Assembly (NCBI RefSeq): GCF_023630255.1
Contig: NZ_JALPRS010000001.1
Span: 558,001-622,000 of the forward strand
Direction: 5' to 3'
Length of the DNA stretch: 64,000 nucleotides
Source: Pontibacter deserti
GTDB taxonomy: Bacteria; Bacteroidota; Bacteroidia; Cytophagales; Hymenobacteraceae
Made by a program: the position numbers and the translations under genes. Positions within the stretch are counted from its first letter, which is position 1. The number at the start of each line of letters is the position of its first letter. Positions 1 through 64,000 of this stretch are shown here, one piece after another. The notes under the pieces are model-generated. The model was not told the DNA's origin, ran no database searches, and saw only the letters and a program-made list of their open reading frames with translations.

Positions 1-203
1 TACATACCAGCCTGATTATACTTTCAAAGTATCTATACTTCCTGAAATAACTATTTGCGCTTCTATCCCGCATACTTTTATGGATAGTTGGTACTTCACA
101 CGCAGCTAATATTTGTAAAATACAACTCATAGTTGACAGTAATATTAAATATGTTGTATATTTATCAGCATCAAGCGAATGCTTTAACTGAGCGCAATCA
201 ACT

Positions 204-563
204 ATGAGAATCAAGGCTACTACCAACCAGGTTGATGAATACATAGGAAAACTGAGTCAGGAAAAGATACATCTGGCACAGGAAATACGTCGTATTATTC
301 ATTCATCAGTAGCACACCTGGAAGAATGTGTACGCTGGGATTATCCTTGTTACTTCTTTTACGGCCCTGTGTGCTATTTTGCATCCTCCCGAAGCGGTAT
401 TCATTTCGGCTTCTTCAGAGGGAAAGAGCTTTCTGATCCGGCCCGCAGGTTAGTTAGCCGTAACGGCCAACATCTGCACATCAAGATCCGCACCTTAGAC
501 GACATTGACGAAACTTACTTTGTAGAGTTGATCAAAGAAGCTGTGTTGCTTAACCAGAATTAG
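204..563 (+). CDS. DUF1801 (YdhG-like) domain protein
   Basis: A 119-residue soluble protein that resembles the DUF1801/YdhG family, small alpha-beta proteins of unknown biochemical role that are common in Bacteroidota. The N-terminal half reads as helix (residues 5-35, with LAQEIRRIIHSS), followed by a conserved-looking VRWDYPCYFF strand near residue 43 and a GIHFGFFRGKEL segment near 65; these W-x-Y-P and G-F-F-x-G-x-x-L patterns are what suggest the family. There is no signal peptide or membrane segment. It stands alone and its stop codon overlaps the last four bases of the convergent exporter gene. Function unknown; the family call is by recognition only. Confidence 0.75.
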   Translation: MRIKATTNQVDEYIGKLSQEKIHLAQEIRRIIHSSVAHLEECVRWDYPCYFFYGPVCYFASSRSGIHFGFFRGKELSDPARRLVSRNGQHLHIKIRTLDDIDETYFVELIKEAVLLNQN

Positions 564-1471
564 GGGTTGGTGCAGGCTTCGTGCTCGCAGGCATAGCCGG
601 GTACTTCCAGTTCTACTGTTACATGCTGCACTGCCAGGTCAGCCATCATTTCCCGTATTTGTTGCTTTATTTTTTCTGTTTCCTGCAAGGGCAGGTTTTC
701 AGCTATTACGGCATGCAGTGTCAGCACATTGTAGGTGCCATCCATTGTCCAGATGTGCAGGTCGTGGATGGACTGTACATCCGGCAGAGCTAGTATGCGT
801 TGCTGTACTTCATCCAGATTAATGTGCGGGGGAGTGCCCTGTAATAATATCTTCAGGCTCTGGCGAAGGTTCTTAACCACGTTATACAATACAAACAGCG
901 TAATGCCAACAGAAAGCAGCGGGTCTATGAAAGGCCAGTTAAAAAAATAAAGTATAACACCACCAACCAGAACGGCAATCCAACCTAAAACATCTTCCAG
1001 CAGGTGCAAGCGCACGACGCGTTCGTTTATTGAGTTTTCTCCTTTTAAACGAAGCACGGCTGCACCATTTACAAGTATACCCAACACCGCAAAGCCAATC
1101 ATGCCGGCAGCATTTACAGGTTCCGGATTCCAGATGCGTGGTATAGCTTCAGAAAGTATAATAAAAGACCCAACCAGAAGTATAACGGAGTTAACAACTG
1201 CACCCAATAAGGAAAAACGCTTGTACCCGTAAGAGAAATTGCGATCGCTGCCTTTTTTAGAGAGCTTTTCGAAGTACCAGGCCAGCCCCAGTGAGAGCGA
1301 ATCGCCAAGGTCGTGCAGGGCGTCTGACATAACAGCCACGCTGTTTATCCAGAAACCACCTACAAACTCCAGGATCGTAAAGCCCAGGTTCAGTAAAAAA
1401 GCTACTTTTATGTTGCTACCCCCATGGTGGTGATGCTGATGATCATGGGAATGCCCGTGGTTATGTGCCAT
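560..1471 (-). CDS. czcD: cation diffusion facilitator (Zn/Co/Cd exporter)
   Basis: An inner-membrane divalent-cation/proton antiporter of the CDF family, expected to export Zn, Co or Cd from the cytoplasm. The first 17 residues are His-rich (several HxH pairs), as in CzcD. Six transmembrane segments follow from about residue 22 to 205. The two metal-site motifs of the family are visible as HxxxD: HDLGD in TM2 and HLLED in TM5. A cytoplasmic C-terminal domain of about 90 residues contains the HDLHIWTMDG pattern typical of CDF dimerisation domains. At 303 residues it has the usual length. It is transcribed alone and converges on the upstream DUF1801 gene with a 4-base overlap. Exact metal not deducible. 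Confidence 0.92.
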   Translation of the reverse strand: MAHNHGHSHDHQHHHHGGSNIKVAFLLNLGFTILEFVGGFWINSVAVMSDALHDLGDSLSLGLAWYFEKLSKKGSDRNFSYGYKRFSLLGAVVNSVILLVGSFIILSEAIPRIWNPEPVNAAGMIGFAVLGILVNGAAVLRLKGENSINERVVRLHLLEDVLGWIAVLVGGVILYFFNWPFIDPLLSVGITLFVLYNVVKNLRQSLKILLQGTPPHINLDEVQQRILALPDVQSIHDLHIWTMDGTYNVLTLHAVIAENLPLQETEKIKQQIREMMADLAVQHVTVELEVPGYACEHEACTNP

Positions 1472-1511
1472 AGTATAAAAACGTTGCCATCAGGTTTTAG
1501 ATATTTGCGAT

Positions 1512-1519
1512 TAACTTTG
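1512..1519 (+). promoter_or_regulatory. possible -7 promoter box (TAnnTTTG)
   Basis: TAACTTTG matches the Bacteroidota sigma-A -7 consensus TAnnTTTG. A TTG at 1484-1486 could be the -33 element, although the spacing is a few bases long. It would give a leader of about 70 nt for the response regulator at 1596. Confidence 0.4.
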
Positions 1520-1595
1520 CAACTCATAATCTGTTAATCCAAAAAACATTTGGCTGCATTTTAATTGTTAAGATAGTAAAAGAACTAAAACCAGC

Positions 1596-2279
1596 ATGAA
1601 GGTACTGTTAATTGAGGATGAACCCAAAGTGGCTTCTTTTATAAAAAAAGGGCTTGAAGAACAGGCTTTTGAAGTAGACCAGGCATACGATGGTACCTTC
1701 GGGATTAAGCTGGCGTTGCAGAACGAATACGACATCATCATCCTGGATATCATACTGCCGCACATGAACGGGCTGGAAGTATGCCGTGAGATCAGGAAGC
1801 ATAGCACATCTGTATCTATACTTATGCTTACCGCACTGGGCACCACCGATGATAAGATAACAGGCCTGGATGCAGGAGCAGACGACTACCTTACCAAGCC
1901 ATTTGAGTTTAAAGAATTGCTGGCCCGCATACGTGCCTTAACCCGCCGTACCACCGAAAGTACCACCGGAGAGAAGCTAACTATTGCCGACCTGGAGATG
2001 GATGTAGTAAAGAAAACAGTGACCAGAAGCGGCAAACCTGTAAACCTTACAGCCCGCGAATTCGCCTTACTTTATTACCTGCTGCGCAACAAAGAGCGCG
2101 TGGTATCGCGGGTAGATATAACCGAACAGGTATGGGAAACTTCGTTCGATACGGGCAGCAATGTAATAGATGTATACATCAACTTTCTCAGGAAGAAGAT
2201 AGATAAAGATCATTCGTCTAAACTGATTCATACGTTGGTGGGCATGGGCTATGTACTGAAAGAGCAGAAAGAGGTATGA
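1596..2279 (+). CDS. OmpR/PhoB-family response regulator
   Basis: A two-component response regulator of 227 residues. The receiver domain (residues 1-115) has the acidic pair E7/D8, phosphoacceptor D51 in IIILDIILPHMNG, the LTA segment near 80 and the KPF lysine near 101. The C-terminal winged helix (about 128-222) has the NLTAREFALLYYLLRN and VIDVYINFLRKKID patterns of the OmpR/PhoB group, closest in style to CusR/ArlR. The stop overlaps the start of the kinase gene (ATGA), so the two are translationally coupled. Four 11-bp direct repeats lie just past the kinase gene, upstream of the SulP/carbonic anhydrase operon, which makes that operon the likely target (inference). Confidence 0.93.
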   Translation: MKVLLIEDEPKVASFIKKGLEEQAFEVDQAYDGTFGIKLALQNEYDIIILDIILPHMNGLEVCREIRKHSTSVSILMLTALGTTDDKITGLDAGADDYLTKPFEFKELLARIRALTRRTTESTTGEKLTIADLEMDVVKKTVTRSGKPVNLTAREFALLYYLLRNKERVVSRVDITEQVWETSFDTGSNVIDVYINFLRKKIDKDHSSKLIHTLVGMGYVLKEQKEV

Positions 2280-3667
2280 AGATAAGGAACAGGCTTACGC
2301 TGCAGTTCGCCGGAATATTTACGCTTATTCTTGTTTTGTTTTCGCTGGTAATCTACTACTTCACATCTATTTACCGGCAGGAAGATTTTTATGACCGGAT
2401 TCTGCAACGTGCAAAAGTGGTTTCTGCTTACGTATTTGATGCAGATGAAGCAGATGCCCGTACCCGCCGCCTGAACCAGATCCGGTTTTACCAGGTGCTC
2501 CCTTACGAAGTTGTTAAAATTTATGACAGCCAGGGCAGACAAACCTTTACGGAAGGAAGAGGCAGGCTGGAAGTTGACAATGCACTGCTAACTAAAATAA
2601 GGCAGGAAAAAGAACTACATTATGAGCAGGGCGACCGCCAGGTAGTTGGTATAGTTTACCATGATAACCAGGGAGAATTTATTGTACTGGCATCTTCTAT
2701 TGACGCTTATAGTTTAAAAAAGCTGCAGCACCTAAAGGTTATACTTATAGTTGGTTTCCTGGGCTCCCTGATTGTTGTGCTGGTAGCGGGGTGGGTATTT
2801 GCTAAAGAAGCACTTCGCCCGATAACCAAAGTAGTAAGCGAGGTAGAAAAGATCACGGCATCGGACCTGCACATGCGCCTGAGCAACGCCGACGGAAAAG
2901 ATGAGCTATCCCATCTGGCGCAAACCTTTAATAAAATGCTGGAACGGCTTGAACTGGCTTTTGAGATGCAAAGCACCTTTGTTTCCAATGCATCGCATGA
3001 GTTGCGCACACCACTTACCACAATGATGGGAGAACTGGAAGTAGCTTTGATGAAGCCCCGTACGCCGGAAGAATATCAACGTGTGCTAAACTCCACACTA
3101 GAGGATGCCCGCTTACTAACAGAGCTTTCAAACGGGTTGCTGCAGATCGCGCAGGCAAGTATAGATTCATCTAAAATACAGCAGGTGTACCTGCGCTTTG
3201 ATGAGTTGGTTTGGATGGCCCGCGACCAGGTAGTAAAGCGCCAGCCCAATGCCCATATCGATATTGATTTTGCCGATTTCCCGGATGAAGAAGACCGACT
3301 GGTAGTGAAAGGAAATGAAGCACTGTTGCTGATAGCTATGGTAAATGTGATAGAGAATGCGATCAAATTCTCCCCGACAGGCAGAAGTGCAACCGTACGC
3401 ATAGTACTTAGCCGGAAAGATGTAAAGCTGGTTGTAACAGACCGTGGGTTAGGTATAACAGAAGAAGACCTGAAGCATGTGTTTGTTCCTTTTTTCAGGG
3501 CAGAGAACGTGCGTAACATAACAGGCCACGGCATTGGCTTGCCGCTTACCGAACGTATTCTGAAATTACACAACGGTAGTATAACTGTTCATTCGCAGAT
3601 AAACCAAGGCACAGAAGTTACTCTTACTCTGCCACAGGCATACGGCTTTATACCTGCCCGACCTTGA
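2276..3667 (+). CDS. sensor histidine kinase
   Basis: A membrane sensor kinase of 463 residues paired with the preceding regulator. TM1 covers about residues 10-30, an extracytoplasmic sensor of about 120 residues follows, and TM2 lies at about 153-175. A HAMP linker (about 177-230) leads to the HisKA domain with phosphoacceptor H241 in SNASHELRTPL. The ATPase domain shows the N box (NVIENAIKFSP), G1 (DRGLGI) and G2 (GHGIGLPL). The sensor domain gives no recognisable ligand family. The short, simple build is like ArlS/CusS. The location directly before sulP suggests a signal related to anions, bicarbonate or pH, but that is only inference. Confidence 0.93.
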   Translation: MKIRNRLTLQFAGIFTLILVLFSLVIYYFTSIYRQEDFYDRILQRAKVVSAYVFDADEADARTRRLNQIRFYQVLPYEVVKIYDSQGRQTFTEGRGRLEVDNALLTKIRQEKELHYEQGDRQVVGIVYHDNQGEFIVLASSIDAYSLKKLQHLKVILIVGFLGSLIVVLVAGWVFAKEALRPITKVVSEVEKITASDLHMRLSNADGKDELSHLAQTFNKMLERLELAFEMQSTFVSNASHELRTPLTTMMGELEVALMKPRTPEEYQRVLNSTLEDARLLTELSNGLLQIAQASIDSSKIQQVYLRFDELVWMARDQVVKRQPNAHIDIDFADFPDEEDRLVVKGNEALLLIAMVNVIENAIKFSPTGRSATVRIVLSRKDVKLVVTDRGLGITEEDLKHVFVPFFRAENVRNITGHGIGLPLTERILKLHNGSITVHSQINQGTEVTLTLPQAYGFIPARP

Positions 3668-3725
3668 TTTTAATCTCTTTTTAATCTCGTTTTAATTCCA
3701 CCTTAATATGGTAACTATACTTTTG
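3668..3725 (+). promoter_or_regulatory. four 11-bp direct repeats plus -7 box before sulP
   Basis: Four head-to-tail units in exact 11-bp phase: TTTTAATCTCT (3668-3678), TTTTAATCTCG (3679-3689), TTTTAATTCCA (3690-3700) and CCTTAATATGG (3701-3711), i.e. YTTAAT repeated with 5-bp gaps. This is the architecture of OmpR/PhoB-family binding sites (compare the PmrA and QseB boxes). A -7 match TACTTTTG lies at 3718-3725, so the array covers the -35 zone as expected for activation. The nearest candidate regulator is the one encoded at 1596-2279. Confidence 0.7.
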
Positions 3726-3811
3726 AGGCATTAGGTGAGAAAATCAACTTTTGCTCCTGCCCGGATCATATGGGAAGGGCAGGGGCAATTGTTGAATAAA
3801 GAGATTAAAAT

Positions 3812-5383
3812 ATGAAAGAAAGTATAAAGAGTCCTAATTACCTTGGCCATCTGAGTAAAGATATTCCAGCAGGATTAGTTGTTTTTTTTGTTGCGTTACC
3901 TCTATGCCTTGGTATATCCCTGGCTTCTGGTGCTCCGCTTATGTCCGGGCTTGTAACGGGTATAGTTGCCGGTGTACTGGTTTCGTGGTTAAGTGGTTCA
4001 CAGCTTGCAGTTAGCGGCCCTGCAGCAGGTCTTACTGTAATTGTACTGAACGGTATTGAGACCCTTGGATCTTTTGAGGCCTTTTTGCTGGCAGTGGTGA
4101 TCGCCGGTTTTCTGCAATTGATCCTGGGTTTCCTGAAAGCAGGTGTCATCGGGCTTTATTTTCCTTCCTCTGTTATTAAAGGAATGTTGGCCGCCATTGG
4201 CCTTATACTTATCCTGAAGCAGATTCCACACTTTTTAGGAGCTGATGATGATTTCTTTGGAGAGATGCAGTTTTTCCAGCCGGATGGCCGTACTACCTTT
4301 TCAGAGCTAGGGCATGCGTTCTCTAGTATTCAACTAGGCGCCATGATCATTGGTATCATCTCCCTGGCTATAATCCTGTTGTGGGATAATCCTAAAATAA
4401 AGAGCATTAAGATACTAAGCTTTATCCCGGGAGCACTGGTGGCTATTATTTTTGCAATTGTAATAAATGCCTTGTTCTCAGGCTTTGCTCCTGAGCTGAC
4501 GGTTACATCTTCGCACTTAGTTAGCATTCCAATACTGGGTAGCTTTAACGACCTTAGCACAGAGCTCCGTTTCCTGGACCTGGGTGCTCTTTCTAACCCG
4601 TCGCTATATATTGTAGCCTTTACTATTGCCATTGTAGCTAGTTTAGAAACATTGCTTAGTATTGAGGCAATAGATAAACTTGACCCGCACAAGCGCCGCA
4701 GCAATACTAACAGAGAGTTGAAGGCACAGGGTGTTGGTAACATGGTTGCAGGCTTGTTAGGTGGTTTACCTATGACGGCCGTAATTGTGCGTGGTTCTAC
4801 AAACGTTGCCTCAGGTGCTCAAACCAGGGTGTCGTCTTTTGTACATGGCGTGTTTCTGGCACTGTCGGTATTTCTGTTAGCTGGCCTGATGAACCGTATC
4901 CCGCTTTCAGCGCTTGCTGCAGTACTACTGGTAGTTGGTTTTAAACTTACGAAGCCGGCACTTTACAAGTCACAGTTAAAGCTTGGTCATGAGCAGTTTA
5001 TACCTTTCATTGTTACAATACTGGCTATTCTTTTCACAGACCTTCTGATTGGTATCTGCGTTGGTCTTGCTGTGGGTATTTTCTACATTCTGAAGGCAAA
5101 CTACAAATCGCCGTACTTCTTCCACAAAGAAGAACATAAAGACAAAGAGATCATCCGTATCAGGCTTAGCGAGCACGTTTCTTTCCTGAATAAGGCAAGT
5201 ATTATACTTACACTTGACCACTTGCCACAAAACAGCCATGTAATAATTGACGGTGAAAATTCAGAATACATTGATTATGATGTGCTGGAAGCAATTCAGG
5301 AATTTAAACAAACGGCTCACGAACGCAACATTAAAGTAGACCTGGTGAACATAAGTAATGTAGAAGTAATGGAGCTTCACTAA
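3812..5383 (+). CDS. SulP-family anion (probably bicarbonate) transporter
   Basis: An inner-membrane transporter of 523 residues in the SulP/SLC26 family. The N-terminal part shows the signature GLVVFFVALPLCLGISLASG, followed by about 11-14 hydrophobic segments up to residue 430, including ETLLSIEAIDKL and GGLPMTAVIVRGSTNVASGA, both typical of the family core. The C-terminal 90 residues form a short STAS-like domain (SFLNKASIILTLDHLP, then VIIDGENSEYIDYDVLEAI). Family members carry sulfate or bicarbonate; a carbonic anhydrase gene 43 bp downstream favours bicarbonate. The two genes form an operon with the repeat array and promoter at 3668-3725. Substrate is inferred from context only. Confidence 0.93.
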   Translation: MKESIKSPNYLGHLSKDIPAGLVVFFVALPLCLGISLASGAPLMSGLVTGIVAGVLVSWLSGSQLAVSGPAAGLTVIVLNGIETLGSFEAFLLAVVIAGFLQLILGFLKAGVIGLYFPSSVIKGMLAAIGLILILKQIPHFLGADDDFFGEMQFFQPDGRTTFSELGHAFSSIQLGAMIIGIISLAIILLWDNPKIKSIKILSFIPGALVAIIFAIVINALFSGFAPELTVTSSHLVSIPILGSFNDLSTELRFLDLGALSNPSLYIVAFTIAIVASLETLLSIEAIDKLDPHKRRSNTNRELKAQGVGNMVAGLLGGLPMTAVIVRGSTNVASGAQTRVSSFVHGVFLALSVFLLAGLMNRIPLSALAAVLLVVGFKLTKPALYKSQLKLGHEQFIPFIVTILAILFTDLLIGICVGLAVGIFYILKANYKSPYFFHKEEHKDKEIIRIRLSEHVSFLNKASIILTLDHLPQNSHVIIDGENSEYIDYDVLEAIQEFKQTAHERNIKVDLVNISNVEVMELH

Positions 5384-5426
5384 TCAATAAATTAAAATAA
5401 TCTGTTTAACTGACATCTAAACGTAT

Positions 5427-6065
5427 ATGGAAAAAATATTTGAGAACAATCAGAAATGGGTTGCTGAGAAGCTAGCCCAGGACAGTGAATACTTTGTTAA
5501 ACTGGCTCAAGGACAACAGCCACGTTACCTGTTTATTGGCTGTGCAGACAGCCGTGTGCCTGCAGGCGAAATTACCGGCACAGGACCAGGCGAATTATTT
5601 GTGCACCGCAACATTGCTAACATGGTAGTTCATACAGACATGAACATGCTGTCGGTGTTACAGTATGCTGTGGAAGTACTGAAGGTTAAAGATATTATAG
5701 TTTGCGGGCACTATGGCTGCGGCGGTGTGGCTGCGGCTGCCAGTAACAAGCAGTTCGGTCTGATAGACAACTGGCTTCGTAACATCAAAGATGTAATACG
5801 CCTGCACGAAGATGAGATTTTGAGTGTCTCTGATGAGGATGCACGCCTGCGCCGGCTGGTAGAACTGAACGTGATTGAGCAGGTGCACAATCTTTCAAAA
5901 ACATCTATCATCCAGAATGCCATGTTAACTGATAACCCTCCTAAGTTGCATGGTTTAGTATATGATATTAAAGAAGGTTTGCTGCGCGACCTGAAAGTAG
6001 ATATAAATACGTTTAAGCGTTACGAGCACATCTACAACACCATATTGGAAAATACGGAAAATTAA
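5427..6065 (+). CDS. can: beta-carbonic anhydrase
   Basis: Catalyses reversible hydration of CO2 to bicarbonate; cytoplasmic, zinc-dependent. The plant-type beta class is shown by zinc ligands C39, H95 and C98 (CGHYGCGG) and the catalytic D41/R43 dyad in IGCADSRVP. The 212-residue length is typical. It follows the SulP transporter by 43 bp in the same operon, the common SulP-CA pairing in which the enzyme interconverts the bicarbonate brought in. A bidirectional hairpin terminator closes the operon at 6120-6152. Assignment is secure; the symbol is by class. Confidence 0.95.
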   Translation: MEKIFENNQKWVAEKLAQDSEYFVKLAQGQQPRYLFIGCADSRVPAGEITGTGPGELFVHRNIANMVVHTDMNMLSVLQYAVEVLKVKDIIVCGHYGCGGVAAAASNKQFGLIDNWLRNIKDVIRLHEDEILSVSDEDARLRRLVELNVIEQVHNLSKTSIIQNAMLTDNPPKLHGLVYDIKEGLLRDLKVDINTFKRYEHIYNTILENTEN

Positions 6066-6119
6066 CCCTCCCCAAAATATAAAGTATAGATTGTGTTGTT
6101 TTGAATTATAGTGAACACG

Positions 6120-6152
6120 AAAAAAGCCTGGTAGTTTAACCAGGCTTTTTTG
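6120..6152. terminator. bidirectional hairpin terminator
   Basis: A 12-bp stem (6121-6132 with 6139-6150/1) and a 6-nt loop, flanked by an A run and a T run. It serves both the carbonic anhydrase operon (+) and the barrel gene (-). Confidence 0.85.
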
Positions 6153-6185
6153 TTGCTCTTAAGCTTATGCTGAAAATAATTTATG

Positions 6186-6800
6186 CTACTGAAACAGGTA
6201 ACTGAACATAAGCATGATAGAAGAGTTGCGGCGCTGGTCACCTGTAAAAGGACCTTCATCATCAATCTTCTTTAAACCGCCTGCATAGCGTAGTTCAAGA
6301 CCAAAACCATTACCGGCACGGTAACCAATATCGCCTACATAAGCAAAATCAACCTGATAGGGGTGATCTGTGATCTCAGTCTCTACGGTAGTGGTGGTAT
6401 TACCGGTAGCGGAGGTAACTTCACTGACGCGGCGACCTTTTGCAATAAAACTTACCTGCGGACCCAGATCAAAGAACAAGCCACCAGCAGACACATGCAG
6501 CAAAACCGGTACATCCACATAATTCAGGCGAAATTTATCTTCAGCTTTGGAGCCGTTACCAAGTGTAGTTTCCTGCTTAGCTCCTTTAGAAGTATAAAGT
6601 GTTTCCACCTGAATACCTATCAGATCCGTGATGTGATTTTGTAATATCAAGCCGGCAGTATAGCCTAATCTGTAATCGTAGTTTTTAGCATCATCGCCTT
6701 TAAAGTTGTTGTAAGTAGCCCCGGCTTTTATACCTAATTGCTGGGCAAACCCGGTTGTTGCTAATAAGACTAATGATAACAGTAGAATCGTTTTCTTCAT
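6186..6800 (-). CDS. outer-membrane beta-barrel protein (PorT-like)
   Basis: A 204-residue protein with a signal peptide (MKKTILLLSLVLLATTGFAQ, cut after residue 19-20) and then a PorT/OMP_b-brl_2-type sequence: QLGIKAGATYNNFKG at the start of the mature chain, alternating hydrophobic strands, and a final strand ending in FSYLFQ. This family forms small 8-stranded barrels in Bacteroidota outer membranes, mostly of unknown role. It is monocistronic between two hairpin terminators. Confidence 0.82.
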   Translation of the reverse strand: MKKTILLLSLVLLATTGFAQQLGIKAGATYNNFKGDDAKNYDYRLGYTAGLILQNHITDLIGIQVETLYTSKGAKQETTLGNGSKAEDKFRLNYVDVPVLLHVSAGGLFFDLGPQVSFIAKGRRVSEVTSATGNTTTTVETEITDHPYQVDFAYVGDIGYRAGNGFGLELRYAGGLKKIDDEGPFTGDQRRNSSIMLMFSYLFQ

Positions 6801-6871
6801 AATTTAATTTTAATTGGTAACAGTTATAGTTCTTGAATATTGTAAAATTTAAGGGTGGCAAAAGTGCAAAT

Positions 6872-6907
6872 AAAAAAGCCCCGCTGCAACCAGCGAGGCT
6901 TTTTTGT
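6872..6907 (-). terminator. hairpin terminator of the Gly/Ser/Tyr-rich protein gene
   Basis: A 15-bp stem with a single C-A mismatch around loop CAAC, flanked by A6 and T6. It lies about 70 bp past the stop codon of the gene at 6978-8087. Confidence 0.8.
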
Positions 6908-6977
6908 GGAGTTTCATCCACTATTCAGATGTAGGAATTACCATTGGTACCCGTAAAAACGGGACTTGTCGGTAATG

Positions 6978-8087
6978 CTACCACTCGTAGTCTCTGCGTG
7001 ATGATGAACCATAAGAGTATGGAGGTCCGCTGTAAGAACCGGAAGAGTAAGATGATGAACTACCGGAGCGGTTATAGTCTGAATCGTGTTCACGATCCCG
7101 CATCTCATCCATTCTTCTTCTGCGTTCTGCTTCTTCATCACCGAACCATGATCTTATTTCATCACCGGCACGGTCAAAGAATCCACGGTCCTCATGGCCT
7201 TCGCGGTCTCTGTCATAGCTGCGTGAAGAATATCTGTCTCTGTCGTAATCGCTGGAGTAACGGTCTCTGTCGTAGCTGCCGCTGCCATAGCTGCTTGATC
7301 CATAGCCGCCAGTGCTGCCATAGCCTGATGATCCCATTCCTGAGCTATAACCAGATCCCATACCTGAACCGTATTGTGTGCTTCTGCCGTAGCTGCCAGA
7401 GCCAGAACTACCTGATCCGTAACCAGAACTACCTGATCCGTAACCAGTGTTGCCAGAGCCAGAGCCATAACCTGATGATCCCATTCCAGAACCATAGCTA
7501 GATGATCCGTAACCGGAAGTTCCATAGCTAGAACCTGTGCTTCCTGAACCATAACGGCTGCCAGAGCCATAGCCAGAAGATGAACCATAGCCACCGCCAT
7601 AGCTGCTTCTGCTTCTGTTGTCATCATCGTCTGTCATGCGATCCCATGCATTAGATACACGGCTCTTAGTGCGGTCCCAGGCATTCTCTATTCTATCACC
7701 GGCACGATCCCAGGTATCACGGCCACTGCGGTCGTAGTCGCTGCTATAACGTGATCCTGAAGTTCCTCTGCCATAACTTGATGAGCCGTAGCCAGAAGAT
7801 CCGTATCCTGAAGTTGATCCATATCCTGAAGAAGACCCATATCCTGATGAGCCATAGCTGCTGCCAGTCATGCCTGCAGAACGTCCGTAAGTAGAACCGC
7901 TGCCATAGCCTGAACCGGCACTATAATCACGACCTGATCCGAAGCCAGAACCTGAACCAGTTCTGGTGCCATAGTCGCTGCTTCTGTTTGTTAAGTTATC
8001 GGAATAATAATTTCTTGCCGACCCTCTTGATTCTGATCTGTTGTTGTCATTGTACGGGTTGTAGCCCGAGTTTTCATAGCTTCTCAT
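6978..8087 (-). CDS. Gly/Ser/Tyr-rich low-complexity protein with FDRAGD/SWFGD helices
   Basis: A 369-residue soluble protein of unknown function without a signal peptide. Residues about 38-115 and 161-272 consist of degenerate GYGSS, SYGSG and SSGYGS units. They are separated by a charged, helix-like stretch at 124-152 (WDRAGDRIENAWDR, then SRVSNAWDRM). After YDRDRYSS repeats at 272-292 a second related helix occurs at 304-333 (FDRAGDEIRSWFGDEEAE, then an Arg run). The tail 336-369 is again Ser/Tyr-rich. The two [WF]DRAGDxI segments look like copies of one motif. The Tyr-spaced composition recalls phase-separating eukaryotic FET-protein domains, an analogy and not homology. A 185-residue open frame on the other strand is a by-product of the repeats. 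Confidence 0.85.
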   Translation of the reverse strand: MRSYENSGYNPYNDNNRSESRGSARNYYSDNLTNRSSDYGTRTGSGSGFGSGRDYSAGSGYGSGSTYGRSAGMTGSSYGSSGYGSSSGYGSTSGYGSSGYGSSSYGRGTSGSRYSSDYDRSGRDTWDRAGDRIENAWDRTKSRVSNAWDRMTDDDDNRSRSSYGGGYGSSSGYGSGSRYGSGSTGSSYGTSGYGSSSYGSGMGSSGYGSGSGNTGYGSGSSGYGSGSSGSGSYGRSTQYGSGMGSGYSSGMGSSGYGSTGGYGSSSYGSGSYDRDRYSSDYDRDRYSSRSYDRDREGHEDRGFFDRAGDEIRSWFGDEEAERRRRMDEMRDREHDSDYNRSGSSSSYSSGSYSGPPYSYGSSSRRDYEW

Positions 8088-8565
8088 AGATTATTTGGGT
8101 TTACAGTTATAAAAATTATACTTAACTAAATGTGTCACTGCTATATACTGCGACGTGTTTTTTTACGATTCATCTTGCATTTAGTTATTAGCTTCAAACT
8201 AGTATACTTACTTAGTACCTCGTATAGAATTAAGATTTTCAGGGAATAGTCAGGCCTGTTATACCTCTGGCCAATTAATAACTTAAGGTTATTTTTTAGG
8301 CGCATACTAAACTCCGTCCAATCCTGAACGGAATAAAGCAGGGGCAGCTGTTATACTATTGAAAGTATTGTTTGCCTGTAGGATTAATTAAATAATCTGA
8401 TTGTATTTGTGCTGTTTTGTTAAAATTTGTCTGGTTAGTGATTTGATTGAATATAAATGCTTTGTACTTTGGTGCGCATTTAAAAAAGTTATAACTGACT
8501 GAACTATTAAATAGTACTTTTTAGTTGTAGCTCAATTAAATAGATATCTTTTAGCCAAACATATT
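8088..8565. other. 478-bp intergenic region, divergent promoters expected
   Basis: No open frame, RNA gene or clear repeat is visible. It separates the divergent low-complexity protein and lipoprotein genes and must hold both promoters. No convincing TAnnTTTG box with a TTG partner was found on either strand. AT-rich overall. Confidence 0.5.
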
Positions 8566-8958
8566 ATGAAATTAAAATCAGTACTGGCATCTATGCTTGC
8601 TATAGTTGCCTTAACAAGTTGTGAAGACTTGTTTGAAGATGGCGATATGCAGCCGGATGGCTCAAAGCCAAGCTTAACCATTAACAACCCTACCAACAAC
8701 CAATCGGTAAACCAGACACAGGACCTTCGGATCCATGTTACAGCAGTAGATAAGGATGCGGTTAAAGTGGAGTTTGCTGTAAAAGGTGCAGAAACTAGTC
8801 TGATAACTTTTAATAAAGTATCGGAGAAGAATGTAGTTGATTTTGATACGCTGATATCAATGGAGAACATTGCGCCTGGTACTTACCAACTATACGTTCG
8901 TGCTACGGATGGTCGTACAAATGTATCTGAGCAACAGGTAAACTTTATCGTTAAATAA
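8566..8958 (+). CDS. Ig-like domain lipoprotein
   Basis: A 130-residue lipoprotein. The signal peptide ends in a lipobox with Cys19 (IVALTSC), followed by acidic residues. The mature part has the look of one bacterial Ig-like domain: SLTINNPTNNQSV, an RIHVTAVDKDAVKVEFAV strand pair, and APGTYQLYVRATDGRTNVSEQQVNFIV at the end. Such domains mediate surface adhesion or assembly; the partner is unknown. Monocistronic, closed by the hairpin at 8982-9010. Confidence 0.8.
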   Translation: MKLKSVLASMLAIVALTSCEDLFEDGDMQPDGSKPSLTINNPTNNQSVNQTQDLRIHVTAVDKDAVKVEFAVKGAETSLITFNKVSEKNVVDFDTLISMENIAPGTYQLYVRATDGRTNVSEQQVNFIVK

Positions 8959-8981
8959 AGGCGAGCAGTTTTACACGAAAT

Positions 8982-9010
8982 AAAAGGGCAACTTCTATAG
9001 TTGCCCTTTT
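8982..9010. terminator. bidirectional hairpin terminator
   Basis: A perfect 12-bp stem (8982-8993 with 8999-9010), 5-nt loop, A4 and T5 flanks, between the convergent lipoprotein and topoisomerase genes. Confidence 0.85.
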
Positions 9011-9030
9011 TATATGTAAGCTACTGTAAT

Positions 9031-11475
9031 TTAGAACTGGTATACTACCTGCCCCTGGTCGTTTATAGTTAGAGCAGCTTCAAAGGTGTTACCGGTTTTA
9101 TGGGATATAAAACCTTTTATTTTACCTGTTTTACCTTTTGTGAGCAGGGTAGCAATCTGCTTTTCAGAGAGTGTTTTACCGCCCAGTTCAAAGGGTACCT
9201 TAAACTGGCAACCCTCCCGGAAACGACTGCATCCGTAGGCTGTACTTCCTTTTAACATTTTACCTTGCTTGCAGCGCGGGCACATAGCAAACGGATCTGA
9301 TGCTGGCTTTTGCTCTGCTTTCTGAACTTCAAGCTGCTGTCCGTTTAGAACTATACTTCCATCAAAAGTTTGGCCGGCTGCGTCTTTTAGTCCTTTTATA
9401 GTTGGTGTTTTGCCTTTGGTTAGCAGGGCAGTAATCTGTTTCTCGTTCAGTGGTTTTCCGAACTGCTCAATCGGTATCAGGAAACGGCATCCATCTTTAT
9501 ACTTAATGCAGCCATAAGCTGTAGAACCTTTTACAATATACCCCTGCTGACAGGCAGGGCAGGAGCCAAGCCCTTGCGTAGGAGCTGCGGCTTTCTCTTT
9601 TGCCGGAGCAGTTTTTTTAGATTTGGCTGCATCCCTGATCTTAGCGGCCGGAGCAGCAGTTGCCTGTGGTTCTATACTTACGCGGGCAGTATCATTCTTC
9701 ACTTCCTGCACCAGGCTGATAACAAAATTCTGTAGTTCCTGTAAAAAGGCTTCGGCTTTAAACTCACCACCTTCTATCTGGCGCAGTTTCTTTTCCCACT
9801 GCCCGGTCATCTCCGCCGATTTCAGGGTCTGGTTTTTAATCACACCTATCAGGTCAATGCCCATCTGTGTAGGCACTATCTTTTTTTTGTCTTTGCGGAT
9901 GTACTGCCTCTTATAAAGTGTTTCAATAATAGCTGCACGGGTAGATGGCCGGCCGATCCCGTTCTCTTTTAAGGCATCCTTTAGTTCCTCATCTTCCATC
10001 TGCTTGCCGGCTGTTTCCATGGCGCGCAGCAACGTGGCTTCGGTATATTCTTTTGGCGGGTTGGTCATTTTTTTCTCCAGCAACGGTTCGTGTGGGCCAT
10101 GTTCGCCTTTATCGAAATGCGGCAGTACGCCGGCTGTCACTTCTTCCGCATCACCTTCTTTTGCAGGAGCTTCCGGTTTAATATCTTCAGCACCATACAA
10201 CACACGCCAGCCCGGCTCTAGTATCTGTTTTCCTCTAACCCTAAAAGTATAACCTGCCGATTCTGCATTTACAGTAGTGTTACTTACTATACAATCCGGG
10301 TAAAAGGCAGCTATAAAACGACGGGTAATAATATCATATACATCGGCTTCGCGACCATAAATGCTACCTGCCGATGCGCCTGTTGGTATGATAGCGTGGT
10401 GATCTGTTACTTTATTATTGTTGAATACTTTTTTGGTTTTGCGAATCTTGTCTTGTAGCAACGGTGCTACTTCATTTCTATAGTTATCCAACCCCTGAAG
10501 TATACCTGGTATCTTCGGATAAATATCATCAGGAAGGTAAGTGGTATCTACACGCGGATAAGAAACTACTTTCTTCTCGTACAGGCTCTGCACGGTCTTC
10601 AGCGTTTCGTCGGCCGACATGCCCAGTTTGTTATTGCACTCAATCTGCAGCGAGGTTAGGTCGAACAGGTTACGCGGCGCTTCAGTACCTTTCTTGGTCT
10701 CAACATCAGTTATAGTTAATTCTGCCTGACGTATCGCCTCCAGTATTTTCTGAGCATCTTCCTCTTTCTGGAAACGGCCGTTGGTGCTGGCAAACGTTAT
10801 ATCGCGGTAAACAGTCTTCAGTTCCCAGTATGGCTGCGGTACAAAGTTAGCGATCTCATGGTGGCGGTTTACCAGCATAGCCAGCGTAGGTGTTTGCACA
10901 CGGCCAATAGATAAGGTCTGGCGGCTGCCGTTGGCATACTTCAGCGTAAACAAACGGGTAGCATTCATGCCCAGCAGCCAGTCGCCAATGGCGCGGCTTT
11001 TACCAGCCTGGTAGAGAGAATCGAATTCTGAGCCTTCGCGTAAGCGGGCAAAACCCTGACGAATGGCTTCTTCGGTAAGCGACGAGATCCAGAGACGTTT
11101 GAAAGGTTTTCTATACTTGGCTTCGGTTAAAACCCAGCGCTGAATTACTTCTCCTTCCTGGCCGGCATCCCCACAGTTTATTACTTCTTCGGCGTTGTCG
11201 AGTAGCTGCTTTATTATTCTGAATTGCTTTTGAACACCGCTGTCCTGCATCAGTTTTATGCCGTACTGCTGCGGTAGCATGGGCAGGTCGTGTATGCTCC
11301 AGCGCTTCCATTCGGGGCGGTAATCGTCGGGCTCGCGCAGCTGGCAGAAGTGCCCGAAGGTCCAGGTTACCTGGTAGCCGTTGCCTTCAAAATAACCGTC
11401 TTTCTTGGTTCTGGCACCAATAACCATGGCAATTTCGCGGGCCACACTGGGTTTTTCAGCAATGCAAACTTTCAA
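9031..11475 (-). CDS. topB: DNA topoisomerase III (type IA)
   Basis: A type IA topoisomerase of 814 residues that relaxes or decatenates DNA through a transient 5' phosphotyrosine. The Toprim domain starts at KVCIAEKPSVA and includes CGDAGQEGE at 101-109. The catalytic tyrosine is Y306 in VVSYPRVDTTYL. The GIGRPSTRAAIIETL motif lies further on. After about residue 610 there is a Lys/Ala-rich linker, then two copies of a zinc-ribbon plus small domain: CPACQQGYIVKGSTAYGC and CPRCKQGKMLKGSTAYGC, each followed by a KxLxEKQIxxLLTKGKTxxIKG block. These repeated C-terminal units are normal for Bacteroidota TopB. Transcribed alone. Confidence 0.95.
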   Translation of the reverse strand: MKVCIAEKPSVAREIAMVIGARTKKDGYFEGNGYQVTWTFGHFCQLREPDDYRPEWKRWSIHDLPMLPQQYGIKLMQDSGVQKQFRIIKQLLDNAEEVINCGDAGQEGEVIQRWVLTEAKYRKPFKRLWISSLTEEAIRQGFARLREGSEFDSLYQAGKSRAIGDWLLGMNATRLFTLKYANGSRQTLSIGRVQTPTLAMLVNRHHEIANFVPQPYWELKTVYRDITFASTNGRFQKEEDAQKILEAIRQAELTITDVETKKGTEAPRNLFDLTSLQIECNNKLGMSADETLKTVQSLYEKKVVSYPRVDTTYLPDDIYPKIPGILQGLDNYRNEVAPLLQDKIRKTKKVFNNNKVTDHHAIIPTGASAGSIYGREADVYDIITRRFIAAFYPDCIVSNTTVNAESAGYTFRVRGKQILEPGWRVLYGAEDIKPEAPAKEGDAEEVTAGVLPHFDKGEHGPHEPLLEKKMTNPPKEYTEATLLRAMETAGKQMEDEELKDALKENGIGRPSTRAAIIETLYKRQYIRKDKKKIVPTQMGIDLIGVIKNQTLKSAEMTGQWEKKLRQIEGGEFKAEAFLQELQNFVISLVQEVKNDTARVSIEPQATAAPAAKIRDAAKSKKTAPAKEKAAAPTQGLGSCPACQQGYIVKGSTAYGCIKYKDGCRFLIPIEQFGKPLNEKQITALLTKGKTPTIKGLKDAAGQTFDGSIVLNGQQLEVQKAEQKPASDPFAMCPRCKQGKMLKGSTAYGCSRFREGCQFKVPFELGGKTLSEKQIATLLTKGKTGKIKGFISHKTGNTFEAALTINDQGQVVYQF

Positions 11476-11521
11476 GCTTTCGTATATTTTAAATAATCAA
11501 TCAGATTTCAAATTTACAGCT

Positions 11522-11556
11522 TTTGCAGGTTAATTAGTAGCTTTTGCCTAACTTTG
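11522..11556 (+). promoter_or_regulatory. promoter of the glycosyltransferase gene
   Basis: TTTG at 11522-11525 and TAACTTTG at 11549-11556 match the Bacteroidota -33/-7 pattern with a 23-bp gap. This gives a leader of about 20 nt to the ATG at 11585. Confidence 0.55.
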
Positions 11557-11584
11557 CGCCCCGAAATATCACGGCCCCAGAACT

Positions 11585-12457
11585 ATGAAAGTAAGCGGTT
11601 TTACCTTTGTCCGGAATGCAATAAAGTTCGACTACCCTGTAGTGGAAGCCATTCTTTCTATACTTCCTGTCTGCGACGAGGTGGTGGTAGCCGTAGGCAA
11701 TTCTGACGATGATACGCTGGGCTTGATCCAAAGTATAAATTCCCCGAAGATCCGCATCATAGAAACTGTTTGGGATGATTCGCTACGCCAGGGCGGCCAG
11801 GTGTTGGCAGAAGAAACCAACAAGGCATTTGCCGCTATCTCCCCGGACTCTGACTGGGCTTTTTATATACAAGGCGACGAAGTGGTGCACGAGCAGTACC
11901 TGCCAACTATAAAAGCAGCCATGGAACAGTATAAGGATTCTCCTGAGGTGGATGGCTTGCTGTTCAACTATAAGCACTTTTATGGTTCCTATGATTATGT
12001 TGGAGAGTCGATGCGCTGGTACCGCCGTGAAATCCGTGTGATCAAAAACCGGAAAGATATATTTTCTTACAGAGATGCACAGGGCTTTAGAAAAGGAGAT
12101 AACCAGAAGCTGAATGTGAAGCTGATAGACGCTTACATCTACCATTACGGCTGGGTAAAAGACCCGCGTGCGATGCAGGGCAAACGCGAAAGCTTTACAC
12201 GCATGTATCACTCGGATGAATGGATTGAGACCAATGTGCCCAAGGTAGAAGAGTTTGACTACTCCGGTGTAGATGCACTTGGACTTTTTGAAGGTACCCA
12301 CCCTTCAGTAATGAAAGACCGCATAAATAGGATCAACTGGAAGTTTGACTACGACCTGAGTTACCGCAGGTTTGTAATAAAAGATAGGATAAGAATGTTT
12401 GTGGAAAGTATAACAGGTTATCGCCTGTGGGAATACCGCAACTATAAAATTATTTAA
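11585..12457 (+). CDS. family 2-type glycosyltransferase
   Basis: A 290-residue soluble protein that starts like a GT-A glycosyltransferase: MKVSGFTFVRNAIKFDYPVV, then ILPVCDEVVVAVGNSDDDT (nucleotide-binding fold, about residues 24-46). A DWAFYIQGDEVVHEQY segment near 92-107 resembles the metal-binding region, with GDE in place of a canonical DxD. The second half is rich in Arg and Tyr and unlike well-known subfamilies. No membrane segment. Donor and acceptor are unknown. It is monocistronic with its own promoter. Confidence 0.75.
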   Translation: MKVSGFTFVRNAIKFDYPVVEAILSILPVCDEVVVAVGNSDDDTLGLIQSINSPKIRIIETVWDDSLRQGGQVLAEETNKAFAAISPDSDWAFYIQGDEVVHEQYLPTIKAAMEQYKDSPEVDGLLFNYKHFYGSYDYVGESMRWYRREIRVIKNRKDIFSYRDAQGFRKGDNQKLNVKLIDAYIYHYGWVKDPRAMQGKRESFTRMYHSDEWIETNVPKVEEFDYSGVDALGLFEGTHPSVMKDRINRINWKFDYDLSYRRFVIKDRIRMFVESITGYRLWEYRNYKII

Positions 12458-12513
12458 TTTTGTTTACCCTGAGCGACTTTTAGCTCAAAATATAGTACCG
12501 CGCCCAAAACAAT

Positions 12514-12553
12514 TAATTGCACTTCTGGTATATACTAACATTAATACCAGTAA
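12514..12553 (+). promoter_or_regulatory. conserved leader with inverted repeat before phosphoesterase 1
   Basis: The 40 bases before the start codon begin with TAATTGCAC and contain CTGGTAT (12525-12531) and ATACCAG (12544-12550), a perfect 7-bp inverted repeat ending 3 nt before ATG. The same arrangement at the same distance precedes the paralogue at 13561, where pairing is kept through G-U pairs. It may be an RNA hairpin controlling translation or an operator. Confidence 0.55.
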
Positions 12554-13396
12554 ATGCAATACACTACTACAAAATATAACTACTTGAAAAAAATTACACT
12601 TGCCGCGCTTGCGCTGCCTTTGCTGGCATTGCAGGCTTGCGATAAGTTTGAGTATAGCCCCTATGAGGTAAGGCTACACGATAACGAACGCCAACTGAAT
12701 CAGAAAAGCATCGACCGCATCAAACAACAGAACATCCCACAAGATGCAACCATCACTTTTGCACTAGTATCTGATACCCAAGGGTATTATAAAGATACCG
12801 AAGTGATGGTAAACCACCTGAATAAGCGTAACGATGTACAGTTTATATTGCATAATGGTGACATAACGGACTTTGGTTTACTTAAAGAGTTCAGATTAAT
12901 TAATGAAGAACTGGGTAGATTGAAGGCGCCTCTGGTAACTGTGATAGGCAACCATGATGCAGTAAGTAATGGCATGCAGCTGTACAAGGAAATGTATGGG
13001 CCATATAATTTTAGTTTTGTAGCAGGCCACTCCAAGTTTATCTTCATCAATACGAATAACTGGGAGTTTAACGGTACTGCCCCGGACCTGGACTGGCTTG
13101 AAATGCAGCTAACCGACCGGGCAAGCTACGACCAAGTGTTTGTGCTTTCCCATATTCCCCCTACCAGCTCTGCTTTCGGTGATGCCAATGCAACACGTTA
13201 CCGCCAGCTCATGAACCAGTATAACGTAACCATGTCGATACACGGGCATAACCATAGCTTTGAAACATATCAGCTTGAAGAAGGAGGTACGCAGTACATG
13301 AATGTGGGCGAAGCCGCTGATGAAGAATACGTGCTGATGCGGGTTAACAACACATCTGTTGCCTTCGAACGTGTTTCAACTAAAAGCGGCTACTAA
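12554..13396 (+). CDS. calcineurin-like metallophosphoesterase lipoprotein 1
   Basis: A 280-residue lipoprotein with lipobox Cys29 (ALQAC) and an extracytoplasmic metallophosphoesterase fold. Motifs seen: SDTQG (D74), NGDITDFG (D103), GNHD (132-135), LSHIPP and GHNHS. In the canonical first motif (DxH) the His is replaced by Gln76, so the metal site differs from the textbook one; the paralogue next door shares this. The family cleaves phosphomonoesters or diesters; the substrate is unknown. The mature N-terminus KFEYSPYEVRL is shared with the next gene. The pair arose by tandem duplication that included about 75 bp of leader. Confidence 0.85.
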   Translation: MQYTTTKYNYLKKITLAALALPLLALQACDKFEYSPYEVRLHDNERQLNQKSIDRIKQQNIPQDATITFALVSDTQGYYKDTEVMVNHLNKRNDVQFILHNGDITDFGLLKEFRLINEELGRLKAPLVTVIGNHDAVSNGMQLYKEMYGPYNFSFVAGHSKFIFINTNNWEFNGTAPDLDWLEMQLTDRASYDQVFVLSHIPPTSSAFGDANATRYRQLMNQYNVTMSIHGHNHSFETYQLEEGGTQYMNVGEAADEEYVLMRVNNTSVAFERVSTKSGY

Positions 13397-13520
13397 TGAA
13401 GCGACCTGTAAAATAGTTGTATTGGCGTAAGTTCTACACAAAACCGTAACTATAAAATTAACATACTTTATTTGCTCCAGGCTGTTCTTAGCTTAAAACC
13501 GGCACAACAGGTTGAACAAA

Positions 13521-13560
13521 TAATTGCACTACTGGTAAACATTACTAGTGATGCCGGTTT
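13521..13560 (+). promoter_or_regulatory. conserved leader with inverted repeat before phosphoesterase 2
   Basis: Starts with TAATTGCAC exactly 40 bases before ATG, as in the first copy. ACTGGTA (13531-13537) can pair with TGCCGGT (13552-13558) using two G-U pairs, so the stem survives base changes on one side. The middle of the leader has diverged. Confidence 0.5.
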
Positions 13561-14397
13561 ATGTATTATCCTGTTGAAAAATATAACTGTTTTGTCTGTG
13601 TTATACTTGCGTTGTGTTTGTTGATATTGCAGGCCTGCGAAAAGTTTGAATACAGCCCGTATGAAGTTCGACTCAATGATGATGAAAAGAATATAAACCA
13701 ACGCAACATTCAGAGGATAAAGGATCTATCTATTACTCCAACCGACCAGATTAAATTTATTCTTATCTCCGACTCGCAGGGTTTTTATGCGGATAATGAG
13801 AAGGTTGTAAATCACATTAATCGCCATCACGGTGAAGCACACTTCCTGCTGCTTGGGGGCGACATAACGGATTTCGGACTATTAAAAGAGCATAGACTGA
13901 TTCATCAACAGTTGAGCAAGTTAAAAATGCCATATGTAGCTGTAATCGGTAACCATGATGGCACTAATAACGGTAAGGTTGTTTACAAAAGAATGTATGG
14001 CGCTTTTGATTTTAGCTTTACAGCTGGAGATAGTAAATTTATTCTGCTTAACACCAATTACCTGGAGTTCGACAGAAAAGTACCTGACCTTGAATGGCTG
14101 GAGGAAGAACTGAAAGATGGACAGCAATACAATCACATTTTTGTACTTTCTCATATTTACCCCATTCTATATGAATTTGGCAGAGACGAAGGTAAAGGTG
14201 AATTATATGGAAAGTTAGTTAGCAAGTATAATGTAAGTTTTTCGCTCCATGGCCACAGGCATGCCTATAACCTCTTTTATCCGTTTGATGGTAGTATTCC
14301 GTACCTGATTTCGGGTGCTACCGAACGGCTCGAGTACATCGTTTTTACAGTAAACGGTGATAACATAACTTTTGAACGTATTCAAATCAATTCCTGA
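13561..14397 (+). CDS. calcineurin-like metallophosphoesterase lipoprotein 2
   Basis: A 278-residue paralogue of the preceding gene, with lipobox Cys26 (LILQAC) and the same motifs: SDSQG (D71, Gln73 instead of His), GGDITDFGLLKEHRLI, GNHDGTNNG, LSHIYP and LHGHRHAY. Identity to copy 1 is highest around the motifs and the mature N-terminus FEYSPYEVRL. Extracytoplasmic enzyme of unknown substrate. It may be co-transcribed with the gene that begins one base after its stop codon. Confidence 0.85.
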   Translation: MYYPVEKYNCFVCVILALCLLILQACEKFEYSPYEVRLNDDEKNINQRNIQRIKDLSITPTDQIKFILISDSQGFYADNEKVVNHINRHHGEAHFLLLGGDITDFGLLKEHRLIHQQLSKLKMPYVAVIGNHDGTNNGKVVYKRMYGAFDFSFTAGDSKFILLNTNYLEFDRKVPDLEWLEEELKDGQQYNHIFVLSHIYPILYEFGRDEGKGELYGKLVSKYNVSFSLHGHRHAYNLFYPFDGSIPYLISGATERLEYIVFTVNGDNITFERIQINS

Positions 14398-14398
14398 A

Positions 14399-15004
14399 AT
14401 GAGGATAAGATTGATATTGCTTCTGGTAATTTTATCAGGAGCAAATTATACTTGTGTGGGCAGTCCAGTACAGGACACAACCGTTACTTCCGCACGAAAG
14501 TGGTATGCACCTGATGCAGCCGTGTTGCAGTTTGCCGGCAACATGGGGATGTTAGCAGTCGGGCCGGGGTATGACTTTGCAAAAAGGAGAATAGGAGTGG
14601 ACCTGCTATATGGGTATGTACCCGAGTTTGATGCTGATGAAGCTGAACATCTGCTTACCCTGAAAGGAACCTACAAGCCTTGGGAGATAAAAAGGAAAAG
14701 AAACTTTACTGTTATACCTGTGCAGTTGGGGTTAGGGCTGAGCTATTATTTTAATGATAAATACCCGCTCTCCTGGGACGATAAATTTCCGAAGGGATAT
14801 TACTGGTGGTCGCCGAAAGTAAGGTTGTTAGGATTTGCAGGGGCAACTGTTACCCGCGATTTACATAACAGTGATGTAAAGAAGATCGGCCTGTACAGTG
14901 AGCTCGGAACCTACGATCTGTTAGTTACGTCGTGGTATAAAGATGAAAACCTAACGCTTTGGGAGATCATGAATATTTCCATTGGTGCAAGGGTAAACTT
15001 TTAA
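14399..15004 (+). CDS. exported protein of unknown function, barrel-like
   Basis: I prefer the ATG at 14399, one base past the previous stop, because it puts a clean signal peptide at the N-terminus (MRIRLILLLVILSGANYTCVG); an upstream ATG at 14372 would overlap the phosphoesterase. The mature part of about 180 residues is rich in aromatic strands such as AVGPGYDFAKRRIGVDLLYG and LGLGLSYYFNDKYPLSW, and ends in SIGARVNF, a terminal aromatic typical of outer-membrane barrels. No family recognised. Likely translated with the two phosphoesterase genes. Confidence 0.7.
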   Translation: MRIRLILLLVILSGANYTCVGSPVQDTTVTSARKWYAPDAAVLQFAGNMGMLAVGPGYDFAKRRIGVDLLYGYVPEFDADEAEHLLTLKGTYKPWEIKRKRNFTVIPVQLGLGLSYYFNDKYPLSWDDKFPKGYYWWSPKVRLLGFAGATVTRDLHNSDVKKIGLYSELGTYDLLVTSWYKDENLTLWEIMNISIGARVNF

Positions 15005-15015
15005 ACTATAAACGG

Positions 15016-15237
15016 ATGCAGCCTGTCGGGAAATATATAGTTATAGTTGGCGTAGTTATAGTAGTGCTTGGGCTGCTTATCTGGTTTGCCGGCGATAAAC
15101 TCAATTGGTTCGGTAACCTGCCCGGCGATATTAAAGTGGAGAAGAAGAACGTACGGGTTTACTTTCCGATCACGACAATGTTATTGCTGAGTGCGCTGCT
15201 TTCACTGCTGCTGTGGCTGTTCAGGAAGTTCTTCTAA
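15016..15237 (+). CDS. DUF2905 small membrane protein
   Basis: A 73-residue protein with two membrane helices (about 6-26 and 51-69) separated by NWFGNLPGDIKVEKKNVRVYFP. This G-x-LPGDI-x-x-x-x-x-x-x-x-x-P-I/L loop between two helices is characteristic of DUF2905. I chose the ATG at 15016, since the longer frame from 14959 runs inside the previous gene. Function unknown; starts 11 bp after the preceding gene. Confidence 0.85.
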   Translation: MQPVGKYIVIVGVVIVVLGLLIWFAGDKLNWFGNLPGDIKVEKKNVRVYFPITTMLLLSALLSLLLWLFRKFF

Positions 15238-15298
15238 ACTAGAGCTGTTTTCAGGTTTATCTATAGTTTGCTATCTTGGGAGGGCAAAATCAGCCATT

Positions 15299-15385
15299 AT
15301 GTTTCCGAAGCTTAAGCTGCACAAAGACATCATTGCCATACTAACTATGGTACTTGTTTTTCTGCTGCTCTGGCTAATCTTTTAA
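15299..15385 (+). CDS. possible 28-residue single-helix membrane peptide
   Basis: ATG at 15299 opens a 28-codon frame: a charged start (MFPKLKLHKD) and one hydrophobic helix IIAILTMVLVFLLLWLIF, stop 6 bp before the DUF218 gene. The position within a tight run of same-strand genes and the clean helix argue for a real peptide, but there is no independent support. Confidence 0.4.
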   Translation: MFPKLKLHKDIIAILTMVLVFLLLWLIF

Positions 15386-15391
15386 CCTGCT

Positions 15392-16156
15392 ATGTTCTTC
15401 CTGCTATCTAAGTTGCTGCACCTTTTCCTGATGCCCTTTCTGTGGGTGCTGCTGTTTCTGATCCTGGCCCTTTTGCTGAAAAAGCCGAAGTATAAGCGAA
15501 GTTTTTTATTCTTGTCGCTGGGTATACTTATAGTCTTTTCAAATCCTTTTCTGGAGAATGAAGCCTGGCGGGCCTGGGAAGTTGCCGCTATTCCGGTTAA
15601 TAAAGTAAAGCATTACGATGTGGCCATTATACTTACCGGCGTTACCGGCTATCGCGAAGACATACCTGACCGCATCCACACACACAAAGGGGCCGACAGG
15701 TTCCTGCACCCGCTACAACTATACCGCTTAGGCAAAATAGACCAGTTCCTGATCTCAGGTGGTGATGGAAGAGTAACCGGAACAGCCGTACCGGAAGCGG
15801 AACAAATAGAAAAAGTGTTGCTGATGGCAGGTGTGGACGAAGAAGATATTATAACCGAAAGCAATAGCCGCAATACCTACGAAAACGCGAAACACACAGC
15901 AAAACTACTGCAGAAGCATCCCGAGTGGAAAACCCGGCTTCTTGTAACATCTGCTTACCACATGCGCCGCTCTCAGTCTTGTTTTACAAAAGCAGGTATA
16001 AAAGCCGATGTGTATAGCACCGATTTTTATTCTGGGCCACGCTACTTTACTCCTGATGAGCTTATAGTTCCCAATGCAGGCTCACTCAGCAACTGGCACC
16101 TGCTCATCCACGAAATTGCCGGCTATGTTATGTATAAACTGATGGGATATTTATGA
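15392..16156 (+). CDS. DUF218 (YdcF/ElyC-type) membrane protein
   Basis: A 254-residue inner-membrane protein. Two hydrophobic helices (about 2-28 and 36-52) precede a DUF218 domain: VAIILTGVTGY, the LISGGDGRVTG glycine loop near residue 125-135, AEQIEKVLLMAGV, NTYENAKHTAKLL and LLVTSAYHMRRS. ElyC and SanA of this family act in envelope maintenance, and YdcF binds S-adenosylmethionine; which applies here is unknown. Last gene of the run that starts with the phosphoesterases. Confidence 0.85.
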   Translation: MFFLLSKLLHLFLMPFLWVLLFLILALLLKKPKYKRSFLFLSLGILIVFSNPFLENEAWRAWEVAAIPVNKVKHYDVAIILTGVTGYREDIPDRIHTHKGADRFLHPLQLYRLGKIDQFLISGGDGRVTGTAVPEAEQIEKVLLMAGVDEEDIITESNSRNTYENAKHTAKLLQKHPEWKTRLLVTSAYHMRRSQSCFTKAGIKADVYSTDFYSGPRYFTPDELIVPNAGSLSNWHLLIHEIAGYVMYKLMGYL

Positions 16157-16162
16157 GTGTAA

Positions 16163-16234
16163 GAGTTAATGAGTTGTTCCTTATAACCCTTTTTAATAAT
16201 TCTCTAACTCACAAACTCTCTAACTCATTAACTC
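16163..16234. repeat. 13-bp inverted repeat with AACTC microrepeats
   Basis: GAGTTAATGAGTT (16163-16175) is the exact reverse complement of 16222-16234, with a 46-nt spacer that also contains CTAACTCA/AAACTCTC variants. It fills the gap between two convergent genes and could be a terminator or a small extragenic repeat of the REP type. Confidence 0.5.
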
Positions 16235-16245
16235 CTAAACTTTTC

Positions 16246-17637
16246 CTAGTCTCCCTGCTTGTTACTTGGGCCAGCGCCTACCCAGATGCTTTTCTGGTTT
16301 ACAAATTCGCGGATGCCGACGTAAGATAACTCACGACCGTAGCCGGATTTTTTTATACCTCCGAACGGCATTTCAGGCGAAGAAGCAACCATGGCGTTTA
16401 CGAAAACCGCACCTGATTCAACCTGTCGGGCCACTTTTAAGCCACGTTCCTGATCTTTTGTCCAGACAGAGCCGGCCAGGCCAAAGCGGGAATCGTTGGC
16501 AATCCGGATGGCATCCTCTTCGTCTTTGGCAACTATAAAAGCGGCTACGGGTCCAAACATTTCTTCTTCGTAAGCAGGCATGCCGGGCTTCACATTCTTC
16601 AGGATCATCGGTTTAAAATATGCACTGTCTTTGCCTTCACGGCCGCCATCTAACACAACTTCAGCTCCTTTTTCTACTGATCTGTTTACCTGTTCTTCCA
16701 GTTCTTCTGCCAGGTCTGGACGGGCCATCGGGCCATAATCGCAGTCATCTTTAAGCGGGTCTCCAGTTTTAAGTGCGGCCATTTTCTGCTTCATCTTCTC
16801 CAGAAAAGCATCGGCTATAATTTCTACAACTATAAAACGCTTGGCAGCAATACAACTTTGCCCGGTATTCACCATTCTCGATTTCATGGCATTTTCAGAG
16901 GCTAGTTCCAGGTCGGCATCATCTAAAACTATAAATGGATCACTGCCGCCCAGTTCGAGTACCGTTTTCTTTATCTCTTTGCCCGCTGTGGCGGCTACGT
17001 GTGCACCTGCAGCTTCACTACCAGTCAGGGTTACAGCTTTTACTGCCGGGTGTCCGATCACAGCATCTACTTCTTTTGAGCCTATCAGTAAGGTATAAAA
17101 CACATCTTCGGGGAAGCCAGCATTACGAACAATTTCCTCAATTGCCAGTGCACATTGGGGTACGTTGGAAGCATGTTTCAGTAAACCGGTATTGCCAGCC
17201 ATAAGTGCAGGCGCCAGAAAACGAAATACCTGCCAGAACGGGAAATTCCAGGGCATAACAGCCAATATAACCCCCAGCGGTTCGTAAGCGATCAGGCTTT
17301 TTTCTGCTTTGGTTTCTATAGTTTCATCCTTCAGAAAATCTTCTGCATTGTCGGCATAGTAGTGGCAGGCGGTAGCGCATTTCTTAATCTCTGCGATACT
17401 ATCTTTCAGGGGTTTGCCCATTTCCAGGGTAATGATGCGGCCATATTTTTCTGCATCTTGTTCCAGTATGTCGGCGCACTTTTGCATGAGTCTGGCGCGC
17501 TCTGCAAAACTAGTTTTACGCCAGCTTAGGAAGGCTTTATCGGCAGCTTCTATTTTCTGGGTAACTTCTTCAGACGTGTGCGGTTCGAAAGTTTTTACCA
17601 CCTCGTTGGTGGCCGGATTCATAGTTTGTATGGCCAT
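16246..17637 (-). CDS. NAD(P)-dependent succinate-semialdehyde-type dehydrogenase
   Basis: An aldehyde dehydrogenase of 463 residues that oxidises an aldehyde to the acid with NAD(P). Visible: PWNFPFWQVFRF (about 129-140), the GSEAAGAHVAA cofactor loop near 206, general base E228 in VLELGGSDPF, nucleophile C262 in NTGQSCIAAKR, and EEMFGPVA plus PFGGIKKSGYGREL near the C-terminus. The length and motif set match the short Sad/GabD-like class (YneI type). Transcribed alone, with the gap on its 3' side holding the AACTC repeat. The physiological substrate, succinate semialdehyde or another aldehyde, cannot be fixed from sequence. Confidence 0.88.
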   Translation of the reverse strand: MAIQTMNPATNEVVKTFEPHTSEEVTQKIEAADKAFLSWRKTSFAERARLMQKCADILEQDAEKYGRIITLEMGKPLKDSIAEIKKCATACHYYADNAEDFLKDETIETKAEKSLIAYEPLGVILAVMPWNFPFWQVFRFLAPALMAGNTGLLKHASNVPQCALAIEEIVRNAGFPEDVFYTLLIGSKEVDAVIGHPAVKAVTLTGSEAAGAHVAATAGKEIKKTVLELGGSDPFIVLDDADLELASENAMKSRMVNTGQSCIAAKRFIVVEIIADAFLEKMKQKMAALKTGDPLKDDCDYGPMARPDLAEELEEQVNRSVEKGAEVVLDGGREGKDSAYFKPMILKNVKPGMPAYEEEMFGPVAAFIVAKDEEDAIRIANDSRFGLAGSVWTKDQERGLKVARQVESGAVFVNAMVASSPEMPFGGIKKSGYGRELSYVGIREFVNQKSIWVGAGPSNKQGD

Positions 17638-17857
17638 AGTATCGTGTCATTATCAAAAGTAAATATACGCAAAGGCTGGTTTTTTAAGTATAATGGATGG
17701 TACAGTTGGCTTTGGGTAATGTTTCTGAATGTACTTGGGCTGATCAGAGCTTTTTCAAATTATAGTTTAGTTTTCAGGCTTGGCTGACGTAGTTTTACAG
17801 GATATACTTTAACAGAACGCATAAGTATCTGTTTAAGCTTTATAATAACTATAGTTT

Positions 17858-18193
17858 ATGGAAAAAACCTATTACGACCCGGCCGACCTTAAAAAGTTTG
17901 GAGACGTTACGAAGCTGCAGCCTGAAATGGGCAACAAGTTTTTTGATTACTACGGCGAAGTTTTTAAAGAAGGCGCTTTAACTGCCCGTGAAAAAGCTTT
18001 GATTGCGCTGGCTGTATCGCATGCGGTGCAGTGCCCGTATTGCATTGATGCCTATACTTCGGATTGTTTGCAGAAAGGCGCTGACGAGAACCAGATGATG
18101 GAAGCTGTGCATGTGGCGGCAGCTATAAAGGGCGGTGCGGCATTGGTGCACGGCGTGCAGATGATGAACAAGATCAAGGAACTTACGATGTAA
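17858..18193 (+). CDS. AhpD-like protein of the arsenosugar cluster
   Basis: A 111-residue carboxymuconolactone-decarboxylase/AhpD-like protein with the redox pair CPYC at residues 59-62 (AVQCPYCIDAYT) and the following His-rich helix EAVHVAAAIKGGAALVHG. It is 3 bp upstream of the ArsS gene, the arrangement annotated as arsenosugar biosynthesis-associated peroxidase-like protein (TIGR04029 type). It is expected to be a cytoplasmic thiol-dependent reductase or peroxidase supporting the radical SAM step. The chemistry is inferred from context. Confidence 0.85.
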   Translation: MEKTYYDPADLKKFGDVTKLQPEMGNKFFDYYGEVFKEGALTAREKALIALAVSHAVQCPYCIDAYTSDCLQKGADENQMMEAVHVAAAIKGGAALVHGVQMMNKIKELTM

Positions 18194-18196
18194 TTT

Positions 18197-19252
18197 ATGG
18201 CGCTTACCGCTACATCGCTTCACAGGCAGAAACACGAATTATCGGAACCGGCTTACCAGCTTACGGTGCTGCAACAGGGTACACAGTTTCCTGAGTTTGC
18301 TGCGAAGTTGCAGCAGCATGAACTGTACCCTTTAAAGCCAACAAGTGTCACGGTTTTGCAGGTTAATGTGGGGAAGATGTGTAACCAGACATGTCGCCAT
18401 TGCCATGTAGATGCCGGCCCGGACCGCAAAGAGATCATGACCCGCGAAACGATGCAGCTTTGCCTGGATGCGCTGGTAAATTCACCTGAAATAACAACGG
18501 TAGATATTACTGGCGGCGCCCCGGAAATGAACCCCGAGTTTAGGTGGTTTGTAGAAGAACTCTCGAAGCTGGGAAAGCAAATTATAGTGCGCTGCAACCT
18601 GACCATTATACTTGCCAACAAAAAGTACCACGATCTGCCTTTGTTCTTTAAAGAGCATAAAGTGCAGGTGGTGTCATCGTTGCCGTACTTTGCTGCCAGC
18701 CGCACCGATGCACAACGCGGCGATGGGGTGTTTGACAAATCGATAAAAGCGCTGCAACTGTTAAACGAAGTGGGCTTTGGAAGGGAAGATTCTGGTTTGC
18801 AACTGGACCTGGTCTATAATCCATCAGGTGCATTTTTACCGGCAGCACAGCAATCTCTGGAAGCTGAATTTAAACGCAGGCTGAAGTCCGGTTACGACAT
18901 CGATTTCAACAACCTTTTCTGCATTACCAATCTGCCGATAAGCCGTTACTTGGAGTATTTGCTGCAAAGCGGAAACTATGAAAGTTACATGGAAAAGCTG
19001 GTAGATGCTTTTAACCCTGCAGCCGCTGCCAATGTAATGTGTCGCAACACGATCTCGGTAGGGTGGGATGGCAACCTGTATGACTGCGACTTTAACCAAA
19101 TGCTGGAGCTTCGCGTAGCATCATCTGCACCGCAACATATCCGCGATTTTAACTTACAAAGCCTGAACAACCGCAACATCGTTTTAAACCAGCATTGCTA
19201 TGGGTGCACGGCAGGTGCCGGTTCCAGTTGCGGCGGACAAACTGTGGCTTAA
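18197..19252 (+). CDS. arsS: arsenosugar biosynthesis radical SAM protein
   Basis: A 351-residue radical SAM enzyme. The [4Fe-4S] motif CNQTCRHC gives C62, C66 and C69. TVDITGGAPEMNPEF follows as the SAM-binding GGE-like segment. The C-terminal part is Cys-rich: MCRNTISVGWDGNLYDCDFNQML and HCYGCTAGAGSSCGG, the typical ArsS extension (TIGR04167 type). ArsS joins the adenosyl radical of SAM to dimethylarsenite to start arsenosugar synthesis. It needs methylated arsenic from ArsM, whose gene is not in this window. Operon with the AhpD-like, rhodanese and transferase genes. Confidence 0.92.
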   Translation: MALTATSLHRQKHELSEPAYQLTVLQQGTQFPEFAAKLQQHELYPLKPTSVTVLQVNVGKMCNQTCRHCHVDAGPDRKEIMTRETMQLCLDALVNSPEITTVDITGGAPEMNPEFRWFVEELSKLGKQIIVRCNLTIILANKKYHDLPLFFKEHKVQVVSSLPYFAASRTDAQRGDGVFDKSIKALQLLNEVGFGREDSGLQLDLVYNPSGAFLPAAQQSLEAEFKRRLKSGYDIDFNNLFCITNLPISRYLEYLLQSGNYESYMEKLVDAFNPAAAANVMCRNTISVGWDGNLYDCDFNQMLELRVASSAPQHIRDFNLQSLNNRNIVLNQHCYGCTAGAGSSCGGQTVA

Positions 19253-19261
19253 ACTAAACTG

Positions 19262-19765
19262 ATGCCAAAAAGAATACTTTTTATACTTGTGGTTTTAGCG
19301 GCAAGTATATTTTTTACTGATCTGGGGAAGAACTATGCTTATAGTTTGATAACAAGTACTGTTTCCAACCAGGCTGTACCCAACATCGATCCCGAAGATC
19401 TGTATGCCTTGGAACAACCTTATGTACTGCTTGATTTGCGCACACCCGAGGAGTATGAAATTAGCCACTTGAAGGGTACAAGGTTTGTTAACTATAACAC
19501 ATTTCAGGTTGATGATTTGGCTGATATTCCGAAAGATGCTAAGCTTATACTTTATTGTGCAGTTGGAGTACGCAGCTCTAAAGCAGGCGTAGCATTACAA
19601 GAGGCCGGTTATACAAATGTGTTAAACCTGCGGGGCGGTATCTTTAACTGGGTTAATAAAGGTTTTCCGGTTTTTGATGCCAAAGGACAAACAGAACGTA
19701 TACATGCGTATTCCAGATTCTGGGGATTCTGGTTAACAAAAGGAGACAAAGTATATGGACAATAA
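19262..19765 (+). CDS. membrane-anchored rhodanese-like protein
   Basis: A 167-residue protein with an N-terminal hydrophobic segment (about 4-19, signal or anchor) and a rhodanese domain: VLLDLRTPEEYEISHLKGTRFVNY, then LILYCAVGVRSSKAG with the active-site Cys of the six-residue loop, and LNLRGGIFNWVNKG. It transfers sulfur or handles other thiophilic groups on the periplasmic side. It sits between arsS and the transferase gene and overlaps the latter by 11 bp, so it belongs to the arsenosugar-type operon. Role in that pathway unknown. Confidence 0.85.
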   Translation: MPKRILFILVVLAASIFFTDLGKNYAYSLITSTVSNQAVPNIDPEDLYALEQPYVLLDLRTPEEYEISHLKGTRFVNYNTFQVDDLADIPKDAKLILYCAVGVRSSKAGVALQEAGYTNVLNLRGGIFNWVNKGFPVFDAKGQTERIHAYSRFWGFWLTKGDKVYGQ

Positions 19766-20357
19766 AGGACTGCTGCTGCTGTTTGTTCGTGCCCCTGAAC
19801 TAGGTAAAGTAAAAACGCGCCTAGCAGAAGCTGTTGGCCCGGAAGTAGCACTTGAAATTTATATCCATTTGCTGCAACATACCCGCCAGATAACTGAAAA
19901 GTTAGATGCTGCAAAAGCCGTATACTTTGCTGATAACATTGTAGATGATAGCATGTGGCCGAAAGAAATTTACCAGCACAACCTACAAGCCGAAGGCGAC
20001 CTTGGCCAGAAAATGCAGACTGCTTTTGAAGATGCTTTTGCGGCAGGCTATACTTCTGTAGTTATTATCGGCAGCGACTGCAAACAGCTTACCCAGGAAA
20101 TAATAGAACAGGCATTTGATGTCCTGAAAACTCATGAGATAGTAATTGGGCCAGCGCTAGACGGCGGCTATTATTTATTGGGCATGAACAAACTATACCC
20201 GGAGTTATTTCAGAATAAAACGTGGAGCACAGCCACCGTTTTTGCTGAAACCATATATGATGTGGAGCGGCTGCACCTGTCGCATAAACTGTTGCCAGAG
20301 CTATCGGATGTAGACCACGTAGAGGATGTGGATTTCGACTGGCTGGCAGATTCCTGA
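19755..20357 (+). CDS. TIGR04282-type transferase of the arsenosugar cluster
   Basis: A 200-residue cytoplasmic protein with a nucleotide-transferase-like GT-A fold: LLLFVRAPELGKVKTRLA at the N-terminus (phosphate-binding Lys/Arg), VVIIGSDCKQLTQEI near residue 97 and GPALDGGYYLLGM near 133. This pattern is that of the rSAM/selenodomain-associated transferase 1 group, repeatedly found beside ArsS. It probably modifies the sugar of the arsenosugar product. The stop is 1 bp from the convergent transpeptidase gene. Confidence 0.85.
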   Translation: MDNKGLLLLFVRAPELGKVKTRLAEAVGPEVALEIYIHLLQHTRQITEKLDAAKAVYFADNIVDDSMWPKEIYQHNLQAEGDLGQKMQTAFEDAFAAGYTSVVIIGSDCKQLTQEIIEQAFDVLKTHEIVIGPALDGGYYLLGMNKLYPELFQNKTWSTATVFAETIYDVERLHLSHKLLPELSDVDHVEDVDFDWLADS

Positions 20358-20358
20358 A

Positions 20359-21495
20359 CTATAACTTCAGGCTTTCATAACCATACACATCAGGCCGGAA
20401 CTGCACCTGGCCTTCCTTGCTGACCCAGCAGGTCTGGTAAAGTATAAGCAGCGGCATCGGTTTTCTGATTCTAAGATACAGGTTCCGGTCCCGCCTGGCC
20501 AGCAATTCTTTCACTTTCTTTTCAGTTTGCCCCGACCGTTCTTTCAGCAAGTATAAAGCCAGTTCGTAAGGTTTCTGAAGCCGTATACATCCATGGCTGA
20601 AATCGCGCTGCTCGTACTTAAATAATTGTTTACGAGGCGTATCGTGCATGTACTGGTTGGCCTTGCTTACATATAAAAATTTCAGCTCTCCTAATTCATT
20701 TTGCTTACCCGGTAGCTGTGTTATCTGAAAATCATAATTGCCTGCATTGATCTTTTTCCAGTTAATCCGCCAGGGGTTTACCTGTTTGCCATGATGGTAT
20801 ACCCGCATATTTCGTTTATAGAGGTAGTTCGGGTTTCGGCGCAGAATGGGCACGATCTCATTCACGGCTATAGAGCGTGGCAGGTTCCAGATCGGGTTTA
20901 CAACTATACTTTGCAGTACCGTTTTATTCAGGTAGGTTGGCGTAGCTTTCTCACCAATAATTACCCGCATCTGCAGCAGAACTTCACAAGTATCCAGCAG
21001 GTATAGCCTGAAATCAGGAATATTGATCATTACAACAGGAAACTCAAGCTCGGTGGTAGTTGTGTTCCAGCGATGCAGGTTGTTTTTTAATAATTCAACT
21101 CTTCGGGATGGCGGCACATTAATAGCAGCCACGGTTCCGGCACCTACAAGTCCGTCTGGTTTCAGCCCATGGCGTTTCTGGAAGTTTATAGTTGCCGCAA
21201 CCAACACCGAGTCATAAACAGTTGTAGAATCGCAGTGCTCAAACCCCAGGTCTTTGGTAAGTAATAAATTATGTTGCAGTTTAGGTACAACTATGTTTGT
21301 ATCGCCGGGGCTCAGTCGCAGGTCTGTTGGTAATGTGTGCCAGTCGTTTGTGTTGGCAATACAACTGTATAGTTCAATTGCCTGCTGCATCAACTGTGTC
21401 TGTCGCTCCGGGTTTAGCCATGCCGGATCCGAAAGCTGTGCCATACTCCTGAAAGGGAGATAGAGTAAAAGCACCGCTACACACCAGTAAAACAT
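20359..21495 (-). CDS. L,D-transpeptidase (YcbB/LdtD-like)
   Basis: A 378-residue exported enzyme that cross-links or modifies peptidoglycan. The signal peptide covers residues 1-19. A peptidoglycan-binding module lies at about 90-130 (VLVAATINFQKRHGLKPDGLVGAGTVAAINV). The YkuD catalytic domain follows, with IPDFRLYLLD, NPIWNLPRSI, and the catalytic motif SHGCIRL at 300-306 (nucleophile C303), preceded by HDTPRKQLFKYEQRDF. This order and the HDTP motif point to the YcbB/LdtD group rather than the small ErfK group. It is somewhat shorter than E. coli YcbB. Transcribed alone. Confidence 0.9.
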   Translation of the reverse strand: MFYWCVAVLLLYLPFRSMAQLSDPAWLNPERQTQLMQQAIELYSCIANTNDWHTLPTDLRLSPGDTNIVVPKLQHNLLLTKDLGFEHCDSTTVYDSVLVAATINFQKRHGLKPDGLVGAGTVAAINVPPSRRVELLKNNLHRWNTTTTELEFPVVMINIPDFRLYLLDTCEVLLQMRVIIGEKATPTYLNKTVLQSIVVNPIWNLPRSIAVNEIVPILRRNPNYLYKRNMRVYHHGKQVNPWRINWKKINAGNYDFQITQLPGKQNELGELKFLYVSKANQYMHDTPRKQLFKYEQRDFSHGCIRLQKPYELALYLLKERSGQTEKKVKELLARRDRNLYLRIRKPMPLLILYQTCWVSKEGQVQFRPDVYGYESLKL

Positions 21496-21638
21496 GATAA
21501 AATAAGAGAGTCTGTACTTTTATCTACGGACCAGCATTTTTATAGTATAGTTTTAAACTGATAACATTTTAACTTGTGGTATGGTTAATCATCAAAATAT
21601 CATCTGTACTTAGGTTATACTTTCAAATCAACTGCTAA

Positions 21639-22511
21639 ATGCACTTTAAGCAACTATACTTTTACAGTTTTATACTTCTGCTATTATCAGCCTGCTCCGA
21701 TGCCGGAACCAACCGACAACAAGCAGAAAATGCCGAAGGCTACAAAGCCATAGCTCCTAATTTTAATGCTGACTGGGCGATGCACAAACTTTGGGATGAT
21801 GGACTGGCCGAAGTAGCAATATATGATGCAGAGCGGGTGGTGTACGGCAAAAAGCGCAGTTTCGATTTCACGATCATTACGGTAAAAGAAGATTTTAATA
21901 ATGAGCACAATGCTAAAACAGACGACTATATCCGCGGTGATCTTTTCCCGGTGATGAAGGTGAACCAGTTCTGCCGTATCCCAACCGATAACTACCCTTA
22001 TCATTACCTTACTTCAGTATTTATTAAACGCGAACAACCGTGGCATCTGCATAAACAAACCACATCGTCGCAGGAGTGGTGTGGCAACACGTTTAAAGCC
22101 ATTACCGATTCCGGCGATAAGTATAATTTAAACTATAATTCGTATTTCGACGGGCAGGGCGAAGGCAACTATAAACTGAAGAAGGAGTTGTTGTTCGAAG
22201 ATCAGTTACCCTATACTTTGCGAGCACTGCGCTTCCGGAACGGCCTTACTTTTAAAGCCGATATTGCAGAAACGCAGCAAACAAACAAGGCCACGCAACC
22301 TGTAGCATATAACGCTACCATCACAAGTAAGAAAGCAACAATAAACAATAGAGAAGTATGGCAGGTACAGGTGCAACTTGCTCCGGATAAAATTAACAGC
22401 TACTGGTTTGCTACTGAATACCCGAACACATTAATCCGGCAACAAACCTGGGATGGCCGTAAACTGGAACTGAAAAAGATAAGCCGTTATGCCTACTGGC
22501 AAGGCAACTAA
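21639..22511 (+). CDS. lipoprotein of unknown function
   Basis: A 290-residue lipoprotein: signal peptide with Cys19 in LLLLSAC, then a mature domain with WAMHKLWDDGLAEVAIYDAERVVYG, TDDYIRGDLFPVMKVNQ and WCGNTFKAIT. Related Bacteroidota proteins are sometimes labelled septum formation inhibitor Maf in databases; I see no Maf nucleotide-binding motif here and consider that label unsafe. The beta-rich pattern suggests an extracytoplasmic binding domain. The DUF2461 gene starts 13 bp after its stop. Confidence 0.75.
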   Translation: MHFKQLYFYSFILLLLSACSDAGTNRQQAENAEGYKAIAPNFNADWAMHKLWDDGLAEVAIYDAERVVYGKKRSFDFTIITVKEDFNNEHNAKTDDYIRGDLFPVMKVNQFCRIPTDNYPYHYLTSVFIKREQPWHLHKQTTSSQEWCGNTFKAITDSGDKYNLNYNSYFDGQGEGNYKLKKELLFEDQLPYTLRALRFRNGLTFKADIAETQQTNKATQPVAYNATITSKKATINNREVWQVQVQLAPDKINSYWFATEYPNTLIRQQTWDGRKLELKKISRYAYWQGN

Positions 22512-22524
22512 CTATAAAACAACC

Positions 22525-23208
22525 ATGTCAGCAACTATAGATAAAAGCACACTTCAGTTTTTAAGAGATCTGGCCCGCAACAACACCCGCGAATGGTTCG
22601 CTGAGAACAAGCCACGTTACGAAAAAGCACGCAAGAACTACCTGGATTTTCTGGATGAGATGCTGAAAGAAATGGCCCGCTTTGAGCCAGTGGCCAATGC
22701 ACAAACAGGTAAAGATCTGGTTTTTAGAATTTACCGGGATGTGCGTTTCTCCAATGATAAACGACCCTACAAAGATCATTTTGGTGCCTATGTAGCTGAT
22801 GGTGGCCGTAAATCTATACTTCCGGGGTACTACCTGCACCTGGCTGGTAATAACAATTCTTTTCTGGCCGGCGGACTCTGGATGCCACCCGCAGATTACC
22901 TAAAAGCTGTGCGGCAGGAGATTGATTATAACCTGCATGAGTTCAAGGCTATAGTTGAAGCTACGGCTTTTAAAAAGAAGTTTGGAGACCTGCAGGGCGA
23001 GCAGCTAAAAACTACACCTAAAGGTTACGAAAAAGAAAACCCTGCTATAGAATACCTGCGCTTTAAAAGCTGGAATGCTGTTATGCCCCTAACAGATAAA
23101 CAGGTGCTGAGTAATGATTTCATGGCTGTAGTGATGGATGGATTCAAGAGCCTGAAACCTTTCAACGATTTTCTGACAGCGCCTTTAAAAGAGATCGGGG
23201 AAGATTAA
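22525..23208 (+). CDS. DUF2461 domain protein
   Basis: A 227-residue cytoplasmic protein of the DUF2461 (TIGR02453) family, function unknown. Family hallmarks: LQFLRDLARNNTREWFAENKPRYEKAR at the start, FRIYRDVRFSNDKRPYKDHFGAYV near residue 70, and GGLWMPPADYLKAVRQEI. I set the start at the ATG at 22525, 13 bp after the lipoprotein stop; an in-frame ATG at 22489 lies inside that gene and would add 12 unconserved-looking residues. Confidence 0.9.
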   Translation: MSATIDKSTLQFLRDLARNNTREWFAENKPRYEKARKNYLDFLDEMLKEMARFEPVANAQTGKDLVFRIYRDVRFSNDKRPYKDHFGAYVADGGRKSILPGYYLHLAGNNNSFLAGGLWMPPADYLKAVRQEIDYNLHEFKAIVEATAFKKKFGDLQGEQLKTTPKGYEKENPAIEYLRFKSWNAVMPLTDKQVLSNDFMAVVMDGFKSLKPFNDFLTAPLKEIGED

Positions 23209-23209
23209 G

Positions 23210-24544
23210 TTACGTCAGGTTTGCATGTTTGCGGCGCTGGCGGTACAGGTATAGTTCTACCAGCAGCCACAGCAGCACCAGGGTGTATTCCAGCGTTATA
23301 AGTGCGGTATCTTCGTTGAAAGAACTGGTGCGGTAAGCTGCATAGCTTAATATGGCCAACCCAGACCAAGCAATAGCAAACCGGAACAAGCTGGCTGCAG
23401 TAAGTGCTACCAGTGTTGTAATGTACCACGGATGTACTGTAGTTGCCAAAAGTAAATAAACAGCTAGTGCAGCGGCCATATAACCCATCAATCTCTTTAC
23501 AGAGCCTAACTTTTTAACTGCTGCCATGGTCACTACTATAGCAAATGTTACCAGCGAAAGAAATGGCCCGATCACCGCGATCTGGTTATAGCCTGTAAGT
23601 TGAATTCCGGCCCATCGCATTAAATAATACACACTGGCATTAAACTCGAACCGCTGAAAGTATAGATTCACGCTTTTTGCCATATGTTCTATTACTTCCA
23701 GGTTTATCAGCGGGAAACTAACCACTAAAAGTGTAAGCCCTACAGCTGTTAAGAAATATACAAACCGCTTAAAGCCTAATTTGCGCCACATAAACGGTAA
23801 GAATAGCAGCGGTAATAATTTAACTCCTATGGCAAGGCCAAAAGCACAACCTGCCCAAACTACCCGCTGGTAAAAAAGCTGGTACAGGCCAAGCAGCACA
23901 AAAAAGATCATCAATGCTTCCAGGTGCAGGTTGCCAGTCAGTTCAAGTATAACCAGCGGGTTCAAGGCGTAGAGCAGTACATATCCGTCAGGTAAGCCCA
24001 TTTTGCGTAATAGCCGCAGCAAGAGTAGTATACTTAGTATTTCTGCTGCTATAATCATTACCCGTATAGTTACTATACTTCCGCATATACTTTCAGGTGA
24101 AAGCTTTGCTGATAGCCAAAAGATAGCCTGCGCTACCGGCGGGTAAACACTATAGTATTCCGGGGAGTTGAGCTTCAGGTAAAGAGCCTCGTTTATACCT
24201 GCCACTGCTACAGCGCCTTCCTGCACAAAGTATTCTGGTAAATGTAAGTATGGGTTTATACCTGCTGCCATTAGCCTGCCATCCCAGATAAACCGGAAAT
24301 AATCATCTGAAAGCAGGGGAGTGGCTGCGAGCAAAATCAACCTAAAAAAAATAGCAGCTGCAATGCCATGCCACACCGGTAACCGCTGATTCACAACATA
24401 TACATACGCTGCAAAGCAGGCCGCAAACAGCAGCACCAGCTGTGTGAAATTTACCCGGGGCGTAGCGTAGCCCAACGCAGCATATACTATGGATGAAGCT
24501 CCAAGTACAACATAAGCAGCAATCGTCCGGCGTCGTTTGATCAT
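23210..24544 (-). CDS. polytopic membrane glycosyltransferase (GT87-like)
   Basis: A 444-residue inner-membrane protein with about 10-12 helices. The first large loop carries LLSDDYFRFIWDGRLMAAGINPYLH (near residues 77-101), the acidic motif and downstream N-P-Y typical of GT-C enzymes that use polyprenyl-phosphate sugars. YALNPLVILELTGNLHLEALMIFF around residue 190 fits the mannosyltransferase-like group (DUF2029/GT87). It is the last gene of a three-gene glycosyltransferase operon, overlapping its neighbour by 4 bp (ATGA). Likely adds a hexose to a lipid or glycan outside the cytoplasmic membrane. Confidence 0.82.
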   Translation of the reverse strand: MIKRRRTIAAYVVLGASSIVYAALGYATPRVNFTQLVLLFAACFAAYVYVVNQRLPVWHGIAAAIFFRLILLAATPLLSDDYFRFIWDGRLMAAGINPYLHLPEYFVQEGAVAVAGINEALYLKLNSPEYYSVYPPVAQAIFWLSAKLSPESICGSIVTIRVMIIAAEILSILLLLRLLRKMGLPDGYVLLYALNPLVILELTGNLHLEALMIFFVLLGLYQLFYQRVVWAGCAFGLAIGVKLLPLLFLPFMWRKLGFKRFVYFLTAVGLTLLVVSFPLINLEVIEHMAKSVNLYFQRFEFNASVYYLMRWAGIQLTGYNQIAVIGPFLSLVTFAIVVTMAAVKKLGSVKRLMGYMAAALAVYLLLATTVHPWYITTLVALTAASLFRFAIAWSGLAILSYAAYRTSSFNEDTALITLEYTLVLLWLLVELYLYRQRRKHANLT

Positions 24545-26007
24545 GCCTTCTTGTAATGTGCCAATGTATAAAAAAACACTAACCCAAAGCCCATTGCCAG
24601 CATACTATGGAATGGCAGTAACCCATAATCTTTTAGTTGCAGATCGAGCCAAATGCCCCATACAAAGTATAAAGCCAGTAACCCTTCGAGCCATGTAACG
24701 ATACGTATAGTTGGTAAGGTATAAAGTTTTTTCTGCCAGCTGTCCTGCGCTTTTACAATATTGTATTTCGGAGTCCGGATAAAAGGTGTTTTACGCCCCA
24801 TATACCCTTCCAAAACAGCCACACTGTTATGCAACGACATCCCCATCGACATGATAAGAAACATTAAAAATTCTGGGATAAAACGGATAGCTGCCTTACT
24901 AACTCCACGCCTGCTTGCAGATACCCAGTAAAAAGTAACCAAGGCCAGAAAGCTTATTATAAAAATAGCTCCTAAATTAAATACCCAATCAAACTGAGGA
25001 TTACTTTCTTTTATAAAAAGAACAGGTATAGAAAGTATAGCCGTGAGTAGTACACATACAAACACACTGCTGTTAAGCAGATGGAATAAGGCATGCAACT
25101 TTGCATGTAACGGCTTTGGAGATATTAAAACATCAGTCAGGTGTTTACGGGCTGTTTCTGCAGCGCCCTTTGTCCAGCGGTATTGCTGCGATTTCAGTCC
25201 GTTTATTTCAGCAGGCAGCTCTGCCGGAGACTCGGTTTGTTCCTGGTACACAAACTCCCAGCCCTTTAACTGTGCGCGGTAACTCAGGTCCAGGTCTTCT
25301 GTAAGAGTATCGGCTTGCCAGCCACCGGCGTCAACTATACAGGTTTTACGCCATACACCGGCTGTACCGTTAAAATTTATAAAGTAATGGCCATTGTTGC
25401 GACCCTGTTGCTCCACAGTAAAGTGTGCATCCAAACCAAACGCCTGCAGCCTGGTAAGTAACGAATAATCTCTGTTCAGATGTCCCCAGCGGGTTTGCAC
25501 AACACCAATCTGAGGTTTGGTAAAAGCAACTATAGTTTTTTTTAGAAAATCAGGGGAAGGCACAAAATCAGCATCAAAAATAGCGATGAACTCCCCTGTA
25601 GCACTTGCCAAGCCATGTTGTAAGGCACCAGCTTTAAAGCCTGTACGGTCGCCTCGTCTTACATGCGCGAGTGTCAGGCCATGGCTTTGCAGCAGCTTTA
25701 TCTTTTCAGCAATTAAAGTTGTGGTTTCATCAGTGGAGTCGTCCAGTAGCTGTATTTGTAGTTTATCTTTAGGATAATCGAAAGCGGCAACAGCATCTAT
25801 TAACCGGGATACTACATAGCGCTCGTTATAAACTGGTAGCTGCACTGTTACAGTCGGCCAATCTTTCGGAATTACAGTCGGAACTTGTGTTGGCGTGCGG
25901 GTAAGGTATAACCAGGTAAGGTGCAGCTGTACCAGACTATAGCAGAATATGAAGGCCAGACAAAGACTATATACCACTACCACTATAGTTGCTACCAGCG
26001 TCATCAT
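24541..26007 (-). CDS. processive family 2 glycosyltransferase (CESA-like)
   Basis: A 488-residue inner-membrane enzyme. One N-terminal helix (about 6-30) precedes the GT-A domain: TVTVQLPVYNE, LLDDSTDETT, IFDADFVPSPDF (DxD), LTEDLDLSYRA and the processivity motif QQYRWTKG. C-terminal helices lie at about 315-340, 350-375, 385-405 and 435-480. This build matches cellulose-synthase-like or glucosylceramide/glucomannan-type GT2 enzymes. It is 8 bp downstream of the DPM1-like gene. It could make a polysaccharide or glycolipid; the product is unknown. Confidence 0.88.
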   Translation of the reverse strand: MMTLVATIVVVVYSLCLAFIFCYSLVQLHLTWLYLTRTPTQVPTVIPKDWPTVTVQLPVYNERYVVSRLIDAVAAFDYPKDKLQIQLLDDSTDETTTLIAEKIKLLQSHGLTLAHVRRGDRTGFKAGALQHGLASATGEFIAIFDADFVPSPDFLKKTIVAFTKPQIGVVQTRWGHLNRDYSLLTRLQAFGLDAHFTVEQQGRNNGHYFINFNGTAGVWRKTCIVDAGGWQADTLTEDLDLSYRAQLKGWEFVYQEQTESPAELPAEINGLKSQQYRWTKGAAETARKHLTDVLISPKPLHAKLHALFHLLNSSVFVCVLLTAILSIPVLFIKESNPQFDWVFNLGAIFIISFLALVTFYWVSASRRGVSKAAIRFIPEFLMFLIMSMGMSLHNSVAVLEGYMGRKTPFIRTPKYNIVKAQDSWQKKLYTLPTIRIVTWLEGLLALYFVWGIWLDLQLKDYGLLPFHSMLAMGFGLVFFYTLAHYKKA

Positions 26008-26015
26008 TTATGCAG

Positions 26016-26705
26016 TTATATGTACCTAAATATCGTGAAAATAATTTTATAGCCGGCCAGCACGGAGCCTTTTATAGTTCCCGATACTTTAGATACACCA
26101 ATGCGCTTACGATAGGAGACCGGTACCTCTACTGATCTAATATTCCTTTTAGCTGCTTTTGCCTGCATCTCTACGGTCCAGCCATAGGTACGGTCCTGCA
26201 TATTTAAAGCCAGCAGCGTGTCCAGTTTTATAGCCCGGAACGGCCCTAAGTCGGTATACTTTACACCATAGAGTAAGTGTAGCAGTTTAGTAGCCAGCCA
26301 GTTTCCGAACAGTTGCTGTGGCAACAACGAACCAGCTTCTCTTTTACCCAACACCCGCGATCCGATTACCATTTCTACTGCACCTGAAAGTATAGGCTCC
26401 AAAAGTAGAGGCATCTCGTGCGGGTAATCAGAGAAATCGCCATCTAGGAAAACGATAATATCAGGGCGGGTATCTACTGGTTTTGCTGCGACATAGGCAA
26501 TCCCTTTCAGGCAGGCATGTCCGTAACCAGGTTTAGGCTCGAGTAAAACGGTGGCTCCGGCTAAGCTGGCAGTTTCGGCGGTGCGATCAGTTGAGTTGTT
26601 ATTCACTACAATTACATCCTCTACCAAAGCTGGTATGGCAGCTACTACTTTACCAATTGAAAGCTCTTCGTTATATGCCGGGATAATGACGTTTACGCGT
26701 GCCAT
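26016..26705 (-). CDS. DPM1-like family 2 glycosyltransferase
   Basis: A 229-residue enzyme with the dolichol/polyprenyl-phosphate sugar synthase pattern: VNVIIPAYNEELSIGKVVAAI, VIVVNNNSTDRTAE, GYGHACLKGI, IIVFLDGDFSDYP (acidic metal site) and GPFRAIKLDTLLAL. The short C-terminus lacks a full membrane-anchor domain. It would load a sugar onto polyprenyl phosphate, which could feed the GT-C enzyme encoded two genes later. First gene of the operon. Confidence 0.86.
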   Translation of the reverse strand: MARVNVIIPAYNEELSIGKVVAAIPALVEDVIVVNNNSTDRTAETASLAGATVLLEPKPGYGHACLKGIAYVAAKPVDTRPDIIVFLDGDFSDYPHEMPLLLEPILSGAVEMVIGSRVLGKREAGSLLPQQLFGNWLATKLLHLLYGVKYTDLGPFRAIKLDTLLALNMQDRTYGWTVEMQAKAAKRNIRSVEVPVSYRKRIGVSKVSGTIKGSVLAGYKIIFTIFRYI

Positions 26706-26825
26706 AGTTCAGGTTGAACTGCAAAGATGCCCATTTATACTTACTGATACCAGAAACAACTTTACCTTTACTGCCAACTTTTATAACAACATAGTGTTTA
26801 ACTAGAACAAACAAGTTAAAACCAG

Positions 26826-27293
26826 ATGAGTCAGAAAGTAAATGTGGGGGATAAAGCCCCGGATTTTGAATTGATTAAGCCAGACGGAAGTGTATTCAGG
26901 TTAAAAGACCAGTTGAAAGATAAACATGTGGTGCTATACTTTTACCCGAAAGACAATACACCCGGCTGCACCAAACAAGCCTGCGAATTCCGTGACCAGT
27001 ATGAAGTTTTTAAAGAGTATGATGCTGAAGTAGTAGGCATAAGCAGCGACAGCGCAGACTCGCATGATAAATTCGAGCGAAATTTTCATCTTCCTTTTAT
27101 ACTTCTCAGCGATCAGGGGAATCATGTGCGCAACATGTTTGGCGTACCTCGCAAATTCGGTATTATACCTGGCCGCGTTACTTATGTAATTGATAAAAAC
27201 GGGGTAGTACGCTACATCTTCAACTCCATGACAAAACCTTTGGAACATGTGAAGAATGCACTTGATGTACTGAAAAGTATGAATAAGAAATAA
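26826..27293 (+). CDS. bcp: thioredoxin-dependent thiol peroxidase
   Basis: A 155-residue cytoplasmic peroxiredoxin of the Bcp/PrxQ group that reduces peroxides with thioredoxin. The peroxidatic Cys48 lies in YFYPKDNTPGCTKQACEFRD and the resolving Cys53 five residues later, the PrxQ arrangement. GISSDSADSHDKF and VTYVIDKNGVVRYIFNS follow. Length typical. Monocistronic, closed by a strong hairpin. Confidence 0.95.
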   Translation: MSQKVNVGDKAPDFELIKPDGSVFRLKDQLKDKHVVLYFYPKDNTPGCTKQACEFRDQYEVFKEYDAEVVGISSDSADSHDKFERNFHLPFILLSDQGNHVRNMFGVPRKFGIIPGRVTYVIDKNGVVRYIFNSMTKPLEHVKNALDVLKSMNKK

Positions 27294-27295
27294 TT

Positions 27296-27327
27296 AAAAA
27301 AGGCCTGCTGAACAGCAGGCCTTTTTT
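27296..27327. terminator. hairpin terminator
   Basis: A6GGCCTGCTG and its complement around a very small loop (27296-27310 with 27313-27327), ending in T6. Shared by bcp (+) and the convergent lipoprotein gene (-). Confidence 0.85.
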
Positions 27328-27346
27328 AATTATAATTTGCATGAAT

Positions 27347-27910
27347 TTAACGCTTCAGTGTTAAGGATTTTCCATCATAGAATGATACATGAAGGAAACC
27401 GAATTCTTTATTGAAAAGAATTTGCTTAACACTATTTGGTTTAGTGCTGTCCGGAAGTACTTCAAATACATTAAAATACTGATGACCATTTACATCATAA
27501 GACGGATAAGTAGGGTTATCTTTATCTATTGGCCAGTCACCACGGTTCTGAACAGCTAATCTTACTGTCAGAGAATCAGGGCGACGCAGGATATAAGTAG
27601 ATAAATTAAGATGTTTTCTGGTAGTATCCTGTATTGTTAAGGAGGCCTGTGAATCTAGTTTTTCAATACAATCGTCACCCAGAGAATAACCTTCTCCAGG
27701 TACGTTCTGAGCAACAGCACTGATAAATTTATAAGGTGCAATATCGCCTACTTCATTTTCGAAATTAACTCTGCTGTTTTCTTTGTAAGCTAACCAGGCA
27801 ACATCAGCTTCTGAGATCTGAGTTATTGTAGGGTTTTCACACGTTTCGCAGGAATATAAAAATAAGCTGCCCAAGAGCAAGCTAACAATTGAGGTATAAG
27901 TTCTTTTCAT
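27347..27910 (-). CDS. lipoprotein of unknown function
   Basis: A 187-residue lipoprotein with signal peptide and Cys21 in FLYSC, followed directly by ETCEN. The mature part has one more Cys (GDDCIEKL) and a beta-rich C-terminal half (SYDVNGHQYFNVFEVLPDS, FGFLHVSFYDGKSLTL). No family recognised. Transcribed alone, upstream of a structured intergenic element. Confidence 0.7.
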   Translation of the reverse strand: MKRTYTSIVSLLLGSLFLYSCETCENPTITQISEADVAWLAYKENSRVNFENEVGDIAPYKFISAVAQNVPGEGYSLGDDCIEKLDSQASLTIQDTTRKHLNLSTYILRRPDSLTVRLAVQNRGDWPIDKDNPTYPSYDVNGHQYFNVFEVLPDSTKPNSVKQILFNKEFGFLHVSFYDGKSLTLKR

Positions 27911-28077
27911 GGGTGAATGTTAATTAAAACAGATGCAAAATACACTATAAATAACTTAAAATTAAATATTTTGATAAATATTACGACTATTTATCATACT
28001 TAATGTTTAGACATTTATTGTGTATATAAATCTGCTTCAGAAAGGAACTTGAGGAGGGGGTAATACCTGCAAATAAA

Positions 28078-28174
28078 AACTGTCGGCTCTCAGGAGCTTC
28101 AGCAAAAAAAGTAACATCAACACTACCCAACAATCTACTTTTTCCGCTTATTACTACGCTGCTAACCGACAGTT
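28078..28174 (-). ncRNA. nested inverted repeats, possible structured RNA or long terminator
   Basis: Outer arms AACTGTCGG (28078-28086) and CCGACAGTT (28166-28174) enclose inner arms AAAAAGTA (28106-28113) and TACTTTTT (28136-28143). Read on the minus strand, the outer stem is followed by a T-rich run (TTTTTATTT), so it could end the transcript of the small membrane protein gene or form a stable 3' RNA. Confidence 0.35.
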
Positions 28175-28191
28175 ATACTTTAACTACTATA

Positions 28192-28419
28192 TCAATAATT
28201 TATTACTAGTGGCTTCACCTTTGGTCGGATTAATAACCATAGAAATGTTCCGGCTATTGTACCCGAGAAAAAAGTGAAAGCTGTAACCAACCAGCCATTA
28301 ATACCCCGCAATTCTGCATCATGATATACCCAGGTTAAAATAAAACCCAACAATGCGATGTATATTATAAATGTTGCAAGTATAACGGCTGAGGTAATAT
28401 ACGTCATCCAGATTTCCAT
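28192..28419 (-). CDS. small two-helix membrane protein
   Basis: A 75-residue protein with helices at about 8-31 and 42-65 joined by YHDAELRGINGWLVTA. The D-A-x-x-R-G-x-x-x-W loop and the terminal LLIRPK recall short membrane proteins of the PLDc_N type, but it is not close enough to name. Function unknown. Start by ATG at 28419; transcribed alone. Confidence 0.65.
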   Translation of the reverse strand: MEIWMTYITSAVILATFIIYIALLGFILTWVYHDAELRGINGWLVTAFTFFSGTIAGTFLWLLIRPKVKPLVINY

Positions 28420-28641
28420 CTTATTACATCATCAGTTGTACATTAACAGTTCTCTAAATTGCACTGTCTTTGTAAGATTAAACTTCTGGTGAAAAGATAT
28501 GTTTTGGATAATTTGAAGAACTTAATTGTAATGTGGTTATTGTGCAATAAGATTCATTGGATTTTTCTACAAATTGAAGAATGTTATTGCCTAGGGAATT
28601 GTACTTGAAGCAACAAATGCCTTTTACCAGGCCAGTTGTAG

Positions 28642-30048
28642 TTATTTGTTGTTCTGGTGGGCCTGTATTACTTTCTTAAATATAGCCGTGAGATAATCTC
28701 CGCCCCAGCGTCCATAAAAGTTCATACCCCGCGCTTCGTAGGCATCAAGGTTATAGTGCCTTGATGGTAGCAGGTAACCCATGTAGCCACCATTAAACCC
28801 GGTAACTATCAGTTTCTGATTTTGCTGTGATGCCTGTTGCTCCAGTTGTGGTAAAAATTCTCCTGAATAATCGGCAGGTGCTCCGGCAAGTATAATATCA
28901 CCTATTTGCAACGAGGTTACAAAGGATGGGTATTTGCCAAACAAGTTATAGAACAACCATGGAGCCAGATGGTAATTATCGCCTATCCGCCATTCCGGGT
29001 CAGGTAATAGTAAGGGCAGCCTGTTATAGCCAAGTTTATAGGAGTAGTCCATGCTTACCTTCGGTAATTCAGGAAGTATAACCCTAGCCAATTGATTGCC
29101 CATAGAATCTACACTTATAAAAGTATCCCCATGCTGGTAAACAGGCCTATGGCTCGCAACCGCTCCAGCTGAAAAGGCTGCAAAATCAACTTGCTTTTCC
29201 AGGGCTGTAACTAATGCACCAGGGTAATCGCGGGATAGAATCTGTTGTTTGGATGGTAACACAGTAGCATGGGCAGAAAAGGTAGCCAATACAGCCACAT
29301 CTCCATCTGCCTGTTCAAACTTTATAAACCGCACGGTAGTATCACGTACTGCTTCTTCGCCATTCAATCGGTTTCCTACCAGGTGCCCGGCAATAGCTTT
29401 TCCGTAACCTACTTTAGCAGTTTGAGCATTGGCTTTGGCTAGTTTTATACTTTGGATGATTTGATCTGCTGTGCTATTGACCTGTTCCTGGCTATACTTG
29501 CCGGCCATTACCCAACCCATCAGGTTCTCACCCCAACCGCCAAAACTGGTATGTGTGTGTGTGGCTGATAAGTATAGCTGTTCTGGTTTTAAACCCGCTT
29601 TTATACTTGCCGCTTCCAGAGCTTTCGTCAGCGTCATGGGTGTAATAAGCAGGTCCAGAGCTACTAAATAAGCTTCCTGTTTACCGTTGTTAAAAGCAAA
29701 AGTCCTGACATAAGCAGAATCGTGTACTTCGGTGTATGCTTTACCAAGTCGTTTGCCATAACCAGCTAGCGGAAAAGGCGGAGGTGGAGTTATACTTATC
29801 TTTGCCCAGCCAACCTGCAAGGTATCTGCTTCTGAAATAATAGGCCTATGCTGCTGCAGTGAATTAACTGTTTCCTTATAATAAACGGTTTCGGCAAAAG
29901 GTGTGGCATCGTTACGACGAATAGCACAGGCCAGCAGCAACAGCAATGGCAGCAGAAAATAAAGCGCTTTACGCAGAATACGATAGATGGATCTCTTCTT
30001 CAAACATTGCAAGTTACTACAATTTTTCTGCTCGCTTAAGCTGTACAT
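28642..30048 (-). CDS. neutral/alkaline ceramidase-like lipoprotein
   Basis: A 468-residue protein. A long basic N-terminus precedes a signal helix and a lipobox at LLLLLACAIRR (Cys near residue 41). The following domain is that of neutral/alkaline non-lysosomal ceramidases: VGWAKISITPPPPFPLAGYG, LDLLITPMTLTKALEAA, SATHTHTSFGGWGENLMGW (HxH zinc site) and FSAHATVLPSKQQILSRDYPG. The usual nucleophile segment GDVSPN appears to be replaced by GAVASHR near residue 300, so activity or specificity may differ. Substrate could be a ceramide or another amide; Bacteroidota make sphingolipids. The C-terminal domain of true ceramidases is shortened. Confidence 0.78.
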   Translation of the reverse strand: MYSLSEQKNCSNLQCLKKRSIYRILRKALYFLLPLLLLLACAIRRNDATPFAETVYYKETVNSLQQHRPIISEADTLQVGWAKISITPPPPFPLAGYGKRLGKAYTEVHDSAYVRTFAFNNGKQEAYLVALDLLITPMTLTKALEAASIKAGLKPEQLYLSATHTHTSFGGWGENLMGWVMAGKYSQEQVNSTADQIIQSIKLAKANAQTAKVGYGKAIAGHLVGNRLNGEEAVRDTTVRFIKFEQADGDVAVLATFSAHATVLPSKQQILSRDYPGALVTALEKQVDFAAFSAGAVASHRPVYQHGDTFISVDSMGNQLARVILPELPKVSMDYSYKLGYNRLPLLLPDPEWRIGDNYHLAPWLFYNLFGKYPSFVTSLQIGDIILAGAPADYSGEFLPQLEQQASQQNQKLIVTGFNGGYMGYLLPSRHYNLDAYEARGMNFYGRWGGDYLTAIFKKVIQAHQNNK

Positions 30049-30237
30049 TATACAATTTTACAGATCAAACAAGTTTAGGAATTAAAGTATAAACTATAAA
30101 TTTGGCTTTCTGAAAACCGGCACTATAACCGGATATGGCTTTGTGAACATGAAACTGCGGGTAATTAGCCGGAGAAACTATAAAGAGATATTTATTTAAA
30201 CTTACTTAATACTACTGATCTTATCAGTTAATTGCCT

Positions 30238-32499
30238 ATGGATTTCAACATCAACCATTTGCTCAAAATTGCTTCGGAGCTTAACATCACCATCAAACAG
30301 ATCGAAGCAACAGCTACGTTACTGGATGAAGGTGCAACTGTGCCTTTTATATCACGATACCGAAAAGAGGCAACCGGCTCACTTGACGAAGTACAGGTTG
30401 CCGCTATCCGTGACCGCCTGGAGCAGCTTCGAGAGTTGGATAAGCGCCGCGAAAGTATACTTAAATCTATCCGGGATCAGGAAAAGCTTACACCGGAACT
30501 GGAAGAGCAGATCATGGCTGCTGAAACCATGGCTGTGCTGGAAGATATCTACCTGCCTTACAAGCCAAAGCGCCGCACCAAAGCAACTATAGCACGTGAA
30601 AAAGGGCTTGAGCCACTGGCACAGCGCCTGTTTGAGCAGGAAAACTTTGATGTAGAAGCAGAGGCTGCCAGCTTTATTTCGGAAGAGAAAGAAGTGAAAG
30701 ATACTGCCGAAGCACTTGCCGGAGCCCGCGATATTATGGCTGAATGGATGAACGAGAATGCCGATGCCCGTGCTACCATGCGCCAGCTCTTCGAGAAGAA
30801 AGGTGTGTTTAAGAGCCGGGTAATGCTGGGCAAGGAAGAAGAAGGGCAGAAGTTCAAGGATTACTTTGAGTGGGAAGAACCAATTGAGAAAGCGCCATCG
30901 CATCGTGTGCTGGCCATGCGCCGCGGCGAAACTGAGAATATACTGATGCTGAGCGCACAACCTGACGATGAAGAAGCGCTTGCCAAACTTGAAGCTATAT
31001 TTGTGCAGGGCAACAACGCAGCATCGGAGCAGGTTAAACTAGCGGCCAAAGACTGTTATAAGCGCCTGCTGAAAATGAGCATGGAAACGGAAGTACGACT
31101 AAGTTCTAAAAAACGTGCCGACGAAGAAGCTATTCGGGTATTTGCTGATAACCTGCGTCAGTTGTTGCTTTCCTCGCCACTAGGTCAGAAAACAGTGTTG
31201 GCTCTGGACCCTGGTTTCAGAACAGGTGTGAAATCAGTTGTACTGGATAAGCAGGGCAAACTGCTACATAACGAGACTATTTATCCGCATACAGGGCAGC
31301 ATAAAGAGCAGGAAGCTGCGCAGGCTGTTCGTTACATGGTAACACGTTTTGAGGTAGAAGCCATTGCTATTGGTAACGGTACTGCCAGCCGTGAAACAGA
31401 AGCGTTTGTGAAAAGCCTGAAACTACCTGCATCTGTAATGGTGGTGATGGTGAATGAAAGTGGCGCTTCTATTTACTCTGCATCCGATGTTGCCCGCGAA
31501 GAATTCCCGGATCAGGATGTAACTGTACGTGGTGCTGTTTCTATTGGTCGCAGATTAATGGATCCTCTGGCTGAACTGGTAAAAATAGATCCGAAAAGTA
31601 TAGGTGTTGGGCAGTACCAGCACGATGTAGATCAATCAGCTTTAAAACACTCTTTAGATGATGTGGTGATGAGCTGTGTGAATGCTGTAGGTGTGGAAGT
31701 AAACACTGCCAGTAAACAGCTTTTAACCTATGTATCTGGTTTAGGTCCAGCATTGGCTCAGAATATTGTAGAGTACCGTAACGAAAATGGCCCGTTCCGT
31801 ACCCGTACTGAATTAAAGAAAGTGCCGCGCTTAGGAGACAAAGCCTTTGAACAGGCAGCTGGTTTCTTAAGAATCAGGGATGCGAAAAACCCCTTGGATG
31901 CTTCGGCAGTACACCCGGAAAGTTACCCGATTGTAGAGCAGATGGCAAAAGACCTGGGCGTAACTGTGCAGGACCTGATGCAGAAGGATGAGCTACGGAA
32001 GCAGATAAATCTGAAGAACTATGTTACTGAAACGGTAGGTCTGCCAACCCTGCAGGATATCATCAGTGAACTTGCCAAGCCAGGCCGTGACCCGCGCCAG
32101 ACTTTTGAAGCTTTTAGCTTTACAGAAGGAGTTAATGAGATAAAAGACCTACGCGAAGGCATGAAGCTGCCGGGTATAGTAACAAATGTGGCAGCCTTTG
32201 GTGCTTTCGTGGATATCGGGGTACACCAGGATGGTTTAGTACACGTGAGCCATTTATCCGACCGCTTTGTGAGCAACCCGCATGATGTAGTGAAAGTGGG
32301 GCAGAAGGTGGAAGTTACCGTGCTGGAAGTAGATACTAACCGCAAGCGCATCTCACTAAGCATGAAAGGCGACCCTGCTGCTCCGAAGCCTGCTGCTAGC
32401 AGAGACCGAAACAACAGCAAAGGCGGTAACAAAAAAGAAGAAGAGCCGATGGATGATTTCCAGGCGAAACTGGCCAAACTGAAAGGGATGTTCAAGTAA
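30238..32499 (+). CDS. tex: Tex family S1 RNA-binding transcription accessory protein
   Basis: A 753-residue cytoplasmic protein. The N-terminal helical region has VPFISRYRKEATGSLDE and YLPYKPKRRTKATIAREKGLEPLA. A YqgF/RNase H-like fold follows (LALDPGFRTGVKSVVLDKQGKLL). Next come HhH motifs (VSGLGPALAQNIVEYRNENG), then the S1 domain (about 640-710, LPGIVTNVAAFGAFVDIGVHQDGLVHVSHLS), and a Lys-rich tail. Tex binds nucleic acid and affects transcription. I start at the ATG at 30238; a TTG two codons earlier is unlikely. A perfect hairpin terminator follows. Confidence 0.95.
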   Translation: MDFNINHLLKIASELNITIKQIEATATLLDEGATVPFISRYRKEATGSLDEVQVAAIRDRLEQLRELDKRRESILKSIRDQEKLTPELEEQIMAAETMAVLEDIYLPYKPKRRTKATIAREKGLEPLAQRLFEQENFDVEAEAASFISEEKEVKDTAEALAGARDIMAEWMNENADARATMRQLFEKKGVFKSRVMLGKEEEGQKFKDYFEWEEPIEKAPSHRVLAMRRGETENILMLSAQPDDEEALAKLEAIFVQGNNAASEQVKLAAKDCYKRLLKMSMETEVRLSSKKRADEEAIRVFADNLRQLLLSSPLGQKTVLALDPGFRTGVKSVVLDKQGKLLHNETIYPHTGQHKEQEAAQAVRYMVTRFEVEAIAIGNGTASRETEAFVKSLKLPASVMVVMVNESGASIYSASDVAREEFPDQDVTVRGAVSIGRRLMDPLAELVKIDPKSIGVGQYQHDVDQSALKHSLDDVVMSCVNAVGVEVNTASKQLLTYVSGLGPALAQNIVEYRNENGPFRTRTELKKVPRLGDKAFEQAAGFLRIRDAKNPLDASAVHPESYPIVEQMAKDLGVTVQDLMQKDELRKQINLKNYVTETVGLPTLQDIISELAKPGRDPRQTFEAFSFTEGVNEIKDLREGMKLPGIVTNVAAFGAFVDIGVHQDGLVHVSHLSDRFVSNPHDVVKVGQKVEVTVLEVDTNRKRISLSMKGDPAAPKPAASRDRNNSKGGNKKEEEPMDDFQAKLAKLKGMFK

Positions 32500-32520
32500 A
32501 CATTATACTTGTACTTTCTA

Positions 32521-32560
32521 CAAGAAGCACAGCTTATAAAAAGCTGTGCTTCTTGTTTTT
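32521..32560 (+). terminator. hairpin terminator of tex
   Basis: A perfect 15-bp stem (32521-32535 with 32541-32555), loop ATAAA, then T5. Its inner part GCACAGCTT/AAGCTGTGC recurs in two other terminators of this window. Confidence 0.88.
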
Positions 32561-32726
32561 AATTCTATTCCAAATGAATAAGTACTACTAAAACCAAATA
32601 GATTAAGAAATACATCAACCCTATACTTATTCCTATTATAATTTTTAATAAAATATATTATAATTTGAATATTATGATTTTTGTTTGAAAATTTGTTTTA
32701 AATCTTTCAACCAAACTTATAAAATC

Positions 32727-33260
32727 ATGAAAAAAATATTACTCGCATTAGGGCTGGTAGTTTTGGCCACTGGTGCAACAATGGCTCAGGAACAAGGACA
32801 AATTAACGCTAAAGCAGGTTTAGCATTAGGTACAAAAGCTTCAGTTGATGATGATGGTGATGCGAAAATGGGTTTAGGTATTAACTTAGGTGGTGAGTAC
32901 TTCTTCACAGACGCTATCAGCATTGCTCCGACTTATACCTTATTTTTCCCAACTAAAATAGGCGAAACTAAAATTATTCCAAGCGTGCTTAACCTTGATG
33001 GCCGTTACTATTTTAATGCAAATGGTCTGTCACTTTATGGTACTGCAGGTCTTGCTGTTCAGAGCGTTAAAGTTAAGTGGGAAGGCGACTCTGATACAGG
33101 CAATTTAACAACCTTTAACTTAGGCGCAGGTATTTTATATCCACTTGCTGACAAAATTAGCTTAGATGGCCAGCTGAAATTAATGGGTGGCGATGAAGAT
33201 GAGACTTTTGATGGTGCCCAATTTGTTTTAAGCGCAGGTATTTCTTACAGAATTAAATAA
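32727..33260 (+). CDS. outer-membrane beta-barrel protein
   Basis: A 177-residue exported protein. The ATG at 32727 gives a standard signal peptide (MKKILLALGLVVLATGATMAQ); a TTG-started extension of 14 residues is rejected. The mature chain is an OmpX/PorT-sized barrel: QINAKAGLALGTK, LGINLGGEYFFTDAISIAPTYTLFFP, LNLDGRYYFNANGLSLYGTAGLAVQ, and a C-terminal LSAGISYRIK. First of three barrel genes in a row, each with its own terminator, so expressed separately. Role unknown. Confidence 0.85.
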   Translation: MKKILLALGLVVLATGATMAQEQGQINAKAGLALGTKASVDDDGDAKMGLGINLGGEYFFTDAISIAPTYTLFFPTKIGETKIIPSVLNLDGRYYFNANGLSLYGTAGLAVQSVKVKWEGDSDTGNLTTFNLGAGILYPLADKISLDGQLKLMGGDEDETFDGAQFVLSAGISYRIK

Positions 33261-33285
33261 AGGTTATCTGAATAAGATAATACCT

Positions 33286-33330
33286 TCAAAAGTAAAAGGC
33301 ACAGCTTAAAGCTGTGCCTTTTACTTTTGA
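33286..33330. terminator. long perfect palindromic hairpin
   Basis: 22-bp arms (33286-33307 and 33309-33330) with one central base. The core GGCACAGCTT/AAGCTGTGCC is shared with the tex terminator and the hairpin at 57781-57826. Follows the barrel gene by 25 bp. Confidence 0.88.
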
Positions 33331-33462
33331 ACCACTTCGAATTGAGATTGTAGTTATGCCAGGTGTATAACATAAGGTATATAAAATATTTATTCTTAAA
33401 TATTTGGAATTATATATATTAAACGTCAATCTTTGTATTACAATTTAATCTAATTCCTTTTT

Positions 33463-34101
33463 ATGAAAATCAAATTTTTACTAGCATTGCTTTTTGTTGT
33501 AGGCCTAGGGTTTACATCAATGGCACAATCAATCTCCGTTGGTCCTCGCGTGGGTGCTACATTTGCTAAAATTAGCATTGCAGGCGATGATTCAGATGAA
33601 TTCAATGAAGAAATTAAGTCAAACGCAGGCGTACAGATTGGTGCTGTTGCCAATGTTATGATTAATGACATGTTCTCAATTCAGCCAGAGCTTCTTTTAG
33701 TTCAGAAAGGTTTTAAAGTAGGAGAAGATGGTGACTTTATGAAAGTTAAGACTAACTATCTGGAGCTTCCAGTTCTTGCTAAAGTAAACTTTGGAACAGA
33801 GGAACTTCATGGTTTTGTTACAGCAGGTCCTACTGCAGGTTACCTGATGAATGGCAAAATGAAAATGGAATTTGATGGCGAAGAGGAAGAAGAAGATCTT
33901 GAGTTTGAAGATGAAGACAACAGATTAGAACTTGGAGCTAGCTTTGGTGTAGGTTTAGGCTACAAGGTAGGTGCTGGTACACTTAACCTGGATGTTCGTT
34001 ACGGCTTAGGTATTTCTAGCCTTTACGAAACTGAAGGTGATGAAGAAAAAACTAGAAACCGTGTATTTGGTGTATCTGTAGCATACCTGTTTGGTTTGTA
34101 A
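33463..34101 (+). CDS. outer-membrane beta-barrel protein, tandem copy 1
   Basis: A 212-residue PorT-type barrel protein. The signal peptide MKIKFLLALLFVVGLGFTSM precedes AQSISVGPRVGATFAKISIAG. Strand motifs FSIQPELLLVQKGFKV, YLELPVLAKVNFG and LHGFVTAGPTAGYLMNG are those of OMP_b-brl_2. An acidic loop near residues 140-153 (FDGEEEEEDLEFEDED) may bind cations or face the outside. The chain ends in FGVSVAYLFGL. The next gene is a clear paralogue. A GAAA-loop terminator follows. Function unknown. Confidence 0.85.
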   Translation: MKIKFLLALLFVVGLGFTSMAQSISVGPRVGATFAKISIAGDDSDEFNEEIKSNAGVQIGAVANVMINDMFSIQPELLLVQKGFKVGEDGDFMKVKTNYLELPVLAKVNFGTEELHGFVTAGPTAGYLMNGKMKMEFDGEEEEEDLEFEDEDNRLELGASFGVGLGYKVGAGTLNLDVRYGLGISSLYETEGDEEKTRNRVFGVSVAYLFGL

Positions 34102-34119
34102 TCAGTACTAAAGTTTAAT

Positions 34120-34152
34120 AAAAAAGGCCCTGCGAAAGCAGGGCCTTTTTTA
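34120..34152 (+). terminator. hairpin terminator with GAAA tetraloop
   Basis: A perfect 14-bp stem (34120-34133 with 34138-34151) closed by a GAAA loop, ending in T6-7. A decayed version of the same hairpin (GGCACTGTGAGAGCAGGCCC, 35002-35028) follows the paralogous gene. Confidence 0.88.
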
Positions 34153-34324
34153 TTGGTATGAATTGTAACATCAGGTTCAGAATAGAATTAGATAAAAAAT
34201 AAAAGGCATTGGGTATACTTAATATTGTGACCTTCAACGTTGATGTATTCGTATGCAAAGCTGCGGTTTTACATATAAAGCTGTTTAAAATATTTTGGAA
34301 ACACAGTATTATTTATAACTCTTT

Positions 34325-34981
34325 ATGAAGATCAAAATTTTCCTCGTTTTGCTGTTTATAGTAAGTATAGGATTTACATCAACGGCACAAACTGTATCAA
34401 TTGGCCCTCGGGTGGGCTTAAACTTTGCCACACAAGTAGTAACCGGCGATGACAGCCAGTATGCCGATGACTGGAATGATGAAGTAAAGGCAGCAACCGG
34501 TGCGCAGGTAGGGCTAGCAACTAACTTTATGCTCGGCGAGGTGTTCTCCATCCAACCTGAGTTTCTGTACACACAAAAAGGCTACAGATTTGAAGACGCA
34601 GATGAGACTGTAACAGGTAAATATGATTACATAGATGTACCTGTTCTAGCAAAACTATCTTTTGGTTCTCCTCAGCTGAAGGGTTTTGTTACTGCCGGTC
34701 CTACTTTCAGTTACTGGATGGGTGGTAAAGACACTTTTGAATCAGATGGGATGGATTTCAGCGAAGATATTGATTTTGATAATGAAGATGATGGCATAGA
34801 AAACCAGTTTGAAGCAGGGGCAAGTATTGGCCTTGGGCTGGCTTACCTGATAGGTACTGGTACTTTTAATGTTGATGTACGCTATGGCGCCGGCTTATCC
34901 AGCGTTTACGACACAGATGATGACGCAAAGCTAAAGAATAACGGTGTCAGCGTATCAGTAGCTTACCTGTTCGGTTTATAG
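34325..34981 (+). CDS. outer-membrane beta-barrel protein, tandem copy 2
   Basis: A 218-residue paralogue of the preceding gene: signal peptide MKIKIFLVLLFIVSIGFTST, then AQTVSIGPRVGLNFATQVVTG, FSIQPEFLYTQKGYRF, YIDVPVLAKLSFG, LKGFVTAGPTFSYWMGG and the end GVSVSVAYLFGL. The acidic loop is present but different (SEDIDFDNEDDGIENQ). It is longer by a few residues in the first loop. The duplication seems to include the terminator, which is degraded here. Likely a surface barrel of unknown specificity. Confidence 0.85.
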   Translation: MKIKIFLVLLFIVSIGFTSTAQTVSIGPRVGLNFATQVVTGDDSQYADDWNDEVKAATGAQVGLATNFMLGEVFSIQPEFLYTQKGYRFEDADETVTGKYDYIDVPVLAKLSFGSPQLKGFVTAGPTFSYWMGGKDTFESDGMDFSEDIDFDNEDDGIENQFEAGASIGLGLAYLIGTGTFNVDVRYGAGLSSVYDTDDDAKLKNNGVSVSVAYLFGL

Positions 34982-35107
34982 GCAAAACAATTTATACTTA
35001 AAAGGCACTGTGAGAGCAGGCCCTTTTTTGTTTTTATATACTTCTGAGCCTTACACTAAACTTTAACTGGTGCGTTTTTTGTTTGGTTAAGTATAAAATT
35101 ACTTCAG

Positions 35108-35710
35108 ATGAATCTAATTATCAGAAATTTAACTTTTTGTTTTAGCTTAATTCTCTTAGTGGCAGGCAGCTTCTCCTGTAAGCAGGCCAGCGACCTGAAA
35201 GCCTTTACTGAAGCAAATTATAAGCTTCAAGGTATAGAAGATCTAAGGCTAAACGGAATAGATGTAACCAATAAACGCACCCCTTTCGATTTCAGGACAT
35301 CGGAAGGAGATAGCCTGTTAACTGCTTTTACAACCAATAATTTAAGCGCCACCACTACTTTATACCTCGATGTACAGATGCAGGAACCTGAGGAAACACG
35401 AACAATGCAGGTAACCGAACTGGAGTGGCAGTTATTAGTAGATGGAAAAGAAACCCTTATCGGAAATGTACTGGAGCCGATAAACCTGCAGAACGGAGAT
35501 AATAAATTGCCGTTAACTACAACAGTTAGACTGGCCGAGGTAGAGGGGCTGCAGAATTATGAAGGATTCTCAACGCTAACAACACTTATTGCAAAAGGTA
35601 AAGATGTGCAGGATCGCCTAATCTTCCGTATCAAGCCAACTATAAATACACCTGTAGGAGATGTTACCGTTCCGGAATATATTACTGTTGGTCAGCCTGC
35701 AGTTAATTAA
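35108..35710 (+). CDS. LEA14-like lipoprotein, copy 1
   Basis: A 200-residue lipoprotein (lipobox Cys24, SFSC). The mature domain reads DLKAFTEANYKLQGIEDLRLNGIDV, NNLSATTTLYLDVQMQEP, LEWQLLVDGKETLIGNVLEP, and IKPTINTPVGDVTVPEYITV. The sequence of a long strand, a lysine/aspartate hairpin and G-x-x-x-x-P-I resembles LEA14-type (type 2) folds; this is my inference. A clear paralogue lies at 36946. A poor sigma-54-like match (TGG near 35068, TTGT at 35079) precedes it; I do not rely on it. Confidence 0.75.
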   Translation: MNLIIRNLTFCFSLILLVAGSFSCKQASDLKAFTEANYKLQGIEDLRLNGIDVTNKRTPFDFRTSEGDSLLTAFTTNNLSATTTLYLDVQMQEPEETRTMQVTELEWQLLVDGKETLIGNVLEPINLQNGDNKLPLTTTVRLAEVEGLQNYEGFSTLTTLIAKGKDVQDRLIFRIKPTINTPVGDVTVPEYITVGQPAVN

Positions 35711-35850
35711 TTAGTTTATACTTCAGTATACCACTTTAGTTAAAGTATAAACAGCCTTAGTAGTGTAAAAATATCTCCCTCAATTAAGCGTTATACTGGA
35801 TATAAATTTCGCTTAAAAAAATCCTTTGTATATGGGTGCCTTACATATGT

Positions 35851-35867
35851 TTGGCAGCAAAGTTGCT
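35851..35867 (+). promoter_or_regulatory. sigma-54 (-24/-12) promoter of the HExxH protease gene
   Basis: TTGGCAG-CAAAG-TTGCT: GG at 35853-35854 and GC at 35865-35866, the exact 12-bp spacing of RpoN promoters (consensus TGGCAC-N5-TTGC; one mismatch, C to G). Expected transcript start near 35877, giving a leader of about 35 nt. Confidence 0.6.
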
Positions 35868-35911
35868 TATGTAGAGTTACTTAACAGGAACATTACCTGG
35901 TGTAGATTAAT

Positions 35912-36808
35912 ATGAAAGCGATGTTCAGAGAGATAAAGAAAACAACCCTTGCACTGGCGCTGCTTCTTGCTCCGGCGCTTGGTGTGCAGGCAGCAACTAC
36001 TCAAGCTGCTGAGGCCGTGGTAAGTGCACCAGCCGGTGCGCGTGATATTGTAAAAGAAATTATTGATGTAGTAGGTTTAAAACCCCGCTTTGAGCTCCGG
36101 GCTGCTGATATTGAGAACGCAGCAGCTGTTGTGTATAATGGCAAAAGGTATATACTTTATAATGAGGATTTCCTGGCTGCCATAAATAACGCTGTACACA
36201 CTGACTGGGGTGGTGTAAGTATACTGGCTCATGAAATTGGTCATCACCTGAACGGACACACGTTAACAAGAGCTGGCAGTAACCCTGCTGATGAACTTGA
36301 AGCCGATGAGTTCTCTGGTTTTGTGCTGCGTAAAATGGGCGCAAGTCTTGCAGAAGCACAGGCTGCTATTAATCTCCTTTCTGAAGATCATACTTCGGCT
36401 ACACATCCGGGGCGAAGCTACAGGTTAGCATCTATCAGTAAAGGATGGCGAAATGCTGATGCGCAGTTGATGGCAAGTGCTCAAGGGCCACAACCCGATC
36501 GGAATGAAGTAGTGGCAAGGCCCCCTTCAATAAAGCAAACGCAAACCAGAAACGTATCATTAGACAGCCGTTATGTACTAAGCCGTGTGCATTTTTCCGG
36601 AGCGCCGGGCGAGCAGTTTTACCTGACCACCCGCATGCAGTTGGTACATGTTACCAACGATGGTTTAAAAATTATAGGCAAACTGGTTAAGACCAATAAC
36701 CGCAATTATCCTTATTATTTAGAAAGCGAACATTTACAGCCTCTTTTTGTAACTGTTAAAGGATCGGTGGTAAACCAACAGGGCCAGCGGGTAGGCTATC
36801 TGACTTAA
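35912..36808 (+). CDS. exported M48-like zinc metalloprotease
   Basis: A 298-residue exported protein. The signal peptide covers residues 1-27 (TTLALALLLAPALGVQA). The gluzincin motif HEIGHH (H107, E108, H111) lies in SILAHEIGHHLNGHTLT, and the third ligand region ELEADEFSG (E128) follows at M48-like distance. The C-terminal 90 residues form a beta-rich domain (QFYLTTRMQLVHVTNDGLKIIGKLV) with no name that I recognise. It has no transmembrane helices, so it is probably periplasmic or outer-surface. It is flanked by two paralogous lipoproteins and has a good sigma-54 promoter match upstream. Confidence 0.85.
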   Translation: MKAMFREIKKTTLALALLLAPALGVQAATTQAAEAVVSAPAGARDIVKEIIDVVGLKPRFELRAADIENAAAVVYNGKRYILYNEDFLAAINNAVHTDWGGVSILAHEIGHHLNGHTLTRAGSNPADELEADEFSGFVLRKMGASLAEAQAAINLLSEDHTSATHPGRSYRLASISKGWRNADAQLMASAQGPQPDRNEVVARPPSIKQTQTRNVSLDSRYVLSRVHFSGAPGEQFYLTTRMQLVHVTNDGLKIIGKLVKTNNRNYPYYLESEHLQPLFVTVKGSVVNQQGQRVGYLT

Positions 36809-36813
36809 GTATA

Positions 36814-36846
36814 AAGCGGCTACTATCAGGTAGCCGCTTCTGTTTT
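36814..36846 (+). terminator. hairpin terminator of the protease gene
   Basis: A 10-bp stem (36814-36823 with 36830-36839), loop TATCAG, followed by a T-rich stretch. Confidence 0.75.
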
Positions 36847-36945
36847 ATATTACCCTTAACTTATTCGTATACCTTAGGATGACTGTCGTTACTACTTTGC
36901 GAAGTATAACACAGATCTTTTAAGCTTTATATTTATCTTTAGCTC

Positions 36946-37539
36946 ATGATTCAGACTAAAAAAACCAGACTTTTATACTATACTTTTTTGTTGCTTTTGC
37001 CTTTGTTTATACTGGGCTGCAGTACTAAAAGCGATATTGATGCATTTAAAGAAGCAGATTATGATCTGGCTGGAGTAAATGCTGTTAACTTAAATGGTGT
37101 AAGCCTGCTAAATAAAACGGATGTAAGCGACTTCTCTTTTTCTGAAGCAGCGCAGCTCTTCAGTGCTATTTCGAAAAATGATCTCTCGGCTACTTCTACC
37201 TTAGGTCTGCGTGTTACACTACCAGAAGGCAGCAAAGACAGAACCATGACCGTTGAACAATTGAAATGGCAACTGATGGTAGATGGAAAGCAAGCGGTTA
37301 GTGGCCTAGTGAATCAGCCTGTTGAACTGAAAGACGGATTAAATACGATTACTGTAGCTTCAGCTGTAAAACTGGCTGAAGATCAGGGGCGCGTAGATAT
37401 AAACCAACTCATGCAACTTGCAAGTCTTCTGAATCAGAATGGTAGTGATAAGCCTGCTGTTTCATTACAGATAAAACCAACTATTCAGACCTCTGTAGGT
37501 CCTTTTGAGCTACCAGCTTACATAACTTTAACTAAGTAA
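36946..37539 (+). CDS. LEA14-like lipoprotein, copy 2
   Basis: A 197-residue lipoprotein (lipobox Cys25, FILGC) and paralogue of the one at 35108. Shared blocks: DIDAFKEADYDLAGVNAVNLNGVSL, KNDLSATSTLGLRV, LKWQLMVDGKQAVSGLVNQPVEL, and IKPTIQTSVGPFELPAYITL at the end. Both lie around the HExxH protease gene, which suggests a common process at the outer membrane, possibly protease and substrates or partners. No separate promoter could be identified. Confidence 0.75.
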   Translation: MIQTKKTRLLYYTFLLLLPLFILGCSTKSDIDAFKEADYDLAGVNAVNLNGVSLLNKTDVSDFSFSEAAQLFSAISKNDLSATSTLGLRVTLPEGSKDRTMTVEQLKWQLMVDGKQAVSGLVNQPVELKDGLNTITVASAVKLAEDQGRVDINQLMQLASLLNQNGSDKPAVSLQIKPTIQTSVGPFELPAYITLTK

Positions 37540-37598
37540 TGTAATATTTTTAGATAATATTATAAGTTTTGATAACTTTTTAAAAAATCCGTCGTAGG

Positions 37599-37614
37599 TT
37601 GGCACATTCCTTGC
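37599..37614 (+). promoter_or_regulatory. sigma-54 (-24/-12) promoter of the 66-residue protein gene
   Basis: TTGGCAC-ATTCC-TTGC, a perfect match to the RpoN consensus: GG at 37601-37602 and GC at 37613-37614. Transcription should start near 37626, about 33 nt before the ATG at 37659. Confidence 0.75.
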
Positions 37615-37658
37615 TTTTTTACTGTTGAGCCTGTATAATCAACTAAAAGCCAAAGGAA

Positions 37659-37859
37659 ATGAACACTAACGTAAACGTTATCCGCGAAGAACAAACAGCA
37701 ATTGGCACTGTAAAAAATACAATGTTTAATGGCTGGGTTAAAATGGGAAATATTCTCGCTCAGACTGACTATGTGGTAACTCAAATCTCTAGCGACCCTT
37801 TTAAGAACTATAATAAACAGCAGGCTATCCGCGATCAGAAAAGCTGGGTACGCTGGTAG
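37659..37859 (+). CDS. 66-residue protein under a sigma-54 promoter
   Basis: A small soluble protein of unknown function: MNTNVNVIREEQTAIGTVKN, then NGWVKMGNILAQTDYVVTQIS and a basic, aromatic tail ending SWVRW. No signal peptide, no membrane helix and no Cys. A perfect -24/-12 promoter 45 bp upstream of the start supports its reality and makes it a likely member of an RpoN regulon. It might be a stress or motility accessory, but nothing shows which. Confidence 0.6.
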   Translation: MNTNVNVIREEQTAIGTVKNTMFNGWVKMGNILAQTDYVVTQISSDPFKNYNKQQAIRDQKSWVRW

Positions 37860-37915
37860 TTGGTCCTGGTAGGGGAGCTGTTGTTTATTTAAGCAGCTTA
37901 TACTTACTTTGACCT

Positions 37916-38830
37916 ATGATATATAAACTTATACTTGGGGCTTTTTTAGCCTTGCCGTTGGCCGGACATGCACAGCAATCTATGCTGCAGTCCGGCCAAT
38001 TGCTTAAAGACCTTCGCATACTAGCAGCAGATTCGCTGCAAGGCCGTTCAAGCGGCAGCCGGGGCAACCAAATGGCCCAAGAATACATCATCAAGCGCTT
38101 CTCAGAAATTGGTCTCAAAGCCTTTAACAATAACTACAGGCAACCTTTTAAAATAGCCCGCAAAAATGCTGCTGACCTGGATGGTGTTAACCTAGTAGGT
38201 TATATTCCCGGCAGGTCTGAGAAGGCTATAGTAATTACAGCGCATTACGACCATGTTGGTGTAAGAAAAGGGGAAGTATACAACGGGGCCGATGATAATG
38301 CATCGGGTGTCGGTGCTTTACTGGCAGCAGCTACTTTTTTTAAGAAACATGCTCCTGAACATACCCTGATTTTTTTAGCTCCAGATGCTGAAGAGATGGG
38401 ACTTCAAGGCGCCGGGGCTTTCCTGGATAATCCGCCTGTACCTCTGCAGAATATCCTGCTGAATATAAACATGGACATGCTCAGCATTAACAGCAAAGGT
38501 GAATTATATGCCAGCGGATCCTTCCATAATCCTGAGCTTAAAGCTTTTGTAACTCAGGTAAAACCACGCAAACATGCCAGGCTTGTGTTAGGCCACGATG
38601 ATCCTCAGCTCGGCCATAACGACTGGACAAATCAATCGGACCATTACCAGTTCCATAAGCGCGATATCCCATATCTATACTTCGGTGTAGAAGACCATCC
38701 TCACTACCATAAACCTACAGACGATTTTAAAGAGGTTAATCAGTTATTTTATCCCGATGCAGCAAGTCTTGTAATTGACTTTATTTTGTTGATGGATAAG
38801 AACATGGATAAGCTGCCTCCAAGGAAATAA
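37916..38830 (+). CDS. M28 family zinc peptidase (exported)
   Basis: A 304-residue exported aminopeptidase-type enzyme. The signal peptide covers residues 1-19 (LALPLAGHAQ). The binuclear zinc site is visible: AIVITAHYDHVGV (His ligand), YNGADDNASGVGALL (bridging Asp), FLAPDAEEMGLQGAGAFL (Glu pair), NINMDMLS (Asp) and DHYQFHKRDIPYLYFG near the C-terminus (His). A PA-like segment is not inserted. It removes N-terminal residues from peptides in the periplasm or outside. Monocistronic. Confidence 0.92.
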   Translation: MIYKLILGAFLALPLAGHAQQSMLQSGQLLKDLRILAADSLQGRSSGSRGNQMAQEYIIKRFSEIGLKAFNNNYRQPFKIARKNAADLDGVNLVGYIPGRSEKAIVITAHYDHVGVRKGEVYNGADDNASGVGALLAAATFFKKHAPEHTLIFLAPDAEEMGLQGAGAFLDNPPVPLQNILLNINMDMLSINSKGELYASGSFHNPELKAFVTQVKPRKHARLVLGHDDPQLGHNDWTNQSDHYQFHKRDIPYLYFGVEDHPHYHKPTDDFKEVNQLFYPDAASLVIDFILLMDKNMDKLPPRK

Positions 38831-39080
38831 TCTTTTTGGAAGGCTAACAGCAATAGAAAAGCCAATACCTTGGGTGCGTAAATGAAGATATATTTTACTA
38901 TTTTTATATAATGATGTAATTATCCTTCTTTGCCTATCTTTTTGTATAATGCAGCGTAGATGGGAACGAGGCTCAGATACGTTTAGCTGATGAACTATCG
39001 TTCTTCTTATACCTGGTATTATTCCGGGTAACTATCATTTACTTTTCATTTGATTCGACTCTATAATCCCTGTGTTTAAT

Positions 39081-39851
39081 ATGAACAGGAAAAGTACGAT
39101 ATATGCTTTTATACTTTGCTGCTTGCTAGCGTTCTCGGATGCTGCAGGGCAATCTAAGCTGCTAAAACGCATGCAGGAAAGTAAAATACCTGAACGAGGG
39201 TTGGTTGTAATGGCTGGCGCCGGTGTGTCTGCTGTTCGGAGCGACATTTGTGGTACACCGGGATGTAACGAGTTCAGGCCTGTTGTTGGGATAGGGGCAC
39301 TCTATAAATTTGATCCTATCTGGTCTGCAAGTCTGAACCTGGACTATGTAAAGCTTGGGTCCACCGAAAAAGATCCTACACGTCCGCTAAATGTATCCTT
39401 CAGAACAGATGTAGTAGAAGTAACCGGATCCGTACTTTATAATCTTCTGGACGCCTACAGCGGTTCTGGTGGGTATCGTTCTTCGCGTAAACGTTTTGTA
39501 GTGCCTTATATAAAAATGGGTGCCGGTGTTATATATTATACTGCCACATCTTACCCAGGTACCGGAGACCTCGAAGACTCCCAAACGACCTACGATCCGG
39601 AGCGAAAATACCCTGCTTTAGGTATAGTTGTTCCTTTTGGCGGGGGCCTTCGTTTCCGCTTCTCTGATCAGCTAAGTATAGCACCTGAATTGCTCTATCA
39701 CATCACATCCAGTGATTATTTAGATAATATTGGACCACGCCTAATTCCAGGGAATGACAAAGATCATTATGGCGTAGCTATTGTACGTGTAATGTATACA
39801 CCTACCAAAAAGGAAAATATCTTCTCCCGTAAAGCTCAGCAAGGCAAGTAA
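39081..39851 (+). CDS. outer-membrane beta-barrel-like exported protein
   Basis: A 256-residue exported protein: MNRKSTIYAFILCCLLAFSDAAGQ signal, then a mature chain with GLVVMAGAGVSAVRSDICGTPGC, FDPIWSASLNLDYVKLGS, VPYIKMGAGVIYY and FRFSDQLSIAPELLYHITSS, typical alternating strands of an outer-membrane barrel. Two Cys close together (DICGTPGC) could form a disulfide. I begin at the ATG at 39081, since the frame's earlier GTG only adds three residues. Role unknown. Confidence 0.8.
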   Translation: MNRKSTIYAFILCCLLAFSDAAGQSKLLKRMQESKIPERGLVVMAGAGVSAVRSDICGTPGCNEFRPVVGIGALYKFDPIWSASLNLDYVKLGSTEKDPTRPLNVSFRTDVVEVTGSVLYNLLDAYSGSGGYRSSRKRFVVPYIKMGAGVIYYTATSYPGTGDLEDSQTTYDPERKYPALGIVVPFGGGLRFRFSDQLSIAPELLYHITSSDYLDNIGPRLIPGNDKDHYGVAIVRVMYTPTKKENIFSRKAQQGK

Positions 39852-39935
39852 GTATAAATTTAACCAGACCCATTAAGTGCCGTAGTGTAAGTACATTTAA
39901 CCATCTTTAAAGGTAATACCTGTATTATACTTACT

Positions 39936-40958
39936 ATGAAAGCAACTAAAAAGAATAATATCTGGTGGATGGCTGCCGGCGCGGGCGTACTGCTAGCAGC
40001 AAGATCAATTTACCGCAGGCTGACTGCTTATAATTTTAGCGGAAAGGTAGTACTGATAACAGGCGGCTCCAGGGGCCTTGGCCTGGTAATGGCACGTCAG
40101 TTGGCTAAAGAAGGAGCAAGGCTTGTACTTTGTGCCCGCGACGAAACAGAACTGGAAAATGCCAGAATAGAACTAGCCGGAAAGGGTGCCGATGTGTTGG
40201 TGATGAAATGCGATGTAACGGTTGAAGAGCAGGTAAACAACATGATCGCTAATGTTCAGAATGAGTTCGGTCCTATTGATGTGTTGATAAATAATGCCGG
40301 TGTAATACATGCTGGCCCGGTTACTGAAATGACAGTGCAGGACTTTGATGAAGCCATTAAAATATATTACTGGGCACCTGTTTACACCACGTTGGCAGTG
40401 CTTCCTACCATGAAACTAAGGAAAGAAGGCCGCATTCTAAATATATCATCCATTGGAGGCAGAATAAGTGTACCGCATCTGGTGCCTTATAGTGCCAGTA
40501 AATTTGCTTTAGTTGGATTGTCAGAAGGATTGCGTGCCGAATTGGACAAGTATAATATTACAGTTACCACGGCCACGCCAGGTTTAATTCGGACAGGAAG
40601 CCCAAGACATGCTATCATTAAAGGGCAACATAAAAAAGAATATGCGCTCTTTAAAATCATGGATTCAAGCCCGCTGACATCGATGAGTGCAGAAGGAACA
40701 GCTGCCAGAATTTTAGATGCCCTGCGTTATGGCGATGCAGAAGTAACTACTACGTTCCCGGCTATACTTGGAGAGTTTATACATGGAATATCGCCGGCCC
40801 TGATGACCTCTATATTTTCGCTTGTAAATAAATTATTACCGGGAGAAGGTGGTATAGGCAAAAACCGAGCAATGGGCTACGAAAGCGAGAGCGAATTATC
40901 AATGTCGGAGCTAACGGAGCGAACAGAACAAGCGGCTATCAGAAATAACGAACTATAA
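39936..40958 (+). CDS. SDR family oxidoreductase with N-terminal membrane helix
   Basis: A 340-residue short-chain dehydrogenase. A hydrophobic N-terminal segment (IWWMAAGAGVLLAA) probably anchors or targets it. The classical SDR motifs follow: VVLITGGSRGLGLVMARQLA (cofactor-binding TGxxxGxG, with ARLVLCARDE suggesting NADP), NNAG, ISSIGGRIS and active-site YSASK. The last 70 residues include a hydrophobic helix and a Ser/Glu-rich tail. Reduces or oxidises an unknown alcohol/ketone. The NUDIX gene follows after 43 bp and may be co-transcribed. Confidence 0.9.
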   Translation: MKATKKNNIWWMAAGAGVLLAARSIYRRLTAYNFSGKVVLITGGSRGLGLVMARQLAKEGARLVLCARDETELENARIELAGKGADVLVMKCDVTVEEQVNNMIANVQNEFGPIDVLINNAGVIHAGPVTEMTVQDFDEAIKIYYWAPVYTTLAVLPTMKLRKEGRILNISSIGGRISVPHLVPYSASKFALVGLSEGLRAELDKYNITVTTATPGLIRTGSPRHAIIKGQHKKEYALFKIMDSSPLTSMSAEGTAARILDALRYGDAEVTTTFPAILGEFIHGISPALMTSIFSLVNKLLPGEGGIGKNRAMGYESESELSMSELTERTEQAAIRNNEL

Positions 40959-41001
40959 AGTATAAAACACCCTTAAAGCTGCTTTGCAGTAAACCCGATA
41001 C

Positions 41002-41520
41002 ATGGAAGTTAAAGGAAGAAAGAAAGTATACGACGGCTATTTTAAGATGTATGAACTGACTGTAGAACAGGATGGCAAGACCTTTTCGCGGGAGCAGTTT
41101 GACAGGGGAACTGCCGTAGCAGCCTTGGTACACGATACGGAAAAAGATAGCTACATACTTACCCGTCAGTTCAGGATTGGGTCAGAGTCGGAGTTAGTGG
41201 AAGTAGTGGCCGGAATGGTAGATGATGGCGAAGACCCGGAAGAAAGTATAAAACGTGAGATAGTAGAAGAGATTGGTTACCATGTAGATAAACTGGAACA
41301 CCTTTATACTTTCTACTCATCGCCGGGAGGCACTACCGAGAAGGTACTTTTATATTTTGCTGAAGTCAGTAAGCAGCACGCAGATGGCGGCGGAAAGGAA
41401 GATGAGCATGAAAAGATTGAAATCGTAGAGCTATCAGAAAGTGAATTTTATCAACTTAAAACTCCGGATGCCAAAACCATTATTGCCCAGCTTTGGCTGC
41501 AGTTAAGGCAGAAACGATAA
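41002..41520 (+). CDS. NUDIX hydrolase (ADP-ribose pyrophosphatase-like)
   Basis: A 172-residue cytoplasmic pyrophosphohydrolase. The NUDIX box GMVDDGEDPEESIKREIVEE-IG fits GX5EX7REUXEEXGU. The upstream DSYILTRQFRIGSESELVEVVAG and downstream YTFYSSPGGTTEKVLLYFAEV are those of the ADP-ribose/GDP-mannose pyrophosphatase subgroup (NudK/NudF-like). It probably cleaves a nucleoside diphosphate sugar into NMP and sugar phosphate. Follows the SDR gene; closed by a hairpin. Confidence 0.9.
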   Translation: MEVKGRKKVYDGYFKMYELTVEQDGKTFSREQFDRGTAVAALVHDTEKDSYILTRQFRIGSESELVEVVAGMVDDGEDPEESIKREIVEEIGYHVDKLEHLYTFYSSPGGTTEKVLLYFAEVSKQHADGGGKEDEHEKIEIVELSESEFYQLKTPDAKTIIAQLWLQLRQKR

Positions 41521-41548
41521 GTATAATAAGTATAAAAAGAAGCATCAT

Positions 41549-41590
41549 AAAAAGGAGAGGCCGATTCATCACCGGCCTCTCCTTTTTTAT
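41549..41590. terminator. bidirectional hairpin terminator
   Basis: A 15-bp stem (41549-41563 with 41573-41587), 9-nt loop, then T6. Its right arm reaches the stop codon of the convergent lipoprotein gene. Confidence 0.85.
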
Positions 41591-42297
41591 TTTTCATCTA
41601 CACCACGTACCATATTCTGTGTATCTGCTGCCCCTTCCAAGGTAAGGTATTCAGCTTGTAGCGATCTTATCTTTAGTTTATCTGCTGTGCCTATTTGCCC
41701 TTCGATCTGGCCCCGGCGCTCATTCAGGGAACTATAAACATTATCTACATAGTCCCAGTCGTTCTGTGTCCAGGAGCGACGCTTGGTTCGCACAGTGCCC
41801 ATAAACGTTAAGTAAGCCTCACGGATATTAGCTGGTTCTATTTTGCTGATATCTTTATATTCCCGTAACAGCTGGTCTTGCCAAGTCTTTAATTTAGCTG
41901 CATCCAATGGTTGTTGTTGCCTACGATCTTGTCTTGCTTCCCATGATTCGTAACGGCTCTTGAGTTGTCTGTATTCCTCTTTTGATTCCGCAGATAAACT
42001 ATCAAAGTTCTCTTCTATATCTTTATTGATGCGGCGCAGCTCTTCCCGGGTTTGTGGCCATTCTTTGCGGATAGCTGTGTCGGTGCGGTCCTTCTTGTCA
42101 TTCATCCACGAGCGTAGCTTTTCGAGTTTGTCTTCAGTGGTCTCACCGGTTCTGGCTACTACAGCGGTATCTTCTTCTTCTGTTTTCACGGTTGTAGTTT
42201 CCGCTTCATCTACAGTACGGGTACGTTCGCAGGCCAGTAGCCCGCTAAGCAGAAGTATAGCTGCCAATATGTTAAATTTTTTATTCAGCGTGTTCAT
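41587..42297 (-). CDS. coiled-coil lipoprotein of unknown function
   Basis: A 236-residue lipoprotein. Starting at the ATG at 42297 gives MNTLNKKFNILAAILLLSGLLAC with lipobox Cys; the TTG-started extension is not needed. After an acidic, Thr-rich spacer, residues about 50-220 are highly charged and helical (KLEKLRSWMNDKKDRTD, TREELRRINKDIEENFDSL, RYESWEARQDRRQQQ), as in periplasmic coiled-coil proteins. No family recognised. Monocistronic. Confidence 0.72.
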   Translation of the reverse strand: MNTLNKKFNILAAILLLSGLLACERTRTVDEAETTTVKTEEEDTAVVARTGETTEDKLEKLRSWMNDKKDRTDTAIRKEWPQTREELRRINKDIEENFDSLSAESKEEYRQLKSRYESWEARQDRRQQQPLDAAKLKTWQDQLLREYKDISKIEPANIREAYLTFMGTVRTKRRSWTQNDWDYVDNVYSSLNERRGQIEGQIGTADKLKIRSLQAEYLTLEGAADTQNMVRGVDEK

Positions 42298-42365
42298 CTT
42301 ATCAAAGTTTATGAGCAATTATGCCATTTTAGCTATACTTACGGAAAGAAGTTTATCTAGATACT

Positions 42366-44195
42366 TTAGTTACCAGCCAGCAGCGATTTCTCTTTCCGGA
42401 TCCCGTCTCCGTATTCAAACTGCTTGTTAACTGTAACCGGTAATCTGCCACGTGCAGCAAGCCTGCCAAATATGATTTTAGCGGCTGCCTGTTGTGCATG
42501 CTGCAAGGGTTGGTAAGCTACCAAAAGAGCCCGGCTGTCTTCTATACCCGGAAACTGGTTGATAGCATAAGCGTTATCGAAAAGTATAGTTACCGTATTT
42601 TTATCTTTGAAGATCTGCTGTACCATGGCTTTAGCATCTTCTGAGTAGCCCATGCTGTTGCTTGGCCTGATGCTTGGGCCGTACAACGACAGCAGCACCA
42701 CGTCATAATTCTTCAATTTCTTCAGAAGCTTTTTTGTGTCCTTTGCTGTGGCCTTACGTGAGATTATAAATTTCCTGGTTCTAGCATACTTATCAGCTTC
42801 AATCTGAAACATGGTATTACGGCGTGCACCAACCGAAACGGTAGCAATGCGCATCTTGTGACGCTGTTTAATGGGAAGTAAATGTTTTTTATTCCGGAGC
42901 AAAGTAATCGAAGCTTCTGCCAGAATCTGATTGGTGCTGTCTGCAATAGCAGGATTTAGTTCTTCATAAAGGTTATTCAGCTCAATCGGCTTATAGTTGT
43001 CCAGGCCCAGCCATTGTTTGGCAGCCAGCACCCGGCGGCACTTCATGTCTATTTCTTCCTGACTAAGGTCGCCCCGCGCGATCGCAATTTTTATCGCTTG
43101 TATTGCTTTAGGTACATTACTCAGACGTTCAAGTATATCATTACCGGCCATCAATGCCCGAACTTCAGCTTCGCCAGGTTCAAAGTATTTTGTTACTCCT
43201 TTCATTACCATGGCATCCGTAAAAATCAACCCGTTAAACTTAAGGTGCTTTTTTAGCAGCCCGGTAACAATAGGCTTGGATAGAGTAGAAGGAACATGTT
43301 TTGAAGAATCAAGCTTAGGAATGTGCATATGCGCCACCATCATACTACCGATGCCATACTTTATCAGCTCTTTAAATGGATAAAGCTCCAGTGAGTCGAG
43401 GCGGTGCCTGCTGTAAGGTATAACAGGTAAATCATTATGAGAATCTACATCGGTATCGCCGTGGCCGGGGAAGTGCTTTGCTGTTGCCAGTATACCATTA
43501 TCCTGCATGCCCTGCATATACGCTAAACACTTGGCGGTTACATCCAGCTTGTCTTCGCCGAAAGCGCGGTAACCTATTATTGGGTTTGCTGCATTGTTAT
43601 TGATATCTGCAACCGGGGCAAAGTTAACATGCATCCCTAACCGCTTAAATTCTTCAGCCACTTCGGCCCCCATCTGGTAGATCAGCCCGTTATCTTCTAT
43701 AGCTCCCAGCATCTGCTGGAAAGGATATTGCACTGTACTATCCAGACGCATACCTACACCTGTCTCGGCATCCATAGCAATAAGTAGTGGTACCTTGGCT
43801 GCTGCCTGATACTGGTTAGTGAGCCTGGCCTGCCGTACAGGGCCTCCCTGGAAAAAGATGATACCTCCAACTTGGTACTTCTTTATCAGCCGCATCACAT
43901 CAGCTTCATACTTAGGACCTTTGTCAGAAAAGGCTTCCACGATCATAAGCTGGGCAATTCGTTGCTCTGGTGTCAGAGAATTAAAAACAGAATCAACCCA
44001 ACGGGATGAAGGGTTTTCGAGTGCTTCGATGAGTGTGGCAGCCCGTTTATATGGTACATGTTCAGAGGGGTTAAATTCATCTTTGGCATACCGCATAGTA
44101 TCGGAACCTTCGCAGGAGCTTAACCAAACAGCCAACAACAAGAGCAGGGAAATTAAGTATGGCTTAACAGCAGGGTGAAAATATGAGCGGTGCAT
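42366..44195 (-). CDS. family 3 glycoside hydrolase lipoprotein (NagZ-like)
   Basis: A 609-residue lipoprotein (start ATG at 44195, lipobox WLSSC; a GTG start 5 codons earlier is unlikely). The GH3 N-terminal barrel covers about residues 45-385, with KVPLLIAMDAETGVGMRLD and TAKHFPGHGDTDVDSHNDLP, which carries the Asp-His dyad of NagZ-type beta-N-acetylhexosaminidases, and the nucleophile segment GLIFTDAMVMKGV. A C-terminal GH3 domain of about 200 residues follows. Probably removes GlcNAc from muropeptides or glycans in the periplasm. Many Bacteroidota relatives also carry a beta-lactamase domain; this one does not. Confidence 0.88.
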   Translation of the reverse strand: MHRSYFHPAVKPYLISLLLLLAVWLSSCEGSDTMRYAKDEFNPSEHVPYKRAATLIEALENPSSRWVDSVFNSLTPEQRIAQLMIVEAFSDKGPKYEADVMRLIKKYQVGGIIFFQGGPVRQARLTNQYQAAAKVPLLIAMDAETGVGMRLDSTVQYPFQQMLGAIEDNGLIYQMGAEVAEEFKRLGMHVNFAPVADINNNAANPIIGYRAFGEDKLDVTAKCLAYMQGMQDNGILATAKHFPGHGDTDVDSHNDLPVIPYSRHRLDSLELYPFKELIKYGIGSMMVAHMHIPKLDSSKHVPSTLSKPIVTGLLKKHLKFNGLIFTDAMVMKGVTKYFEPGEAEVRALMAGNDILERLSNVPKAIQAIKIAIARGDLSQEEIDMKCRRVLAAKQWLGLDNYKPIELNNLYEELNPAIADSTNQILAEASITLLRNKKHLLPIKQRHKMRIATVSVGARRNTMFQIEADKYARTRKFIISRKATAKDTKKLLKKLKNYDVVLLSLYGPSIRPSNSMGYSEDAKAMVQQIFKDKNTVTILFDNAYAINQFPGIEDSRALLVAYQPLQHAQQAAAKIIFGRLAARGRLPVTVNKQFEYGDGIRKEKSLLAGN

Positions 44196-44358
44196 AATAT
44201 AGTAAAACACTCCTGTACTTACTTTTTATACCTGATTATGTTTTGTGTTGATCAAACTTTTTAGATAAACTTTAAGCTATAACTATAACCATGTTGCTGG
44301 TATTATAGGTTTATTAACCTTTTTTGGCTACTTTTTGATTCTACAAAAGTTTAAAGAT

Positions 44359-45189
44359 ATGAGAACAGGGCAGGGGATGCTGGAAAGCACACAGCAGGAA
44401 AGCAGCAGGTTTGGGTATAGTTTCCTGCCGGGGCTCCTGTTTGTTTTGTTGCTTTGGCTGGTGCACATGTTGTCTTACTTCAGCAATGCAGAACTTGCGT
44501 GGCTGGGCGTATTCCCACGTAACTTCTTTGGATTGGTAGGGGTGTTCCTGAGCCCTCTCATTCACTCTGATCTGAAGCACCTGCTTTCCAATTCTTTTCC
44601 GCTTATACTTTTGTCGGGGTTTATACTTTTTATACATAAACAGGAGGGTGCTAAAGTGCTGATTCTGGTTTATGTACTAAGTGGTGTGTTTACCTGGTTC
44701 ATAGGCAGGCAATCTTATCATATAGGTGCCAGTGGAGTAGTTTATGGTATGGCTGGCTTCCTGCTGTTTCATGGTTTTTTAACCCGAGACCGTGGTTCTC
44801 TGGCCGTAGCCTTTGCTGTGCTGTTCCTGTATAGTGGTCTGTTCTATGGTTTGTTCCCGAAAGAAGAGCGGGTATCGTGGGAAGGACACCTGGCAGGCAT
44901 GTTTGCAGGATTGGTTGCAACATTTTTTATTGGAGATCATACTTTTAGCAAACGTAGATCAAACAAAGCAGTAGTAACGGTGCAACCTGCTGTAACGCAG
45001 CGGCATGTGAGCAGCACTTTTATACCTTACTATATGCACTATACTATACATTATAGTTTAGAAAACACGGGTAAAGAGGCTAAACCCTTTGTTTACACCT
45101 TAACGCCCGATTTCCAATCTGATCAGAAACCACCCACTGTTCAATATACATCAGCTATAAAGGGTCTAAGTACCACGAGAAAATACTAG
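44359..45189 (+). CDS. rhomboid family intramembrane serine protease
   Basis: A 276-residue inner-membrane protease. Six hydrophobic helices lie between about residues 20 and 190. The catalytic serine is S125 in HIGASGVVYGMAGF (GxSG) and the partner histidine is H177 in WEGHLAGMFAGLVA. HSDLKHLLSNSFPL matches the conserved HxxxxHLxxN region. A cytoplasmic tail of about 75 residues follows. Cleaves membrane proteins near helix ends; substrate unknown. I start at the ATG at 44359 because the longer frame begins with TTG. Confidence 0.9.
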   Translation: MRTGQGMLESTQQESSRFGYSFLPGLLFVLLLWLVHMLSYFSNAELAWLGVFPRNFFGLVGVFLSPLIHSDLKHLLSNSFPLILLSGFILFIHKQEGAKVLILVYVLSGVFTWFIGRQSYHIGASGVVYGMAGFLLFHGFLTRDRGSLAVAFAVLFLYSGLFYGLFPKEERVSWEGHLAGMFAGLVATFFIGDHTFSKRRSNKAVVTVQPAVTQRHVSSTFIPYYMHYTIHYSLENTGKEAKPFVYTLTPDFQSDQKPPTVQYTSAIKGLSTTRKY

Positions 45190-45642
45190 AAAGAAAATAA
45201 AGGAGTAAAGCATTAGCTGTTCAGTATACTACTAACTAAAACAACTCTCGCTGAGTTAATGGTCTATGTACTGCTATGCTTTTTTTGCTATGGAACAGCA
45301 GCCGGAAATTAAAAAATTAAAGGTCTTTTTGGGTAGCTTTTGGTTTAGCAATTCCTGAAGATTGCCTGATTTTAGCAGTCCGCGAAAGGTGCAAAAATTA
45401 AGCTGACTTTATAGGGTTTTAGCACTGATCATCAGGTGGTTATTTGACTATATGTATAATGAAAATTATATGATATAATATACTTTTGTATATTGAAAAT
45501 ATGATTAAATTTATAAGTATAATTTTTTATAAAAAAAGTGCTTTTTTATATGTGCTAGCCTAATATAGTAAAACCTATCTCGTGAAGTGTCGTTTAAGCG
45601 GGTTATTGTTGCCAAATCGATGTTTCACTTAAAGGATTTTAT
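45190..45642. other. 453-bp intergenic region
   Basis: No frame, RNA gene or terminator could be supported. The second half is very AT-rich (45440-45560). A TACTTTTG at 45481-45488 fits the -7 consensus but has no -33 partner at proper distance and lies far from the next start. Confidence 0.45.
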
Positions 45643-46140
45643 ATGATTAGGTACAAAATACTTGCGGCTGTGTTCTCCATTATTGTTGCCGTAGCCGAAG
45701 AATTTTCATTACTAAAGTCAGAATCTCCCGCCCAGAAAGTTGAAGTTGATAAAGATGAATGGCTCCCAATTCCACAACCTGCACCCACTACCCCGATAGA
45801 ACTACCCACCCTTACAGTAGCCGCTTCCGTTTACCATCCCGAACCCAACCAAACCGATAGCACTCCTTTTATTACTGCCGATGGCTCCAGAATTAACCGC
45901 AGAGATCCGGGTAAACATCGTTGGTTGGCAGTCTCCCGTGACTTGCATGAGCGGTGGGGCGGTAACATAGAATTCGGAGACTCTGTCTGGGTATCCGGAA
46001 TTTCTGAAGACCTGGATGGAATATACATTGTGCGTGATGTGATGAACCGACGCTTCCGTAATCAGGTAGATATTCTGGTTGGTAGAAGAGATCGTGTGAT
46101 GGGCTACTGGAGAAATGTAAGTATAGCCAAGGTAGATTGA
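45643..46140 (+). CDS. 3D-domain protein (double-psi beta-barrel, MltA-like)
   Basis: A 165-residue exported or anchored protein: N-terminal hydrophobic segment (residues 5-19), a Pro/Thr linker (PIPQPAPTTPIELP), and then a 3D domain: TVAASVYHPEPNQTDSTPFITADGSRIN, HRWLAVSRDL, FGDSVWVSG and DGIYIVRDVMNRRFRNQVDILVG, containing the conserved Asp residues. The fold resembles lytic transglycosylase MltA and RlpA tails and suggests peptidoglycan-related action. Monocistronic. Family call by motif. Confidence 0.8.
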   Translation: MIRYKILAAVFSIIVAVAEEFSLLKSESPAQKVEVDKDEWLPIPQPAPTTPIELPTLTVAASVYHPEPNQTDSTPFITADGSRINRRDPGKHRWLAVSRDLHERWGGNIEFGDSVWVSGISEDLDGIYIVRDVMNRRFRNQVDILVGRRDRVMGYWRNVSIAKVD

Positions 46141-46224
46141 TCTATAAATGGACTATAAATATTAGTCCGGTTTGATTGAAAGTATAAAAAATGCTTATTT
46201 TAGAAGTATAACTATACTTTACAA

Positions 46225-46788
46225 ATGACTAGAGAAGAAGCACGCCAGATACTAACTCAGATGACAAGCAGCGAAAGCCTGCTGCGCCATGCCCGCACAG
46301 TAGAACTTGTAATGGAAGCCTATGCTGAAAAATTAGGTGAAGACGTTGAACAATGGGCCATTACAGGTATGCTTCACGATGCAGATTATCAAGCTTACCC
46401 GGACCAGCATCCGAACGTAATAGTTAACCTGTTGCGCGAACGTAACGAAGAAGAAGTTGCGCATGCTATATCGGCACATTATACCCACTGGGGAATACCT
46501 TACAATACGTTGCTGGACAAAGCTTTGCTGGCATGCGATGAGATAACCGGTTTTATAGTTGCTTGTGCGCAGGTAAGGCCACAACGATTGGAAGGACTTG
46601 AACCAAAATCAGTTATCAAAAAGCTAGGGCAAAAGAGCTTTGCCGCATCTGTAGATCGCGATGAGGTACGGATTGGTGCTGAGCTTTTTGGCGTAGATAT
46701 GAAGGAGCACATTGCATTTATCATACAAGTGTTGCAACAACACCAGGATGAGCTGCAATTACAGCCACAAACAGGCGCACAAGTATAA
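46225..46788 (+). CDS. HD-domain phosphohydrolase
   Basis: A 187-residue cytoplasmic protein with an HD domain: SLLRHARTVELVMEAYAEKLGED, WAITGMLHDADYQAYPDQHP (metal-binding HD) and HAISAHYTHWGIPYNTLLDKALLACDEITGFIVA (second His, then the Asp). The set H...HD...H...D matches small HDIG-type hydrolases acting on nucleotides or phosphate esters. Substrate unknown. A short hairpin terminator follows at 46791-46813. Confidence 0.85.
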   Translation: MTREEARQILTQMTSSESLLRHARTVELVMEAYAEKLGEDVEQWAITGMLHDADYQAYPDQHPNVIVNLLRERNEEEVAHAISAHYTHWGIPYNTLLDKALLACDEITGFIVACAQVRPQRLEGLEPKSVIKKLGQKSFAASVDRDEVRIGAELFGVDMKEHIAFIIQVLQQHQDELQLQPQTGAQV

Positions 46789-46790
46789 CA

Positions 46791-46817
46791 GAAGCGGGTT
46801 TAATGCCCGCTTCTTTA
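46791..46817. terminator. hairpin terminator
   Basis: Stem GAAGCGGG/CCCGCTTC (46791-46798 with 46806-46813), 7-nt loop, T-rich end. Shared by the convergent genes on both sides. Confidence 0.75.
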
Positions 46818-47006
46818 TTGCATGTAATCTCCGAGTATTTCGAAGCCTTCCTTTTCGTCTTTAGCTTCCACTACCTCATTTATCACAAACTGTATTTCCT
46901 GTTCCGTCCAGTTTTCTTTTTCAGCGGCTTTTACGAATACATCTATCGCCGCATAGCGCGATCCTGAAGTTGGCAGTTGAACTTTAACTTTTTTACGAAT
47001 CCTCAT
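46815..47006 (-). CDS. 63-residue protein of unknown function
   Basis: A small, basic-then-acidic soluble protein: [20 protein letters not shown], then [27 protein letters not shown] and FEILGDYMQ. Helical, with a possible short HTH-like shape but no named family. I choose the ATG at 47006; the longer frame would add a hydrophobic stretch ([10 protein letters not shown]) that does not look native. Transcribed alone. Confidence 0.65.
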
Positions 47007-47164
47007 AGTATAAATTTTTATAACCCGAAGGTACATACTAATTGGAAATTACAGAAGCTGCTAGTCTTTGCAGTAACATTACCCTTTATATCTTAAATGT
47101 GAATTGTTAACCCTTTGCGGCTCGTCCCGTTTCAAAAGTAGACACTAACTGGCCCAAGAAGCGA

Positions 47165-48100
47165 ATGGAGAAAAAGCTTTACACATGGGATGATCTTGAA
47201 AAGCTGGACGATCTGACTATTATAAAATACATTGCTCCGGTTATTGTAGTGCTCGTGCTGGCAGAATGGCTGATAGGGTATTACAAGAACCGCAATTATT
47301 ATGATAAAAGAGATGCATTCGTCGCACTGGCTATCGGAGTTGGAAATGCAGTTTTAGGTGCTGCATTAAAGATATCCATGCTCACTGCGGCCATGGTTAT
47401 TTATAATATGGTTCCGTGGGCAATGCCACGGGTATGGTGGGTATTTATAGTTTGTTTTGTGACGGTTGACTTCTGCCGCTACTGGGCACATCGTATTTCG
47501 CACGAACAGCGGTTCTGGTGGGCAACGCACGTTACGCATCATTCTTCCACTAAAATGAATTTCCTGGTCTCGCTTCGTACCAGCTGGTTTGCCCCTTTAA
47601 AAATCATTTTCTTTTTGCCTGTGCCATTATTAGGTATAGATCTACTTACTTTTTTTGTGTGCCACCAATTAGCTGTTCTTTACCAGTTCTTTGTGCATAC
47701 AGAGTTAATTAAAAAATTACCTGCTCCAGTAGAATATATCTTTGTTACTCCATCGCATCATCGGGTGCACCATGGTTCTAATCCTAAGTATATAGACCGC
47801 AACTATGGTTCTACTTTTATTATCTGGGACCGGATCTTTCATACTTTTGAGCCTGAAACAGAACAGCCCGTTTACGGCCTCACAACTCCTGTAAAATCTT
47901 ATAACCCTGTATTCCTAGTCTTCCATGAATGGGTCGCCATTTTTAGGGATCTATATAAGTGTAGTTCAATAAAAGAAGCTTTTCAGTTACTGTTCTACCC
48001 ACCGGGTACAAAGGTTACTGCACAGCAGCAATCAGCGCATAAAGAGAGGCAAACACAGGTAAAGAGCCTGGAGACAGCACTCTTGAAAGGAAAAGTATAG
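47165..48100 (+). CDS. sterol desaturase/fatty acid hydroxylase family protein
   Basis: A 311-residue integral membrane di-iron enzyme. Four or so hydrophobic segments (about 20-40, 55-85, 95-115, 155-180). The His clusters are HRISHE, HVTHHS and HRVHHGSNPKYIDRNYG, matching the HX3H, HX2HH and HX2HH pattern of the fatty acid hydroxylase superfamily. IIWDRIFHTFEPE follows. Hydroxylates or desaturates a lipid with O2; the substrate (fatty acid, carotenoid or sphingoid base) cannot be told. Monocistronic with a hairpin terminator. Confidence 0.9.
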   Translation: MEKKLYTWDDLEKLDDLTIIKYIAPVIVVLVLAEWLIGYYKNRNYYDKRDAFVALAIGVGNAVLGAALKISMLTAAMVIYNMVPWAMPRVWWVFIVCFVTVDFCRYWAHRISHEQRFWWATHVTHHSSTKMNFLVSLRTSWFAPLKIIFFLPVPLLGIDLLTFFVCHQLAVLYQFFVHTELIKKLPAPVEYIFVTPSHHRVHHGSNPKYIDRNYGSTFIIWDRIFHTFEPETEQPVYGLTTPVKSYNPVFLVFHEWVAIFRDLYKCSSIKEAFQLLFYPPGTKVTAQQQSAHKERQTQVKSLETALLKGKV

Positions 48101-48114
48101 CTACCTGAAAAAAC

Positions 48115-48142
48115 GAAAGGCAGAGATTATCTCTGCCTTTCT
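48115..48142. terminator. bidirectional hairpin terminator
   Basis: Arms AAAGGCAGAGAT/ATCTCTGCCTTT (48116-48127 with 48129-48140) around a minimal loop, followed by T-rich DNA, between convergent genes. Confidence 0.8.
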
Positions 48143-48160
48143 ATTGCTGTATTCTCTAAA

Positions 48161-48592
48161 TTAGTTATTATACTGTTCCTGTGTTCTGCCGGCATCCTGA
48201 TTATTGGCAGGGTTGCTTTGTGCTTCCTTCGGAACTCCCATCTTCTCTTCGCGGCGCTGCTGGTATTGGGCAAACTGCAGTGGTGTAAGTATATCTTTGA
48301 TCAGAGATAACCTGGTTTGGCTGATAATGTCCATCTCGCTGGCCAGCTTTTTAGGGTTGTTTTTATACTTTGCCAGTACTTTATCAGCCTGCTTCATGCT
48401 GGTCAGGTTCACTTCATTAACCTTTTTAAACTGCTCTGGGGTGAGGCGTAAATTGGTGGCCATACTTTGGGTTATAGCTGTTGCCCGTTGTTCAACTGTT
48501 TTTGAAGTTGCCTGTGCAGGTGCTTTTGCACTCTGCGCAAAAGTGGTAACGGTTGCAAAAACAAATACGGCCGCTAAAAGTGCTTTTCTCAT
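48161..48592 (-). CDS. Spy/CpxP-like periplasmic protein
   Basis: A 143-residue exported protein: signal peptide MRKALLAAVFVFATVTTFAQ (start at the ATG at 48592; 16 extra upstream residues rejected). The mature helical part has two LTPxQF motifs, NLRLTPEQFKKVNEVN and DILTPLQFAQYQQRREE, about 60 residues apart, the hallmark of LTXXQ/Spy-like proteins. These act as periplasmic chaperones or envelope-stress sensors. A flexible Asn/Gln-rich tail ends the protein. Monocistronic. Confidence 0.78.
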   Translation of the reverse strand: MRKALLAAVFVFATVTTFAQSAKAPAQATSKTVEQRATAITQSMATNLRLTPEQFKKVNEVNLTSMKQADKVLAKYKNNPKKLASEMDIISQTRLSLIKDILTPLQFAQYQQRREEKMGVPKEAQSNPANNQDAGRTQEQYNN

Positions 48593-48703
48593 ATCAGTGA
48601 TGGTTATATTCTTTCGTTTTATAGCCTGAGCAATAACCATTCCGGTTATACAAATCCATAGACTTTGTAAACAAGGGCTGCTAAGCTAAAGTTTCTGTGC
48701 GTT

Positions 48704-49753
48704 TTAAGATTCGCTGTAGAAGTATACTTTGTAAAAGTGCATCCCGCGTTCTTCATCAAAGCCCCGCTCTACATACTGTTCGCTCTGCTCCGGGTTATAG
48801 CCACTGAATTTGATCTCGATCTGCGTATCCAGCTTAATAAAGTTGCGGAACTTGGGCTTCATATTACGAACGGTGCTCTTATTTATTGTAAACCCTTGTA
48901 TGTCTTCTAAATTGCGTTCTTCGGCAAAAGCCTGGCTATAGTTCTTAAACCGCTCCGCTGATTCGGGCTCATCTATTACACTGCTGGTAAATTCTTCCAG
49001 GTCAAACGTCTCGTTCTTCGAAAAATAATCTACAGAACGGCTGATAAAATCTACTTGTTCTTTCCTGCTCTCGCTTTTGGCAAATACTTCTTCCGAAAAG
49101 TCCTTGCATAGGTTCAGTACCGTCCTTGTATTAAAGTTTGTATCTTTTAATTCATCTACGTGCAGAAAGTCATCTTTCCAGAACTGGGCGTCGGTGCTGT
49201 TGGCATCTACCATTTTCACACGATAACCGTCTTCAGCTTCTGTGTTATAAATCATACACCCTTTATCAACACCTTTCAGGTTAACGCCGGCATGGTAATC
49301 TATACTTAAGTCGTTATGACTGTCCTGGAAGGTCAGAAAAGTATCCTTGTTTTCTGATTTGAAAATTCCAATGGCATCTACTTCTTCGTCATTCATAATG
49401 CAGCCTGAAAAGTATGCCACATATAACTCGCCGCTTTTTACTTTCGGATGATCGGACTGCTCATATAAGTGATTCAGGATATGAACTGAATATTCATGAA
49501 ACTTAGCTGGCTCATTAAACATAAGAGTAGCATAAGCAAACATCTCGTTCAGGGCAAGATCAGAAGTATGGGTAAACCGGAAAAACTCCTCCTGCTTAAA
49601 CGGAGAAATAAAGTAGCGCAACAGCAGATCACTCAGTTGTTCATCTCTAAGGTCTACTACATCCTGAGAGGCAACTACACCTTCTTCCTTTGCTTTATTA
49701 CCTACCCTGTGCACAGCTAAACGCTGCAGCCTTACCTGTATTTTATCACTCAT
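48704..49753 (-). CDS. nucleoid-associated protein (NdpA/YejK family)
   Basis: A 349-residue cytoplasmic protein of the nucleoid-associated NdpA family. Family-like blocks: IQVRLQRLAVHRVGNKA at the start, LRDEQLSDLLLRYFISPFKQEEFFRF, SGELYVAYFSGCIMNDEEVDAIGIFKSENKDTFL and HVDELKDTNFNTRTVLNLCKDF. Binds DNA in enterobacteria; the role in Bacteroidota is little known. Monocistronic. Confidence 0.85.
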   Translation of the reverse strand: MSDKIQVRLQRLAVHRVGNKAKEEGVVASQDVVDLRDEQLSDLLLRYFISPFKQEEFFRFTHTSDLALNEMFAYATLMFNEPAKFHEYSVHILNHLYEQSDHPKVKSGELYVAYFSGCIMNDEEVDAIGIFKSENKDTFLTFQDSHNDLSIDYHAGVNLKGVDKGCMIYNTEAEDGYRVKMVDANSTDAQFWKDDFLHVDELKDTNFNTRTVLNLCKDFSEEVFAKSESRKEQVDFISRSVDYFSKNETFDLEEFTSSVIDEPESAERFKNYSQAFAEERNLEDIQGFTINKSTVRNMKPKFRNFIKLDTQIEIKFSGYNPEQSEQYVERGFDEERGMHFYKVYFYSES

Positions 49754-50020
49754 CTGCTACTTTGTTTTGTTCCGGACCGCAAAGGTAAGGCTTATACTTT
49801 ATAGTTGCAGGACATTAGTTAAAGTATACTTCTCTAGGTTAAGATTTATACCTGAAGCAAACTGTAAAATCAGATAATATAAAATTAAATTATTGATTTT
49901 TAGTTACTTAAAACAATTTACAAACCTAGGTTAATAGGTGAAAAGGTTTTGGCATGGTTTTTACATCATGCAAATCAGAGCCGCGCAGCTTAACAAATTC
50001 ATATTATAACTAAGGGGATC

Positions 50021-50698
50021 ATGAAGAAGATATTTTTACTAATAGCCGTGGTGTTGGGCTTGGTGGCTACAAAAGTAAACGCGCAACAGCAACCTGTTCG
50101 TTTTGGTGTACGGGTAGGTGCAAACTTATCAAACTGGGAGGGTGAAACTGTAAACAGTGCTCAGAACCTCATAGACTTATCGGATGGTAATGTGAACCAC
50201 AAAATGCGAGAAGGTATACATGCCGGGTTATACATGAGCATACCAGTAGGGCCAGGATTTGAAATTGAGCCGGGCTTGCAGTATTCACAAAAAGGTACGC
50301 GTTTAACAGGCAAGCTGCCTTGGGTTGAAACAGAATTTCTGAATACTAACCTTACGATTACAAATAAATCAGAATACATTGAGTTGCCCGTGCTGGCAAA
50401 ACTATATGTAGGCGAAGGATTCCATGTGTTTGCAGGTCCGCAGGTAGCTTATCTGTTATCTAACAAAGTGCAGGCGCAGGCTAGTATATTAGGTTTTAAT
50501 GCGCTAAACCGTGAGTGGGATATGAAGAACGGTTTCCGTGAGATGGATTTCAGTTTAGTAGGAGGTATAGGTTATAAGTTTACAAACGGACTTAACCTTA
50601 CTGCCGGCTACGATTACGGCCTGAATACAATTGATGAAAATGCAAACTTCGAGACGTACAACAGAACTATAAAAGCGTCTATCGGTTATACTTTTTAG
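50021..50698 (+). CDS. outer-membrane beta-barrel protein (PorT-like)
   Basis: A 225-residue exported barrel: signal peptide MKKIFLLIAVVLGLVATKVNAQ, then VRFGVRVGANLSNWEG, GFEIEPGLQYSQKGTRL, YIELPVLAKLYVGEGFHVFAGPQVAYLL and a final TIKASIGYTF. Typical OMP_b-brl_2 order. Two hairpins follow. An imperfect -24-like TTGGCATG (49949-49956) lies upstream but lacks the -12 GC. Function unknown. Confidence 0.85.
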   Translation: MKKIFLLIAVVLGLVATKVNAQQQPVRFGVRVGANLSNWEGETVNSAQNLIDLSDGNVNHKMREGIHAGLYMSIPVGPGFEIEPGLQYSQKGTRLTGKLPWVETEFLNTNLTITNKSEYIELPVLAKLYVGEGFHVFAGPQVAYLLSNKVQAQASILGFNALNREWDMKNGFREMDFSLVGGIGYKFTNGLNLTAGYDYGLNTIDENANFETYNRTIKASIGYTF

Positions 50699-50734
50699 TG
50701 TTGAGCTATTGTTTAGTGTTTTGGTGATTTACTG

Positions 50735-50766
50735 CAGGCTGCTATACTTTAGCAGCCTGTTGTTTT
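50735..50766 (+). terminator. hairpin terminator
   Basis: A perfect 10-bp stem CAGGCTGCTA/TAGCAGCCTG (50735-50744 with 50750-50759), 5-nt loop, followed by TTGTTTT. Confidence 0.8.
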
Positions 50767-50816
50767 AAACAGAAAGGGCGGCCAACTTTACTAGTTGGCC
50801 GCCCTTTCTGTTTAAA
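50764..50816. terminator. 24-bp perfect inverted repeat, bidirectional terminator
   Basis: Arms 50764-50787 and 50793-50816 match perfectly over 24 bp around loop TTACT, with core GGGCGGCCAACT. Immediately follows another hairpin; lies between convergent genes. Confidence 0.85.
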
Positions 50817-50839
50817 GTGAGTAGCTATCCGAACTTAAA

Positions 50840-51475
50840 CTATGATTTTTTGTAAGGGAATTTCTTAGAAGAATTACGCATTAATGAATTGGTAAGAGAC
50901 TCTCTGCTGCTACCAACACTGCCTGAAGCAACATAATCATACTTCCACATTAAGTCTCCTGCTTTACCTTCGTGAATGGTAATGCTTGTGTTAACTGAGT
51001 TTGTACTACCCCAGGCACCAACTAACAGTCCTACAGCAATGGCAGCACCATCCGACATTGGCTTAGACATGGTAGCTTTACCAGAAACTACTGCATCAAC
51101 ACCTAATAGTTTGCAGATCTCTTCTTTAGACTGCAGGCGAAGATCTTCATAAGAAATACCAGCCTGCTTTAATAGTGCGTTTGTTTTGCTAACATCCTGG
51201 AAATTGACTGTATACTTGCCTTTGCTCATTTCTCTGAGGTAGTAGCCATATACATCGCTTTGTATACCATAACCATAGTCACGCTGCTGATTTTCGATCA
51301 TCTCAGCTGTAACGCCTTTTGGTAATCTTCTTGATTCTATAGTTACATCAAATGGCATCACTGCTACCACTTTGTGTGTATCCTTAACATCTTTAAAAGA
51401 AGAGGCCTGGTAAATCTGCGGACCACAGCTTGCCAGCGTAATGCAGATAATTGCGAAAAGTAAAAGTTTTTTCAT
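50840..51475 (-). CDS. CsgG-like lipoprotein of unknown function
   Basis: A 211-residue lipoprotein with Cys17 in TLASCGP. The mature domain, KVVAVMPFDVTIESRRLP, YYLREMSKGKYTVNFQDVSKTNALLKQAG and CKLLGVDAVVSGKATMSK, resembles the CsgG/TolB-N/GNA1162 type alpha-beta fold, in which a vAV-x-PF start and a G-x-DAVVxG strand are common. SDGAAIAVGLLVGAWG is a hydrophobic segment that could insert in a membrane. Exact role unknown. Monocistronic. Confidence 0.72.
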   Translation of the reverse strand: MKKLLLFAIICITLASCGPQIYQASSFKDVKDTHKVVAVMPFDVTIESRRLPKGVTAEMIENQQRDYGYGIQSDVYGYYLREMSKGKYTVNFQDVSKTNALLKQAGISYEDLRLQSKEEICKLLGVDAVVSGKATMSKPMSDGAAIAVGLLVGAWGSTNSVNTSITIHEGKAGDLMWKYDYVASGSVGSSRESLTNSLMRNSSKKFPYKKS

Positions 51476-51761
51476 GGGCTAAAAGTTGGTTTTCTATTAA
51501 TAAATGGATAGCTCCCGTTGAAGTAACTTAGGCTGTTTGATACTATATGCCTTATTCTGACAAAAAAACACAAACAAACTATAACAGAGGGTAAATATAA
51601 TAGGAATATATAGATGTTGGAATTATACAGCCACTAATTTTAGTGAAAATATTTCTGATTTATGTCTGACTTAAATAAGAAGTATTTTGTGAAAAGGCTA
51701 TTTTGTAACTGCCTATAAAGTACTACTACAAGTGGCCGGGAAGAATATTTTAGAAAAAAAC

Positions 51762-52475
51762 TTATAGCATAACACCTTGTTGCACGCATAACCTGTAACC
51801 CTGGCCGTGCAGGTTCACGATTTCAACAGAAGGGTCATCTTTTAAATATTTCCGGAGCTTGGCAATGTAAACGTCCATACTGCGTGCGGTAAAGTAAGTG
51901 TCCTCGTGCCAGATTTGTTGAAGGGCTATTTCACGTGGTAACACATCGTTTAAGTGGCGGCAAAGCAAGTGGAGCAATTCAGCTTCTTTAGGCGACAGCT
52001 TTATAAGCTGGTCTTTGTATGAAAGCTGGCGCAGCTTGTGCAGGAATCTATACTTTCCAATAGTATACTCATCGGGCTCAGGTTTATCGGCTATACTTGG
52101 ATGGTGGCGGTTAAGTATAGCTTTAATCTTGTAGAGTAGTACTTCCGAATCAAATGGTTTGGTTACATAATCGTCAGCGCCAATTTTAAATCCTTCCAAC
52201 ATATCCTCTTTCATAGTTTTCGCCGTCAGAAAGATCAAGGGCACATCCGAGTTTAGTTTCTTTATCTCGCGGGCCAGGGTAAAGCCATCTTTTTCAGGCA
52301 TCATCACATCCAGTATACAAATATCGAAAGTGCCTTTACGGAAAGCTGTGATGGCCAGGCAACCATTTACACAAAGTGTAACATCATAATCGTGCAGCTC
52401 CAGGTAATCACGGAGCACAATACCAAAATTAGGGTCGTCTTCGGCCAGTAAAATACGTTGTGGTGCTGCAGTCAT
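51762..52475 (-). CDS. OmpR-family response regulator
   Basis: A 237-residue regulator, second gene of a kinase-regulator operon. Start placed at the ATG at 52475, which gives TAAPQRILLAEDDPNFG right at the N-terminus; the longer frame runs back into the kinase gene. The receiver has phosphoacceptor D56 in ICILDVMMPEKDG, LTAKTM and YVTKPF. The winged helix (about 130-232) shows KLSPKEAELLHLLCRH and SMDVYIAKLRKYLKDD. Direct TTTAAC repeats around the divergent promoter region at 54.7-54.9 kb are likely binding sites. Confidence 0.93.
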   Translation of the reverse strand: MTAAPQRILLAEDDPNFGIVLRDYLELHDYDVTLCVNGCLAITAFRKGTFDICILDVMMPEKDGFTLAREIKKLNSDVPLIFLTAKTMKEDMLEGFKIGADDYVTKPFDSEVLLYKIKAILNRHHPSIADKPEPDEYTIGKYRFLHKLRQLSYKDQLIKLSPKEAELLHLLCRHLNDVLPREIALQQIWHEDTYFTARSMDVYIAKLRKYLKDDPSVEIVNLHGQGYRLCVQQGVML

Positions 52476-52503
52476 GGTGGTAAGTATAAAATGGAAGTAT
52501 AAA

Positions 52504-54636
52504 TTAACTATTGCTGATCGGCAGAAAGATCTCGAAACGGCTGCCTCTGCCGGGCTCACTCCATAACCTGATATTACCATGGTGTGCCTGCACAATCGCT
52601 TTCACATAGCTCAGGCCCAGCCCAAAGCCTTTTACATTATGCAGGTTACCGGTTGGTACACGATAAAACTTCTCGAACACACGCTGTTGGGTATCTTTGC
52701 TCATACCCATTCCTTTATCATCCACTGCTATCAGAATACCACCTTCTACATTTCGGGTGCTCAGGCTGATCTCAGGTGCAGCAGGGGAATATTTATTCGC
52801 ATTGTCCAGCAGGTTGCAGATCACATTATACAGGTGCACTTCATCCGATTTTAGTTCATGTTTCAGGGCATCCAACTGCACATTTATCTGGCCTAAGCGT
52901 TGCTCTACCTGCAGGCGTATACTTTCTATAGCTTTAACTATAAGCAGGTGCACATCCACTGGTTCCAGCTTCATTTTAAACTCGTTCTTCTCAAGCAAAG
53001 CAATCTGCAGTACATTCTCAACCTGGGTATTCATGCGCTTGTTCTCCTGGCGGATGATGTTGGTGTAGTACTTAATCTTGTCCGGGTTTTCGTATACTTT
53101 GGGGTTTGCTATAGAATCGGTGGCCAGTGAGATGGTGGCAATTGGGGTTTTAAACTCATGCGTCATGTTGTTGATGAAATCGTTTTTCATCTCCGACAGC
53201 TTTTTCTGCTTATAGATAATGTAAATGGTAGTGCCAAACGTAGCGATGATCACCAATGTAAAGAACCCGGATAAGGCCAGCATTCCCCACAGCGATTGTA
53301 TAGCGTAATTTTTACTTCCCGGGAAGTACAGATCCAGGTAATCAGACTTGGCAAAAATATCGTTCGGGAACAGGCTTGCTTTATACTTTGGCAACGATGC
53401 ATCGGAGTAAGGAACTACGTTTTTAGCAGCTATTGTATCTTTTTTGCCAGATACCACCCAATACCCAAACGGTAAGTTTATACCCTGTTTCTGTAATTCT
53501 GTCTGCAGCAAGTTGTGCAACGTATCCAGGTTAAGGCGGTTTTGCAACGGCTCGTCTTTGGCTACATATTCAACCACCATTTTCTGAACCACATCATTCA
53601 GCTTTTCAGTTTTTTGTTCCAGCTTTTCGGTGGCAGTTTTTTTAAGAGAAATGTTTTGTTTTTTCTGCTTTTGCTCGGCTGCAGATCTGGCTGTTTCTTT
53701 AGAGTTTTCGTTTGTTTTTTTGCTGTTTTCAGTTTTAAGCCATTGGGTTCTTTCGGTAAGGGCTCGTTGTTCTGCAGCTTTGGAATTGGTGCTGGAATAT
53801 AGTTTTAGAATTGCCTGTTCTGATGCCGACGACGAACTAACATAAACCGGTTTTGCCACACCCTTCCGGAAAAGAAAAATGCTGTCATTCCGTACTTCCA
53901 CGGTAGTAAACTCATGGGGCATGGCATGCGTTGCCATGCGCTTAAAATTATGCATGCTGTCTAACCTGGTAGCAAGCAAGCGCAGTGTGTCCACCGAAAA
54001 ATCCAATACCCGGTTATAGTTCCTGAAATGCATGGCCATCGAATCAGCAGACAGAGCGATCTTGTAAGCAGGTGCTGGTTGCCTTAATATGTGAGTTGCT
54101 TTTTTGGGATCTGTTAAAACATGAACCTGATTAGGGAGCGTGTGCTTCATACTTTGGAGCACGTCAAAATACTTTGCGTTGCTTTGGTTTGTAAACTTCG
54201 CTTCCTTCACAAGTATAGTATCGCCGTTAGCAAGCTTAACCCATGTATGTCCTTTTTTGAGTTTAGGTGCCTCTTGTTTCCAGGTTATACTTTGCGGGGC
54301 TTTGGGTTCCGGGATCTGCTTTTGGTGAGCGCTTACTTTAGAAGGAATAGCTTTAACAGGTGCGGCTTTAGCTTTTGGTTTAGTAGTTGGTTTTAACGTC
54401 TGCGTATCAGCTGTTAGCGGCTGGCGTAAATCCTGCATCTTATCTGTTACTACCGATACTGCTTCCTGGGTTTCGAGTTTATCTACTGTGTTGGTCAGGG
54501 CTTCGTTTACGGCATGGTCAAACTGGGCCTGCTTAACCCGGATGGCATCATTTATCCAGTATAGCTGCAAGCCCACCACACCGAGCAGCGAGATGCTCAT
54601 CAGCACAATTACCCCGATGATTGTATACTTTTTCAC
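52504..54636 (-). CDS. large sensor histidine kinase
   Basis: A 710-residue kinase. TM1 covers about residues 5-27. A very long extracytoplasmic region (about 28-435) is rich in Lys, Ala, Pro and Gln, with a low-complexity stretch at about 85-115 and a Lys/Glu coiled-coil part at about 290-350. TM2 lies at about 450-470. HisKA has H493 in NNMTHEFKTPIATIS. The ATPase domain shows NLLDNANKYSP, DDKGMGM and GFGLGLSYVKAIV. The sensor has no recognisable fold. The operon with the regulator is divergent from a T9SS cargo gene. Confidence 0.92.
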   Translation of the reverse strand: MKKYTIIGVIVLMSISLLGVVGLQLYWINDAIRVKQAQFDHAVNEALTNTVDKLETQEAVSVVTDKMQDLRQPLTADTQTLKPTTKPKAKAAPVKAIPSKVSAHQKQIPEPKAPQSITWKQEAPKLKKGHTWVKLANGDTILVKEAKFTNQSNAKYFDVLQSMKHTLPNQVHVLTDPKKATHILRQPAPAYKIALSADSMAMHFRNYNRVLDFSVDTLRLLATRLDSMHNFKRMATHAMPHEFTTVEVRNDSIFLFRKGVAKPVYVSSSSASEQAILKLYSSTNSKAAEQRALTERTQWLKTENSKKTNENSKETARSAAEQKQKKQNISLKKTATEKLEQKTEKLNDVVQKMVVEYVAKDEPLQNRLNLDTLHNLLQTELQKQGINLPFGYWVVSGKKDTIAAKNVVPYSDASLPKYKASLFPNDIFAKSDYLDLYFPGSKNYAIQSLWGMLALSGFFTLVIIATFGTTIYIIYKQKKLSEMKNDFINNMTHEFKTPIATISLATDSIANPKVYENPDKIKYYTNIIRQENKRMNTQVENVLQIALLEKNEFKMKLEPVDVHLLIVKAIESIRLQVEQRLGQINVQLDALKHELKSDEVHLYNVICNLLDNANKYSPAAPEISLSTRNVEGGILIAVDDKGMGMSKDTQQRVFEKFYRVPTGNLHNVKGFGLGLSYVKAIVQAHHGNIRLWSEPGRGSRFEIFLPISNS

Positions 54637-54674
54637 AAATCAAATTTAAACTATAAACTGCTGCGTCGCCTGAC

Positions 54675-54691
54675 TTTAACAAATATTTAAC
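54675..54691. promoter_or_regulatory. TTTAAC direct-repeat pair near the kinase promoter
   Basis: TTTAAC-N5-TTTAAC with 11-bp spacing (TTAAC at 54676-54680 and 54687-54691), 40 bp upstream of the kinase start. Same half-sites as the array on the other side of the intergenic region. Confidence 0.55.
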
Positions 54692-54825
54692 TTATCAATA
54701 TCCCGATTATTAGCTAAATAACACGCTGGTGCTGAAGTATAAATAAGCTATAAGCTACAATTATATCTTCAGATACACCAATAATACAGCTACTGTTGCG
54801 GCCTGCAGCAGGTTTACCGTCAACT

Positions 54826-54893
54826 TTAACTTTTCCTTAACATTCTTTAACCAAGCTTTAACTAAAATGCGCTTAGCAGCTGCGTAATTTTGA
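54826..54893 (+). promoter_or_regulatory. four TTAAC direct repeats plus -7 box before the T9SS cargo gene
   Basis: TTAAC occurs at 54827-54831, 54838-54842, 54848-54852 and 54859-54863 (spacings 11, 10 and 11 bp), followed by TAATTTTG at 54886-54893, a full TAnnTTTG match, 24 bp before the ATG. The layout fits activation by an OmpR-family regulator. Confidence 0.65.
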
Positions 54894-54916
54894 CTATAAC
54901 CTAAAGCATTAAAACT

Positions 54917-56074
54917 ATGAACACACCAATCTTACAACACCTGCTAAAATTAATCATCAGTCTGATTTTAAGTTTACTGCCAATCTTAACCTTAATGGCA
55001 CAGCAAAAAACAGAGAAAAAAGATAATACCGTTCGGGTTAAGATGTTTAAATCAGTAGATGGCAAGTTCGTTTACAGCAAAGACACCGTAATTAATGCCG
55101 CTGACCACGAAGCACAGATCGCGGCGCTTAAAAACCTGAAATTTGATGAGAAGACCTGGACAAAGCTGGAAGCCAGTAAAATAGTTATCGACTCAATAAA
55201 GGGTTTGCATATGTTCCGTACACCTATGGCTTTCAAAGTTCTGCAGGACACAGCTATGATGCATCGCCTGAAAGATGCAAAAGTGTATAAGTTTGAGAGA
55301 AAGCTTGATGGTGAAAAAGGAGCTATACTTTTTGAAACGTTAAAAGGCGCAAAAGGAGATTCGTTTATGCTGAAAGCAATGAAAGGAGATAAGTTTATAC
55401 TTCATGCTGACAGCCTGTTAGGTACCCGCTTTAAAACAATGAATATAGATGCTGATGGTAAAGCTATACACATTTTGCAGGCAGGTTCAGACTCTTCTCA
55501 TGTAATTGTCAGAGTAATGGGTAAGGATGGCATGATCATCAGAAATGGTGATATGGTGCACGCCGGAGACTTTTCAACCCGTTATGCCACTTCCGATAAA
55601 ATCAAGATCGAAACCGATGAATCTGGCAAAACCACTGTGTATGAGATTGATGAAAAAGGTAGCAAGAAAGAGATTGATGCTTACCATTTCGGCAGGTCAG
55701 GCCAGAAATCTACAGTTATACTTTTAAACCGCACCAAGGTAGAAGACATTACCAAAGAAGATAAAAAAGCGCTGAAAGAGGCCGGGATTAAAGTTGAAAA
55801 ATCAGCTAAAAAAGAATTGAAAATAGAAAACCTAAGCTATTACCCTAACCCAAGCAGCGGCCGCTTTAACGTGAGTTTTACATTACCAGATAAAGAACCG
55901 GCAACTCTGCGGGTACTGAATAGTGTAGGTAAGCAAGTATACCAGGAGCAAATAACAAAGCCGGCAACCTTATTCGAGAAGCAGATCGATATTTCAAGCT
56001 ACGGAAAAGGTATTTACTACCTGCAGGTAGAGCAGGGGGGAAGAACGCTCACCAAAAGACTTTTAGTGCAGTAA
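54917..56074 (+). CDS. T9SS cargo protein with type A sorting domain
   Basis: A 385-residue exported protein. Signal peptide MNTPILQHLLKLIISLILSL (about 1-28). The middle is rich in Lys/Asp and K-G-D repeats (GAKGDSFMLKAMKGDKFILHAD and similar) with no known enzyme motif. Residues about 310-385 form a type IX secretion sorting domain: YYPNPSSGRFNVSFTLP, VLNSVGKQVYQE, ISSYGKGIYYLQV and TKRLLVQ at the very end. It should be secreted and attached to the cell surface. Controlled from the direct-repeat promoter shared with the divergent kinase operon. Confidence 0.88.
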   Translation: MNTPILQHLLKLIISLILSLLPILTLMAQQKTEKKDNTVRVKMFKSVDGKFVYSKDTVINAADHEAQIAALKNLKFDEKTWTKLEASKIVIDSIKGLHMFRTPMAFKVLQDTAMMHRLKDAKVYKFERKLDGEKGAILFETLKGAKGDSFMLKAMKGDKFILHADSLLGTRFKTMNIDADGKAIHILQAGSDSSHVIVRVMGKDGMIIRNGDMVHAGDFSTRYATSDKIKIETDESGKTTVYEIDEKGSKKEIDAYHFGRSGQKSTVILLNRTKVEDITKEDKKALKEAGIKVEKSAKKELKIENLSYYPNPSSGRFNVSFTLPDKEPATLRVLNSVGKQVYQEQITKPATLFEKQIDISSYGKGIYYLQVEQGGRTLTKRLLVQ

Positions 56075-56099
56075 ATAGTTTAGATCAGTTTGTAAACGC

Positions 56100-56131
56100 A
56101 AAAGCCGGCTACTACTATTACCGGCTTTTCT
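56100..56131 (+). terminator. hairpin terminator
   Basis: Arms AAAAGCCGG/CCGGCTTTT (56100-56108 with 56121-56129) around a 12-nt loop, followed by CTATATTTT. Confidence 0.72.
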
Positions 56132-56146
56132 ATATTTTATACCTGA

Positions 56147-56374
56147 TCAATGATGATGGTGATGATCATGATCATCGGGGCGACTGTTGAAGTTAGCTAT
56201 AGCGCCAAGTATAAAAAAGGCTACCCAGCAGATATAAAGCGCACTAAAGTTCTCTATGGATTTACCAATTAAGGCAAGTATAAGATGAGCCAACAGCGTC
56301 ATAACCAGTCCTGTAGCAGCAACAAACTGGTACGAATTCATTTCCCGCGGGTCGTATAGCTTCGATAATTTCAT
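56147..56374 (-). CDS. small two-helix membrane protein with His-rich tail
   Basis: A 75-residue inner-membrane protein: helices at about 15-37 and 43-62, then a short tail FNSRPDDHDHHHHH. The natural poly-His end suggests binding of a metal such as Cu, Ni or Zn, which fits the copper ATPase and HMA-type regulator in the following 8 kb, but no direct link is shown. Function unknown. Transcribed alone. Confidence 0.7.
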   Translation of the reverse strand: MKLSKLYDPREMNSYQFVAATGLVMTLLAHLILALIGKSIENFSALYICWVAFFILGAIANFNSRPDDHDHHHHH

Positions 56375-56666
56375 TCAACTTATCTGATTTCTTTGTCTGT
56401 AACGCGGTAACTATACTTTAGGTGCCACAATACCAGATTTATGCAAAGATAATCATAGGTTGTGTTGGTTGTTCTTCTTCAGGTTTAACAAACTCTAAAC
56501 TATATCTAAACTCTATAATCTGATACATCAAAGTATAATCTGCAGATAGCTGTACTCTCACAGGAAAAATAAGTTTTTAGTTGTAAAATTATGTTAAGTA
56601 TAAATAAGCAATTCTGAACATGCCCTTATGTTGAGCGTATACAAGGCTACATTAAAGACTAGTATT

Positions 56667-57038
56667 ATGGCAATTGAAGAAGAAAACAGACAAAATACGC
56701 CAAGTAGTGAAAAAAACGTGAACAGCGATTTCAATAAAAGAATGACCATGAACAATCACCCGGATCCGTCTGCGAAACGCAATGTAGGGCCAGGTGGACA
56801 ACTGGAGCGACCTGGCCAAAAAGATAAGCTGGAGAACCTGCATATAGGGGGTAACGAGACCACTGGCTATGGTGCCAATGACGTAAACAGTGTAGATTAC
56901 CTTGCACAAGGTCCGGGATTTGAGTTCGAAGGCAGTGATACTGCTATGGATGATGACGTGAACGGCATACGAAGTAAGGATCAACCGTTAGGGAAGAAGA
57001 ATACAGAAGATAACGACTCCGATGGGTCAAGAATATAA
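56667..57038 (+). CDS. small hydrophilic disordered protein
   Basis: A 123-residue protein that starts at the ATG at 56667 (MAIEEENRQNTPSSEKNVNS); upstream codons are not needed. It is rich in Asn, Asp, Gly and Pro, without hydrophobic core: SAKRNVGPGGQLERPGQKDKLENL, GANDVNSVDYLAQGPGFEFEGSD, DDDVNGIRSKDQPLGKKN. Such small hydrophilic proteins are often stress-related; no family recognised. A good terminator follows at 57047-57080. Confidence 0.65.
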   Translation: MAIEEENRQNTPSSEKNVNSDFNKRMTMNNHPDPSAKRNVGPGGQLERPGQKDKLENLHIGGNETTGYGANDVNSVDYLAQGPGFEFEGSDTAMDDDVNGIRSKDQPLGKKNTEDNDSDGSRI

Positions 57039-57046
57039 CATACATT

Positions 57047-57084
57047 AAAAGCGGGAGCCCAAACAATGGCTCCCGCTTTTGGTT
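57047..57084 (+). terminator. hairpin terminator
   Basis: A perfect 13-bp stem AAAAGCGGGAGCC/GGCTCCCGCTTTT (57047-57059 with 57068-57080), loop of 8 nt, T-rich end. Confidence 0.85.
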
Positions 57085-57164
57085 TTAAGGAATAGAAGTA
57101 AACAATATGTGATTTATTTTTAAGTTTGCTTTAATCAATCTACATCTTTGAAATAAAGATTAAA

Positions 57165-57761
57165 ATGCCTGACCATACGCAACCTACTATGCCTTATACT
57201 TTACACATCCGGAACATGGTGTGCGACCGTTGCATTAAAGTTGTTACTGAAGAACTGGAGAAACTACAGCTGCCTGTTCAGGAAGTAAAGCTTGGCGAAG
57301 CGGTGATAAGCCGCGAACTGCAACCCACAGAAATAAACCAAGTTAGAGGTATACTTGCAGAGAATGGTTTTCAGTTACTGGAAGACCCCAAAGCAGAGTT
57401 GGCCGAAAGAATAAAAATAGCTGTAATTGACCTGCTCCGGTCTGGGAGGGTAGAAGAACTGAATGTTAACTTATCTGATTATCTGGCAGCGCAGTTAGGG
57501 AAAGATTACAATACACTGAGCACCTTGTTTTCAGCCTCTGAGGGAATAACTATAGCCCGGTTTATGGTGCTGCAAAAAGTAGAGATGGCTAAAGAACTAC
57601 TGGATTATAATGAGCTTACCCTCAGTCAGATCGCTGATAGGTTAGGATATAGCAGTGTTGCACATTTATCCGGTCAGTTTAAGCAGGTAACTGGTTTAAC
57701 CCCTTCTGAATACAAAAAAGGAAACTCTGTTTCGCGTAAACCATTAGACCAGGTCTTGTAA
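57165..57761 (+). CDS. HMA-like/AraC fusion transcription regulator
   Basis: A 198-residue protein. Residues about 10-78 resemble a heavy-metal-associated (HMA) domain: YTLHIRNMVCDRCIKVVTEEL contains the MxCxxC metal site (C20, C23), followed by VQEVKLGEAVISREL and an ILAENGFQLLED tail as in ferredoxin-like HMA folds. Residues about 85-187 form an AraC-type HTH domain (MVLQKVEMAKELLDYNELTLSQIADRLGYSSVAHLSGQFKQVTGLTPSEYKKG). It probably senses Cu or another soft metal and controls transcription. A CopA-type gene lies 4 kb downstream. The metal and the target are inferred. Confidence 0.82.
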   Translation: MPDHTQPTMPYTLHIRNMVCDRCIKVVTEELEKLQLPVQEVKLGEAVISRELQPTEINQVRGILAENGFQLLEDPKAELAERIKIAVIDLLRSGRVEELNVNLSDYLAAQLGKDYNTLSTLFSASEGITIARFMVLQKVEMAKELLDYNELTLSQIADRLGYSSVAHLSGQFKQVTGLTPSEYKKGNSVSRKPLDQVL

Positions 57762-57780
57762 GTATATCTATTGCATCAGC

Positions 57781-57826
57781 AATAACAAAAAAGCCACAGC
57801 TTTAAAGCTGTGGCTTTTTTGTTATT
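57781..57826. terminator. 46-bp perfect palindrome terminator
   Basis: Arms of 23 bp with no spacer (57781-57803 and 57804-57826). The core CCACAGCTTTAAAGCTGTGG is shared with other terminators here. Its right end includes the stop codon of the CheY-like gene. Confidence 0.85.
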
Positions 57827-58232
57827 CGCATATAAACTCTTCTTTTATAAAGCTCAGAATCTCGGGGGAAAGCGGCTTTGAGAAAAACTCTTTAACTTCT
57901 TTGTGGCTTTTAGCACTTACAATGTCTTTCCTGTCAACAGCGGAAGAAAGCATAAACAGGCAGCAATCTTTGGTTACAGCTTCTGGTAGTTGTCTGTATT
58001 CGTCTATAAAGCTCCAGCCATCCATGCCTGGCATATTTATGTCCAAAAAAATAAGGTCAGGGAAGGAATCAGGTGCAGTTATAACGAGTTCCTTCAGGTG
58101 TTCCAGTGCATGTTCTGCACATTCAAAACTGATGACTTCATCAGCAAACTGTTCATTTTTAATGATGTTCTCACAGACAAAGTTATTTACCTGGTCATCA
58201 TCAATTAAAATTACTTTCTTTAATATGCTCAT
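57822..58232 (-). CDS. CheY-like single-domain response regulator
   Basis: A 136-residue receiver domain without output domain. Acidic triad D11-D13 in VILIDDDQVNNF, phosphoacceptor D64 in LIFLDINMPGMDGW, an SSA segment near 95 and KEFFSKPLS near 118. Its start lies inside the 3' end of the kinase gene (32-bp overlap), so the two are coupled. It probably receives phosphate from that kinase and acts by protein contact. Its stop codon is inside the terminator palindrome. Confidence 0.92.
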   Translation of the reverse strand: MSILKKVILIDDDQVNNFVCENIIKNEQFADEVISFECAEHALEHLKELVITAPDSFPDLIFLDINMPGMDGWSFIDEYRQLPEAVTKDCCLFMLSSAVDRKDIVSAKSHKEVKEFFSKPLSPEILSFIKEEFICE

Positions 58233-61200
58233 TTACTATGTTACTCTTTAAAAAGTAAACACTAAATGTAGTGCCTACTCCCACGCTGCTATCAACTTCT
58301 ACCTTCCCACCAAGCAGCTCTGCCTGTGTTTTAACTAAGTATAATCCAAGGCCTTTGCCTGCTATACCCGGATGGAATCTTTTATAAAGTCCAAAGATTC
58401 TATCCTTCTCTTTTTGTATATCAATTCCCAGGCCAGTATCGCTGATCTGTAAGCAAATATACTCATCAATTACAAAAGATTTCAACTTAAGGTGCAACTT
58501 TCTGCTGTTATCACGATATTTTAAAGCATTCGAGATAAGATTTAATAAAATGCTCTGTACATAACTTTTAATGGTAACTATAGCAGGTGCCTGATCAAAG
58601 TCGCTCTCAATGGTTGCATCTGCTTCCTTTATTTCTTCTGACAACGTGGCGACAATGTGCTGTAAAACATCTGAGAAATAAACTTTTTCTTTTACATCCT
58701 GCAATTCGCTGCGCAAGGTTAACAGTTCGTTCAGATCCCTTATAGTACTGTCGAGGAGCCGGGCAGATTTAAACATATTATCTATTACCCGTTTATTGAT
58801 AGGGGCATCAGGCTTATTTTTATCATAGATAGAGGTTAGTCCCAGAATATTGGCAATAGGTGCACGTAGGTTATGCGACACAATGTAAGCGAATTGTTGC
58901 AGGTTGTTGTTCTGGTTAATGAGTTGGGCGTTTAATTCTTCCCGTTTAGCTTCGGCTACCTTAAGCTGTGTTACATCGGCGGCGGCTCCATCCATTCTTA
59001 TCAGTTGCCCGTTGGCATCCAGCGTAGCAGAAAGACTAACAAATAACCATTTTACTTTATGCTTACTATCAAATATCCGTACTTCATACTGTGCCTTCTT
59101 ACCCTCAAATAAACCCCTTAAAGCTTCCTCTACTCTATGCAAGTCTTGCGGGTACACAAACTTAGACCAATTAGCTATATTGCCAATAAATTCTGAAGCA
59201 GTGAAGCCAAGCATTTCATAGCATTGCGGACTTATATAGGTAACATTTAGATCGGAATCCATTGAGAAAACTATCTCAGGTATGTTTTCAAGTATAGATT
59301 GCAACAGGTTTTTGGTTTCAGTTATTTCCTGCTCTGATATTTTACGTTCGGTAATATCCTGTATAGTGCCTGAAAGCCGGAACACCTTACCTTGTTCATC
59401 TTTAAAGACTTCACCGATCTGAATTACCTGGCGTTCTTCGCCAGTGGGTGTAATAACACGATGTTCCAGCTCTACTGGTTCTCCTGTTATCCTGGCCTGT
59501 GCATAGGCTTCCGATACCATGGCTTTATCGTCAGGATGCACGAGCTGGTATACTGATGCAGGTGTTGGTTTAAAGGTGTCAGGAGTAACACCATAGATTT
59601 TGTATAAATTGTCTGACCACGTTATTCTTTCTTTGTAGATATCATATTCCCAGCTACCTACGTGGCTAAGCTCCTGTGCGCGAGCTAACTGCATCTGGCT
59701 GTGCTTTATACTTTCCAGGTTTAGTTTTTGCTCTGTTATATCTTCTATACTGAGTGCAACAGCAAGTACCTGGTGTTCTTGGCCGAATACTGGTCTGAAG
59801 GCAACTTCGTGCCAGATGCCGGCATTGTTTGTTTCAAACACTGTAGTTTCTCCTTCAAAGGCTTTTTTATGGCTTGCTATAGTTGAGTTTACCTGGTCTA
59901 GCGTTACAAAAGACAGAATGCTCTCTCCGGAACGTAAGGTTTTGAGCTGAAGAGCTTTCACCTCGTCGGCAGCCTTCGTATTAAAGGCGATAATTTTTAA
60001 CTGTGAATCTAAAAGATAAATGGCCTGCGGAGAACTGTTTAACAGATAACGTAAGTTTGCCTCACTTGCCAAAAGCTTTTCCTGCACTTCTTTCTGAGAA
60101 GTAATATCGATAAGTGTACCGTTCCAGATAACTATACCATTGAATTTGCGCGATGGCAAACTATGCCCTCTGAGCCACTTATACTTTTGTTGTTCTTCGT
60201 GCCATGCCCTAAATTCGAGCTCCCAGGGAATCATGTTATGGTAAGAATCCAGAATTGAATCCCATAAAATTTTTACATCATCGGGGTGTACGGTTCTGAA
60301 AATGACATTAGCATCAGCTTTTATTTCTTCAGGACTAATGTTAAATAAATCCAGAATACCTTCGCTTACAAACGGAAAAGTAAACCGCATCTGCTCATCT
60401 AACTGGAACTGGTAAACCGCGCCAGGTATACTCGAGCTTACTTCTATTAACTGCTTTTCACGGTGCTCTAATTTCCTGATCGCTTCTACACGCGCATCAA
60501 TATTAATCGCTACAACAACTCTTGGTTGTATATCCCCCTGTGCCGGTAATCCATGTGACTTGATATCTACATAAAAGGTACTACCATCTTTCCGTAGATG
60601 CTTCCAGTTATCACTAAAACTGAAGTTTGCATCAATATGGGAAAGTATATCTTTTAACAAGGATTTCTGTTCTTCAGGCTGAAGGTCTGAAATAGTAAGG
60701 TTCAGGAACTCGTCACGCGTATAGCCATACTCCTGCAACGCAGCTTCGTTTACTTCTAAAATGTGTAGCGTATCAGTATCAAACACCCACATAGGTATTG
60801 CAATGTTTCGGAACAGCGACCTGTAAATTGACTGACTCTCGCTGAGTGCGCTCTTTAGTTGTTTTCTTTCCCGTATTTCAGAGTCTAGTATAGCATTGTG
60901 ATACCGGACTTGCTGCAACACTTTCCGGACAAAGTATGCAGCAACAACTGTTACCAGTAGAGCAGCCAACAGCAGCAGGTTGTAATTCCGGATGGTGGAA
61001 TCTATAGTATGCAAGGCTTCGGTGCCACGTTTGCGTGTATTTACACTTATGGTATCACCAAGTTTATTAAGGTAGAGCTGATGTAATTTGAAAGCAGGAA
61101 ATAACTTACGGTTTTCGAGCAACTGGGCTTCGCCATTCTTTTTCTGCCGGCTCAGCAATATTATCTGATCGATTATAGAAGTGTATTGCTGGCGGTTATC

Positions 61201-61584
61201 AATGTAGTTCTGAACCAATACCTTTCGGCTGGGCACATAAATTAACTCTTTGAGTGTTGCCATGTCAGCCCTGATAGCAGCATCTATCTGTTTTATTTGT
61301 TTCTCCAGGCTAGCCATGGTGGTGGTGTCAGTTGTCTGCAGGTGCCTTACAGTTGCATTATAAATAAGGTCCTCATTGTTATGCAGCTTGTTTATAAGCT
61401 CCAGCCTGTACAGTGCATCAGAAACCATATCGTTATAGTTTTCCTGCACTTTGCGGGCAGCCAGGTAAGAATAAGCACTGATTACAAGCAATGTAATAGC
61501 CAGAACAGCAAATGCAATGGCAGTATACCTGGTTATATTGGTATGATGCGGAACTGGTGTCTCATCTGCTAGCCTGGACTTCAT
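58201..61584 (-). CDS. multi-PAS sensor histidine kinase
   Basis: An 1127-residue kinase. TM helices near 20-42 and 208-225 bracket an extracytoplasmic CHASE3-like helical domain. Five PAS domains follow: about 245-365, 380-500, 505-625, 630-755 and 760-885, several with PAC signatures such as DITERK, DITEQK and DITSQK. HisKA has H904 in IVSHNLRAPIANILGL. The ATPase domain ends with NLISNALKYRD, DTGLGI and GKGLGLYLVKTQAELLGG. PAS signals (redox, light, small molecules) cannot be named. It forms an operon with the CheY-like regulator. Confidence 0.92.
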   Translation of the reverse strand: MKSRLADETPVPHHTNITRYTAIAFAVLAITLLVISAYSYLAARKVQENYNDMVSDALYRLELINKLHNNEDLIYNATVRHLQTTDTTTMASLEKQIKQIDAAIRADMATLKELIYVPSRKVLVQNYIDNRQQYTSIIDQIILLSRQKKNGEAQLLENRKLFPAFKLHQLYLNKLGDTISVNTRKRGTEALHTIDSTIRNYNLLLLAALLVTVVAAYFVRKVLQQVRYHNAILDSEIRERKQLKSALSESQSIYRSLFRNIAIPMWVFDTDTLHILEVNEAALQEYGYTRDEFLNLTISDLQPEEQKSLLKDILSHIDANFSFSDNWKHLRKDGSTFYVDIKSHGLPAQGDIQPRVVVAINIDARVEAIRKLEHREKQLIEVSSSIPGAVYQFQLDEQMRFTFPFVSEGILDLFNISPEEIKADANVIFRTVHPDDVKILWDSILDSYHNMIPWELEFRAWHEEQQKYKWLRGHSLPSRKFNGIVIWNGTLIDITSQKEVQEKLLASEANLRYLLNSSPQAIYLLDSQLKIIAFNTKAADEVKALQLKTLRSGESILSFVTLDQVNSTIASHKKAFEGETTVFETNNAGIWHEVAFRPVFGQEHQVLAVALSIEDITEQKLNLESIKHSQMQLARAQELSHVGSWEYDIYKERITWSDNLYKIYGVTPDTFKPTPASVYQLVHPDDKAMVSEAYAQARITGEPVELEHRVITPTGEERQVIQIGEVFKDEQGKVFRLSGTIQDITERKISEQEITETKNLLQSILENIPEIVFSMDSDLNVTYISPQCYEMLGFTASEFIGNIANWSKFVYPQDLHRVEEALRGLFEGKKAQYEVRIFDSKHKVKWLFVSLSATLDANGQLIRMDGAAADVTQLKVAEAKREELNAQLINQNNNLQQFAYIVSHNLRAPIANILGLTSIYDKNKPDAPINKRVIDNMFKSARLLDSTIRDLNELLTLRSELQDVKEKVYFSDVLQHIVATLSEEIKEADATIESDFDQAPAIVTIKSYVQSILLNLISNALKYRDNSRKLHLKLKSFVIDEYICLQISDTGLGIDIQKEKDRIFGLYKRFHPGIAGKGLGLYLVKTQAELLGGKVEVDSSVGVGTTFSVYFLKSNIVNEHIKESNFN

Positions 61585-61955
61585 AGCCTTAATGTTTAGT
61601 GCGGCCGGATTTTAATAGTTAGTTACATTACTGGTAAGCTGGTGGTTGTGAGTTACTTCTTCTGGTTAAGGTATATCTTACTTTAAAGTAACAGGCTAAG
61701 TTGGGTACGCTTTCCATTTATTTGGTAAATAATTAAATGATGACCTGAACTTAGCTTACAAGTTGCACAATAGCCGATATACGCTTCTAAACCTCCTTTT
61801 AAAAATAAAGAAATCCGGTTGTAAGAACCTTAGATGTCGAAGAAATTGTGCCGGAGCAGGGATTACCCAAAAATCTGTAAATCATAGGAACAAATGTGTA
61901 ACAGCTACGGGGTGGAGTGTGTGTAAATTTGTAAAGTGATAAAAGCAGAACACGA
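61585..61955. other. 371-bp divergent promoter region
   Basis: No gene. It contains the perfect 14-bp palindrome TTACTTTAAAGTAA (61678-61691), about 95 bp upstream of the kinase start, and a TAAATTTG -7 box (61924-61931) before copA. The remainder shows nothing identifiable. Confidence 0.5.
61924..61931 (+). promoter_or_regulatory. -7 promoter box of copA
   Basis: TAAATTTG fits TAnnTTTG exactly and lies 24 bp before the ATG at 61956. No clear TTG was found at the -33 position. Confidence 0.5.
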
Positions 61956-64000
61956 ATGGCAACATTAACACATACCAACTATGAAAAAGCTACCTACCCG
62001 GTAGAAGGAATGACCTGTGCCTCCTGTGCATCAAGTATAGAAAGCATGCTGCGTGCCCGTGAAGGCGTAGCAGAGGCCAGTGTGAACTTTGCCGGTAAAA
62101 GTGTGCAGGTAGTTTACGAACCGGACCTGGTTAACCCAAGCCAGTTGCGTGAAACGGTACAGGAAATAGGTTTTGACATACTGATAGAAACCCAGACGCA
62201 GGAACAACTGGAAGAGCGTGAGGCAAAAGCGATCAAAGCCCTGAAAATTAAAACAATTGTGGCCGGTGTGTTGGCTCTGCCGGTTTTTATATTGGGCATG
62301 TTCTTTCATGGGGTCTTTACATGGGGCAACTGGGCCATGCTAATACTTACCACACCTATACTTCTGTGGGCTGGACAGCGGTTCTTTACAGGAGCATGGG
62401 CACAAGCAAAGCATGGCCGCGCCAATATGGATACCTTGGTAGCACTGAGTACAGGTATAGCCTTTGTGTTCAGTGTGTTTAATACCCTGTATCCTGCATT
62501 CTTCCTGAGCAGAGGTCTAATGCCACACGTTTACTACGAAGCTGTAGCGGTAATCATAGCTTTTATACTTTTAGGAAAGTACCTGGAAGAAGGAGCTAAA
62601 AACAGAAGCTCTGAAGCTATTAAAAAGCTGATGGGTTTGCAGCCCAAAACAGTGCGTATACTCCGGGATGGTGCTGAGCTGGAGATAAAAATTGAAGAAG
62701 TACGGGTAGGAGACAGGGTGGTGTTATTGCCCGGCGACCGCGTACCTGTGGATGGTGAAGTAGTAGCCGGTACCACTTACCTGGATGAAAGTATGCTGAG
62801 CGGCGAACCATTGCCGGTGCAGAAACAGCCCGGTGATAAGGTGTTCGCCGGAACTATAAACCAGAAAGGTAGCGTGCAGCTTACAGCCGTAAAGACTGGC
62901 GGCGAAACCATGCTGGCGCACATCATAAAAATGGTGCAGGAAGCGCAGGGCAGCAAGGCGCCTGTACAAAAGCTGGTAGATAAGATAGCCGGAATTTTTG
63001 TGCCAATCGTGCTGGGTATAGCTATACTCACCCTAGTGTCCTGGATCGTATTGGGTGGTGAAGCATACTTAACGGAAGGTTTCTTGTCGATGATTTCGGT
63101 ACTGGTAATTGCCTGCCCTTGTGCCCTTGGCCTGGCAACGCCTACTGCCATAATGGTAGGAGTAGGCCGTGGTGCTGAAAATGGTATACTTATAAAAGAT
63201 GCTGAAAGCTTGGAGCGCGCCCATGAAGTGAATGCTGTTATACTTGACAAAACCGGAACTATAACCCAGGGTAAGCCAACAGTAACGGATGTGATCTGGG
63301 CCAGTGATGTGCAGGATGCAAAACAACTGGAAGTATACTTTTATGCCATGGAAGCGCAGTCGGAGCACCCGATAGCGCAGGCAGTTTATACTTACTATAA
63401 AGAAGCTGGTTTGCAGGTGCAGCAGCCGGATTATTTCAGCAGCCTGACAGGTATGGGAATAGAAGCTGATTTTAAAGGCAGACGCTACTATGCCGGTAAT
63501 CATAAACTACTGCAGCAGCATGGTATTGAAATATCTGAGGAACTGGCATCCACAACTATAAAGCTGCAGGAGGATGCTAAAACGATAATCTATTTTGCAG
63601 ATGAGCAACGCGCACTGGGTGTGTTTGCAGTAGCAGACCCTATAAAAGAAACTGCTGCTCAGGGTATAAAAGCCATGCAGGAGGCTGGTCTGGAAGTATA
63701 CATACTGACCGGTGATAACAAGCAGACAGCTGCTGCGGTGGCCCGACAAGTTGGTATAAGAAATTACCAGGCAGAGCTAATGCCAAATGATAAAGCCGAT
63801 TTTGTTAAGCAACTGCAGTCGGAAGGTAAGCATGTAGCCATGGTGGGGGATGGTATAAACGATGCACAAGCTCTAGCCACTGCCGATATAAGTATAGCCA
63901 TGGGGCAGGGCACTGACATTGCCATGGATGTAGCAGGTATTACACTGATGCGTTCTGAACTGATCCAGGTAGCGGCAGCCATAAAATTATCCAGAGCTAC
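61956..64000 (+). CDS. copA: copper-translocating P1B-type ATPase (partial, cut at window end)
   Basis: Exports Cu(I) across the inner membrane using ATP. The first 681 codons are present. One N-terminal HMA domain with MTCASC (C21, C24) lies at residues 12-78. Hydrophobic helices follow, then VAVIIAFILLGKYLE, the actuator motif SGEPLPV, the metal-channel motif CPC at 387-389 (VIACPCALGLATPTA), phosphorylation site DKTGT (D431), and GDGINDAQALATADISIAMGQG near residues 632-650. All P1B-1 hallmarks up to the hinge are seen; the last helices are outside the window. It starts a transcript with a good -7 box. Confidence 0.95.
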   Translation, partial: MATLTHTNYEKATYPVEGMTCASCASSIESMLRAREGVAEASVNFAGKSVQVVYEPDLVNPSQLRETVQEIGFDILIETQTQEQLEEREAKAIKALKIKTIVAGVLALPVFILGMFFHGVFTWGNWAMLILTTPILLWAGQRFFTGAWAQAKHGRANMDTLVALSTGIAFVFSVFNTLYPAFFLSRGLMPHVYYEAVAVIIAFILLGKYLEEGAKNRSSEAIKKLMGLQPKTVRILRDGAELEIKIEEVRVGDRVVLLPGDRVPVDGEVVAGTTYLDESMLSGEPLPVQKQPGDKVFAGTINQKGSVQLTAVKTGGETMLAHIIKMVQEAQGSKAPVQKLVDKIAGIFVPIVLGIAILTLVSWIVLGGEAYLTEGFLSMISVLVIACPCALGLATPTAIMVGVGRGAENGILIKDAESLERAHEVNAVILDKTGTITQGKPTVTDVIWASDVQDAKQLEVYFYAMEAQSEHPIAQAVYTYYKEAGLQVQQPDYFSSLTGMGIEADFKGRRYYAGNHKLLQQHGIEISEELASTTIKLQEDAKTIIYFADEQRALGVFAVADPIKETAAQGIKAMQEAGLEVYILTGDNKQTAAAVARQVGIRNYQAELMPNDKADFVKQLQSEGKHVAMVGDGINDAQALATADISIAMGQGTDIAMDVAGITLMRSELIQVAAAIKLSRA

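Follow-up and report, generated by a model that had tools for sequence, protein, structure and literature searches.

Four tandem seven-letter words that separate a two-component system from a sulP-carbonic anhydrase gene pair in Pontibacter deserti very probably serve as the binding site for the response regulator encoded next door. On the comparative evidence presented below we put a probability of about 0.8 on the reading that the four repeats constitute the operator of this adjacent regulator and probably mediate class II activation of the gene pair. The analysis started from a stretch of 64,000 nucleotides (the window), in which the following features are relevant, all on the forward strand:

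1596-2279, +: CusR-like response regulator made up of a receiver and a winged helix of OmpR/PhoB type (Pfam PF00072 Response_reg, PF00486 Trans_reg_C)
2184-2186, +: encodes Phe197, the recognition-helix residue (helix DVYINFLRKKI) that covaries with base 3 of the half-site
2276-3667, +: membrane histidine kinase (Pfam HAMP, HisKA, HATPase_c)
3668-3678, +: unit 1, TTTTAAT + CTCT (sequence, alignment)
3679-3689, +: unit 2, TTTTAAT + CTCG (sequence, alignment)
3690-3700, +: unit 3, TTTTAAT + TCCA, overlaps the place of the -33 element (sequence, alignment)
3701-3711, +: unit 4, CCTTAAT + ATGG (sequence, alignment)
3718-3725, +: -7 box, TACTTTTG (sequence)
3812-5383, +: sulP, SulP-family anion transporter (PF00916, 190.4 bits, cut-off 23.2) with a weak STAS match (21.7 bits, cut-off 22.6)
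5427-6065, +: beta-carbonic anhydrase gene, second in the presumed operon (PF00484, 178.6 bits, cut-off 25.7; solved relatives)
6120-6151, +: terminator-like hairpin of 13 pairs with T tail, likely operon end

The array and its promoter

The array had been described in an earlier note as four exact 11-bp direct repeats. The four units do follow each other without gaps in an 11-bp phase, beginning at the base directly after the stop codon of the kinase gene (TGA, 3665-3667), but what repeats is a 7-bp word (TTTTAAT three times, CCTTAAT in unit 4) followed by a free 4-bp spacer, so that 'exact' is true of the phase and not of the 11-mers. The placement given there was accurate: the array (3668-3711) lies between the end of the two-component system at 3667 and the SulP-carbonic anhydrase genes, which start at 3812, and 10 bp beyond the last TTAAT it is followed by the -7 box that the note had pointed out, which we take, from the consensus TAnnTTTG, to be of the Bacteroidota type. 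An alignment of 32 arrays revealed TTAA cores that are invariant or nearly so and spacers that vary. The distance between the last TTAAT and the -7 box was 10 bp in all 42 loci that matched both array and box, in a search that allowed gaps of 3-16 bp, and in some further loci the box is one letter off with its position unchanged. The position of the array next to the core promoter is fixed. In 29 of the 32 aligned arrays no TTG is found at 17-23 bp, the -33 distance.

In favour of functionless chance repeats one can point to an A+T-rich intergenic stretch and to cores made up of T and A only. Such an origin is extremely improbable, and was rejected on the basis of window shuffles, a genome search and shuffled upstream regions. 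The window holds two exact three-unit matches, which overlap and both fall within the array; elsewhere in the window there is no three-unit match with up to two mismatches (shuffles with two mismatches gave a mean of 0.12), nor is there one with up to one mismatch in the rest of the 4.15-Mb genome (control 0), which makes the array unique in the genome. The array was reached in 0 of 1600 shuffled upstream regions, and across genera the cores are kept while the spacers are free. A profile built from sequence only, out of 32 homologous arrays, scored the window site at 49.1 bits (E 1.7e-12), a score that is partly so by construction because those 32 arrays include that of the window; the runner-up site in the genome reached 14.2 bits (E 0.12). 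As to autoregulation, the profile search of the genome gave no further site with an E value under 0.1. No two-component gene was seen among the open frames at the runner-up site (L154), which were read without a domain scan, and the bestrophin gene of the genome lies at none of the five own-genome profile sites.

Conservation and linkage to the kinase gene

The strict three-unit pattern has matches in 104 of 200 genomes of the family, including 46 of the 49 further members of the genus. The members that lack a strict array (G081, G083 and G131, the last 87% complete) are the same three that lack a SulP match at E 1e-100. A profile search of the genus likewise found the array in 47 of 50 genomes, each time with the best site at most 200 bp upstream of the SulP match. 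From the family genomes that were positive for SulP and negative for the strict pattern a subset of 37 was fetched (all 8 of genus g4, 1 of g2 and 28 of g5), and at all 37 SulP loci we found the kinase gene upstream together with a relaxed four-unit array, the last units of which often read TTAAC or TTAAG. The 32 named loci bring the total to 69 orthologous family SulP loci, and in all 69 the kinase gene lies upstream and a four-unit array is present, in which 0-4 of the 27 scored letters mismatch. The earlier note had suggested looking in close genomes for the array before sulP and for its co-occurrence with the kinase, and both are found throughout these loci; the case that it named as damaging, in which the genes are kept and the 11-bp phase is lost, was sought and not seen in any of the 69. 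A second, more distant SulP of Rufibacter (L097, L103; 52-53% identical) has neither kinase gene nor array and stands outside this set.

The association with the kinase gene was also seen among 80 loci that were picked by SulP alone. The array is present at 36 of the 37 loci that have a kinase gene upstream in the same direction, versus 0 of the 43 that do not. The sole kinase-positive locus without array (L076) carries a distant two-component system, with a kinase that is 28% identical, and among the 43 others are four (L069, L077, L080 and L092) where the regulator gene near SulP is a distant one and runs the opposite way. At L100, L107 and L112, three loci of the Flavobacteriaceae that do have a kinase gene, the variant word TTCTAAT occurs at equal phase and gap. 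In a tree of the kinases the 28 SulP-linked sequences of the Hymenobacteraceae fall together, apart from one outgroup row, on a very long branch (6.4), that intrudes among them, and the three of the Flavobacteriaceae form a separate clade among kinases of other operons, which hints that the system may have been recruited to SulP twice. The earlier note's proposal of an OmpR/PhoB-type direct-repeat operator belonging to the adjacent system is upheld by the linkage of array and kinase gene and by the covariation of the recognition helix with the half-site (see below). Family conservation, kinase linkage and absence from the SulP-less genus genomes together support the operator reading.

Regulator, kinase and neighbouring genes

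For the regulator itself the nearest models are not those of PmrA and QseB, the boxes of which the earlier note had brought in for comparison. The protein scores 163.8 bits against the PmrA model (NF007928, cut-off 330) and 154.3 bits against the QseB model (NF007663, cut-off 345), and membership was rejected since both curated cut-offs are missed by far and the cztR/silR/copR subfamily (TIGR01387) scores higher, being the nearest at 251.4 bits, itself below a cut-off of 279.2. The kinase similarly reaches 206.4 bits with the CusS/CopS/CzcS model TIGR01386, below the cut-off of 292.55. The nearest paralogue of the regulator in its own genome is 37% identical.

A fold search with the whole kinase returned mostly kinase cores among the best 50 matches, and the sensor part (about residues 30-155) was therefore modelled alone. 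It was predicted as a PAS/PDC-like domain (pLDDT 87.5), with fold matches to the sensors of PhoQ, WalK, CitA, CzcS and CusS, the best Foldseek match being the zinc-responsive CzcS (E 1.6e-4). No Cys, His or Met is invariant in the sensor across 19 aligned kinases.

The SulP of the window is up to 87% identical to that of the named Pontibacter loci. Its score against the BicA model NF050096 (123.8 bits) stays below the cut-off of 880, and among solved structures the BicA-type 6ki1 (E 3.8e-18) ranks behind 5da0. In 61 of the 69 family loci SulP has a carbonic anhydrase gene no more than 1.5 kb downstream, and in the other 8 it has none within that distance. On the other side of the system a divergent gene for a cation-efflux (CDF) protein (window 560-1471, -) adjoins the regulator gene; a relative is present in 23 of the 32 named family loci and missing in 9; the five Rufibacter loci have none, and no array is found at the CDF gene. 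Beyond the operon the window (6978-8087, -) encodes a repetitive protein of 369 aa that is very rich in Gly, Ser and Tyr, a similar one being found in L041 at 9928-10929.

The same layout at other operons

We searched for the full layout with a pattern of four TTYTAAY words, 10 bp and TAnnYTYG. At class level, with up to three mismatches, 42 sites were found in 33 of 295 genomes (one with the reversed-pattern control), and at order level, with up to two mismatches, 65 sites in 43 of 241 genomes (control 0), two of which, both in G864, are plain tandem repeats. Of 29 class loci that were read, 19 have the array behind a CusS-like kinase gene, L206 and L207 among them being SulP loci of the family. 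In another 3 the array adjoins a divergent system, in 1 it follows a regulator gene that stands alone, and in 6 no such system or gene is beside it. In L208 and L220 a small open frame stands between the CusS-like kinase gene and the array. The idea that the array is special to SulP was rejected, as the identical layout precedes other operons.

The downstream genes that were scanned for domains include those for an outer-membrane efflux protein (L247), an anion channel of the SLAC1 type (L253) and a DUF6044 protein (L246). Another SulP follows the array of L236, in which no two-component system is found beside the array in the stretch read. Genes for Usp and then bestrophin lie behind a second array of L041 (7564-9533; same place in L194), a Usp gene lies behind that of L269, and the short proteins of L100, L231 and L251, which have no Pfam match, may be called Usp-like; L251 also has a gene behind its array that is bestrophin-like, as identified by likeness. 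Bestrophins can be anion channels. In two genus genomes (L195, 2013-3896, and L262; the same kind is found in L192) a kinase gene is followed by a TTCTAAT-type array, a 465-aa gene and urease gamma, so arranged that the two-component system seems to drive the urease operon. The urease gamma was identified by domain scan in L195, and the 465-aa gene, which has no Pfam match, is called porin-like.

Three genomes of genus g3 have TTTTAAT-type arrays before small S74-chaperone-like proteins (L152 near 3076, L007 near 1517, and L268), with Pfam Peptidase_S74 in the first two and an assignment by likeness in L268. One order genome, G794 (L273-L279), contains nine sites, two of which are divergent and 71 bp apart (C136:61869 and 61940). 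A secondary site is conserved in eight genus genomes (L183-L188, L191 and L193); in six of these it precedes an outer-membrane-like protein of 283-290 aa (HAEPLYIDLIRDLGA), and in L193 it precedes another CusR-like regulator and kinase gene.

Residue 197 and the third base of the word

The regulators and their words could be compared wherever regulator, kinase and array occur as a set in cis. For each set, base 3 of each word was tabulated against the regulator residue that aligns with Phe197 of the window, the T-type having the word TTTTAAT and the C-type TTCTAAT, where C-type means two or more C of four at base 3. A script collected 104 sets, 95 of which have a site with at most four mismatches: 69 combine T-type with Phe and 26 combine C-type with Tyr, with no other combination. 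Three of the nine remaining sets had a better site beyond the range of the script (L232 and L258, both divergent systems, and L252). When these and L259, in which the regulator gene lies directly upstream without a kinase, were added, Phe went with the T-type in 70 of 70 and Tyr with the C-type in 29 of 29 cases (99 of 99 counted pairs). Among the well-filled columns of the regulator alignment only position 197 separates the types perfectly, the next best reaching 0.899. Down-weighting of rows at 75% identity leaves an effective number of 29.6 sets (8.2 T-type, 21.3 C-type). Two genomes, G016 (L129, L298) and G068 (L144, L299), hold both types, each with the matching residue.

Some loci stand outside the count. 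L115-L117 agree with the code, L076 has no array, L257 has Ile, lies beside a divergent system and has a TATT site, and two loci go against the code: L193 has Tyr with a T-type site that lies upstream of the regulator and has five mismatches, and in L270 Tyr goes with a site that has six mismatches and a C in one of its four words. The C-type is itself impure, with C in 24, 21, 17 and 19 of the 26 Tyr sets at units 1 to 4. The patterns demanded T or C at base 3, and regulators that read A or G were therefore mostly missed. In two trees the changes agree with the code in 3 of 3 and 6 of 6 cases, the latter tree containing a very long branch (L259); as only 1 and 2 of these changes are on well-supported branches, no sign test is significant, and the number of independent switches is small.

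The pattern points to a single amino acid of the regulator as what settles which version of the word it reads. We lean slightly towards a broader reading in which CusR-like systems of the Bacteroidota would share one operator (four TTYTAAT words separated by 4-bp spacers, ending 10 bp short of the -7 box and in most cases following directly on the kinase gene), with a code of Phe197 for T and Tyr for C that keeps paralogous modules apart. The SulP-carbonic anhydrase module would then be a dedicated Phe/T member and, with the bestrophin, SLAC1 and urease modules, would maybe form an inorganic-carbon/pH layer in heterotrophs. If this is true, operator and one-residue code predict, from sequence alone, the operons of many unstudied two-component systems of the Bacteroidota, the specificity of a regulator can be tested by a single point mutation together with a single base change in each word, and a defined circuit is available for asking whether heterotrophic Bacteroidota sense inorganic carbon. 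The four-word layout with fixed promoter distance and the Phe/Tyr code were not found in the open-access literature searched, which is weak evidence of novelty; two literature matches to the sequence words were a PCR primer and a CRISPR repeat. What is new is the pairing between base 3 and residue 197, tandem-repeat operators of OmpR/PhoB-type regulators being of a known kind.

Mechanism and alternative explanations

The kinase is expected to sense something outside the inner membrane via its PAS/PDC-like domain, candidate signals being inorganic carbon, pH, an anion or a metal. The phosphorylated regulator would then probably bind head to tail, each 7-bp word taking a single DNA-binding domain, so that two tandem dimers or a tetramer fill the four words. 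Since the array occupies the place of a -33 element and stops 10 bp short of the -7 box, bound regulator would most likely substitute for the -33 contact that is missing, meet RNA polymerase and activate sulP and the carbonic anhydrase gene in class II fashion. Binding, stoichiometry and activation are inferred. Position alone also allows repression, in which the regulator over the -33 place would block the promoter until a signal relieves it, and the array does span the upstream promoter region. The absence of TTG at the -33 distance from 29 of 32 arrays, however, suits an activator-dependent promoter, and PhoB-type activators occupy a similar place. Activation is the likelier, and a repressor appears quite improbable.

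Two proposals concern the signal. Inorganic-carbon sensing by the system, suggested in the earlier note, is possible. It would build on the operator explanation by adding a signal: the kinase would be sensitive to CO2, to bicarbonate or to linked pH, and the operon would import and interconvert bicarbonate for the carboxylations of a heterotroph. The carbonic anhydrase gene close behind SulP in 61 of 69 family loci and the bestrophin, SLAC1 channel and urease operons behind the same operator are in line with it, as is the induction of PhoPR of Mycobacterium tuberculosis by CO2, according to PMC11895460. The SulP score is, on the other hand, far from the BicA cut-off, 8 of the 69 loci lack a nearby carbonic anhydrase gene and the remaining modules, e.g. 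those for efflux, are off the theme, so that we regard a dedicated carbon circuit as tentative. A metal or envelope stress circuit, with a CusRS/CzcRS-like sensor of zinc or another metal and the zinc enzyme carbonic anhydrase and SulP among its outputs, is unlikely. The heavy-metal models score best for both proteins, CzcS is the best match of the predicted sensor, the CDF gene lies beside the regulator in 23 of 32 named loci and several sister modules drive outer-membrane efflux genes. Yet both subfamily scores are under cut-off, the 19 aligned sensors have no invariant Cys, His or Met, and the CDF gene, absent from 9 of the 32 loci, carries no array. CusS-like kinases of Bizionia are dissimilar to the periplasmic domain of CusS, as stated in PMC11213822. 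An operator of the adjacent regulator remains our preferred reading of the array.

Comparison with known systems

The gene order, a SulP gene followed by a beta-carbonic anhydrase gene, is that of the SulP-carbonic anhydrase pairs for which BicA-like bicarbonate uptake has been proposed. What sets the window pair apart is the linked two-component system and the operator that belongs to it, both of which are lacking at 43 of 80 related SulP loci, and its low BicA score. By score CusRS/CopRS/CzcRS is the nearest subfamily for both window proteins, and sister modules drive efflux genes; unlike members of that subfamily, the window proteins score below the TIGR01387 and TIGR01386 cut-offs, and the window site consists of four direct repeats, whereas the CusR box of E. 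coli is palindrome-like. The boxes of PmrA and QseB, with YTTAA-type half-sites every 11 bp, share that half-site and repeat with the array, but the regulator is not of those families and the window has four words, placed 10 bp before a Bacteroidota -7 box.

In PhoP of M. tuberculosis a tandem dimer, the cooperative binding of which can be extended to a tetramer, sits head to tail on 7-bp words that a strict 4-bp spacer keeps apart, and in its crystal with DNA Tyr220 hydrogen-bonds a C, as described in PMC4832192. The resemblance to the window system extends from word and spacer length to the aromatic residue, which in PhoP reads base pairs in the major groove (PMC4832192), Tyr220 being aligned with Phe197 of the window. 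The PhoP system differs in its word (TCACAGC), in the two words of the crystal, in phylum and promoters, and in having Tyr rather than Phe. The period alone leaves the register unfixed, and base 2 of the PhoP word would correspond to base 3 of the window word. Phe, which has no hydroxyl group, may instead pack against the methyl group of the thymine.
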